IMG/VR virus record: IMGVR_UViG_3300037587_000140
Location: 1 to 35,592 of that record
DNA length: 35,592 bases
Reading direction: 5' to 3' (one strand)
DNA from: a virus
The notes below the pieces were generated by a model, which worked only from the letters and a program-made list of their open reading frames with translations, was not told where the DNA came from and ran no database searches. Each line of letters opens with the position of its first letter. The stretch's first letter is position 1. The position numbers and the translations under genes were made by a program. Of the stretch, positions 1 through 35,592 are shown one piece after another.

Positions 1-123
1 CGTTTGATTATCGACGGCAGCGCGGCAGGGGTCGGAATTACCGACGAGATTATCGATCAGTTGCGGGACTACAATCTCGTACCGATCGATGTTCAAGAAC
101 TTAACATCCTCGATAACCAGTAA
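1..123 (+). CDS. 3' end of a head gene (partial), possibly capsid decoration protein
   Basis: The window opens inside a reading frame that runs in frame 1 to a TAA at 121-123, giving 40 residues that end in NILDNQ. It sits 12 bp before the major capsid gene. In lambda-like head operons this is the place of the decoration protein (gpD) or of the scaffold/protease gene. The visible tail (a glycine-rich turn, then an acidic helix containing DEIIDQLRDYN) is too short to decide. Decoration protein is a guess from position only; that it is a real gene end is well supported by codon use and spacing. Confidence 0.6.
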   Translation, partial: RLIIDGSAAGVGITDEIIDQLRDYNLVPIDVQELNILDNQ

Positions 124-135
124 GGGGCAGCAGCC

Positions 136-1233
136 ATGAGCGGCACAACTACTACGCGCATGATCCGCGCATACAACCAAATGGCGCAGCCTATGCTGTT
201 CCTTTCGGGCTTTTTTCAGAGCCCCCCTGAAAACTTCCATTCCTCGGAAGAGGTAGAAATCGATATCGTCCGTAGCGACGAAGACGTTTCTATCGTTATC
301 CAGGACCTAAGTACCGGTTACCGGATGAACTCCGACGACCTGTACACAAACAAAGGCTTTAAGCCGCCTATCCATAAAGAGGCGATTACCCTTAATGCGT
401 TTGATCTTATCAAGCGTATGCCAGGGCAGAACCCTTTCGAGTCCCCGGACTTCCGCGCGAATCTTATCGGCCGAATGTTTAACGGCATGACAAAGATTGA
501 ACGAAAAATCCGCCGGGCAATGGAACAGCAGGCGTCCCAGGTATTGCAGACGGGTATCATTACCCTTACGGACGACGCAGGCGTCGCGCTGTATACCCTG
601 GACTATAAGCCGAAGGCTACCCACTTCCCGACGGCGGGCGTTTCCTGGGCATCGGCTACCGGCGCGCAGAAAATCGCGGATATCAATAGCCTCGCGGAAG
701 TGGTCCGAAATGACGGCTTAGCAGATCCGGATCAGTTGATTCTCGGTATTGACGCGTTCGAGAATTTTATCTCGGACACTGCGATCCAAGCCCGGTTTGA
801 TATCCGACGTATTGATCTGGGGACTATCTCCGCCTTTGAAATGCGCGGTAACGGCGGGACCTTCCGGGGCATCATAGAAATCGGTAATTACCGCTACGAT
901 GTTTGGACTTATGGAGGTCGCTTTAAGGACGCACAGACCGGTAATAAAGTCCAGTTTATAGACCCCGGCAAAATTATTGTTCGGGCGTCTTCGGGTCGAC
1001 TGGACGCTACTTTCGGAGCTATCCCGAACATCGGTTCTATGCTGGGTGCCCAGGCTACTAACCTGTTGCCGGAGCTGCCGGGTCGGGTTAGCAATGTTGA
1101 CGGCGGAATGGACCTGTTTACGAACGCGTGGCTATCCCAGGACGGGGAGCAACTGTTCGGCGGTATCGGGGCGCGTCCTTTGATGATCCCAACAGCTATC
1201 GATACGTATGGCTGTCTCGATACTCAACTGTAA
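136..1233 (+). CDS. Major capsid protein, lambda gpE-like
   Basis: This 365-residue protein has the length and layout of the lambda gpE family (HK97-fold shell subunit). The N-terminal arm includes FFQSPPENFHSSEEVEIDIV, followed by a segment rich in Arg and Gln (IERKIRRAMEQQ), then the recognisable ending NPDG-type region with IVRASSGRLDATFGAI. It would form the icosahedral shell. The start follows an AAGGGG Shine-Dalgarno at 122-127. A terminator-like hairpin lies directly behind the gene, as expected for a very highly expressed subunit whose message is separated from the connector and tail genes. The family assignment is from remembered motifs, not from a search; the structural role is secure from context. 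Confidence 0.85.
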   Translation: MSGTTTTRMIRAYNQMAQPMLFLSGFFQSPPENFHSSEEVEIDIVRSDEDVSIVIQDLSTGYRMNSDDLYTNKGFKPPIHKEAITLNAFDLIKRMPGQNPFESPDFRANLIGRMFNGMTKIERKIRRAMEQQASQVLQTGIITLTDDAGVALYTLDYKPKATHFPTAGVSWASATGAQKIADINSLAEVVRNDGLADPDQLILGIDAFENFISDTAIQARFDIRRIDLGTISAFEMRGNGGTFRGIIEIGNYRYDVWTYGGRFKDAQTGNKVQFIDPGKIIVRASSGRLDATFGAIPNIGSMLGAQATNLLPELPGRVSNVDGGMDLFTNAWLSQDGEQLFGGIGARPLMIPTAIDTYGCLDTQL

Positions 1234-1241
1234 TAATTGCT

Positions 1242-1265
1242 AGGGGCTTCGGCCCCTGGCTTTTT
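1242..1265 (+). terminator. Rho-independent terminator after the capsid gene
   Basis: Stem AGGGGC (1242-1247) pairs with GCCCCT (1252-1257) across a TTCG tetraloop. It is followed by GGC and five T (1261-1265). The T-run is also the start of the leader of the next gene, whose AAGGAG ribosome-binding site follows at once. It probably acts as a partial terminator that keeps capsid message in excess over the downstream genes. Confidence 0.75.
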
Positions 1266-1279
1266 AAGGAGTTAAATCC

Positions 1280-1513
1280 ATGCCCTATTTTGTGGAAGAT
1301 GGTAAGAGCCTTACGAGCGTTCGCGGTATCCGCGGCCCGCATGAGGACGTAACCGCTAAAGATATCCCCGGCGAAAAGACCGCCGAGCGTTTGGACGAAT
1401 TAGTCGGCGCTGGCGTTCTCTATGAGGCGGACAAATCGAAACCAGAAGCTAAAGCCGCGGCTAAGAAGAAAACAGCCGCAGCGAAGGCTAAGAAAGCCGC
1501 CGATAAGAAGTAA
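1280..1513 (+). CDS. Small head-tail region protein with Lys/Ala tail
   Basis: A 77-residue protein. The first ~50 residues look folded (MPYFVEDGKSL, then RGIRGPHEDVTAKDI, then ERLDELVGAGVL), like the small proteins that follow the capsid gene in Mu-like phages (position of Mu gp35). The last ~28 residues are nearly all Lys and Ala (AAKKKTAAAKAKKAADKK) and resemble histone-H1-type tails, so contact with packaged DNA is possible. The start is preceded by AAGGAG at 1266-1271. Function is not known; the position suggests a head-completion or connector part. Confidence 0.7.
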   Translation: MPYFVEDGKSLTSVRGIRGPHEDVTAKDIPGEKTAERLDELVGAGVLYEADKSKPEAKAAAKKKTAAAKAKKAADKK

Positions 1514-1519
1514 AGAATA

Positions 1520-1909
1520 ATGGGCCTCCGAGAGATAGCGGAACAGGACCTCGGTACCATCCTAGAAGATGGCGTTACCGGTTTCGGCTGGCCCATTATT
1601 TTAACAACTCCCGACGGTACCGCCGGGGCGCTTACTGGTTTTTCCGATGATATCGCCCAGGTCATAGACCCGGATACGGGACAAGCAGTAAGCGGAAGGC
1701 TCGCCAGTGTGGCAATACGTACCGCACTGATAAGCGAGAAACTACCCGGTAAGGGTTTACCGGTCGGAATTGCGGACGCAGCTAGTAAACCCTGGCTTGT
1801 GGTTTTCGACGACATAAACGGTACGCCCTATACTTTCAAGGTCGCCCAGTCGAACCCGGACCGGGCTATCGGCCTGGTTACGTTGCTCCTGGAAATATAC
1901 ACGCCATGA
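1520..1909 (+). CDS. Putative head-tail joining protein
   Basis: A 129-residue protein of a kind commonly found between the capsid and tail-sheath genes of myophages and siphophages: MGLREIAEQDL start, an aromatic strand (GFGWPI), then DIAQVIDPDTGQAVSGR and a final FKVAQSNPDRAIGLVTLLLE. The motif IDPDTGQ is typical of neck or head-tail joining proteins. Six bases separate it from the gene before, with no good Shine-Dalgarno, so translation is probably coupled. The stop overlaps the next start (ATGA at 1906-1909). Its function is inferred from position and remembered family resemblance. Confidence 0.7.
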   Translation: MGLREIAEQDLGTILEDGVTGFGWPIILTTPDGTAGALTGFSDDIAQVIDPDTGQAVSGRLASVAIRTALISEKLPGKGLPVGIADAASKPWLVVFDDINGTPYTFKVAQSNPDRAIGLVTLLLEIYTP

Positions 1910-2586
1910 CAATAGCGACGCTGATAGATAAGCAAGATAACGTCGAAGTTATCCGGGACCAGATAGCCGCGATACTGGTAGCCGAAGTCGCTAACCAGAT
2001 GGCGCTAGCTGCCCTAGCTGCGAAGGACCCCGCCGACTGGAAGCTCCGAATTTTTACCGAACGTTCAAACCCCTGGGAACAGTTCCTCGACCCGAATGAG
2101 GCAGGCTTTGACGATAGCCCCCTCGTTAATATCTGGGTCGATAACATGAACTACGACCCGAAGGCCAGTAACGTAATGGAGCGGCAGAAAACCGAAGCCG
2201 TTTATAATATCGATTGCTACGGATACGGGCGTTCGAAGACCGACGGCGCTACCGGACATATCCCAGGCGATAAGGAGGCGGCGTTCGAAGTGCAGCGCGC
2301 GTTACGCCTGGTCCGTAACATTTTGATGGCGGCCGAAAATACATATTTACAGCTTCGCGGCCTTGTGTGGACTCGCTGGCCGCAGTCTATTACTATTTTT
2401 CAGCCCCAACTAGATAGCCACACAGTCCAGCATGTAGTAGGCGCGCGGCTCGCTTTTAGGGTAACATTCAATGAATTCTCGCCCCAGGTAGTCCCGGAAA
2501 CGTTGGAACTGGTGGCGGTCGACGTAATCCGCGCAGAAGACGGCGAAATCGTCCTCGAAGCAGATTATTCTTATCCATTGCCGTAG
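1906..2586 (+). CDS. Putative tail terminator / neck protein (Mu gp37 position)
   Basis: A 226-residue protein placed immediately before the sheath gene, where Mu-like phages encode the gp37/DUF1834-type protein and other phages the tail terminator. It has a long helical N-terminus, a beta-rich middle (DSPLVNIWVDNMNY, AVYNIDCYGYGRS) that alternates as in tail-terminator folds, and a conserved-looking RGLVWTRWPQSITIFQP strand. It overlaps the gene before by 4 bp (ATGA). Tail terminator is the best guess; a general neck protein is the alternative. Confidence 0.65.
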   Translation: MTIATLIDKQDNVEVIRDQIAAILVAEVANQMALAALAAKDPADWKLRIFTERSNPWEQFLDPNEAGFDDSPLVNIWVDNMNYDPKASNVMERQKTEAVYNIDCYGYGRSKTDGATGHIPGDKEAAFEVQRALRLVRNILMAAENTYLQLRGLVWTRWPQSITIFQPQLDSHTVQHVVGARLAFRVTFNEFSPQVVPETLELVAVDVIRAEDGEIVLEADYSYPLP

Positions 2587-2598
2587 GAGATTTTCACC

Positions 2599-4107
2599 AT
2601 GGCACTATCGAGCGCTGTTGATGCCTCTGCGGTTGCCCGCGTCGTCGGCATTAAGACCATTTTTAAGGACCTTCGCGGCGGGGGTATTTTGTTCCTTCCG
2701 CAGCGGGTCGCCGTAGTAGGGCAGGGCGCCACGGCGGCGACGTTCTCTACCACCAAAAAACAACACACGAGCGCGGCTTCGGTTGCTGCGGACTATGGTT
2801 TCGGCTCGCCGATACACCTGGCCGCTAAGGAACTGTTCCCGGTCAACGGCGACGGCGTCGGTACCATTCCGGTAACGTTCTACCCGATGGTAGACGACGC
2901 GAGCGGCGTAGCAGCTACTGGAGACGTCGCCCCGAGCGGGTCCGCGACGGAAGCAGCTAGCTATATTATCCGCGTTAATAACATCGACTCAGAAGCGTTT
3001 GTTATCAGTGTCGGCGATTCCGTCGCGGATATCGTAACCGCAGCTACCGCAGCTATTAACGCTGTTCTGGATATGCCGGTTATCGCGGTCGATGCTACCC
3101 CGGGTACCTCTACCACAGTCGATCTTACGTCGAAATGGGAAGGGACCAGCGCTAACGATATCTTCGTCGAGGTGGTCGGTTCGACTACTGCGGGTATTAG
3201 CTTCGCGGTAACGCAGCTTTCCGGCGGCCTGGTTAACCCCGACGTAGACGACGCACTTACCCAGGTCGGCGACGTCTGGGAATCAATGATGCTGAATTGC
3301 TTGGACGTCGCGGATACGACTACCCTGGGCAAATACGACGTATTCGGAGAAGGTCGATGGGGGGCGCTAACCCGTAAACCCCTTGTGGTTTTCTCCGGCG
3401 AAACTTCGGTTACCGTCGCGGCTGCGATTGCGGTACCGGACGCCCGGAAAACCGACCGCACTAACGCGCAACTGGTAGCTCCCGGCTCGAACGACCTACC
3501 GTTCGTCGTCGCCGCGCGCCAGCTCGCCCGTATCGTAGTGGTCGCGAACAACAATCCGCCCCAGGACTATGGCAGCCAAAACGCTACAGGGCTTACGCCC
3601 GGCGCCGACGGAGACCAGTGGACTTTTGCAGACCGCGACCAAGCCATTAAGGCGGGCAGTTCGTCGATTCAGGTTAAAGACGGCGTTATCAACCTGTCCG
3701 ATACGGTTACGTTTTACCACCCGACCGGCGACCCGATCCCGGCCTATCGCTTCGTGGTCGATATTGTTAAGCTGCAGAACATTATTTTTAACCTGGACCT
3801 TATCTTCGCTACTGCGGAGTGGGACGGCGCCCCGTTGATTCCAGACGACCAGCCTACCGTTAACCGGGCCGCTAAGAAGCCGAAGACGGCAGTAGCGGCA
3901 GTAGCGGCGATGCTGGATAGTCTAGGGCTCAACGCCATTATCAGTGACTCCGAAACCGCTAAGGCTAAGACCTTCGCGGAAATCGACGCGCAGAACCCCA
4001 AGCGTCTTAATGTCGTTACCACGGTTCAACTGGCAGGCAATTCGAATATTATTTCGGTAGACCTTAATTTCGGGTTCTTTTTCGGAACCCCCACGGTCGT
4101 AGCGTAA
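2599..4107 (+). CDS. Contractile tail sheath protein
   Basis: A 502-residue protein that fits the Mu gpL-type sheath family. The N-terminal arm is followed by beta-rich inserted domains (VTFYPMVDDASG; FVISVGDSVADIVTAATAAINA), and the C-terminal ~120 residues contain the usual sheath ending with ATAEWDGAPLIPDD and VTTVQLAGNSNIISVDLNF. The sheath surrounds the tube and contracts on infection. It follows a TAGGAG site at 2584-2589 and precedes the tube gene by 12 bp, the standard sheath-tube order. This gene makes the virion a myovirus. Confidence 0.9.
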   Translation: MALSSAVDASAVARVVGIKTIFKDLRGGGILFLPQRVAVVGQGATAATFSTTKKQHTSAASVAADYGFGSPIHLAAKELFPVNGDGVGTIPVTFYPMVDDASGVAATGDVAPSGSATEAASYIIRVNNIDSEAFVISVGDSVADIVTAATAAINAVLDMPVIAVDATPGTSTTVDLTSKWEGTSANDIFVEVVGSTTAGISFAVTQLSGGLVNPDVDDALTQVGDVWESMMLNCLDVADTTTLGKYDVFGEGRWGALTRKPLVVFSGETSVTVAAAIAVPDARKTDRTNAQLVAPGSNDLPFVVAARQLARIVVVANNNPPQDYGSQNATGLTPGADGDQWTFADRDQAIKAGSSSIQVKDGVINLSDTVTFYHPTGDPIPAYRFVVDIVKLQNIIFNLDLIFATAEWDGAPLIPDDQPTVNRAAKKPKTAVAAVAAMLDSLGLNAIISDSETAKAKTFAEIDAQNPKRLNVVTTVQLAGNSNIISVDLNFGFFFGTPTVVA

Positions 4108-4119
4108 GGAGTTAGGACG

Positions 4120-4500
4120 ATGGCGGTAGGTGGATCAATTGAGTCTGTAACTTTGGACGGTCGCGAATTTCCAGTCGCGGCCGACGCCGAAGCACAGCGT
4201 AAGTTAGGGGGCTTCGAAAACGAAGTCCAGGCAAACGGCAACGGTACCGCGCGACTGATTAAGACGCGGGTACCTTTGGGCATTGACGGGCTAACCGTCG
4301 AAGTCGACGACGACCGGGGCGATCAGGAGTTTATCCAAGACCTCGCGAATCGTAACGATTTCTTCCCCGTGGCTATTACGTATGCGTCGGGCAATACCTA
4401 CCAGGGTACCGCCCAAATCGTAGGGGAGAACCCCGCCAGCAGCCAGAACGCTACCCAGGCGATTAGCCTAATGGGTCCGGGGATTCTTACCAAGCAATAA
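4120..4500 (+). CDS. Tail tube protein
   Basis: A 126-residue protein directly after the sheath, the size and place of Mu gpM-type tube proteins. It starts MAVGGSIESVTLDGREFPVAADAEA, then has an alternating beta pattern (LTVEVDDDRG; YQGTAQIVGE) and ends with a loop and ISLMGPGIL, as these tubes do. It would stack as hexameric rings inside the sheath. AAGGAG at 4107-4112 is the ribosome-binding site. A strongly structured intergenic stretch follows. Confidence 0.85.
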   Translation: MAVGGSIESVTLDGREFPVAADAEAQRKLGGFENEVQANGNGTARLIKTRVPLGIDGLTVEVDDDRGDQEFIQDLANRNDFFPVAITYASGNTYQGTAQIVGENPASSQNATQAISLMGPGILTKQ

Positions 4501-4596
4501 CCGAACGAAGTAGGGCAGTAACGCCACGCGGGCGCCCTACCCCTTGCCGGCCCTATTAGGACCGGGCGTGGCACCTTTTATAAATAGGGCAAGATT
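4501..4596 (+). other. Structured intergenic region between tube and chaperone genes
   Basis: This 96-bp gap holds several inverted repeats: GTAGGGC (4510-4516) with GCCCTAC (4534-4540); GCCACGC (4523-4529) with GCGTGGC (4566-4572); and an inner hairpin CCGGCCCT-ATT-AGGACCGG (4547-4565, one mismatch). The second and third can form together, giving a branched stem followed by CACC and four T (4576-4579). The first pair excludes the second. It may be an attenuator that lowers chaperone and tape-measure expression relative to the tube. It contains no gene. Confidence 0.55.
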
Positions 4597-5010
4597 ATGG
4601 AAAACAAAATCGCGAAAGAAGTCGCGGAGCAGGAGTTCGAACGCTTCGTCGATTCGATGGACCTGGACGTCGACACCTCGGGAATGGACGCCGAAGACTT
4701 AACCGCGTTCACCAAGCAGAAAAACCGGATCGTTAAGCAGATCGAGCGCGGCGCCCTGGTCGTCAACGACAACGGGGAAGCGGTTTACACCCCACAGAAC
4801 CCCCGTTCGAAACACCAAGAGCCGATCACCTTCCACGAGCGGACCGGCGCGTCCCTGATGGCGATGGACGGCAAGAAGAAAGGCCACGATGTCGCCAAAA
4901 CCTACGCAGTGTTGGGGGATATGTGTAAGGTCCACCCGAACATTTTCGCCGGCCTCGTGGGCACCGACGTTAAAACCTGCGAGGCGTTGTTCGCTTTTTT
5001 AATGGATTAG
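4597..5010 (+). CDS. Tail assembly chaperone, short product
   Basis: A 137-residue protein between the tube and tape-measure genes, the fixed place of tail assembly chaperones (lambda gpG, Mu gp41, P2 gpE). It is helical and acidic at the N-terminus (MENKIAKEVAEQEFERFVDS), with a central QEPITFHERTG segment and a C-terminal helix. Just before its stop lies a T TTT TTA slippery sequence (4995-5001), so a part of the ribosomes should shift to the -1 frame and make a longer gpGT-like protein. Such chaperones bind the tape measure and recruit tube subunits; they are not in the virion. Confidence 0.85.
   Translation: MENKIAKEVAEQEFERFVDSMDLDVDTSGMDAEDLTAFTKQKNRIVKQIERGALVVNDNGEAVYTPQNPRSKHQEPITFHERTGASLMAMDGKKKGHDVAKTYAVLGDMCKVHPNIFAGLVGTDVKTCEALFAFLMD
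4995..5001 (+). promoter_or_regulatory. -1 ribosomal frameshift site T TTT TTA
   Basis: The zero-frame codons GCT-TTT-TTA place a perfect X XXY YYZ heptamer at 4995-5001, three codons before the zero-frame stop (TAG 5008-5010). After a one-base backward slip the reading frame is open for 71 more codons to TAA at 5214-5216. The position near the 3' end of the upstream chaperone gene and the overlap of frames are the classical arrangement in tailed phages. Confidence 0.85.
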
Positions 5011-5216
5011 TCCGCGCGACGCTGGTTAGGGGCGGGGCAGAAGTAACCCTACCGGGACGGGACCACATGTTCGCTTCGGTCTATTCAGAAATGCTTCTAC
5101 AGATTACCCGCGACTACCCAGGACTGCCGGACGCTAGAACTTTAAAGGCGCATGAGATAAGATTCTTCTTTGACGGCTTACGGGCCGAGTTAATTAAGAA
5201 TACGCAACCGAGGTAA
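5001..5216 (+). CDS. Tail chaperone extension made by -1 frameshift
   Basis: This frame is open from the slippery site to TAA at 5214-5216 and adds 71 residues to the first 135 residues of the upstream chaperone, for a fusion of about 206 residues. The extension includes LQITRDYPGLPDARTLKAHE and IRFFFDGLRAEL, which has the typical look of the downstream half of frameshifted chaperones (a DY-G-LP turn, then E-I-F-F and a short helix). An internal ATG at 5067 exists but has no good ribosome-binding site, which supports synthesis only as a fusion. The tape-measure gene starts 6 bp later. Confidence 0.8.
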   Translation, partial: NGLVRATLVRGGAEVTLPGRDHMFASVYSEMLLQITRDYPGLPDARTLKAHEIRFFFDGLRAELIKNTQPR

Positions 5217-5221
5217 ACCCA

Positions 5222-6796
5222 ATGGCGGGTCGTTTTTCAGTCGAAGCAGTTTTTAAGGCGGTCGACCGCGTAACGGCTCCCGTCTCCCGGATGCAAAACC
5301 GCGTCGGTAAGTTTACGCGGGGTATGTCGCGCGGCCTCCGAACGGTTAACAAGACCCTGTCCCAAACTACGGGGTTACTTAAGCAAGGGGCCAAGGCGGC
5401 CTTACGTTTCGGGGCGGTGGGGGTGGGGGTCTTAACCGCTTCCGTTGGACTGCTAGTCCGCGAGTTTTCAAAAGTAGAGAACGCCGAGGCCGCGTTTACT
5501 CCGTTGCTCGGCGGAGCCGAACGCGCCCGCGAAGCGGTTGAAGCCTTGAATGCGACTGCCGCATCCACGCCTTTCCAATTTGAGACGTTAGCTAGCGCGG
5601 CTAACCAGCTACTCCCAGTAATGAACGGCAACATCGAACGGACCATAAAAACCCTTCGAATGCTGGGGGACACCGCCGGGGGTAACGCCCAAAAGCTAGA
5701 GTCCATAACGCGCGGGTTTACTAAGGCGATGCTTAAGGGCAAAGTCGACATGGAATCCTTAAACATGATCGCGGAAGCAGGGGTCCCTATTTTCGGAGAT
5801 TTAGCCGCAGTAATGGGGACCGAGGTTAACGAAGCCTTTTTTAAGATGATTAGTGCGGGCAAAGTCACCACCGCACAGCTAACAAAAGCTTTTGAGAAAA
5901 TGACTACCGAAGGGGGGATCTTCTTTAACGGAATGGAGATAGCGAGCAAGACCACCACCGGCTTGCTTTCGACTTTTAAAGACAACGTATCCCTTACAGC
6001 GGCAGAACTGGGGGGTGTTTTAGCGCCCACGATCAAGGACTTAATTCGAGGGGCTACAGCTATCGCCCAGCGGATCCGGGCTTGGGTTAAGGCTAACCGA
6101 GAATTGATATCCGAAAAGTTTTTGAAGTTCGTGGGGACCACGAAAACCGCCATTTCGGGATTTATAGACACGCTGCAAACCCTCAACCGCGAAAACTCGA
6201 TACTCGAAAGGCTCGGGGAGATCGTGGTCGGCGTGGCGGCGGCGTTCGCTTTCCTTGCGGAGCATGGGACGACTATAGCGACGGTCATCGCCGGGGTGGT
6301 CGGCCTTAACGCGGTCCTAGGTATCCTCACGGGCGTTTTAACAGCCGTCAGTGTGGTTATGGCGGCCAACCCCGTAACGTTGCTCGTGTTAGCGCTCGTA
6401 GCGGCTGCGGCGGCTATTATCCTCGCATGGGAACCGATAAAAGCGTTTTTTGCGGATCTATGGGGCGGAGTAGTTGACATTTTCGATAGCGCCGTGGAAC
6501 GAGTCCTCGCTGTTGTCGATAGAATAATGGGCATTGTCTCCGCCGTAACGGGCGCAGTGTCCGCCGTAGGTTCGGGAATCTCCGACTTTTTCAACCCAGA
6601 CGAGAACGCCACCGGGTCCACCCGAGGCGGGCGTCCACAGATCGTAAGCCCGCAGGAGCGGGTAGCCCGCAGCATCGACGAACAACGAACCACCTCGACC
6701 GCCGAGGTAACGATCAAAGACGACACGGGGCGGGCCGAAGTTACAAGCGGCCGTCTGGGTCCTGGGCTTAAACTACAATCCTCGGGGGCGTTCTAA
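5222..6796 (+). CDS. Tail tape measure protein
   Basis: A 524-residue protein with the TP901-type tape-measure domain: F-KAVDRVTAPVSRM at the start, then FTPLLGGAERAREAVEALN, ANQLLPVMNGNI and FTKAMLKGKVDMESLNMIAE (residues ~95-200). Hydrophobic segments at about residues 330-415 (including IVVGVAAAFAFLAEHG and LLVLALVAAAAAIILAW) are usual for proteins that insert into the host membrane. By the ~0.15 nm per residue rule the tail would be about 80 nm long. It is short for the class. It follows the chaperone pair, as expected, and ends overlapping the next start by one base. Confidence 0.9.
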   Translation: MAGRFSVEAVFKAVDRVTAPVSRMQNRVGKFTRGMSRGLRTVNKTLSQTTGLLKQGAKAALRFGAVGVGVLTASVGLLVREFSKVENAEAAFTPLLGGAERAREAVEALNATAASTPFQFETLASAANQLLPVMNGNIERTIKTLRMLGDTAGGNAQKLESITRGFTKAMLKGKVDMESLNMIAEAGVPIFGDLAAVMGTEVNEAFFKMISAGKVTTAQLTKAFEKMTTEGGIFFNGMEIASKTTTGLLSTFKDNVSLTAAELGGVLAPTIKDLIRGATAIAQRIRAWVKANRELISEKFLKFVGTTKTAISGFIDTLQTLNRENSILERLGEIVVGVAAAFAFLAEHGTTIATVIAGVVGLNAVLGILTGVLTAVSVVMAANPVTLLVLALVAAAAAIILAWEPIKAFFADLWGGVVDIFDSAVERVLAVVDRIMGIVSAVTGAVSAVGSGISDFFNPDENATGSTRGGRPQIVSPQERVARSIDEQRTTSTAEVTIKDDTGRAEVTSGRLGPGLKLQSSGAF

Positions 6797-8037
6797 TGCC
6801 GTGGACTACCAGATTACGAGAGGCGGCCCTTACTTCCCCCGGCGGGACCCGGCTAACTTTTAACTTTGAAAATGTCTCCCAAACCGTCGAGAAGAAAACG
6901 ACTGCGTTCGAATTCCCAGACGCGGATGGTACCTTCGTCCAAGAGCTCGGGCGCAGCGGACGCCGGTACCCTTTGCGGGCGATATTCTGGGGGGGAGACT
7001 ACGACCTCGAAGCCGAGGCTTTCGACTCGATCCTGCTCGAAAGGGGTACCTTTAAACTCGAACACCCCCTCTACGGTACCGTTGACGTGGTCCCTTTCGG
7101 CCGCATTACGCGCCGGGACGACCTTAAGACCGCCGCGAACCAAGCGATTATTGAGGTTACGTTCTGGGAAACGATCGGGCTTTTGTTCCCGGCGGCCCAA
7201 GCGGACCCCGGGAGCTCGGTACTCTCGGCGGTCGACGAGTTTAACGCGGCTATCTCGGGCGCCTACGCGGACCTCCTCGGCCTCGATACCGCTATCGAAC
7301 GGGTTACCCTAGAGAATGATTACCTACGGGTTCTGGGAGCCGCACAAGAGGAGCTACAGGGCATCGCCGATACGCAAGACGACGTCCGGACGCAATTTAA
7401 CGCCATCGTAGACTCAGTTAATGCCGGGATCGATATCCTTATCTCGGACCCGCTCACCCTGGCTTTTCAGACGACCCAGCTAATCCAGGCCCCAGCGCGA
7501 GCTCTAACCGCCATAGAGGCCCGGCTATCGGCTTATGGCCGCTTGACTACAGGTATTATTGGCGGTGAAGGTGTGGCTACCCCCGGGCTAGACTCCCGCG
7601 ACTCTAACGCGTTCCACACGGCGGACCTTTACGCCTCGACAGGGGTAACGGGTTCGGTAGTTTCAGTGGTTAATAACCAGTTCATTACCAAGACCGAAGC
7701 GCTGGCGGCTGCCGAAACGATCCTTACCCAATTAACGGCCGTTACCAACTGGCGGGACGTCAACTTCGAATCTTTGGAAGAGATCGACACGGGGGAGGCG
7801 TACCAACAACTCCAAGAAGCTGTAGCGCTGGCGGCGGGATTCCTCGTCGAGATATCGTTCTCGCTCAAGCAAGAGCGCAGCGTCATACTTTCCCGAGCGA
7901 GAACGATCATCGACTTAGCCGCCGAACTGTACGGGTCCGTAGACGATCAACTCGACTTTTTGATTAGCTCGAATAACCTAAGCGGGTCGGAAATTTTGGA
8001 GCTGCCGAAAGGCCGCGAGATTGTTTATTATGTCTAG
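6796..8037 (+). CDS. DNA circulation / tail protein, Mu gpN-like
   Basis: A 413-residue protein whose N-terminus matches the DNA-circulation N-terminal family of Mu gpN: MPWTTRLREAALTSPGG, TAFEFPDADGTFVQELGRSG and FWGGDYDLEAEAFDSIL (to about residue 85), then a domain with VDVVPFGRITRRDDL. The rest is helical. In Mu-like tails gpN forms part of the baseplate hub next to gpP. It overlaps the tape measure by one base (TAATG) and the next gene by a few bases. Family assignment is good for the N-terminus. Confidence 0.8.
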   Translation: MPWTTRLREAALTSPGGTRLTFNFENVSQTVEKKTTAFEFPDADGTFVQELGRSGRRYPLRAIFWGGDYDLEAEAFDSILLERGTFKLEHPLYGTVDVVPFGRITRRDDLKTAANQAIIEVTFWETIGLLFPAAQADPGSSVLSAVDEFNAAISGAYADLLGLDTAIERVTLENDYLRVLGAAQEELQGIADTQDDVRTQFNAIVDSVNAGIDILISDPLTLAFQTTQLIQAPARALTAIEARLSAYGRLTTGIIGGEGVATPGLDSRDSNAFHTADLYASTGVTGSVVSVVNNQFITKTEALAAAETILTQLTAVTNWRDVNFESLEEIDTGEAYQQLQEAVALAAGFLVEISFSLKQERSVILSRARTIIDLAAELYGSVDDQLDFLISSNNLSGSEILELPKGREIVYYV

Positions 8038-9262
8038 CTACCGAGTCGTAACAGGCGATACGTTCGAAACGATCGCCCGAAAGGTCTACGGGACCGAGTT
8101 AGCAGCTAACCAACTGTCCAAAGCTAACCCGGGGGTTTTGGAACCCTTAACGGCAGGGATCGAGGTTATCGTCCCGATCCTACCGGGTACGCCGGCAAAC
8201 CTGCCCGCCACAGCCCCGGCCAACGGCCCCGACGAGGTCGCTATTTCGATCGGAAACACGCGGTTCCGGTTCTGGGACAGTGTGACCATAACTCGATCAA
8301 TCGACCAACCCGACTCCGTAGAAATGGGCGCCCCCTTCGAACCTGAAACCCCGGGGTTTCGCGAGACGTTCCGCCCTTTCACATTTAAGCCCATGGATAT
8401 TACGGTCGGGGGCGCGCCCCTGTTCACCGGTACCGCCGTCTCCATAGTCCCCGTGCTTACCGATACTGAACGAACGGTATTCGTTGGGGCCTACGCCCTC
8501 CCGGGGGTCCTTAATGACTGCAACGCCCCCGCCAGTGCGTACCCCTTGGAGTTCAACGGACAGACCTTGGAAGCCATAGCCACAACGCTAGCCGCGCCGT
8601 TCGGGGTTGCGGTAGAGTTCCGGGCAAGCCCCGGGGCGCCCTTCGACCGCGTGGCTATCGAGCCGACCACGACCGTAGCCGCTTTCCTGGCTGATCTTGC
8701 TAAGCAAAGAAACCTGATTATGTCCAGTACCCCCCGGGGGGCCTTACTGTTTTGGCAGTCCGTCGCGCCCGGTTCGCCCGTCGCTCGGCTACAGCAGGGG
8801 TCCGCCCCGGTCGTTTCTGTCCTCCCCACGTTCAACGCCCAGGAATATTTTAGCCATGTAACGGGAGTGCAGCCCATCGCGGTAGGCCTACCCGGGGCGC
8901 AGTTTACCGTTAAAAATTCGCGCCTTTCCGGCGTGGTCCGCCCCGTGACTTTCAGCGTAAAAGACGCAGAAGGTGGCGACGTAAAAGCCGCGGTAGAGGC
9001 TAAAATCGGCCGCATGTTCGGCAACGCTGCGGCGTACTCCATCCCGGTGGTCGGGTGGCGGGATTTCTCCGGGGAGCTATGGGCCCCGAATACCACACTT
9101 ACCCTGTTGGCTCCGGGGGCCATGGTCTACAACGAATTCGAATTTATAATCCGCTCGGTAACGCTGCAGGCCGACGCCGAGAGCAAAACGGCAGTCCTCG
9201 ACCTGGTTATCCCTGGCGCATTTAGCGGAAAAGTTCCGGAGGTATTACCATGGGACGGGTAG
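8030..9262 (+). CDS. Baseplate hub protein with LysM domain, Mu gpP-like
   Basis: The preferred start is ATG 8030 (MSSYRVVTGDTFETIAR), because the residues from there form a clean LysM-like domain (about 1-48: YRVVTGDTFETIARKVYGT ... NPGVLEPLTAGIEVIVP). A TTG nine bases upstream is in the same frame. The remainder of the 410-residue protein has the character of gpP/gp44-type hub proteins, with repeated beta strands and a PVTFSVKDAEGGDVKAAVEA segment. LysM in this place is known from many Mu- and P2-like tails and may hold the hub to peptidoglycan or to the tape measure. It overlaps gpN-like and spike genes at both ends. Confidence 0.8.
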   Translation: MSSYRVVTGDTFETIARKVYGTELAANQLSKANPGVLEPLTAGIEVIVPILPGTPANLPATAPANGPDEVAISIGNTRFRFWDSVTITRSIDQPDSVEMGAPFEPETPGFRETFRPFTFKPMDITVGGAPLFTGTAVSIVPVLTDTERTVFVGAYALPGVLNDCNAPASAYPLEFNGQTLEAIATTLAAPFGVAVEFRASPGAPFDRVAIEPTTTVAAFLADLAKQRNLIMSSTPRGALLFWQSVAPGSPVARLQQGSAPVVSVLPTFNAQEYFSHVTGVQPIAVGLPGAQFTVKNSRLSGVVRPVTFSVKDAEGGDVKAAVEAKIGRMFGNAAAYSIPVVGWRDFSGELWAPNTTLTLLAPGAMVYNEFEFIIRSVTLQADAESKTAVLDLVIPGAFSGKVPEVLPWDG

Positions 9263-9822
9263 GCAAGCTGATATCGTTCGGCCGGGCACTCCGGGGGGAC
9301 GCTAAAACCTCGGACGTTAAAGTCGATCGGGGCGGGGCGGACAACCGGACCCCCCAACACTTTAGCGACGCAGGGGACGACTCTTTCCCCCTGCCGTCGG
9401 ACTATGTCGCCTTAGTCGACCAAGAAGGTACGGGGCGGGACTCGGCGGTCGGATACATCGACCCGAAGAACGAACAGAAAGCGACCGCCGGAGATAAACG
9501 GGTCTATGCGCGCGACCCTGCAACCGGCGCCCAAGTCGTCGAGGTGTGGCTAAAGAGTGACGGGTCCGCTACAACTGAGAACGCGAATGGCAGCAGCACG
9601 CTACGACCCGACGGTAGCCAAATAGGGCAGAATTCGCTAGGCTCTTATGAGTTGCGGGTTAACGGTGACTTCGTCGTAAATGGTGTTACTATTGCATCTG
9701 ACGGGGCCGTTACGATCCCCACCAGCCTAACCCTAGCGGGCAAGGAACTGGCCGGCCATGGTCACTCCCAAGCGAACGACAGCGGCGGCAATACCGAAGC
9801 GGACACCGGAGCCAACAACTAA
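9250..9822 (+). CDS. Baseplate spike protein, Mu gp45 / P2 gpV-like
   Basis: A 190-residue protein with an N-terminal OB-like region (RGGADNRTPQHFSDAGDDSF, PSDYVALVDQEG, VGYIDPKNEQK) and a C-terminal beta-helix of short repeats (GSYELRVNGDFVVNGVTIAS). The end has GHGH at 169-172, the HxH motif that binds an iron ion at the tip of phage membrane-piercing spikes. It would be the trimeric needle at the centre of the baseplate. It overlaps both neighbours (13 bp and 1 bp). Confidence 0.85.
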   Translation: MGRVGKLISFGRALRGDAKTSDVKVDRGGADNRTPQHFSDAGDDSFPLPSDYVALVDQEGTGRDSAVGYIDPKNEQKATAGDKRVYARDPATGAQVVEVWLKSDGSATTENANGSSTLRPDGSQIGQNSLGSYELRVNGDFVVNGVTIASDGAVTIPTSLTLAGKELAGHGHSQANDSGGNTEADTGANN

Positions 9823-10265
9823 TGGCACAACAGGGCGACGTTAAGCTATTCCAGACGGACGACGACGGCGAAATTACCGTTACTAATGGAGTCGTCGAAA
9901 TGTCTGGGGGCCTGGAAACGGCGGCCTACCTCTCACTGTTCGGGGGGAACGAGGACGACGACGGGAGCAATGACACCCCCTTGACCTGGTGGGGGAACCT
10001 GGACGAGATCGACCCGGCGCGTCAATACCGAAGCGAAACCCAAAATCTTTTACAGGCGCTAGAAGCGACCTCGGGTAACCTACAGCGGATAGAAGACGCC
10101 GCGGGCAGAGACCTCGCGTGGTTTCTGGACGTCCGCGCCGCCTCCTCCGTAACGGTTGTGGCGAGCATTCCCGGGATCAATCGGATAAAGTTAACCATTG
10201 AAATCGAGGCTAATGGAGAAGAGTCCAGCTTCGAATTCGTAGAGAATTGGAAGGCGGCCACATGA
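9822..10265 (+). CDS. Baseplate wedge protein, Mu gp46 / T4 gp25-like
   Basis: A 147-residue protein between the spike and baseplate J genes, where the GPW/gp25 wedge subunit is always found. It contains FQTDDDGEITVTNGVVEMSG, then ETAAYLSLFGGNEDDDG, WGN and a helical region RSETQNLLQALEATSGNLQR, ending with an IKLTIEIEANGEESSFEFVE strand pair. These are characteristic of the Mu gp46 branch. It is expected to start sheath assembly at the baseplate. The gene begins at the TAATG that ends the spike gene. Confidence 0.8.
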   Translation: MAQQGDVKLFQTDDDGEITVTNGVVEMSGGLETAAYLSLFGGNEDDDGSNDTPLTWWGNLDEIDPARQYRSETQNLLQALEATSGNLQRIEDAAGRDLAWFLDVRAASSVTVVASIPGINRIKLTIEIEANGEESSFEFVENWKAAT

Positions 10266-11464
10266 GTCTAATCACCCCCACGACCGCAGAAATTAACGCG
10301 AACATCATCGCGCAGCTTGAGGCGTCCCTTAACCAATCAATCCCCCTACTGCCTAAGTCGTTTATGCGGGTCCTGGCTAAGGCTTTGGCCGGGGTGTTTA
10401 TCCTGATTTACAAGTACGCCGGGTTCACTTTCCTGCAGATGTTCGTCCAATCCGCGTCCGACCAAGACACCGAAGTTAATGGCGTGACGATTAACCCCCT
10501 AAAGTTCTGGGGCCGACTTATCGGCGTGGGGGACCCGACTCCCGCAACTAACGCCGAGCTGTTAATCGACATTACCGTTACGAACCAAACCGGCTCCCTG
10601 CCCTCGGGTACCCAGCTCATTAACGCGGACAATGGCGTAACCTATATTACGATCGGGGCGGTACTGCTCAACGCCGCGACGGTCCAGGCGACCATTCGGG
10701 CCGTAGCGGACCAAGCGGGCGGCGGCGGAGCGGGCGTTATTGGCAACCTACAGCCGGCGGACGTCGTTTCCTTCGCTAACCCCCTGGCCAACGTCGACCG
10801 GAACGCCGTTGTGGGCTCCCAGACCGTTACGGGGGCGAACGAAGAGGCCACCGAAGTCTATCGGCAGCGGATCATAGACCGCTTTCAGAATCGCCCGCAG
10901 GGGGGCGCCTATGCGGATTATCGAATCTGGGGCGAAGAGGCCGCCGGGATCATCAACGTTTACCCCTACACGGGCGACCCGGGCGAAGTGGACGTCTATA
11001 GTGAAGCGACCGTCGCGTCCTCGGGTTCGCCGGACGGAATTCCGACCGTCGCCCAACTGCAAAGCGTCCTCGACCTGATTAACTTCGACTCGAACGGGCT
11101 CGCGTTCCGCAGAAACGCTAACGCCTTCGTAAATTCCCTGGCGATCACCCGGACGGGCTTCGACGTGACGGTCACGGGTATCGCGGGCGTCTCGGACTTG
11201 TCCCAGGTACAGGCCGACGTAACCACTGCCGTTACCGAATACTTCCTATCGGTCGAACCTTTTATCGCGGGGCTATCGGTACCTCCACGAACGGACCAGT
11301 TAACCCGGACGCGACTGTCCGCCATTGTTGAAGATATCGTAACGGCTGCCGAGGGGACGTTCACCTCCGCGGGCTTTAACCTCACAGGTATCGCGGGAAC
11401 TTTGTCCACATACACCCTGGGCGAAGGCGAGAAAGCGAAAGCGACCAACGTGGTATTCACTTAA
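10262..11464 (+). CDS. Baseplate J-like protein, Mu gp47
   Basis: ATG 10262 is chosen because GGAAGGCGG (10249-10257) gives it a good ribosome-binding site; a TTG at 10247 is in the same frame but would lie inside that site. The 400-residue protein has the gpJ/gp47 pattern: MSLITPTTAEINANIIAQLE, a hydrophobic early helix, FLQMFVQSASDQDTEVNGV, VTNQTGSLPSGTQLINADNG, and YRQRIIDRFQNRPQGGAYAD followed by GEVDVYSE. It forms the wedge arms of the baseplate. It overlaps the wedge gene by 4 bp. Confidence 0.85.
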   Translation: MSLITPTTAEINANIIAQLEASLNQSIPLLPKSFMRVLAKALAGVFILIYKYAGFTFLQMFVQSASDQDTEVNGVTINPLKFWGRLIGVGDPTPATNAELLIDITVTNQTGSLPSGTQLINADNGVTYITIGAVLLNAATVQATIRAVADQAGGGGAGVIGNLQPADVVSFANPLANVDRNAVVGSQTVTGANEEATEVYRQRIIDRFQNRPQGGAYADYRIWGEEAAGIINVYPYTGDPGEVDVYSEATVASSGSPDGIPTVAQLQSVLDLINFDSNGLAFRRNANAFVNSLAITRTGFDVTVTGIAGVSDLSQVQADVTTAVTEYFLSVEPFIAGLSVPPRTDQLTRTRLSAIVEDIVTAAEGTFTSAGFNLTGIAGTLSTYTLGEGEKAKATNVVFT

Positions 11465-12285
11465 TGAACTGGCTAGGCGTCTTTAAACACCTATTACCGA
11501 ACGCTCGGGCGTGGCGGATAACGGTAGAAAAGCAGCTCCGGCAGTTTTTCCAGGGCCTTACGGGGATCGGAGAGGACGCCAAAGCGTTTATAGACGACGT
11601 TTATAGTGACCTGGACCCGCAACTTACCCGGGAGCTATCCACCTGGGAGGGTCAGTTCGCTTTAAGGGACACGGGGCTAACCACTCAGCAACGCCGGGAC
11701 CGCTTGGACGCCACATGGAAGGCGCAAGGGGGACAATCCCCTCGATACATTCAGGACACGCTGCAGGCCGCCGGGTTCGACGTCTACGTCCATGAGTGGT
11801 GGGTCCCGTCGGTAGAACACCCGACAGGCGGATCGGTTGGAGGGGACGTTACTCCGGTCGCCCGTAACCCGTTCGACTTCCTCGACGACGGAACGGGAGG
11901 CCTCCCGTTCTTAATGATGGACGGCACGGCGGACGCTCAGGACGGCGACGCGGATAGTCAGGACGGGGCAACAGCTACACCTGTGGGTTATCCGCTCGTA
12001 AATAAGATATCTATTTCGACTACAACGGTAATCGGGGAAGGTTCGGCAGAAATGCAGGATGGGGGGGCCTCCGCACAGGACGGCGGGCTCTTGACGGTTT
12101 TTAGTCTGAAGCAATATGTAATGCCCACCGACCCAACCAAGTACCCGTTTTTCCTATATATAGGGGGGCAAACCTTCCCCGATCAAGCGAACGTGCAGGG
12201 TTCCCGGCGTGATGAGTTCGAGGACCTTTGTCTAAAAATCTGCCCTACCGAGCAATGGTTGGGTATAATTGTTAATTATAGCTAA
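11464..12285 (+). CDS. Baseplate protein, Mu gp48 / YmfQ-like (DUF2313)
   Basis: A 273-residue protein placed after gp47, as gp48 is in Mu. The N-terminal half has the family look (FKHLLPNARAWRI, RQFFQGLTGIGEDAKAFID, DLDPQLTRELSTWEGQF, LTTQQRRDRLDATWKAQGGQ, then YIQDTLQAAGFDVYVHEWW). The middle has an insert with four DGxA/QDG repeats (about residues 157-205) that is probably a surface loop. It links the baseplate to the tail fibres. It starts at a TAATG overlap. Confidence 0.8.
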   Translation: MNWLGVFKHLLPNARAWRITVEKQLRQFFQGLTGIGEDAKAFIDDVYSDLDPQLTRELSTWEGQFALRDTGLTTQQRRDRLDATWKAQGGQSPRYIQDTLQAAGFDVYVHEWWVPSVEHPTGGSVGGDVTPVARNPFDFLDDGTGGLPFLMMDGTADAQDGDADSQDGATATPVGYPLVNKISISTTTVIGEGSAEMQDGGASAQDGGLLTVFSLKQYVMPTDPTKYPFFLYIGGQTFPDQANVQGSRRDEFEDLCLKICPTEQWLGIIVNYS

Positions 12286-12299
12286 AAGGAGCCGCCCCC

Positions 12300-13550
12300 A
12301 TGGCAATCAATCCGAGCACTAACGCCACAATGGCGGGACGCATTACCGCCGCCGACGCGAACTACCCGTTTGCCAGCGCTAAAGACGAGACCGCGCCCGG
12401 AGCGGGGGACGGCACTCCCTATTTTATAGCCCGTGCGAATGATGTCTTTGGACTACAGCAGGCGCTGCTTAACGCAGCGAGCATTACCCCGAGCGGTAAC
12501 GCCGACACCGTGGTCGTGTCTGAGTATATGCAGGCGATCGTAGAGGTAGCCAGCGGCCGCGCCGACAATTACGACGAGTCAGGGATCGCCGACGCCTACG
12601 TGCTAGACGTCCGGGCTAAACAACACGGCCCCCGGAGTCTTTTCGATGGGCTGCGGATCCGCTTCACCCCAGGCAACAACAACACTGGCGCCTCGACGGT
12701 CAACCCCAACGGGCTAGGGGTTACGCAGCTCCGCGACGAGAACGATGTGGCTTTAACTGGCGGCGAACTCGTTACAACCAAACGGGCCGCGGCGGTCTAC
12801 TCTTCCGTAACGGGCCGGTTCGGCTTGGTGGTCAACAGCTCACAATTTCTACGGAATGACCAGAGCGGGGTTCTAACTGGGGACCTGGACGTAACCGGTA
12901 ATTTCTCGTCGCGCGGCATAGATGATAATGCTACGGGCGAGAGGGTACAGATAGAGGATGCAGCAATACTTTTCGGGGATGGTGGAACCCCTGGTGAGAT
13001 TTATAGTATAGCTCTTAGAGCTGTAACATCAGGGGAGTTGCAGCTAATTGGAGGCAGCAGCCCCGGAACCAGCAGCAACATAAGCCTGTTTGGCGGAACC
13101 CACGCTACTCTGGCAAATGATATTAAACTGTCTAGTAGTGCGGCCTTACAACTACACTATGACGACTCAGCTTCCTTATGGGACTTCCAAGCTAATGATG
13201 TAATAGCGCAGAATCTATTAACTGAGAAGTTCACTTCTGCACAGCAGACTATTACTTCGGCAGGAGCATTAGTTCTCGCCCATGGTCTGGGCGTCGTGCC
13301 TAAGCTGATTCAATTGACCCTCGTCAACCAAACGGCAGAAGCCGGATATACTGCCGGGGAAGTTATCACGACAGATTTTAACTCCGCTTCAGCTACTTTC
13401 CGCATCAATACCGCCAAACTAGACGCTACCAACATTAATTTTCGTTTTACAGTTACTGCCAACTGTTTTGTTGCTGCCAATGCAACAACAGGGGTTGATA
13501 CCTTACTCACAAACGCCAATTGGAAATTAGTTATAGGAGCCTTTGCATGA
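12300..13550 (+). CDS. Tail fibre protein
   Basis: A 416-residue protein after the baseplate genes, with AAAAGGAG at 12284-12291 in front of it. The N-terminal ~185 residues (with INPSTNATMAGRITAADANY, LFDGLRIRFTPGNNNTG, STVNPNGLG) are the conserved attachment part of many tail fibres. Then comes a fibre-like repeat region (QSGVLTGDLDVTGNFSS; ISLFGGTHATLANDIKLSSS) and a C-terminal domain of ~100 residues containing VLAHGLGVVPKLIQLTL. The DNA becomes clearly more AT-rich from about 12980, which suggests exchange of the receptor-binding part between phages. It determines host range by inference. Confidence 0.8.
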   Translation: MAINPSTNATMAGRITAADANYPFASAKDETAPGAGDGTPYFIARANDVFGLQQALLNAASITPSGNADTVVVSEYMQAIVEVASGRADNYDESGIADAYVLDVRAKQHGPRSLFDGLRIRFTPGNNNTGASTVNPNGLGVTQLRDENDVALTGGELVTTKRAAAVYSSVTGRFGLVVNSSQFLRNDQSGVLTGDLDVTGNFSSRGIDDNATGERVQIEDAAILFGDGGTPGEIYSIALRAVTSGELQLIGGSSPGTSSNISLFGGTHATLANDIKLSSSAALQLHYDDSASLWDFQANDVIAQNLLTEKFTSAQQTITSAGALVLAHGLGVVPKLIQLTLVNQTAEAGYTAGEVITTDFNSASATFRINTAKLDATNINFRFTVTANCFVAANATTGVDTLLTNANWKLVIGAFA

Positions 13551-14206
13551 TCACTAAATATTATGTAGATATTACGGGAGTCTATTTAGGGGCTTTTGTC
13601 GATGAGGGGGTTGAACCCCCCACCGGTGCCATTGAAGTTTCTTCCGCCCCGCCACATCCCCGCGATAGATGGGACGCGGTTAATAAACTATGGATCGACA
13701 TGTCCCCCGCTCATCATGTCGATTCGGCGGGTATCTATCTCGGGAAGTGCCCACGTTCAGAACTCCCGATAGATTCCACTGAAGTCCCGCGTGCGCCAAG
13801 TAATCCAGTCTATTTATGGGGTGGAAGTGGCGAATATTTAGCACCGACTACCAGATTTTATGTCGATGCTAACGGTAACTTCTTAGGGGGTTTCGCTGGC
13901 TCAGAACCGCCCGCCGATGCCGTCGAAGTCAATGGGGCCCCAGAAGATGGTCGAGACAAGTGGAAGGGTAGCGTTTGGGAAACCCCTCTTCCGGTAGCGC
14001 AGCAGCGCGCTATTGAGAGGGCCGATCACATGTATACCCGCAGCGATTTGTATGCGAGCCCTATTCGCTACGCCGCGCTTAGTGTCCCCCAACAGGTGGA
14101 GTTAGACCAGTATCGCGCGGACCTGGTCGGGGTTCCTTCGGATACTCTCTTTCAAACCGACCCGGCGGCTATCACGATGCCAACCGCACCCGCGTGGATG
14201 GTATAA
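13547..14206 (+). CDS. Tail fibre assembly protein with triple repeat
   Basis: The start is ATG 13547, overlapping the fibre stop (ATGA) with TAGGAG at 13534-13539. The 219-residue protein begins with three repeats of about 45-50 residues: YYVDITGVYLGAF, HHVDSAGIYLGKC and FYVDANGNFLGGF, each followed by an E-V-P-AP turn and a Trp. The C-terminal ~50 residues (LSVPQQVELDQYRADLVGVP, then a Pro/Trp ending PTAPAW) fit the Caudo_TAP family of fibre assembly chaperones. The repeats may bind the fibre tip or be carried on it. The gene is AT-richer at its 5' end, like the 3' end of the fibre gene. Confidence 0.75.
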   Translation: MITKYYVDITGVYLGAFVDEGVEPPTGAIEVSSAPPHPRDRWDAVNKLWIDMSPAHHVDSAGIYLGKCPRSELPIDSTEVPRAPSNPVYLWGGSGEYLAPTTRFYVDANGNFLGGFAGSEPPADAVEVNGAPEDGRDKWKGSVWETPLPVAQQRAIERADHMYTRSDLYASPIRYAALSVPQQVELDQYRADLVGVPSDTLFQTDPAAITMPTAPAWMV

Positions 14207-14208
14207 CG

Positions 14209-14625
14209 GTGGCCGCCCGACACGCACTTTCCCGTCGCTCCAAAGCGAACCTCGTCGGCGTACATGCTGATCTGGTCCGGTTGGCTCCCCGAGCTCTTGA
14301 ACTCTCCCCCTACGACTTCGGGATAGCCTCAACGTCAGTCCGTGGGCTGGCCCAACAGCTCGAACTTATCGCGGCGGGGCGATCGAAAACGAAGAACTCC
14401 CGACACGTTCCGGAAAATAATGAATGTGGCGTTTCGTGCGCGGTGGACGTCGTGATTTATGACGGGGCCGGGGTCGTAACCTGGGAAATCGGGTATTTCC
14501 GAAAGGTCGCCCAGGCCTGGATAACCGCAGCGATTGAACAGGGCGTCCAAATAGAGCCCGGGTGCCTGTGGAAATCCTTTATCGACGGGCCGCATATTCA
14601 GTTAAGCCGGAGGTCCCACCCATGA
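14209..14625 (+). CDS. Endolysin, M15 family peptidase
   Basis: A 138-residue protein when started at GTG 14209 (GGATGG at 14197-14202 precedes it); GTG 14194 is an alternative that adds five residues. It matches the small M15 L-Ala-D-Glu/D-Ala-D-Ala peptidase endolysins: LSRRSKANLVGVHADL, a GLAQQLELIAAGRSKT helix, then the zinc site made by H66 (NSRH), D80 (CAVD) and H129 (DGPHIQL), and the WKSF segment before it. It should cut peptide cross-links in the cell wall. There is no signal peptide, so it needs the holin. The 3' end overlaps the holin gene. Confidence 0.85.
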   Translation: MAARHALSRRSKANLVGVHADLVRLAPRALELSPYDFGIASTSVRGLAQQLELIAAGRSKTKNSRHVPENNECGVSCAVDVVIYDGAGVVTWEIGYFRKVAQAWITAAIEQGVQIEPGCLWKSFIDGPHIQLSRRSHP

Positions 14626-15194
14626 ACCTACTTAACATTGCTAAAAAAGTCGGGTTGGGCCTGATCCGCGACGCGATACCCGGAGGAGGTTTGCTTCTGG
14701 CTGCGGTTAACGAATTTCTGCCGGACGATAAGAAACTCCCCGCCAGTGTGACGGGCGACCAGGTCCTTAGTGTGGTCGAGTCCCTACCGCCAGAACAGCG
14801 CGCGCCCCTGCTCGAAAAAGAGTTCGACGTCGAGATTACCCAGATTAAAGAGGGTAACGAAACGCTGCGGGTAATGCTGCAGGCGGACGCCGCGAGTACC
14901 CACACGACCCGGCCCTATATCGCTAAACACTCATTCCACGTTGTCGCCCTGGTCGCCGTTGTGGCTATAGCGCTGTGGGGCTACGGCATAACCACGAAGC
15001 AAGCGGAATTAGTTAAGGCTGTTACCGACGGCTGGCCGTTCGTAGCTGCAGTTATCGCCCCGTTTGTTCTGTTCTTACGGTCCTACTTTGGCATTTTGCA
15101 GCAGGAACACCGCCAGCGACTTAACGGCGGCGCCGAACAGTCGACCCCGTCCGGTCTCGGTGGTATCCTATCTGCAGTACTGGGACGGAGATAA
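14622..15194 (+). CDS. Holin, 3TM-type
   Basis: ATG 14622 follows GGAGG at 14609-14613 and gives 190 residues. The N-terminus (GLIRDAIPGGGLLLAAVNEF) is a hydrophobic/amphipathic segment, the middle is charged, and two clear membrane helices lie at about residues 103-122 (VVALVAVVAIALWGYGI) and 136-155 (PFVAAVIAPFVLFLRSYFG). This is the layout of the GTA-type three-helix holin family (Holin_3TMs). It lies directly after the endolysin. A basic, Gly-rich tail is cytoplasmic. Confidence in membrane location is high, in holin function moderate. Confidence 0.75.
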   Translation: MNLLNIAKKVGLGLIRDAIPGGGLLLAAVNEFLPDDKKLPASVTGDQVLSVVESLPPEQRAPLLEKEFDVEITQIKEGNETLRVMLQADAASTHTTRPYIAKHSFHVVALVAVVAIALWGYGITTKQAELVKAVTDGWPFVAAVIAPFVLFLRSYFGILQQEHRQRLNGGAEQSTPSGLGGILSAVLGRR

Positions 15195-15199
15195 CCACA

Positions 15200-15313
15200 A
15201 TGCGCGACGCAATTAAGACGACACCGAAGCCGAAAGCTACGCCCCAGGCGGTAGGCGGCCGGGGTAAGCAACGCAAGAGACCTAAACAGCAGGCAGCCGT
15301 ACCGGTGAAATAA
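15200..15313 (+). CDS. Small basic protein, unknown
   Basis: A 37-residue reading frame with GGAG at 15186-15189, eleven bases before the ATG, and a TAATG overlap with the next gene. It encodes a Lys/Arg/Pro-rich chain (starting MRDAIKTTPKPKAT and containing GKQRKRPKQQ). The spacing and coupling to both neighbours support it as a gene. Nothing in it identifies a function; the basic, disordered composition suggests binding to DNA or to phospholipid. Confidence 0.55.
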   Translation: MRDAIKTTPKPKATPQAVGGRGKQRKRPKQQAAVPVK

Positions 15314-15783
15314 TGTTACTTTCCGCGCTTCTGGGCGGCCTCGTTGCCGCCGCTATATTCCAGCCGACCGCTACGCGACTATTCGCCGCGGTCGTTTTTG
15401 TATCTGTAGCCTGGGCGCACGAGATAGCATTCGCCCACCTTACCGGACTTCCGTACTACCTCAGCGCGGGCGGCGGGGCGCTATTGATTATCGTAGCGCT
15501 CAAACGCCTGGCCCACCCGACGCCGACCGTGTTCGCCCTCGTCCGTATCTGTTTAGCCTCACTCGTGTTAAATTTCGCAGGGTGGATTATGTGGCGGGCC
15601 TACCTTCCACCCGAACCCTATAACGCCGCGATGTTTTGTGTATTTAGTTGGGCGTTAGTAATCTTACTTTCCAGGGATAAACAAGATGCTTCCGGAGGAC
15701 GTCTTACAATGGATTTATGGCGCGCTGGGTTTCGCCGCTATGCTTATCCAAGGGTTCAATTACTACCGCGGGATGGTGCTTAA
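15313..15783 (+). CDS. Multi-pass membrane protein of the lysis region
   Basis: A 156-residue protein with four to five hydrophobic segments: about residues 3-17, 22-41, 50-64, 74-95 and 103-121. It begins at a TAATG overlap and ends two bases before the next gene start at 15786. The last ~33 residues (RDKQDASGGRLTMDLWRAGF and an Arg-rich end) are read over another open frame starting at 15686 and look less protein-like. It may be an antiholin or accessory holin; no specific family recognised. Confidence 0.65.
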   Translation: MLLSALLGGLVAAAIFQPTATRLFAAVVFVSVAWAHEIAFAHLTGLPYYLSAGGGALLIIVALKRLAHPTPTVFALVRICLASLVLNFAGWIMWRAYLPPEPYNAAMFCVFSWALVILLSRDKQDASGGRLTMDLWRAGFRRYAYPRVQLLPRDGA

Positions 15784-15964
15784 GCATGAACGTAAACAGC
15801 TTAGCGAACGATGTAAAAGTGGCCGCTACGGTAGCTATGGGGGCGATGGGGACGGGGTTATCGATGTTCCTTGCCCTAATCCCGACCGACATAGGGAAGC
15901 TCGCGTCGCTTGTCGCGATTGTTCTTACCGCGGTCCTGATTCGGAACCACTTACGAAACGGTAA
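15686..15964 (+). CDS. Overlapping small membrane protein (nested in two lysis genes)
   Basis: A 92-residue frame that overlaps the end of the gene before by 98 bp and the start of the gene after by 179 bp. The first ~45 residues look genuine: LPEDVLQWIYGALGFAAMLI is a membrane helix followed by a charged helix (KHERKQLSER). The C-terminal half, over the next gene, has a CPNPDRHREARVACRDC cluster. Nested lysis genes are known (Rz/Rz1), and a membrane protein here fits. It could also be a chance frame in its second half. It is not a lipoprotein, so a classical Rz1 is excluded. Confidence 0.5.
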   Translation: MLPEDVLQWIYGALGFAAMLIQGFNYYRGMVLKHERKQLSERCKSGRYGSYGGDGDGVIDVPCPNPDRHREARVACRDCSYRGPDSEPLTKR

Positions 15965-16097
15965 AAAATTGGACCTGGAAAACCGGAAGTTACTAATAGA
16001 AGTTATGCAGCTCGAAGCCAAAGAAGTAGAACGGAAGGCCTTAGTAGCAGACCGTAAGGAGCACGGGTTACCGGTACGCCGCAGCGACGAACCTTAA
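15786..16097 (+). CDS. Two-helix membrane protein, holin- or spanin-like
   Basis: ATG 15786 lies two bases after the previous stop. The 103-residue product starts MNVNSLANDVKVAA, has two hydrophobic segments (about residues 13-31, VAATVAMGAMGTGLSMFLAL, and 38-53, LASLVAIVLTAVLI), then a charged helix of ~45 residues rich in Lys, Glu and Arg. This is the shape of class II holins; the long charged helix could also be the coiled coil of an inner-membrane spanin. The stop TAA (16095-16097) overlaps the stop of the convergent gene on the other strand. Confidence 0.65.
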   Translation: MNVNSLANDVKVAATVAMGAMGTGLSMFLALIPTDIGKLASLVAIVLTAVLIRNHLRNGKKLDLENRKLLIEVMQLEAKEVERKALVADRKEHGLPVRRSDEP

Positions 16098-16444
16098 CGG
16101 CTGTATCGATCGATGTAATCCTGGTCCGTTGGGCCGCCTACATGGTTATAACACCAGACGCCGCCCCCGCGACGATGTGGGAACCAGTATCCGCCACAGT
16201 TGCACGTATCAAAAACCCCCGTCCGCGTCAACCACTCCTTTGTACGGCTCATATCGAGGCGCCAGTCGACCGCGTAGCATTCGCGACACTTGGGCGGCCG
16301 GATATAATCCCACAATTCCCGCTTAAGCGAGCGCCGCGCCCGACACTGGCCGCACCGGTAGTGCTTCCGGGTTCGGGCCTTACCCTTAAGCCGCTGGCAA
16401 TATTCTGCCGCTCGCACTTCCCAGGACCAGTTAATCGCACTCAT
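16094..16444 (-). CDS. Zinc-ribbon protein, unknown role
   Basis: A 116-residue protein with two likely metal sites: C31-x2-C34 with C53-x2-C56, and C81-x-C83 with H90, C98 and H101. The region between (RARRSLKRELWDYIRPP) is basic, as in nucleic-acid-binding zinc ribbons. Proteins of this type are often found beside HNH endonuclease genes in phages, as here, where its start overlaps the HNH stop (ATGA). It is the last gene of the leftward operon and collides with the lysis genes by overlapping stops. Confidence 0.75.
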   Translation of the reverse strand: MSAINWSWEVRAAEYCQRLKGKARTRKHYRCGQCRARRSLKRELWDYIRPPKCRECYAVDWRLDMSRTKEWLTRTGVFDTCNCGGYWFPHRRGGGVWCYNHVGGPTDQDYIDRYSR

Positions 16445-16824
16445 GCGAACAGCTCCAATTGTTTAATTGGGTGGTCGGGCCACCAGGTATTAGACTTCGA
16501 CATGTTGACCGCCGCCGGTAGTACCTGCAGATTCCACGGAACGTGTAGCCCGCACACCAGGGCGTTTTTAAGCGGGACGATATGGTCTACGTGGTCGGTA
16601 GGCCCCGCAGCTCGATATATCGCCGCCATGGTCCCCAACTGGTCCAAATCTAGCCAGGGCGGGGTAGCCCAGTATAATTTTGTCCAATACGAATAGCTTA
16701 TCCGGAGATTGTATTCGGCGTATTCAATAACGCGACCACGGCGCAACCAGTGCGGCGGCTCCGGGCGGGTGAATCGGTCCGGGCATAAGTCGTGCCGGTA
16801 CGCTAGGCGGAATCGTTCGGCCAT
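16441..16824 (-). CDS. HNH endonuclease
   Basis: The start at 16824 (MAERFRLAYRHD) has GGAAGGAT upstream and gives 127 residues. The HNH core is clear: DHVDHIVPL (D80-H81), then CGLHVPWNLQVL (H94, N98) and NMSKSN (N107, N112). Such single-domain HNH proteins nick or cut DNA. The gene lies in the leftward replication operon rather than near terminase, so a role in replication, recombination or as a free-standing homing-type nuclease is more likely than packaging. Confidence 0.85.
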   Translation of the reverse strand: MAERFRLAYRHDLCPDRFTRPEPPHWLRRGRVIEYAEYNLRISYSYWTKLYWATPPWLDLDQLGTMAAIYRAAGPTDHVDHIVPLKNALVCGLHVPWNLQVLPAAVNMSKSNTWWPDHPIKQLELFA

Positions 16825-16828
16825 GTGG

Positions 16829-17107
16829 TTATCCTTCCCGGTAGCGCAGCAGTTGCAGCGCCTTGTTAATGACCCAGCTATCCCGGGGTAGGTGGCAGCC
16901 GGTGGAGCCGTTCCAGTCCCGGAACGCGTCGTCGTACCAACCGTGCTGCCACCCATGGACCGCCTGTAAATCCCGCAGCTCGTTGGCCCATTTTTGCCAA
17001 GTGTGATCCGAAACTACCGAGTCGTCGAGGTGGTAATAAATAAAGGAATGTACGAGCATTTGGGACCGGCGTTGCTTGATCCGCTCGGTCGGGGTTTGGC
17101 TAACCAT
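16829..17107 (-). CDS. DNA ligase LigA-related small protein
   Basis: A 92-residue protein started at 17107 (MVSQTPTERIKQRRS). The segment MLVHSFIYYHLDDSVVSDHT, followed by WQKWANELRDLQ, resembles the N-terminal adenylation-adjacent (Ia) helices of NAD-dependent ligases (the Y-Y...S-D pattern). Stand-alone versions are frequent in phages and often named LigA-related, but they lack the catalytic lysine domain. It should therefore not be a ligase. A GGAGA site precedes the start. Function unknown; location in the replication operon suggests DNA metabolism. Confidence 0.65.
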   Translation of the reverse strand: MVSQTPTERIKQRRSQMLVHSFIYYHLDDSVVSDHTWQKWANELRDLQAVHGWQHGWYDDAFRDWNGSTGCHLPRDSWVINKALQLLRYREG

Positions 17108-17111
17108 AGCG

Positions 17112-17381
17112 CTAGTCTCCCTTGGCGTCCCGCGCTTCCCCATAGAGATCCCCCGCAATTCGCGTGATGGATTCTGCCGAGATAACCCCAGTCTCATAGA
17201 GGACGTCGAGGAGGCGTCCAACGCATTCGCGGGTAGCTTCTACCCTTTGGGCTTGATCGACGGCGTCGCTATCTCGAAGGTCGTCCTCGTTTAAGCGTAG
17301 CTCCCGTTTGACCAACTCCCCCGCCGAAATTCGAATGAATTTGGCGGCATACAGGCCCTTATATTCCAGTTGCTTAGTCAT
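17112..17381 (-). CDS. Hypothetical protein of the replication operon
   Basis: ATG at 17381 with GGAAGGAT upstream gives 89 residues (start MTKQLEYKGLYAAKFIRI). It is helical and charged (ELRLNEDDLRDSDAVDQAQR) with no recognised motif. It is four bases from the polymerase stop and four from the next start, so it belongs to the same message. The start was moved from upstream in-frame codons because those lie inside the polymerase gene and lack a ribosome-binding site. Confidence 0.65.
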   Translation of the reverse strand: MTKQLEYKGLYAAKFIRISAGELVKRELRLNEDDLRDSDAVDQAQRVEATRECVGRLLDVLYETGVISAESITRIAGDLYGEARDAKGD

Positions 17382-17385
17382 AGCG

Positions 17386-19647
17386 TTAATCCTTCCGGTA
17401 ACGGTTACCGCGCCAGCCGCCGGCCGCGCGTACGGGCCAGCCCTCGGCCCAGGCGGGCATAATTTGCATAATACGCTCGAACTCTTCGACACTGCCAAAC
17501 CCGAGCGGAACTTCGGCGGCTAGTTCGTCGTGGACTCGTAGCACAATAGGGTAGCCGGCCCGTTCCAGGTTAATAACAGACTCGCGCATAATGTCGCGGG
17601 CCGTCGCCTGGATAACGTTTTCCGCCAGGCGACCGCCATAAGTCTGCAGCCGTACCCAGCCTATCGGCCCCATTTTGGGGTTAGAGTTATAACCCTCGAA
17701 TGTTAGCTCGAGCTGGCCATCCCAGCGGGTAGACGGGGCTAACCGGGGGCGATGGTAGGTAAGCAGGCGCCCCGAAGGCAGCCGGCAGAATAGGGCGTCG
17801 TCTTTAACGCCGAAGGAAATTAAACCGTACTCGTAACACTGGCCCGGGTCCTGGACGGCGGCAATGGCGGCGCCTTCCAGTCCGAATAGCTCGTGTCGGT
17901 CCGGGTTCCAGGGCTTACCGCGTACCTGGCCGCCCCAGAGCTCGACGATACCCGGGGACGCTTCCCGCCAAGCGTTAATAATCGCCTTAACTTCGTCGTC
18001 GGTAAAGTTGCCCGACTTATCGAATTGGCGCCAGGCGCCTATCCAACCGCCGAAGCCGAGCCCCAGTTCCGCAGGCTTGCCGTACTTCTGCCGGTCCGAA
18101 TGCTTTTCGCCGTGTTCGGCGTAGTAGGCCGCGTACTCTTCGGCCGTCGTGCCTGTAATCCCCGACGCCGACTCGAGGTAGATATCTTTTTTATCGCGGA
18201 AGGCCTGGATACGCCACTCTTCGCCAGCCAGGACCGCGGTAACCACAGCTTCGATACTGGAAAAGTCGGAGCATAGCAGCTCATGGCCGGGCGCCGCGGT
18301 GAACAGCCCGCGGATACAACCGGATAAAGTTAGGAGGGCATTACCGAAAACCTGCTCTACGGCGTCCAGGCTGCCGGTACGGACTACCTCGAGGGCGTGG
18401 TCTACCGCTTTCCAGGACCAACCGACGACGTCGCCGCTATAGAGGGTATCCGCGCCGCAGTGGGGGCAGGCGGCCAAGTGCGCGCCGTAGGGCTTTTCGC
18501 AGGTCATATCCCCGCACCAACGCAGCTTAGGCCCGGCTTTCGTTAGGTTCTGGGGCTGGATATCCGCCCCGCCGTCGCGTCCGGTCCTAGCCCGATGGTA
18601 GACGAACATGTCGCAGGCCCGGCCGTCGCGGGTCGCCATGCGTTGCATCGCGTAGAGTTTTTTAACGCCGGCCGAGCCGACTAGCTGGCGTATTTCCATA
18701 GCCCTACGGGCCGGGGCGGGGATATCGTCGCGCGCCAGGGCTGCCGTAACCGCTTCGTCGTCGAGCGCGGACATATGAACGCCGAACGCCCCTAGCCAAC
18801 CGGTTAGCTTCTGTACTTCCGACGCGCGGCTTACGGTACCGTTGGTAAGGGCGACCAGCTCGGCGTTATAGCGTTCGAGGGCTTCGTCGAGTATCGCGAC
18901 CCCGGCGTTAACCGATTGCATATCTAAGGCGATACCGCGGATATTCATAGCCTGAGTACAGAGCCAGAAATCTAACTCTTCGGGGGGTAAATCCGGGATT
19001 AGGGCGGAGACGGCCGACTCGGCTTTAATGTCGCCGATGTTATAGGTATACAGGTTCGCAGCGTCCGCCGGGTCCTCTTCGGGCCGTATGCGCGTCCGCG
19101 GGTCTTTCTTCGTGGGCTTCCGGGGACAGCTAAACTTATCGATAAGCCGTTTACCGTCCTTAAGTTTCTGGTCCGCGACTTCGGTAACTTCCGCAGCTTT
19201 CGCCAGGGCGCCCGGTAACGCGTAGGCCCGGGCTTTTGCCATGGCGTCGCGTAGTTGCCAGAACGGAAGGTCCGGCCAGCCCATACGGGCGACGCAGACG
19301 TCCCGCCAGATACGCCACTCAAAGGAACAGTTCCAGGCCTCAATAAGACCGCCGGCGGCAATATGGGCGAACAGTTCTTCCGGAGGGGGCATGCACGGAA
19401 GCCACAAACGGGGGCCTAGTCCGTCCTTAAGATCGTACGCCAGACTTAAAACTTCGGTCGTAGGGTGCTCGGCATACACGGCGGCGCCGACCGCGAAGAG
19501 GCCCTTACGCGTAGCGCCTTTCGGGGCTACCCACTTCCGGCCGTCCTCCTTCCAAACGAAGCCCGCTTCGCTAAAAGTCTCGAAGTCGAAGTCCGGGAGG
19601 ACCGTAGAGAAGCCGCAGCCGGCGGGGACCTGGGTACCTGCCCGCAT
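17386..19647 (-). CDS. Family A DNA polymerase with 3'-5' exonuclease
   Basis: A 753-residue replicative polymerase. The exonuclease domain has motif I DFETFS (D21, E23), a motif II-like WNCSFEW (N106) and motif III YNIGD (Y202, D206). The polymerase domain has motif A SDFSSIEA (D461), motif B RQKYGKPAELGLGFGG (R519-K524) and motif C HDE (706-708). There is no 5' nuclease domain. Between exonuclease and fingers lies an inserted four-cysteine cluster (C378, C383, C394, C397) that should bind zinc. It copies the phage genome, with the helicase, primase-helicase and ssDNA-binding-like protein encoded nearby. Catalytic residues are all present, so it should be active. Confidence 0.92.
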   Translation of the reverse strand: MRAGTQVPAGCGFSTVLPDFDFETFSEAGFVWKEDGRKWVAPKGATRKGLFAVGAAVYAEHPTTEVLSLAYDLKDGLGPRLWLPCMPPPEELFAHIAAGGLIEAWNCSFEWRIWRDVCVARMGWPDLPFWQLRDAMAKARAYALPGALAKAAEVTEVADQKLKDGKRLIDKFSCPRKPTKKDPRTRIRPEEDPADAANLYTYNIGDIKAESAVSALIPDLPPEELDFWLCTQAMNIRGIALDMQSVNAGVAILDEALERYNAELVALTNGTVSRASEVQKLTGWLGAFGVHMSALDDEAVTAALARDDIPAPARRAMEIRQLVGSAGVKKLYAMQRMATRDGRACDMFVYHRARTGRDGGADIQPQNLTKAGPKLRWCGDMTCEKPYGAHLAACPHCGADTLYSGDVVGWSWKAVDHALEVVRTGSLDAVEQVFGNALLTLSGCIRGLFTAAPGHELLCSDFSSIEAVVTAVLAGEEWRIQAFRDKKDIYLESASGITGTTAEEYAAYYAEHGEKHSDRQKYGKPAELGLGFGGWIGAWRQFDKSGNFTDDEVKAIINAWREASPGIVELWGGQVRGKPWNPDRHELFGLEGAAIAAVQDPGQCYEYGLISFGVKDDALFCRLPSGRLLTYHRPRLAPSTRWDGQLELTFEGYNSNPKMGPIGWVRLQTYGGRLAENVIQATARDIMRESVINLERAGYPIVLRVHDELAAEVPLGFGSVEEFERIMQIMPAWAEGWPVRAAGGWRGNRYRKD

Positions 19648-19648
19648 G

Positions 19649-19903
19649 TTATAGACCCTCGCGGTTTATCGTTTCCGCCGTTAACGCCTGGGGAGGTCCC
19701 CAGATAAAGCTAATAGCCGCACCGGTCGCGCGGATCTTTTTAACGAACCCCAGGTTAGGGATATCTAAAATATACTTCGCGTTTTTGGCCGCTCTCGGGG
19801 CGGAACTCTTTGAACGAGTTTTAATGAGCTGGTCGTTATGCGAGAGGATTAAATCGCCCCGAAAGTCGACCGCCTGTTTACCGTCTAACTTGTGGAAATA
19901 CAT
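19649..19903 (-). CDS. Small hypothetical protein before polymerase
   Basis: An 84-residue basic protein (start MYFHKLDGKQAVDFRGDLIL) ending one base before the polymerase start codon. It has TRSKSSAPRAAKNAKYIL, a basic segment, then a short hydrophobic strand (GAAISFIWG). No family recognised. TAAGGTG lies upstream of the start. The tight spacing supports co-translation with the polymerase. Confidence 0.6.
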   Translation of the reverse strand: MYFHKLDGKQAVDFRGDLILSHNDQLIKTRSKSSAPRAAKNAKYILDIPNLGFVKKIRATGAAISFIWGPPQALTAETINREGL

Positions 19904-19953
19904 ATCGGCACCTTACCGACCCGCCGAAGCGGGCCGTACCTGCAGGGAAGGGA

Positions 19954-20868
19954 TTAAGCGCGAGGTAGCGCCGCGATTGCTTCCGGGGTGTAGCCCGCCG
20001 TAGCCAGTTGGGCCGCGGTATACGGGCCGGCACCTGTGGGGTCCAGGTACATCGGTTCGGCAGCGACCGGGGTAAGGAAGTCCGCCGCGGGCGCTACCGG
20101 AGCAGCAGCAACCGGAGCAGCAGCAACCGGAGCAGCAGCAACCGGAGCAGCAGCAACCGGAGCAGCAGCAACCGGAGCAGCAGCAACCGGAGCGGCGCCC
20201 GGGGCCGCCAACGGTGTAGCCGGGGCTATCGGGGTGGCACTCGCACCGGCGGGCAATGCTGCAGCAGGAGCCGCACCGAATACCGCCGCGCCGTCTGGGC
20301 CGCTAACGATCTCTTCGCCGTACCCGACCAGCTCCACCATGGAATGGTTAAGGAAGATACCGGGTTGTTGTTGCGAACCGTTGCCCTTAACGCTGCCGGA
20401 AATCCGGACGTAGTAACCGCGCTTAATGCCGTTCGGGTCGACGATTACCGCCTCGCCGTTCCGGGTATAGCATTTAGGGGCGAACCCGCCGGAAAAGCTG
20501 AGTACCCAGTGGCCAGCGAACCCTTCGCGGTCACAGGGCTTGTTGCCCTTAGTATTCGGGACCTGGCTATCGCCGTCGATAATCTTAAAGGCGAACTTCG
20601 GGCTAATACAGTTACCCGCCGCGTCGAACAGGCCCGGGAAGGAAGCGCGCGCCGTGGCGTGGACCTTATCCCACACTTCGGGGCCGTAGGTCGGGTCGGT
20701 TTTCGGAATAGCCAGCCCCATGTAGTAATCTACTCGCGGCTGGCCAGCGTTCGGGCCGTTCTTAATAATGAGCGGGTTACCTTCCGCGTCCGTAGTTTGA
20801 GGGGTGAAACAGTCGCCCATTACCAGACGACCTACGGGGGTTAGAATCTGTAGTCCTTGTTCGCTCAT
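19954..20868 (-). CDS. Putative ssDNA-binding protein (DUF2815-like) with PVAAA repeats
   Basis: A 304-residue protein. The first ~200 residues fit the phage DUF2815/single-strand-binding group found with this type of polymerase and DUF2800 nuclease: LTPVGRLVMGDCF, YYMGLAIPKTDPTYG, FAFKIIDGDSQ, GHWVLSFSGGFAPKCY, GIKRGYYVRISGSVKGNGSQ and IFLNHSMVELVGYG. A Pro/Ala linker with six exact PVAAA units (residues ~228-258) leads to a C-terminal ~25-residue tip with YTAAQLATAGYTPEAI, which may dock partner proteins as SSB tips do. The start overlaps the nuclease stop by 4 bp. SSB role is inferred. Confidence 0.75.
   Translation of the reverse strand: MSEQGLQILTPVGRLVMGDCFTPQTTDAEGNPLIIKNGPNAGQPRVDYYMGLAIPKTDPTYGPEVWDKVHATARASFPGLFDAAGNCISPKFAFKIIDGDSQVPNTKGNKPCDREGFAGHWVLSFSGGFAPKCYTRNGEAVIVDPNGIKRGYYVRISGSVKGNGSQQQPGIFLNHSMVELVGYGEEIVSGPDGAAVFGAAPAAALPAGASATPIAPATPLAAPGAAPVAAAPVAAAPVAAAPVAAAPVAAAPVAAAPVAPAADFLTPVAAEPMYLDPTGAGPYTAAQLATAGYTPEAIAALPRA
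20096..20197. repeat. 15-bp tandem repeat in the ssDNA-binding-like gene
   Basis: Six perfect copies of ACCGGAGCAGCAGCA run from 20096 to 20185, followed by a partly changed seventh copy to 20197. The unit is 15 bp, so gain or loss of copies keeps the frame and changes the PVAAA linker length by five residues. The exact identity of the copies points to recent slippage or unequal exchange. Confidence 0.9.
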
Positions 20869-22025
20869 TTTGAAAATACCTGTTTAGCTTTGTTGCCGTT
20901 ATCCGGGACTACTTTAACCCCGGTTCGTGGTTTTGTACTATATGGCGTAATGACGGCGGCGTCAATACCTAATTCCCTAGCTCTATTCGGAGTAACCGCC
21001 GCTTCCTTCCGTAAGTCCACGCCCATCATATCGCCTAAGCTGAAAATTTCGGGCAGGGGCTTGTCCCACTTCTCGCGGCCGTAAGTCTCTTCGACGCCGT
21101 ACCCGGGGACCCGGCCGCCCTGGCGGACTAGCCCTTCGACCTGGGCGCTATATCCACTTTCCAAGTACTCGAGCTGCTTTCGGGCCCGCGTGATTAACGC
21201 GAGCTGGACGCCTAGCGCCTGGGGGCTCAATTCCACGGGTACCGGTTTAGCCGCAGCCTCGTAGAGTCGGACGCCGCCGGTAAGCGCCGCTTCGCAGGCA
21301 TGGCGCCCCGGGCAGTGCTTACAATGCGGGCCGGAACGGGTCGTCGGGTTCGGTCCGAGGCATTCCTCCGCGCTGCTGCGTAGAATATTGGTATACCCCC
21401 GCAACGTTCCGCCGTCGGTTTTCCACTCCCGGACTGGGCCTTCGCGATGAAACGCGCGGGGCTGGGCGATCCGTAGGTTAATTTTAAGCGTCTGGTCCTG
21501 GATACCCTTAAAGCCGAGCTTATCGACGATACCTTCGGCGTAGTCCAGGGCCTGCCAGTTCTCGTATGCTTCGACCTTTTCGAACCCGAACTTATAGTCC
21601 CAGATAAACAGCTCGTGGGCCTTCGGGTCGTAGGCGTAGCAGTCGCAGGTACCGAAGGCGACCTCGTGGATTCCCGGCATAGGGAACCGCTGTTCGACCT
21701 GCAGGGCGCCGAGTAGGCCGCGCTCCTGGCATACCGCCAGAACGTCCCGGACGTAGACCGCGGCCCCTTCGGCCATTTCTTCGGTAACCACAAGGCCGTT
21801 TTCAGGGCAGACCTGGCCGACAAAGTCGCTAGAGAGTTTAAATTCGACCCCAGGGCGGTAGGAGAGTAACGTCTCCGCGCCTACCCAGTGCGACGCGGAA
21901 CCCTCCGCGGCTTCCGGGGTCGCTTCCGTCTCCGGGTAGAGCTGGGCCATTAAGACCCACCCCCGGCAGCCTTCCGGCGCCCCCCAGATATGCGCCGACG
22001 ACGGCGGTAGTATTGAATGGTCCAT
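20865..22025 (-). CDS. PD-(D/E)XK nuclease, DUF2800 / RecB-Cas4-like
   Basis: A 386-residue protein with the RecB-type nuclease motifs: EGSASHW (E41, H46), FGTCDCYAYD (D128), WDYKFG (D143, K145) and NWQAL (Q158). Four cysteines are placed as in iron-sulfur nucleases of the AddB/Cas4 kind: C20 near the N-terminus and C235-x2-C238-x5-C244 after the catalytic core. It therefore probably binds a 4Fe-4S cluster. Such DUF2800 proteins accompany phage family A polymerases and ssDNA-binding proteins and are thought to process DNA ends for recombination. It overlaps the SSB-like gene by 4 bp. Confidence 0.85.
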   Translation of the reverse strand: MDHSILPPSSAHIWGAPEGCRGWVLMAQLYPETEATPEAAEGSASHWVGAETLLSYRPGVEFKLSSDFVGQVCPENGLVVTEEMAEGAAVYVRDVLAVCQERGLLGALQVEQRFPMPGIHEVAFGTCDCYAYDPKAHELFIWDYKFGFEKVEAYENWQALDYAEGIVDKLGFKGIQDQTLKINLRIAQPRAFHREGPVREWKTDGGTLRGYTNILRSSAEECLGPNPTTRSGPHCKHCPGRHACEAALTGGVRLYEAAAKPVPVELSPQALGVQLALITRARKQLEYLESGYSAQVEGLVRQGGRVPGYGVEETYGREKWDKPLPEIFSLGDMMGVDLRKEAAVTPNRARELGIDAAVITPYSTKPRTGVKVVPDNGNKAKQVFSK

Positions 22026-22026
22026 A

Positions 22027-22995
22027 TTAGACCCCCAGGCCCAGGGCTTCGGCTACGCCCGGAATAAGGTCCGGACGAGCGCCCAACAGCGGGATAGACT
22101 GCAAGCCGACGCCCTGGACGGCCGCCAATAACGTAGCCTGGTCGATGCCTGCAGCGGTAACCGCCGGCATGAGGTCGGCCATAGTCGTAATACTCCCGCC
22201 CGCCCAGCTAGCAGCAGGAGCAGCGGCAGCGGCAGGAGCAGCGGCAGGAGCGGCAGCAGGAGCGGCAGCAGGAGCGGCAGCAGGAGCGGCAGCAGGAGCG
22301 GCCGCAGGTATCGCCATAGCGGCGCGGAGTTCGGCTTCAACTTCCAAGACGTAGGCGTCCCATTGTGCGACGTCCATTTCGGCCGGCTTACGCTTCAATT
22401 TCCAGCCGTGCGGGGCTTTGGCTAGCGCTTTCTTACCGCTACCGTGGATACGATGGTCCCAGGGGATACCGTCCTCCAGTTGGACGCTAGCAGGCGGGGC
22501 AGCAGCCGGAGCAGTAGTCGGAGTTTCCGCAGTCGCAGTCGGGGCAGCGGCAGGAGCAGGGGCCGAGGTCTCGGTCGCCGTAGAACCATCCGGTACCGTC
22601 GCAGTAGCGACAGCATCCTGGGGCTTTGGGTCGACGGGATTCTCCGCGAAGACCGAGCCGTCGGAGATAGTAGCCTCGAGTACCTGTTCGGCTACCGTAC
22701 CCGGCATTTTAACCACGACCCGGCCCGTGTGGGCTTCCCGCTGCTCGGCGGATAACTGGCCGTGCTGGTTGAGCGTAATTTCGGTATCGGTAAAGACGTC
22801 GAGGCCGTCGATATGGCCTAAGAAAGTGCGGTCGGAGTCCAGCAGCGCCGCTACTTCGGCTTCGGCCTCCGCTACGGTCTGGGTCGTCGGGCTCTCGTGG
22901 GTAAGATCTACGGCCAGGCCGTGCAGCATATCGGAAGCGCGGGTTAAGGCGTTATAGTCGTCCAGGGGGACGGTTAGACTAATAGTTTTACTCAT
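22027..22995 (-). CDS. Ala/Pro-rich phage protein with WDxRIH motif
   Basis: A 322-residue protein, the first gene of the leftward operon. It has a folded N-terminus (MSKTISLTVPLDDYNALTRA), a Pro/Ala/Thr-rich linker, then a short conserved block IPWDHRIHGSGKKALAKAPH with WKLKRKP and a helix WDAYVLEVEAELRAAM. This PWD-RIH block occurs in many phage proteins next to recombination or SSB genes. After a second linker of PAAA repeats (~228-263) comes a helical end. The role is unknown; the two linkers suggest a scaffold with several binding modules. No Shine-Dalgarno is strong, but a clear promoter lies 35-60 bp upstream. Confidence 0.7.
   Translation of the reverse strand: MSKTISLTVPLDDYNALTRASDMLHGLAVDLTHESPTTQTVAEAEAEVAALLDSDRTFLGHIDGLDVFTDTEITLNQHGQLSAEQREAHTGRVVVKMPGTVAEQVLEATISDGSVFAENPVDPKPQDAVATATVPDGSTATETSAPAPAAAPTATAETPTTAPAAAPPASVQLEDGIPWDHRIHGSGKKALAKAPHGWKLKRKPAEMDVAQWDAYVLEVEAELRAAMAIPAAAPAAAPAAAPAAAPAAAPAAAPAAAAAPAASWAGGSITTMADLMPAVTAAGIDQATLLAAVQGVGLQSIPLLGARPDLIPGVAEALGLGV
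22247..22306. repeat. 12-bp tandem repeat in the Ala/Pro-rich gene
   Basis: Four perfect copies of GGAGCGGCAGCA lie at 22247-22294 with a changed fifth copy to 22306 and looser copies before (22216-22246). They encode a PAAA linker on the minus strand. As with the 15-bp repeat in the neighbouring gene, copy number can change without loss of frame. Confidence 0.85.
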
Positions 22996-23017
22996 GGTTT
23001 CCGGTCTCTTTTGGTTG

Positions 23018-23046
23018 TTGACGATGGGGATTTTATGCCGTATTGT
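23018..23046 (+). promoter_or_regulatory. Rightward early promoter P1
   Basis: -35 TTGACG (23018-23023), a 17-bp spacer and -10 TATTGT (23041-23046). It would start transcription near 23053 and serve the helicase operon from 23085. It overlaps, head to head, the leftward promoter on the other strand. Confidence 0.75.
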
Positions 23047-23058
23047 TTACGGCGTCAA
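23030..23058 (-). promoter_or_regulatory. Leftward early promoter
   Basis: On the minus strand, -35 TTGACG (complement of 23053-23058), a 17-bp spacer and -10 TAAAAT (complement of 23030-23035). It would transcribe the leftward replication operon starting with the gene at 22995. The two promoters share the DNA between 23030 and 23046, so the polymerase can occupy only one at a time. Confidence 0.75.
23037..23053. promoter_or_regulatory. Palindrome, possible operator
   Basis: GCCGTA (23037-23042) and TACGGC (23048-23053) form a perfect inverted repeat with a 5-bp centre. It covers the rightward -10 and the leftward spacer. A repressor bound here would shut both promoters. No T-run follows, so a terminator is unlikely. 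Confidence 0.5.
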
Positions 23059-23084
23059 TAGGAAATAACAACGGAGTTACAGAA

Positions 23085-23273
23085 ATGCTGCACGATAAGC
23101 CTCTCGCGACGGAAGGGTTGAATAGCTACAGGTATAAAGGGCGTTATGGCTGGATAATGATAGGGGCGCTAGATACTGAAGGCGCGCTTAAGGAGGCCGC
23201 CCGATCCGCGTCCGACTATACGGATATGGATAATCTACAAAAATGGAACGGTACAGAGTACGTCCCCGCATGA
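23085..23273 (+). CDS. Small conserved phage protein, first gene of the rightward operon
   Basis: ATG 23085 with GGAG at 23073-23076 gives 62 residues; an earlier in-frame ATG lies upstream of the predicted transcript start and is rejected. The sequence (LATEGLNSYRYKGRYGWIMI, GALDTEGALKEAARS, NLQKWNGTEYV) belongs to a type of small protein that recurs in phage early operons. The YRYKGRYGWIMIGA core looks like a small beta fold. Its function is not known. The stop overlaps the helicase start (ATGA). Confidence 0.7.
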   Translation: MLHDKPLATEGLNSYRYKGRYGWIMIGALDTEGALKEAARSASDYTDMDNLQKWNGTEYVPA

Positions 23274-25033
23274 ATCTACCCGTACAAACGCTGCTCGCTA
23301 CTGCAGTCCAGCGCGTTAACCTGCTCCGACTCAGGCCGTACCAGGCGGACGCTAAGGCCGACATTTACCAGGCCTGGGCCGCGGGCGCGTCTAACGTCCT
23401 GGCGGTCCTGCCGACCGGCGCCGGTAAAACCGTAGTTTTTTCGGATATCATCCACGACCACAAAGGCGCCAGTTGCGCGATAGCCCACCGCCAGGAACTC
23501 GTAGCCCAGATATCGCTAGCCCTGGCCCGGGACCGCGTCCGCCATCGGATAATAGGCCCCCAGAACGTCGTTAAGCTATGCGTTAACCAGCATATGGCGG
23601 AACTGGGCCTAAGCTATTACGACCCTAACGCGACCTGCGCGGTAGCTGGCGTCGATACCCTGGTCCGCCGCGGGGCGGAGCTGGCGGCCTGGCTGCAGTC
23701 CGTTACATTGTGGGTACAGGACGAAGCGCACCACGTATTAGAGGGGAACAAGTGGGGCAACGCTGCGGCGATGTTCCCGAACGCTAGGGGCCTAGGTGTG
23801 ACTGCTACGCCGCTACGGGCCGACGGTAAGGGCCTGGGGCGCCATGCGGACGGCGTGTTCGACGTTATGGTCGAAGGCCCAGGTATGCGCGAGCTTATCG
23901 ATGCCGGTTACCTAACCGACTATCGGGTCTTCGCGCCGCCGTCCGATCTGGACCTCTCGAGCGTTAACGTAAGTAAAACGACGGGCGACTATAATCCGAA
24001 CAAACTAAAAACTGCGGTACGAGAGTCCCACGTTATCGGGGACGTCGTGGACCACTATATCCGGATAGCTTCGGGGGAGCTGGGCGTAACGTTCGCTACT
24101 GACGTCCAGACCGCTACGGATATCGCCGCTAAGTTTAACGCGGCGGGCGTCCCGGCCGAAGTCGTAAGCGCTAAGACACCCGACGCCGACCGTATCGCTA
24201 TCCTTCGCCGCTTTAAAAATCGCGAATTGCTGCAGCTCGTTAACGTCGACTTGTTCGGCGAAGGGTTCGACCTGCCGGCTATCGAAGTCGTAAGCATGGC
24301 CCGGCCTACCCAGTCCTTCGCCCTGTTCGTCCAGCAGTTCGGCCGGTCGCTGCGCCTTATGGTCGACGCGAGCCTATACCCACAATGGGACAATTTTACC
24401 GCCGAGCAACGCCGGGCGCATATCGCCGCGAGCAGTAAGCCCGCCGCTATCATTATCGACCACGTAGGCAACGTCGAACGCCACGGGTTGCCGGATGCTT
24501 CCCGCGTCTGGACCCTGGACCGTCGCGAGCGCCGCAGCAAGTCGGCCCCGTCGGACGTTATACCGGTTAGAGCCTGCCCGGCCTGTACTGCTGTCTACGA
24601 ACGCGTTTACGCCGCCTGCCCCTACTGTGGACATCGGCCCATACCTGCAGCGCGGAACGGCCCGGAGCAGGTCGACGGCGACCTTATCGAACTGGACGCG
24701 GCCGCCCTGGCGGAACTTCGCCGCGGGGTCGACGATATCGATAAAGATAAAGAAGCCTACCGCGTGGAATTGGCGAGCGCGCGGGTACCCTTAATCAACC
24801 AGCTCGCGAACGTTAAGCGGCACGTAGAGAAACAGGCCGCCCAGGAAGTGCTACGCGACGCTATAGGGTGGTGGGCCGCCTGGGAGCGCCTTAAGGGGCG
24901 TCCCGACTCGGAAAGCTACCGCCGGTTTTATTTTAAATTCGGAATGGACGTATTAAGCGCCCAGGCCTTAACGACGGCCGACGCGCTGGCGCTGGCTGAA
25001 AAAGTAAAAGGAGCGTTACCAGATGCCGGATAA
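23270..25033 (+). CDS. Superfamily 2 DNA helicase
   Basis: A 587-residue helicase started at ATG 23270. Motifs: LRPYQADA (21-28), Walker A LPTGAGKT (47-54), DEAH box (151-154), TATP (178-181), then in the second RecA domain TFATDVQTATDIA, the GEGFDLPAIE motif V region and motif VI QQFGRSLR (354-361). A four-cysteine zinc ribbon (C435, C438, C449, C452) follows, then a helical C-terminal part. It resembles the ResIII/RadD-like helicases of phage replication modules. With the family A polymerase and primase-helicase it gives the phage its own replication machinery. Confidence 0.88.
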   Translation: MNLPVQTLLATAVQRVNLLRLRPYQADAKADIYQAWAAGASNVLAVLPTGAGKTVVFSDIIHDHKGASCAIAHRQELVAQISLALARDRVRHRIIGPQNVVKLCVNQHMAELGLSYYDPNATCAVAGVDTLVRRGAELAAWLQSVTLWVQDEAHHVLEGNKWGNAAAMFPNARGLGVTATPLRADGKGLGRHADGVFDVMVEGPGMRELIDAGYLTDYRVFAPPSDLDLSSVNVSKTTGDYNPNKLKTAVRESHVIGDVVDHYIRIASGELGVTFATDVQTATDIAAKFNAAGVPAEVVSAKTPDADRIAILRRFKNRELLQLVNVDLFGEGFDLPAIEVVSMARPTQSFALFVQQFGRSLRLMVDASLYPQWDNFTAEQRRAHIAASSKPAAIIIDHVGNVERHGLPDASRVWTLDRRERRSKSAPSDVIPVRACPACTAVYERVYAACPYCGHRPIPAARNGPEQVDGDLIELDAAALAELRRGVDDIDKDKEAYRVELASARVPLINQLANVKRHVEKQAAQEVLRDAIGWWAAWERLKGRPDSESYRRFYFKFGMDVLSAQALTTADALALAEKVKGALPDAG

Positions 25034-25259
25034 ATACCTAACAGTCGACCCCGCTATCGAGATCTTCGAGTGCCTACGGCGGCGCGCGGAGCGCCTATGG
25101 CCCGGGTTCGGCTCGCGCCAGTGCGTTCGCGAAGAATACGTCGAAGCCGAAGGTACCTACGTCGGCGCCGTTTCCTACGGGTATGTCTGTAAGGAATGGA
25201 CCTTCCATTATTCCGACGGGGAAATCGAAACCGTTACAACCAGGACGCCGAAATCATGA
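25023..25259 (+). CDS. Small hypothetical protein
   Basis: A 78-residue protein overlapping the helicase end by 11 bp, with AAAAGGAG (25006-25013) as ribosome-binding site. It has a helical start (AIEIFECLRRRAERLWPGFG) and a beta-rich end (GAVSYGYVCKEWTFHYSDGE). No family recognised. It is coupled to the nuclease gene that follows by ATGA. Confidence 0.65.
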   Translation: MPDKYLTVDPAIEIFECLRRRAERLWPGFGSRQCVREEYVEAEGTYVGAVSYGYVCKEWTFHYSDGEIETVTTRTPKS

Positions 25260-25735
25260 ACCTTACCCAATGGGCGATTAAGCACGGTATACCCTACGCG
25301 GCCCTGGACGACCTTCGCCGGGAGTTCGGTACGATAGCCACAGAACCGAGCCCGATAGCTGGCGAGTCGGAAGCGGCCGTCCAGAACCGGGTACGCCTGG
25401 AAGCGAGCCGCAAGGGCTGCCGTATCTGGCGGAACAACGTAGGGGCGTACAGCGAGAAGAAACCGCCGACGCCAGGCACTCGTTGGGGCCTATGTAATGA
25501 CTCGCCCCAAATGAACCGGGTTATAAAGTCGTCGGACCTTATCGGAATCCGCCCCGTAGCTATCGGCCCGCAGCATATCGGGCAGACGCTAGGGGTATTC
25601 GTGGCGCGCGAAGTTAAGGAAGCCGGGTGGCAGTACACCGGCAGCGCGCGGGAGGCCGCCCAACTTAAATTTTTAGAACTGGTGGCGAGCCTGGGCGGGG
25701 ACGCCTCGTTCGCTACTTCGGAGGGTACGATATGA
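25256..25735 (+). CDS. VRR-NUC domain nuclease
   Basis: ATG 25256 overlaps the previous stop and gives 159 residues. It fits the VRR-NUC family of PD-(D/E)XK nucleases: SEAAVQNRVRLEASRKGCRI, WRNNVGAY, then SSDLIGI (D94), VFVAREVK (E119, K121) and AAQLKFLELVASLGG (Q136). Phage VRR-NUC proteins are stand-alone and probably act on branched DNA in recombination or replication. It is encoded between helicase and methyltransferase. Confidence 0.85.
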   Translation: MNLTQWAIKHGIPYAALDDLRREFGTIATEPSPIAGESEAAVQNRVRLEASRKGCRIWRNNVGAYSEKKPPTPGTRWGLCNDSPQMNRVIKSSDLIGIRPVAIGPQHIGQTLGVFVAREVKEAGWQYTGSAREAAQLKFLELVASLGGDASFATSEGTI

Positions 25736-25935
25736 TTTACGCAACGCCTTACAACCCGACTACCAAGAAATGCACCGGACCGTCGACAGACTCCGGGCTC
25801 GAATCGCTCGACCAAGTAGCGGAATTTATGGGGCCGCCGACTCGCCGCTCGCGTCGCTGGCTGGCCTACGTTACCGACGACGACCAGGCTATCGCGTATA
25901 GCGATTTTGTATTTAATAGCGGAGAAACTGAGTAA
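25732..25935 (+). CDS. Small hypothetical protein
   Basis: A 67-residue protein that begins at an ATGA overlap with the nuclease stop and ends at a TAATG overlap with the methyltransferase. It contains TGPSTDSGLESLDQVAEFMG and a basic PPTRRSRRWLAYV segment. No function can be given; the coupling at both ends supports that it is real. Confidence 0.6.
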   Translation: MIYATPYNPTTKKCTGPSTDSGLESLDQVAEFMGPPTRRSRRWLAYVTDDDQAIAYSDFVFNSGETE

Positions 25936-26708
25936 TGCAAGATTACGTTACCGATAATTGCCGGTTAATGAACGGGGACTGTTTGGAACGGATGAAACAG
26001 ATACCAGACGGGAGTATCGATATGGTTTTGACGGACCCGCCCTATGGGACGACCGCTTGTAAATGGGATTCGGTTATCCCCCTGGCCGCAATGTGGGCGC
26101 ATCTGAAACGGATTATTAAGCCGAATGGCGCCATTGTGATGACTGCCGCACAACCGTTCACTAGTGTGTTGGTCTGCAGCAATCTGCAGGATTTTAAATA
26201 TGATTGGACTTGGCAAAAACCGAAGGGTACCGGACACTTGAACGCGAAAAAACAACCAATGCGGGACAAAGAGGACATCGTAGTTTTTTACAAAAAACAA
26301 TGCACCTATAACCCCCAAATGACTAAAGGTACGCCTTATCGAGAAAAAAGCGGGTGGAAAGGTTCGAACGGGTACGAGGGGTACGGTGTCGATAAAAGAG
26401 TCGGGAACGATAATGGGGGTACCCGATACCCTAAACAAGTCCAACAGTTTATTGGAGTCGAAAGAGATATATCTCACCCGACACAAAAACCCGTTGCGTT
26501 AATGGAATACCTAATTAAAACCTATACGAATCTCGGCGAAACAGTTCTCGATTTTACAATGGGTAGCGGGACGACGGGCGTAGCTGCGGGCAACCTGGGC
26601 CGTGTGTTTATCGGCATTGAACGGGACGAAAAGTATTACAACACCGCTATCGCCCGGATATGGTCCGAGGTAGTACGCACTGTTGACGATGGCGGCACTA
26701 CGCGATAG
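25935..26708 (+). CDS. DNA methyltransferase, beta class, DPPY type
   Basis: A 257-residue methyltransferase with catalytic motif IV DPPYG (34-38) near the N-terminus and AdoMet motif I FTMGSGTTG (207-215) near the C-terminus, the order of the beta class (like CcrM). DPPY favours N6-adenine methylation. The region between (with a YKKQCTYNPQMTKGTPYREK segment) is the target-recognition part. TQKPVALMEYLI is the usual motif before motif I. No restriction enzyme gene is beside it, so it is likely an orphan that protects phage DNA or changes host signalling. The gene is visibly richer in A and T than its neighbours, suggesting separate acquisition. Confidence 0.9.
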   Translation: MQDYVTDNCRLMNGDCLERMKQIPDGSIDMVLTDPPYGTTACKWDSVIPLAAMWAHLKRIIKPNGAIVMTAAQPFTSVLVCSNLQDFKYDWTWQKPKGTGHLNAKKQPMRDKEDIVVFYKKQCTYNPQMTKGTPYREKSGWKGSNGYEGYGVDKRVGNDNGGTRYPKQVQQFIGVERDISHPTQKPVALMEYLIKTYTNLGETVLDFTMGSGTTGVAAGNLGRVFIGIERDEKYYNTAIARIWSEVVRTVDDGGTTR

Positions 26709-26711
26709 TAT
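26683..26711 (+). promoter_or_regulatory. Early promoter P2
   Basis: -35 TTGACG (26683-26688), 17-bp spacer, -10 TAGTAT (26706-26711), inside the 3' end of the methyltransferase gene. Transcription would start near 26718 and serve the double-HTH gene, the primase-helicase and the radical SAM gene. It shares TGTTGACGATGG with P1 and CGGCACTACG with P3. Confidence 0.6.
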
Positions 26712-26744
26712 CCGCTTAAACTAACCGTATTCAGGTATTGAACA

Positions 26745-27254
26745 ATGCAACCAGATAAAGCAAGCGTACTGAAAAAAGCCCGGGAGCTGGTTACGACCGG
26801 CGGGCTAATCAACCTAAGCCGCCGGGAGCTATGCGAAGCCGCCGGTATCCCGGACGGATCCTTCCCGCACGTTATGGGCTGTAACTTCGCGGAGTTCGTC
26901 GACCAGTTGCGCGGCGAGGATATCCAGGAAAACGCCCATACCGTAAGTAAGTCCCGGGCTAACCCGGAGCTGCGCCGCGCCCAGATACTCGGGATAGCGG
27001 TAGAGCAGGCTAAAACCGTCGGATACCACAAGATCACGCGGGACAGCGTAGCCGAAGGCGCGGGCGTATCTATGGGCCTCGTTACTCGCTACTTCGGAAC
27101 CATGCAAAAATTACGCAGGGCCGTAATGCGGGCGGCTATCGCCCGCCGCATTCCCGAAATTGTCGCCCAGGGCCTCGGCACTTGCGACCCCTTAGCGCGG
27201 AAAGCGCCGGCCGACCTTAAGGCCCGGGCCGCCGGCCTACTCGCTAACGCCTAA
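26745..27254 (+). CDS. Putative regulator with two TetR-like HTH segments
   Basis: A 169-residue protein with two segments that each resemble the TetR DNA-binding domain. The second is clear: ILGIAVEQAKTVGYHKITRD then VAEGAGVSMGLVTRYFGT (about 79-125). The first is looser: KARELVTTGG, LSRRELCEAAGIPDGSFPHV (about 11-52). There is no room for a TetR ligand-binding domain. Usual TetR proteins dimerise through that domain; this one may place two HTHs in one chain. It is the first gene after promoter P2, in front of the primase-helicase, so it could control the TTGACG promoters. That is inference. Confidence 0.75.
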   Translation: MQPDKASVLKKARELVTTGGLINLSRRELCEAAGIPDGSFPHVMGCNFAEFVDQLRGEDIQENAHTVSKSRANPELRRAQILGIAVEQAKTVGYHKITRDSVAEGAGVSMGLVTRYFGTMQKLRRAVMRAAIARRIPEIVAQGLGTCDPLARKAPADLKARAAGLLANA

Positions 27255-27265
27255 AGGGGGTCGGT

Positions 27266-29920
27266 ATGCAGCAGTTACCGGACGCGTTCGCGCCAATGGC
27301 GGCGTACGCTCAATTTATACTGTACAAACTAGCCCCGCGCCCGGGGGTCCCTGGCAAAACTGATAAATTCCCGTGTGATTTAGCGGGCAGCATTAAAGAC
27401 GCCCACGACGCCAGTATCCGGGTAGACGCCGCGACGGCGGTAACGACGGCGGCCATGTTCGGGCCGGAATACGGGGTCGGGTTTGTATTCACCGAAGCCG
27501 ATCCGTTTTACTTTTTCGATATAGACGACTGTTTGCTCCCTAGCCGGGAATGGTCCCCGATGGCGTTAGAGTTAATCGCCCGGTTCCCCGGCGCCGCGGT
27601 AGAGATATCCCAGTCGGGTAGCGGTTTACATATCTTCGGAACCGGTAGCCCTGCAGTACCTGCCGGCGACCGGCGTAAAAAGGCGAAGCACCCCGAAACC
27701 GGGGAGAGCGCGGGGCTGTTCGACCTGTACACCGAAAAGCGATTCGTGGCTTTGACGGGTACCGGGGTGACCGGTAACGCGGGGACGCCAGCGGACCAGG
27801 CCCAGCTAGACTACATCGTCGATTTTTGGCTTAAGAAAACCGCCGGGGGCTCGGAAGAGTGGACCACCGAAGCGGTAGAAGGCTCGACGCCGATAGAAGA
27901 CGACGACGCGCTTATCGCCAAAGCCTGCAGCGTTCAGAGCGCCGCGGGTACCTTCGGTAAGGCCGTTTCTTTTAAACAGCTATGGGAAGGGGACGACCAG
28001 AACTTCGGGGACGCCTACCCGGACGACCAGGGCGTTAAGGCTTACGACGCGTCGCGGGTAGACGCCGCCCTCGCGCAACATTTAGCATTCTGGACCGGTA
28101 ACAACTCGGAACGGATACTCCGGTTAATGCGGGAGTCCGCGTTAACCCGGGGGAAGTGGGACGACCGCGAAGAGTACCTTATCAACACGATTACCCGCGC
28201 TACCGCCCTGCAAGAGTCGTTTTATTCGACGGGTACCGAAGCGAACGCGGAAGGGGTCGCCCTGGCCGAGCAGTTCGGCGCCGTTAAGCTCCGGGCCAGC
28301 AGCGAAGCCCAGCGCGCCTACGGGGACAACGTCCGGGCCGATAAGCTGGCCCAGTGTGCCGGTTCTGTGGATTTATTAGAGCAGTTCTGTAAGGTACCTA
28401 CCGCTAAATTCTGGCTCGACAATAAAGACCACGACGTCCAGGCCCTTAGCGCGATGCTTACCCCCGTGGAGCAGGCGGCCGCCCCGTTAGGCGTCGTCGA
28501 CCAGGGCGCGCAAATGGTTAGCGGTTTCCAGTATCTCGGGGCTACCCAGCAGGTCGAGTACTTCGCGGGCTGCGTCTATATTCAGGAGCAACATAAGGTA
28601 TTCGCCCCCACCGGTGCATTACTTAAGCCCGATCAGTTTAACGCGACCTACGGCGGTTACGTCTTCCAACTGGACGACGGCGGCGAGAAGACGACCCGCA
28701 AAGCCTGGGAGGCGTTTACCGAATCCCAGGTCGTCCGATATCCAAAGGCGGAAGCTACTTGTTTCCGGCCGCAGCTCGCCGCCGGGGCGTTGATCGAGCA
28801 GGACGGCCGGGTCCTGGTTAATACCTACGTACCGGTAGCGACGCCCCAGGCTGCAGGGGACGTTACACCGTTCCTGGCCCACCTGGCGAAAAACCTACCC
28901 GTAGAATCCGACCGCGCTATCCTCCTGGCGTACATGGCGGCTTGTATCCAGTATAAGGGCGTTAAATTCCAATGGGCGCCGTTACTGCAGGGCGCACCGG
29001 GTAACGGTAAAACGCTCTATACCCGCTGCGTCGCGGCCGCAATCGGGGAGCGCTATACGCACTTCCCACCGGCGAACGAGATAGCCGAGAAATATAACGA
29101 CTGGCTATTCGACCGCCTGTTTATCGGGGTCGAAGACGTCTACGTCCAGGACCATAAAAAGGAAGTTATCGAAGTCCTTAAGCCAATGATAACGAACGAC
29201 CGGCTAGCTAAACGGGCCATGCAGCAGGGCCAGGTTATGGGCGACGTCTGCGCTAACTTCCTGCTCAACAGCAACCATAAGGACGGTATCCGGAAGACGC
29301 GCGACGATCGACGGTTCGCCGTGTTCTATACCCTGCAGCAAACGGCCGACGATGTAGTCCGCGACGGTATGGGGGGTAACTACTTCCCCGACCTATACGA
29401 CTGGCTTAAAGGGCGCAACCGGTACCAAGGGCAGGTTAGCGGCTACGCTATCGTTTCCGAGTATCTGGCTACTTACCCTATCCCCGCAGAACTCAACCCG
29501 GCCGGCGAATGCCACCGGGCGCCGGAAACGTCCAGCACTAACGAGGCGATTACCGCGTCCCTGGGGGGCATAGAGCAGGAAGTATTAGAAGCGATCGACG
29601 AAGGGCGGCAGGGCTTCGCGGGCGGCTGGATATCGTCTATGGCGCTCGAACGGCTACTCGACCAGCGGCGTAAGGCCGGAGCGATCCCGCCGAATAAGCG
29701 CCGCGAACTCCTGCAGCAGCTCGGCTACGACTGGCACCCCGCGTTAAATAACGGGCGCGTCAATAACCCTATCCCCTTGGATGGCGGTAAGCCGCGTTTG
29801 TTCATTCGTGACGGTCACATTTCCGCAAATTTAGCCACGGCGGCCGAAGTGGTCCGCGCATACCAAGCGGCCCAGGACGCGATAGGCGTTTCTGTGGCTA
29901 AGGAGACGTTCGCGAAATGA
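27266..29920 (+). CDS. Primase-helicase (prim-pol plus SF3 helicase)
   Basis: An 884-residue protein. The N-terminal ~200 residues look like an archaeo-eukaryotic primase/prim-pol: FYFFDIDDC (84-89, acidic metal-binding residues), ISQSGSGLHIFGTG and LFDLYTEKRFVALTG. The C-terminal half has the D5/SF3-type ATPase with Walker A GAPGNGKT (576-583), LFIGVEDVYV as the Walker B region and NFLLNSNHKDGIRK as sensor, with the arginine-rich DDRRFAVFYT. It should prime and unwind DNA at the fork, or load at the origin. AAAGGGGG (27252-27259) precedes the start. The 3' end overlaps the radical SAM gene by 4 bp. Confidence 0.88.
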   Translation: MQQLPDAFAPMAAYAQFILYKLAPRPGVPGKTDKFPCDLAGSIKDAHDASIRVDAATAVTTAAMFGPEYGVGFVFTEADPFYFFDIDDCLLPSREWSPMALELIARFPGAAVEISQSGSGLHIFGTGSPAVPAGDRRKKAKHPETGESAGLFDLYTEKRFVALTGTGVTGNAGTPADQAQLDYIVDFWLKKTAGGSEEWTTEAVEGSTPIEDDDALIAKACSVQSAAGTFGKAVSFKQLWEGDDQNFGDAYPDDQGVKAYDASRVDAALAQHLAFWTGNNSERILRLMRESALTRGKWDDREEYLINTITRATALQESFYSTGTEANAEGVALAEQFGAVKLRASSEAQRAYGDNVRADKLAQCAGSVDLLEQFCKVPTAKFWLDNKDHDVQALSAMLTPVEQAAAPLGVVDQGAQMVSGFQYLGATQQVEYFAGCVYIQEQHKVFAPTGALLKPDQFNATYGGYVFQLDDGGEKTTRKAWEAFTESQVVRYPKAEATCFRPQLAAGALIEQDGRVLVNTYVPVATPQAAGDVTPFLAHLAKNLPVESDRAILLAYMAACIQYKGVKFQWAPLLQGAPGNGKTLYTRCVAAAIGERYTHFPPANEIAEKYNDWLFDRLFIGVEDVYVQDHKKEVIEVLKPMITNDRLAKRAMQQGQVMGDVCANFLLNSNHKDGIRKTRDDRRFAVFYTLQQTADDVVRDGMGGNYFPDLYDWLKGRNRYQGQVSGYAIVSEYLATYPIPAELNPAGECHRAPETSSTNEAITASLGGIEQEVLEAIDEGRQGFAGGWISSMALERLLDQRRKAGAIPPNKRRELLQQLGYDWHPALNNGRVNNPIPLDGGKPRLFIRDGHISANLATAAEVVRAYQAAQDAIGVSVAKETFAK

Positions 29921-30681
29921 AACAAAAACATTTTTGGGCAGTCGTACCCCTTTCGCCCGGCCAGTTGCGAGACGTCCGAGGTATTGACGTTTTGGCGGGC
30001 GGCCTTTTCCGTAAATGTAGCACGTACCGAGGGGGTGGGGGCTACGACCAGTTTCCGGAAGTTTGTCGGGGTTTTACCGGGCGGGCACTATCGGAACAGT
30101 TTATAGTCCAGCTTCGCGGGTGTAATTTAGATTGCCCTTATTGCTATGTTACCCGGGCAGGAGTCTGGGGGGCGCCTACCGCAATTACGGCTGCGGCACT
30201 GGTGGACGCTTTTATCGAGTCTAAACAACAAGTATTCCACCTAATGGGGGGCGCCCCGGCGCTCTACCGGCGGCACTGGCCCGAGTTGATTACCGCCCTG
30301 CTCCAGGCGGCCCCCGAGGCAGTGTTCCACTCAGATTTAATGCTTACAGAAAACCGCTACCGGCAGCTATCGGACATAGCCCACCCCCGCGCGATTTATG
30401 CAGTCAACATTAAAGGACTTAATGCCGCTGAGTTCGAGAGAAACACACGCAAGCCCTTAGACTGGTCCCTGTTCTGGGAGAACTGGCGCGCCGTGGCCCG
30501 CTCCGGCATTCAGTATTATGTAACTTTTACGGGGGTGGACGTTTCCGGGCTTCCTGACTTTTGGGAACTGGCCGCGCGTAACGGGGTCGAAAGGCCCCCG
30601 ACAGGTCGGGTACACAATATCCCCATAATTAGCTACGAAGCTTCCGACGAAGTAGATCGGACGACTTGGGGCGCGAAATAA
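29917..30681 (+). CDS. Radical SAM enzyme, substrate unknown
   Basis: A 254-residue protein with the radical SAM cluster motif GCNLDCPYCY (C69-x3-C73-x2-C76, aromatic residue before the last Cys), followed by MGGAP (111-114) at the place of the GGE SAM-binding motif, with Ala instead of Glu. The later strand AIYAVNIKGL fits the barrel pattern of PflA-like enzymes. It has no extra C-terminal cluster domain; two more cysteines lie before the motif (C34, C50). The size is like QueE or activating enzymes, but no queuosine/deazaguanine genes or glycyl-radical enzyme are seen. It overlaps the primase-helicase by 4 bp, so it is made with it. The start of the motif-bearing barrel is at about residue 60; the first 60 residues are unlike known families to me. 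Confidence 0.85.
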   Translation: MKQKHFWAVVPLSPGQLRDVRGIDVLAGGLFRKCSTYRGGGGYDQFPEVCRGFTGRALSEQFIVQLRGCNLDCPYCYVTRAGVWGAPTAITAAALVDAFIESKQQVFHLMGGAPALYRRHWPELITALLQAAPEAVFHSDLMLTENRYRQLSDIAHPRAIYAVNIKGLNAAEFERNTRKPLDWSLFWENWRAVARSGIQYYVTFTGVDVSGLPDFWELAARNGVERPPTGRVHNIPIISYEASDEVDRTTWGAK

Positions 30682-30695
30682 ATAACTATTCTATG

Positions 30696-30724
30696 TTGAC
30701 GGCTTCGGCACTACGGCGTATATT
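30696..30724 (+). promoter_or_regulatory. Early promoter P3
   Basis: -35 TTGACG (30696-30701), 17-bp spacer, -10 TATATT (30719-30724). Start point near 30731, serving the small-gene block from 30763. It shares the 18-mer ACTATTCTATGTTGACGG (30685-30702) with P4 and CGGCACTACG with P2. Confidence 0.75.
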
Positions 30725-30762
30725 TAACCCATCGAAGCAATTAACCCACGGGATACGCCGCC

Positions 30763-30888
30763 ATGACCCAGTACGACCAGGAAGCTCTAACCGCACTTTA
30801 CAAAGCCCTAGAGTTTATGCAGTGCAACGACCTACCTTCGACCGACGTACAGGAAGCTATCCAACATATCGAAAGCAAATACCGTTAA
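30763..30888 (+). CDS. Small acidic protein, 41 residues
   Basis: ATG 30763 is the first start after promoter P3. The product (starting MTQYDQEALTALYKALEFMQ and ending IQHIESKYR) would be two short helices. The ribosome-binding site is weak (GGGAT at 30750-30754). A longer frame shifted by one base covers the same DNA but begins before the promoter and is not credible. Supported by codon pattern and by 15-bp spacing to the next start. Function unknown. Confidence 0.55.
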   Translation: MTQYDQEALTALYKALEFMQCNDLPSTDVQEAIQHIESKYR

Positions 30889-30903
30889 CTGGAGCCCGAA
30901 GCC

Positions 30904-31275
30904 ATGAAACCTACCCTCAACAGCGTCGAAATTAAACAGCCCCCCTTCGACGACTTGATAGCCCTAACCCTTAACCAGCGCGACGACGCTCGCGGGTGGG
31001 TTACTGCGTTCCGCCATGCGGCTAATAGCCTGGCGCTCGAAGCGGGGATTATCCCGGCCCATATTGACCACGACGAAGCGGCTAAGTCTGTATGCGGCGA
31101 TCACCTCTACCTCGAGCTTATCGCCGAAGCGGAACTCCGGCTTAAGCGCCTTAGCACTGGCTACGAACGGCTGCGGGCTGCAGCGTTTAAGATAACCGAA
31201 GCCCAAGACAGCTTATCGGCGACGCGCGACGCTATGGCCGAACTGCTCGAGGTGCTAGAAAATGACCTCTCGTAA
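30904..31275 (+). CDS. Hypothetical helical protein
   Basis: A 123-residue protein with GGAG at 30891-30894. It is mostly helical; residues ~70-120 (LELIAEAELRLKRLSTGYER, then a long heptad-like stretch) suggest a coiled coil. The start MKPTLNSVEIKQPPFDDLIA is polar. No family recognised. It overlaps the next gene by 14 bp. Confidence 0.65.
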   Translation: MKPTLNSVEIKQPPFDDLIALTLNQRDDARGWVTAFRHAANSLALEAGIIPAHIDHDEAAKSVCGDHLYLELIAEAELRLKRLSTGYERLRAAAFKITEAQDSLSATRDAMAELLEVLENDLS

Positions 31276-31621
31276 CGTAGCGTTTGAGTTGGTTGGGCAT
31301 TCGACCTACCACGTTAAGCGCGACGGCGAATTCGTCGGGATCGTTCAAAAGTCAATGACCTGCGAGCGTTGGAAGTGTGGCTCCCCGTCCGTCGATTTGT
31401 GGTTCGAGTCGCGCGAACGGGCCGCCCTGGTCCTGGTATCCATCGCCGACGCCCAGCAGGTCGAACGCCCGGACGTAGAAATCGCGCTCGGCCAGATGGA
31501 GGCGGCCCGGGGCCGAGTGGTGCAGGAATTGGTAGACCTCCGGGATAGCGCGACGCGGACAATTCAACAACTGGAACAGGGGGACGTAAGACAATTCAAC
31601 AACTGGAACAAGGGGGCATAA
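31262..31621 (+). CDS. Hypothetical protein with rearranged C-terminus
   Basis: A 119-residue protein. The first half looks like a small beta domain (VAFELVGHSTYHVKRDGEFV, CERWKCGSPSVDLWF), the second a helix. The last ~20 codons run through a 32-bp tandem duplication (31559-31622). Because 32 is not a multiple of three, the second copy is read in another frame (TIQQLEQG in the first copy, QFNNWNKG in the second) and ends the protein early. Function unknown. Confidence 0.65.
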   Translation: MTSRNVAFELVGHSTYHVKRDGEFVGIVQKSMTCERWKCGSPSVDLWFESRERAALVLVSIADAQQVERPDVEIALGQMEAARGRVVQELVDLRDSATRTIQQLEQGDVRQFNNWNKGA

Positions 31622-31622
31622 G
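31559..31622. repeat. 32-bp tandem duplication
   Basis: Two copies of a 32-bp unit starting ACAATTCAACAACTGGAACA at 31559-31590 and 31591-31622. They differ only near the end (GGGGGACGTAAG against AGGGGGCATAAG), and a third copy starts as ACAAT. The second copy supplies the AGGGGG ribosome-binding site of the next gene (31626). Confidence 0.85.
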
Positions 31623-31625
31623 ACA

Positions 31626-31802
31626 ATGCGGAAATATACATTAACGACCGGCGACGGCGAGAAGGTAGAACAGCTCGCGGAGACTCCTACCGACGCGATA
31701 CGCCTATCCGGCGTTACTTCCCTAGCGGCCAGTAAGTCCGAACCCGCGAGCCTTTGCGGCGGGGACTGTGGCGACTGCAACGAGGTGCGGAATTGTGAGT
31801 AA
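31626..31802 (+). CDS. Small protein with C-terminal cysteine cluster
   Basis: ATG 31626 has AGGGGG (31611-31616) in front. The 58-residue product has a plain N-terminus (MRKYTLTTGDGEKVEQL) and four cysteines near the end in CGGDCGDCNEVRNC (C44, C48, C51, C57), a possible zinc or iron-sulfur site. It overlaps the next gene's GTG start by 8 bp. The function is unknown. Confidence 0.55.
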   Translation: MRKYTLTTGDGEKVEQLAETPTDAIRLSGVTSLAASKSEPASLCGGDCGDCNEVRNCE

Positions 31803-32103
31803 ATCCATGGTTAGCGCGGAATTCTACCGCCAGGTACAGCTAGAACGGGACGCGCTGCAGTCGCAGGTATTCCGGCTGCGGGAGTTCATTAAGGCCCACC
31901 CCTACCGGGAGCCGTCCGCGCCGGGGCAGGCCGAAGCGGCTACGGCGAAACTACTCAGGGAAGAACCCGAACAGTCGCTCGCCCATATCCAAGCCGCGAC
32001 GCTACGGGCGGCCGAAGCGGAGTTCCTTAAAATTGACTGTCCGCACGCGGCGGGCAAGCTACGGAGCATGGCCCAGACCCTAGCGCCCGGGGCTGGATTA
32101 TGA
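31795..32103 (+). CDS. Hypothetical helical protein
   Basis: GTG 31795 is preferred, with GAGGTG (31782-31787) upstream, and gives 102 residues; ATG 31807 and a more upstream frame start at 31768 are alternatives. It is helical: MVSAEFYRQVQLERDALQSQ, VFRLREFIKAHPY (a possible short coiled coil), then an Ala/Glu-rich part and DCPHAAGKLRSMAQTL. A common type of phage early protein; no function known. Overlaps the next gene by 4 bp. Confidence 0.6.
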   Translation: MSKSMVSAEFYRQVQLERDALQSQVFRLREFIKAHPYREPSAPGQAEAATAKLLREEPEQSLAHIQAATLRAAEAEFLKIDCPHAAGKLRSMAQTLAPGAGL

Positions 32104-32297
32104 AAACGGTAAGGCGTTGGGCGTTTATTATCGGGGCTATGGCGGCGCTGGAACTGGCGTTCGGTATCGATGCTACTGGCGGTAAAGTTGCGCTAGTGGC
32201 GCTCGTGTGGTGTTGCCTCGCGGTACCCTTAAGCCTGGCCGCGGGGCAGTTGTTGCACGGTATGCGGGTAGCCGACCGCGACTATAGGGGCTATTAG
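32100..32297 (+). CDS. Small two-helix membrane protein
   Basis: A 65-residue protein with two hydrophobic segments (about 8-24, AFIIGAMAALELAFGI, and 30-49, VALVALVWCCLAVPLSLAAG) separated by a short loop. It starts at an ATGA overlap and ends three bases before the next start. A small membrane protein in an early operon may alter the host envelope or exclude other phages; nothing more can be said. Confidence 0.65.
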   Translation: MKTVRRWAFIIGAMAALELAFGIDATGGKVALVALVWCCLAVPLSLAAGQLLHGMRVADRDYRGY

Positions 32298-32299
32298 CC

Positions 32300-32722
32300 A
32301 TGTACCCGGACGACCTGGACGAACGGCCGCAATTATGCGAGGCGCGGCAATATAGCGACCAAAAGCACTGTAAGCGGTGCGGCTTAACCTGGGATATGAA
32401 CGACCCAGAGCGGCCCGAATGTTTAACGCCGCGGCAAATAGGCCGCGCAACTATCACCCGCATACGCGCGGAACTGGGGGGAACCATGACCACGACGGGC
32501 GCTACGGAGTCGGACGCGGACCGTAAGAAACGGAAACAGAACGAGCGGAAGCGGCGCCAGCGGGAACGCGAAGCTAAACTCGACATGCAGCCCTGGGGCG
32601 GGAAGTTTTCGTCCGGGGAACGTAAACTAATCGCCGCCGGCGCACTGGCTAGCGGCTTCGAAGATCAAACCGAGTACCTGTTTAGTCTGGTACTTAAAGA
32701 TACTAAGGGGTTTAAGGTATGA
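32300..32722 (+). CDS. Zinc-finger protein with possible internal second product
   Basis: A 140-residue frame with two parts. Residues 1-45 hold a four-cysteine cluster (C13, C24, C27, C41; HCKRCGLTWDMNDPERPEC) of a kind known as a separate small phage protein. Residues 63-140 form a strongly basic helix (DRKKRKQNERKRRQRE) and a compact end (FSSGERKLIAAGALASGFED) like another separate phage protein. Met63 (ATG 32486) has GGGGGG (32476-32481) in front, an ideal internal ribosome-binding site, so the second part may also be made alone. Overlaps the next gene by 4 bp. Confidence 0.65.
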   Translation: MYPDDLDERPQLCEARQYSDQKHCKRCGLTWDMNDPERPECLTPRQIGRATITRIRAELGGTMTTTGATESDADRKKRKQNERKRRQREREAKLDMQPWGGKFSSGERKLIAAGALASGFEDQTEYLFSLVLKDTKGFKV

Positions 32723-33402
32723 GCAACAAAGAGAAAAGCGCCGGCGAGCTACGCCGGCAAGACCTGGAACGCCTGTTCAGTGGGCGCTACCCGCAACGCT
32801 TGCCCCGTCCGGACATTATCGGCGCGAGTTTCGATTGGTCGGAGAGTTGGTCCGCCGCCCAGTTCGATAACGCGCTGCACGTTATGAAAAAGCGCGGCAT
32901 AGTTATCCAGGACGGCGACGGGTACCAGCTCCGGACCGCTCCGGCGGCGTATAACGCCCGCATGGTGGCGGAACGTAACGCCGGCGGCGAGAAGGCGCCC
33001 GAAGCCGTTAAGGTCTCGACGCTGGACGAAAAGCCTATTAACGATTCGCTCAAACGGCCGACTACCCCAACGCCGGAGCCCGTACTGCCGAAGGCTGACC
33101 CGTGCGATAGCTGCGAAGGTCGGGCGCTAGTAAACGGGCAGTGTGGCGGGGATTGTTCGGCATATGGGGCGCCACCCATCAACATCGGCCCACGGGCGGC
33201 CGGTAAACCGTTCCTGGACGACCTCGATCCGATAGCGGTACGCAACGCAGTAGCCGCGCTCAACGCTCGATTGGCGCAGCCTGAGCCCCGCAGTGTGGAC
33301 AACCGAGAACTTAAACTCGAGGTCCTGGACTACCTGGGGCGGATTCTGGACGACAGTATCGAAGCGGTACTCCGGTCCATTGCGGGAGACTTGCAGCGAT
33401 GA
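32719..33402 (+). CDS. Hypothetical protein with wHTH-like start and Cys cluster
   Basis: A 227-residue protein. Residues 1-75 look like a small winged-helix domain (AQFDNALHVMKKRGIVIQDG then DGYQLRTAP). A Pro-rich linker follows, then CDSCEGRALVNGQCGGDC (C129, C132, C142, C146), a likely metal site. The end is helical (LDPIAVRNAVAALNARLAQP; LEVLDYLGRIL). It may be a DNA-binding early protein; this is inference. Overlaps both neighbours by 4 bp (ATGA). Confidence 0.65.
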   Translation: MSNKEKSAGELRRQDLERLFSGRYPQRLPRPDIIGASFDWSESWSAAQFDNALHVMKKRGIVIQDGDGYQLRTAPAAYNARMVAERNAGGEKAPEAVKVSTLDEKPINDSLKRPTTPTPEPVLPKADPCDSCEGRALVNGQCGGDCSAYGAPPINIGPRAAGKPFLDDLDPIAVRNAVAALNARLAQPEPRSVDNRELKLEVLDYLGRILDDSIEAVLRSIAGDLQR

Positions 33403-33701
33403 GTAACGCGCAGCTATGGAAGGTTACCGCCGATCACCCTTTCGCCGGGCGTCTCGACGCGGACGGGTTAAGCCGCGACGACGCGGATGCTGTCGCCAGA
33501 GCGCTGGCGGAAGCCGGGCTTGAGAACATCCAAGTAACGGAGGATAACGGACTAACAGAGTATACGATAACAGCCCCAGATCGAATGCCGGACGTCTTCG
33601 CGTTTCTCAACCGCCCCGCCAAGCTCCGCAGCAATGCTGGGAAGCGCGGATCGGCGGAATGGAAACAACATTGGGACGGGCGTGGGAAGCGTCGACGTTA
33701 A
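33399..33701 (+). CDS. Hypothetical protein, last gene of the P3 operon
   Basis: A 100-residue protein with one alpha/beta domain (SRDDADAVARALAEAGLENI, VTEDNGLTEYTITA) and a basic C-terminal tail (KQHWDGRGKRRR). It starts at an ATGA overlap and is followed after 8 bp by a terminator. No family recognised. Confidence 0.65.
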   Translation: MSNAQLWKVTADHPFAGRLDADGLSRDDADAVARALAEAGLENIQVTEDNGLTEYTITAPDRMPDVFAFLNRPAKLRSNAGKRGSAEWKQHWDGRGKRRR

Positions 33702-33709
33702 CGAACCGA

Positions 33710-33731
33710 GCCCGCCCCGTGCGGGCTTTTT
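33710..33731 (+). terminator. Rho-independent terminator of the P3 operon
   Basis: GCCCGC (33710-33715), loop CCCGT, GCGGGC (33721-33726), then five T (33727-33731). This ends the block of small genes; promoter P4 begins 21 bp later. Confidence 0.88.
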
Positions 33732-33752
33732 AATGTTTATTACTATTCTATG

Positions 33753-33781
33753 TTGACGGGAGCGTCAATAGGGCGTATAGT
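33753..33781 (+). promoter_or_regulatory. Early promoter P4 with palindromic operator
   Basis: -35 TTGACG (33753-33758), 17-bp spacer, -10 TATAGT (33776-33781), start near 33788. The -35 is half of a perfect palindrome TTGACGGGAGCGTCAA (33753-33768), a strong operator candidate. The block GCGTCAATAGG (33762-33772) also occurs just behind P1 (23052-23062). The other half-site also gives a weaker leftward promoter (TTGACG-17-TAGTAA) facing the terminator. Confidence 0.78.
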
Positions 33782-33814
33782 TCAACCATACCAACAACGC
33801 AACGGGCCGGAACA

Positions 33815-34069
33815 ATGACTAAATCAGAACTGGAAAAAAGCCTAAAAGCCGCGGGATTTACCGGCACTGGTAGGAACTTCGTCCGCCACAGTGCGGGCCG
33901 GCCAGGCCGTACCATGATGGGGTTTACCGTTCTGGCGACTGTGGATACTAAAGCAAAAACGGTAACCTTTAACCGCTGCGAATATAAAAAGCCCCACAAA
34001 ATCGTTAAAATCATCGCGTATCGTATCAGCTATACTGAAGCCGCCAAACGGGTAGCCGGGGAGGGGTAA
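33815..34069 (+). CDS. Small basic hypothetical protein
   Basis: The first gene after P4, 84 residues, with GGAA (33808-33811) as a weak ribosome-binding site. It starts MTKSELEKSLKAAGFTGTGR and has a beta part (VLATVDTKAKTVTFNRCEYK). The N-terminus is faintly like HicA-type dsRNA-binding toxins, but the HicA histidine motif is missing. Unknown function. Two bases from the secreted-protein gene. Confidence 0.6.
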   Translation: MTKSELEKSLKAAGFTGTGRNFVRHSAGRPGRTMMGFTVLATVDTKAKTVTFNRCEYKKPHKIVKIIAYRISYTEAAKRVAGEG

Positions 34070-34071
34070 AC

Positions 34072-34500
34072 ATGAAATGGGCGTGTGCAGTACTGGCGTT
34101 AGTCCTGGCAACGGGTGTCTATGCGGGCGAGGACAGACCCGAGGAAGTTACCTTTATGGGTTTGGATGGCGCCACGGCTATGGCCATGAGCGGCCCCCAG
34201 GTGGGGGAGAGCTACCCCTGTAGTAATTGGTACAACAGCGGCAGCATAGCTAATAAGTGGTGCCACGGCGCCGTTGCTAAAGCCGCCAAATCTATATTGG
34301 AAGAGGGGGGTACGAATACCCTAGGATCGCATGCCGGAGGGTTAGCAGTACTGGCACTGTGGGAAACAACTAACAAGCGGTTCGACTGGTCCGACCTTGT
34401 AACAGCCCCTATCGAACTCCCAAGTAGTGAGACAACCAGAACCGCTGTCTCCGTTGACTTGGGCGGAGGGCTAATCCTCCACGTATCGGTTGACTTTTAG
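34072..34500 (+). CDS. Secreted or periplasmic protein, possible moron
   Basis: A 142-residue protein with a good Sec signal peptide: MKWACAVLALVLATGVYA, cleavage likely after Ala18 (V-Y-A / G). The mature part has two cysteines 13 apart (CSNWYNSGSIANKWC) that could form a disulfide, a helix (AVAKAAKSILEEGG), and a beta end. GGGGAGGGG precedes the start. Expressed from its own early promoter behind a terminator, it resembles a moron that changes the host envelope, for example superinfection exclusion. The function is inferred only from export and context. Confidence 0.7.
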   Translation: MKWACAVLALVLATGVYAGEDRPEEVTFMGLDGATAMAMSGPQVGESYPCSNWYNSGSIANKWCHGAVAKAAKSILEEGGTNTLGSHAGGLAVLALWETTNKRFDWSDLVTAPIELPSSETTRTAVSVDLGGGLILHVSVDF

Positions 34501-34570
34501 CCCCCTTAGTTACTTGCTGCTGACGCCGCCGTCATTAAGAGGCGGTATTCTAAGCCCACGAAGCCGCTAG

Positions 34571-34637
34571 CTAGCCGCTACGCCCGAGAGCTAGCCGCTA
34601 CGTTCTAGCCGCTACGTCCGCTACGTCCGCTACGTCC
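34571..34637. repeat. Iteron-like direct repeats
   Basis: Three copies of CTAGCCGCTACG (34571-34582, 34591-34602, 34605-34616), the last running into three tandem copies of GCTACGTCC (34611-34619, 34620-34628, 34629-34637). The first two are spaced 20 bp apart, two helical turns, as protein-binding iterons often are. Confidence 0.8.
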
Positions 34638-34683
34638 GCTAGGGTACCCCATACCCCGATGCTAAAATTGTATGGGGGTTATT

Positions 34684-34886
34684 CGTAAGTTACTGATTTA
34701 CCTGGGATTTTCGGGCTTTCTACCCCCTACCCCGCACTTTGCCGCCTCTCTCGCCTCTCTGCGTCTCTCGTGTGCCTGTATCCCTAGTTACCCTATATAT
34801 GTATTCTCTCTATACTACTAATATTTACTTTATTAAGGGTATTAAAAGAAGTAGTAGTATAAAGAGAGTTAAAACAGTAACTTACG
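34684..34886. repeat. Long-range inverted repeat around an AT-rich core
   Basis: CGTAAGTTACTG (34684-34695) is exactly repeated in inverse as CAGTAACTTACG (34875-34886), with a looser continuation outward (GGGGTTATT against GGGGTATG). Inside lies a second inverted repeat with arms 34806-34820 and 34852-34868. Confidence 0.8.
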
Positions 34887-34949
34887 CATACCCCTAATTA
34901 CGGGGTAATCCGGGGGTAGTACGGGCCGCACTCCTGGGGCTGGGCCGTG

Positions 34950-34958
34950 TGGTATTAT
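34950..34958 (+). promoter_or_regulatory. Possible extended -10 promoter for virion genes
   Basis: TGGTATTAT (34950-34958) is an extended -10 motif 25 bp before the next start codon. There is no -35 at the right distance, so it would need an activator, as late promoters often do. Weak evidence. Confidence 0.3.
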
Positions 34959-34982
34959 GAGCAGCGAACCGGAGGCGAGACG

Positions 34983-35592
34983 ATGTTTAAAATAGACGAC
35001 CGAAATATTAAGAAGCTCGAAAAAGACCTGCAGACGTTCGGGGCGCGGGCGTTGCCTTTCGCTACCCGTAAGACCCTCAATGATACCGCTTTCCAGGCCC
35101 AGAGCATCGCCCGGGCGGACGTACGTAATGAAATGGTGCTACGTAACCGGTTTACGGAACAGAGCATCCAGGTACGTCAGGAGCGCCGAGAATTGGATAT
35201 CCGTAAGCAGAAAGCTTTTGTGGGCTCTACGGCGGATTACATGGAAGACCAGGAGTTCGGCGCCACTATCACCAAAGGCGGGAAGCACGGGGTAGCGATT
35301 GCGACGTCATACGCTGCAGGGCAAGAGGGGCAGCAGCCACGGACGCGCCTACCCCGCAGGGCTAACAAGCTGGCGAATATCCGTTTATCGAAGCGGCGAG
35401 CCCGTGGCGCAACGTCGAAGCTACAAGAGAATTTCCTTAAGGTGAAGCTAGCGGCCGAGTCGGGTCAGAAGTACGTATTTTTAGACCTCCGTCGACGTAG
35501 CGGTATCTTCCGCGTACTAGGGGGCAAGCGGCGCCCACGTATCAAGATGGTTCACGACCTAACGCGTAAGTCTGTAGTCGTGCCGCGTAACC
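34983..35592 (+). CDS. Basic virion-associated protein (partial at the window end)
   Basis: An open frame from ATG 34983 (GGAGG at 34970-34974) to the end of the window, 203 residues visible. It is Lys/Arg-rich with MFKIDDRNIKKLEKDLQTFG, ALPFATRKTLNDTAFQAQSI, ADYMEDQEFGATITKGG, RRSGIFRVLGGKRRPRIKMV. Proteins of this kind are found in front of the head genes of Mu-like and other myophages and are annotated as minor virion or tail-related proteins; the LNDTA-F-AQ and D-QEFGA parts remind one of HK97 gp10-type neck proteins. It is probably the first gene of the late operon. The C-terminus is outside the window. Confidence 0.7.
   Translation, partial: MFKIDDRNIKKLEKDLQTFGARALPFATRKTLNDTAFQAQSIARADVRNEMVLRNRFTEQSIQVRQERRELDIRKQKAFVGSTADYMEDQEFGATITKGGKHGVAIATSYAAGQEGQQPRTRLPRRANKLANIRLSKRRARGATSKLQENFLKVKLAAESGQKYVFLDLRRRSGIFRVLGGKRRPRIKMVHDLTRKSVVVPRN

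Follow-up and report, generated by a model that had tools for sequence, protein, structure and literature searches.

A compact radical SAM enzyme with an invariant N-terminal cysteine defines a candidate phage-restricted subgroup

Introduction

Phage radical SAM enzymes have been a source of new DNA modifications and of antiviral chemistry. The solved structure closest to the enzyme described here is that of PFL-AE (PflA; 3c8f and 3cb8), a protein-modifying activase that forms a compact single-domain barrel of approximately 250 amino acids with one cluster and a CX3CX2C motif. Other relatives are the activase model NrdG2 (TIGR02495), QueE, a radical SAM enzyme that is likewise small and lies close to nucleotide genes, and viperin and pVip, which share the radical SAM core. 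The thymidine-hypermodification isomerase of phage M6 is also a phage radical SAM protein, but it has 503 amino acids and another architecture.

Here we analyzed one IMG/VR virus record of 35,592 bases, referred to as the window, that encodes a radical SAM protein of 254 amino acids. Like PflA, this protein is predicted to be a compact barrel with a single CX3CX2C cluster, and its K166 falls in the column of the DxK lysine of PflA. Unlike PflA, with which it shares 13 to 14% identity, it has GGAP where PflA has GGE, lacks DGPGxR before the first strand, and instead carries an N-terminal lid of its own with an invariant cysteine (C34). Neither the phage family to which it belongs nor its closest bacterial relatives have a name in NCBIfam, Pfam, or PADLOC, and we found no description of the family in the literature. 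Judged from sequence, the family appears to be a new, uncharacterized subgroup of the known radical SAM superfamily that is restricted to phages in the collections scanned. This subgroup has no named family model and no partner gene, keeps its candidate catalytic residues strictly, and is found in phages of approximately 37 kb to more than 300 kb, and it presents a small, defined target of one 254-amino-acid protein and one candidate cysteine.

A radical SAM gene in a contractile-tailed phage

The window is a fragment of a contractile-tailed phage with tail sheath, tape measure, and baseplate genes. Its nearest GenBank relative is Shewanella phage SppYZU01 (43.6 kb), with 74.6% identity in the sheath and 59% in the primase. 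The record is probably short of approximately 8 kb of the phage genome, so that genes absent from the window are not necessarily absent from the phage.

A previous sequence-only reading had described a radical SAM gene with a CX3CX2C motif and no accessory cluster domain, overlapping a primase-helicase gene by 4 bp and following methyltransferase and helix-turn-helix genes, and all of these features are borne out (Table 1). The gene starts with an ATG that overlaps the primase-helicase stop codon (ATGA), and the cluster motif of the protein reads RGCNLDCPYC. The Radical_SAM match spans residues 66 to 207 with 42.7 bits, above the cut-off of 29.5, and no other Pfam family passed its cut-off. 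NCBIfam returned 22 weak matches, every one far under its curated cut-off, and neither database recognized a SPASM or other auxiliary-cluster domain. A sequence search of solved structures gave no significant homologue, and a scan for promoters and terminators was uninformative, with counts close to or under those of shuffled sequences.

The third-position G+C content of the radical SAM gene is 0.60, compared to 0.71 for the primase and 0.53 for the methyltransferase. The lower value relative to the primase is in keeping with acquisition of the gene, short of proof. The methyltransferase gene has an overall G+C content of 48%, compared to 60 to 61% in the surrounding genes, which suggests that it was acquired separately. 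SppYZU01 and phage Scuro carry genes annotated as TetR-type regulators in a position similar to that of the TetR-type gene here.

Table 1. Features of the window and the evidence for each
Feature	Position	Strand	Evidence
DNA methyltransferase	25935-26708		N6_N4_Mtase 1e-31
HTH gene, TetR-type, upstream of primase	26745-27254		TetR_N 7e-11
DNA primase-helicase (NrS-1-polymerase-like HBD + DUF5906)	27266-29920	+	phrog_1829 1e-137; PF22763, PF19263
Radical SAM enzyme gene	29917-30681	+	ORF; PF04055 8.8e-11; family alignments; AlphaFold2 model pLDDT 90
N-terminal lid segment (putative), FRKCSTYRGGGGYDQFP, codons 31-47	30007-30057	+	R32, C34, D44 invariant 29/29; loop 39-41 pLDDT <50
C69-x3-C73-x2-C76, predicted [4Fe-4S] ligands, codons 69-76	30121-30144	+	29/29; PF04055
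H-L-M-G-G-A-P SAM-contact motif, E to A, codons 108-114	30238-30258	+	Family alignment
(N/S/D)-x-K-G motif, codons 164-167	30406-30417	+	K166 invariant; same column as K131 of E. coli PflA (D129-x-K131)
Next conserved gene	30904-31275	+	Homologue in L004, 43% identity, 3e-23

Conserved residues and predicted fold

We aligned 29 non-redundant family members with pairwise identities of 21 to 75%. Since the gene is conserved in 28 homologues across this range, it is not a chance open reading frame. In addition to the three cluster cysteines, the N-terminal segment has R32, C34, and D44 invariant in all 29 sequences, and so are F62, V64, Q65, L71, Y77, V78, H108, M110, G111, G112, P114, W121, S139, K166, Y201, T203, and Y240 in the remainder of the protein. 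At least 12 of the invariant residues lie outside the core, which argues for catalysis under selection.

The sequence-only reading had also singled out the first 60 or so residues as unusual, with two extra cysteines. This holds for the segment as a whole and for C34, the only invariant non-cluster cysteine in the family alignment, while C50 is present in just 10 of the 29 members. The alteration of the SAM-contact motif, seen earlier in the window copy as GGAP, proved to be a family trait and not a quirk of that copy; the residue in place of glutamate is alanine in 22 members, serine in six, and cysteine in one (GGAP, GGSP, and GGCP), and never glutamate.

Profile search and structure prediction, both proposed with the sequence-only reading, placed the protein above the Radical_SAM cut-off, reached no NCBIfam subgroup, and gave an AlphaFold2 barrel nearest to PFL-AE. 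The model, made from 17 sequences, has a pLDDT of 90 and a pTM of 0.89. In it, a strand at residues 31 to 34 ends at C34 and is followed by a glycine-rich loop, a helix at residues 46 to 54, the first barrel strand at residues 61 to 66, and the cluster loop. This predicted compact, single-domain barrel had 32 PDB matches at an E value of 0.001 or less (Foldseek), nearly all of them radical SAM proteins. The best were PFL-AE 3c8f (3.3e-7, TM 0.59) and 3cb8 (2e-6), followed by lipoyl synthase, BlsE, DesII, and others, while viral structure models gave generic radical SAM matches only. Residues 39 to 41, in the glycine-rich loop after C34, are the sole stretch of three or more residues with a pLDDT below 50, as would be expected for a mobile lid. 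Given its invariance, its position, and the disordered glycine loop of the model, C34 is a probable catalytic cysteine in this putative lid.

The family is found in phages

The family comprises 29 non-redundant phage sequences from IMG/VR and from one phage contig of a Myxococcota metagenome-assembled genome (MAG). The IMG/VR members were collected by single-sequence and profile scans (L001, L018-L033, L035-L047, L064, and L065). Since the scans depend on conserved peptides, the counts are minimum values, and absence elsewhere refers only to the collections scanned. Searches of 50,697 GenBank phage records (E values up to 0.1) and of 72,556 PLSDB plasmids (E values up to 0.01) gave no homologue.

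When 84,980 prokaryote species were scanned with a pattern, the Myxococcota contig alone matched (L034, JAJCZJ010000127.1). This 47-kb contig carries a large terminase gene (Terminase_6N, 1.2e-11) and is thus a phage, with portal-like, capsid-like, and integrase-like reading frames identified by inspection; an RtcB-like gene lies near its radical SAM gene. In 395 more genomes of the same phylum there was no further true member, and the other eight matches were QueE or other radical SAM proteins. We therefore rejected a cellular origin, since the sole true member in this phylum is the known phage contig.

The records that carry the gene range from fragments to 317 kb. In most of them the family member is the only radical SAM gene or one of two. 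From sequence, the gene encodes a complete [4Fe-4S]/SAM core, is conserved among widely differing phages, and has the character of a mobile, stand-alone accessory gene that moves between phage genomes.

The closest cellular relative that we found is a bacterial family (L057, L059, L060, and L063; hhalign 7e-10, 96.5%, for L057). The two share a stretch after the fifth strand, VSLKG-x3-EEF-x2-LTG in bacteria and VNIKG-x3-AEF-x3-NT in phages. In contrast to the phage family, the bacterial proteins keep GGEP and have neither C34 nor the RGGGGYD lid. Read as rooted, with just two outgroup rows, the tree groups all 29 phage sequences in a single clade separate from the bacterial family (100/100). 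The bacterial family has a signature of its own, GC-x-L-x-C-x-FCW (GCGLTCKFCWV). Among other single sequences, hhalign scores were 7e-6 for the QueE of phage record L033, 3e-5 for MoaA, 6e-5 for PflA, and 1e-3 for both NrdG and E. coli QueE; these scores come from separate tests on single sequences, and the ranking is only rough.

The genomic neighborhood is not conserved

Although the 4-bp overlap couples the primase-helicase and radical SAM genes translationally, the primase is not a conserved partner. The gene is absent from the DNA examined at 15 IMG/VR loci with a related primase (42 to 70% identity) and from SppYZU01. Its homologues adjoin many different genes. A meaningful link to the primase-helicase, which the sequence-only reading had implied and had proposed to follow through co-occurrence, is therefore not sustained; functional coupling was rejected because related primases occur without the radical SAM gene, and the pairing is local. 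At one of these loci (L004), the first gene that we identified downstream of the primase is a homologue of the gene that follows the radical SAM gene in the window, which indicates that the radical SAM gene is a cassette located between the two.

We found no conserved neighbor in the flanks fetched for the family, and no Pfam or PHROG family occurs more than five times among 143 neighbors; a conserved neighbor as the partner was rejected on these grounds. The flanks include DNA polymerase (L034), 5'-3' exonuclease (L030), DnaB (L042), and UvrD-type helicase (L021 and L038) genes, a primase with an SSB-like gene (L001 and L044), ThyA (L020), ThyX (L032), dCMP deaminase (three loci, L026 and L028 among them), NrdG with an HD hydrolase (L037), and a NAMPT-like gene (L025), where the SSB-like, ThyX, HD, and NAMPT-like names come from reading the sequence and not from profiles. 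These neighborhoods lean weakly toward DNA and nucleotide metabolism. Accessory genes are frequently located in replication and nucleotide modules, and the bias is weak evidence for that reason.

Across whole records, Gly_radical was found in 1 of 29, and NrdD in 1, QueD in 5, thymidylate synthase (ThyA) in 6, and NADAR in 4 of 30. These counts led us to reject all five, as encoded by the phage, as general partners. The gene had been described as an orphan without a queuosine, glycyl-radical, ribonucleotide reductase, or peptide partner, and no such partner was recognized in most of the 30 records searched.

Individual loci show other arrangements. In L033 (5995-8618), a divergent family member directly follows QueD and QueE, so that a single block of this phage encodes two distinct small radical SAM enzymes. 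In L027 (7992-10747), a NADAR-domain gene comes after the family member, together with MazG-like and DNA ligase-like genes, the last two named by sequence reading; this record is also the only one of the set with an NrdD/glycyl-radical gene (G010, 116569-118434). In L026 (6495-7199), a gene of GP88 (PF17338), another uncharacterized cysteine-rich phage family, precedes the family member.

Possible functions

We tentatively favor the hypothesis that the protein, which belongs to a phage-restricted family, is an active and compact radical SAM enzyme with a stand-alone, accessory role, and that it acts on a nucleotide or nucleic acid, C34 playing a part in a lid. By comparison with the superfamily, the cluster on C69, C73, and C76 would cleave SAM to a 5'-deoxyadenosyl radical. 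The N-terminal lid, made of the strand at residues 31 to 34 with C34, the glycine-rich loop at residues 39 to 42, and D44, would close over the substrate, with H108, S139/D140, K166, T203, and Y240 predicted to line the site. After the first abstraction, C34 may give or take a hydrogen atom or hold the substrate. Spore photoproduct lyase uses a non-cluster cysteine as a hydrogen donor, which offers an analogy for C34. The genomic context hints, more faintly, that the substrate might be a nucleotide or nucleic acid available from any host, in which case a dedicated partner gene is unnecessary, and that the product might, at an early stage of infection, benefit the genome of the phage or the precursors of that genome through modification, salvage, repair, or counter-defense. 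A fuller version, in which a new phage-restricted subgroup performs, with a single enzyme, a reaction without precedent on a nucleotide or nucleic acid through a catalytic C34 in a glycine-rich lid, as a widespread accessory and possibly in counter-defense in uncultivated phages, giant phages among them, is rather unlikely.

Among solved folds, the nearest belongs to a protein-modifying activase and would fit a protein substrate equally well, which speaks against the nucleotide reading. The main rival is a protein target by analogy to PFL-AE, where the enzyme would introduce a glycyl radical into, or otherwise modify, a host enzyme (e.g., anaerobic ribonucleotide reductase or pyruvate formate-lyase) and sustain dNTP supply or energy during infection. 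The fold match and the lysine motif on the fifth strand, shared with PflA, are consistent with this, as is NrdG2 being the top NCBIfam model (matched by 16 of 17 members, best 1e-7), followed by PFLA (best 3e-7). Yet NrdG2 scores 23 bits where its cut-off is 131, PFLA scores 12.9 bits against 231.75, and the NCBIfam matches in general lie mostly over residues 62 to 125. The lid takes the place of DGPGxR, and to our knowledge activases have no role that matches an invariant C34. The window has no glycyl-radical partner gene and such genes are rare among the records, although the host may supply a partner. We consider a protein target unlikely.

Less likely still is that the enzyme makes or counters an antiviral or signaling nucleotide by viperin-like chemistry or its reverse. 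A weak PADLOC match to pVip across the core (5e-4), the restriction of this accessory gene to phages, and the occasional NAD- or ADP-ribose-linked neighbors (NADAR and NAMPT-like) point in this direction. However, viperin itself scores 14.1 bits against a cut-off of 180 over only about 60 core residues, its structures are general fold matches (approximately 1e-3), the lid and C terminus differ, and few records encode NADAR.

Modification of tRNA or other host RNA, or of a small metabolite outside nucleotide metabolism, is improbable. Compact radical SAM enzymes act in this way elsewhere, it would need no partner, and the window contains no tRNA gene, but we recognized no THUMP, TRAM, or CCCH RNA-binding domain and found nothing that supports it specifically.

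Least probable is a part in a known DNA hypermodification (7-deazaguanine or amino acid derivatives of 5-hydroxymethyl-dU), for which the QueD and QueE genes of L033 and the thymidylate synthases of L020 and L032 speak, and against which stand the separate QueE of L033, a QueE score of 18.5 bits against a cut-off of 260.1, the absence of the QueC/D/F pathway from most records and of QueD and thymidylate synthase from the window, and a score of 2.0 bits between the family profile and the M6 protein, on which kinship to the M6 isomerase was rejected.

Taken on sequence, the family would not belong with activases of a phage-encoded enzyme, QueE, viperin, or the thymidine isomerase. It also differs from SPASM/Twitch maturases, with no auxiliary-cluster domain and C34 as the sole additional invariant cysteine. 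Lastly, a viral-classed record only distantly related to the family (L048, 7986-16231) has a run of several radical SAM genes, together with an upstream gene for a 2296-amino-acid protein and a glycosyltransferase-like gene.
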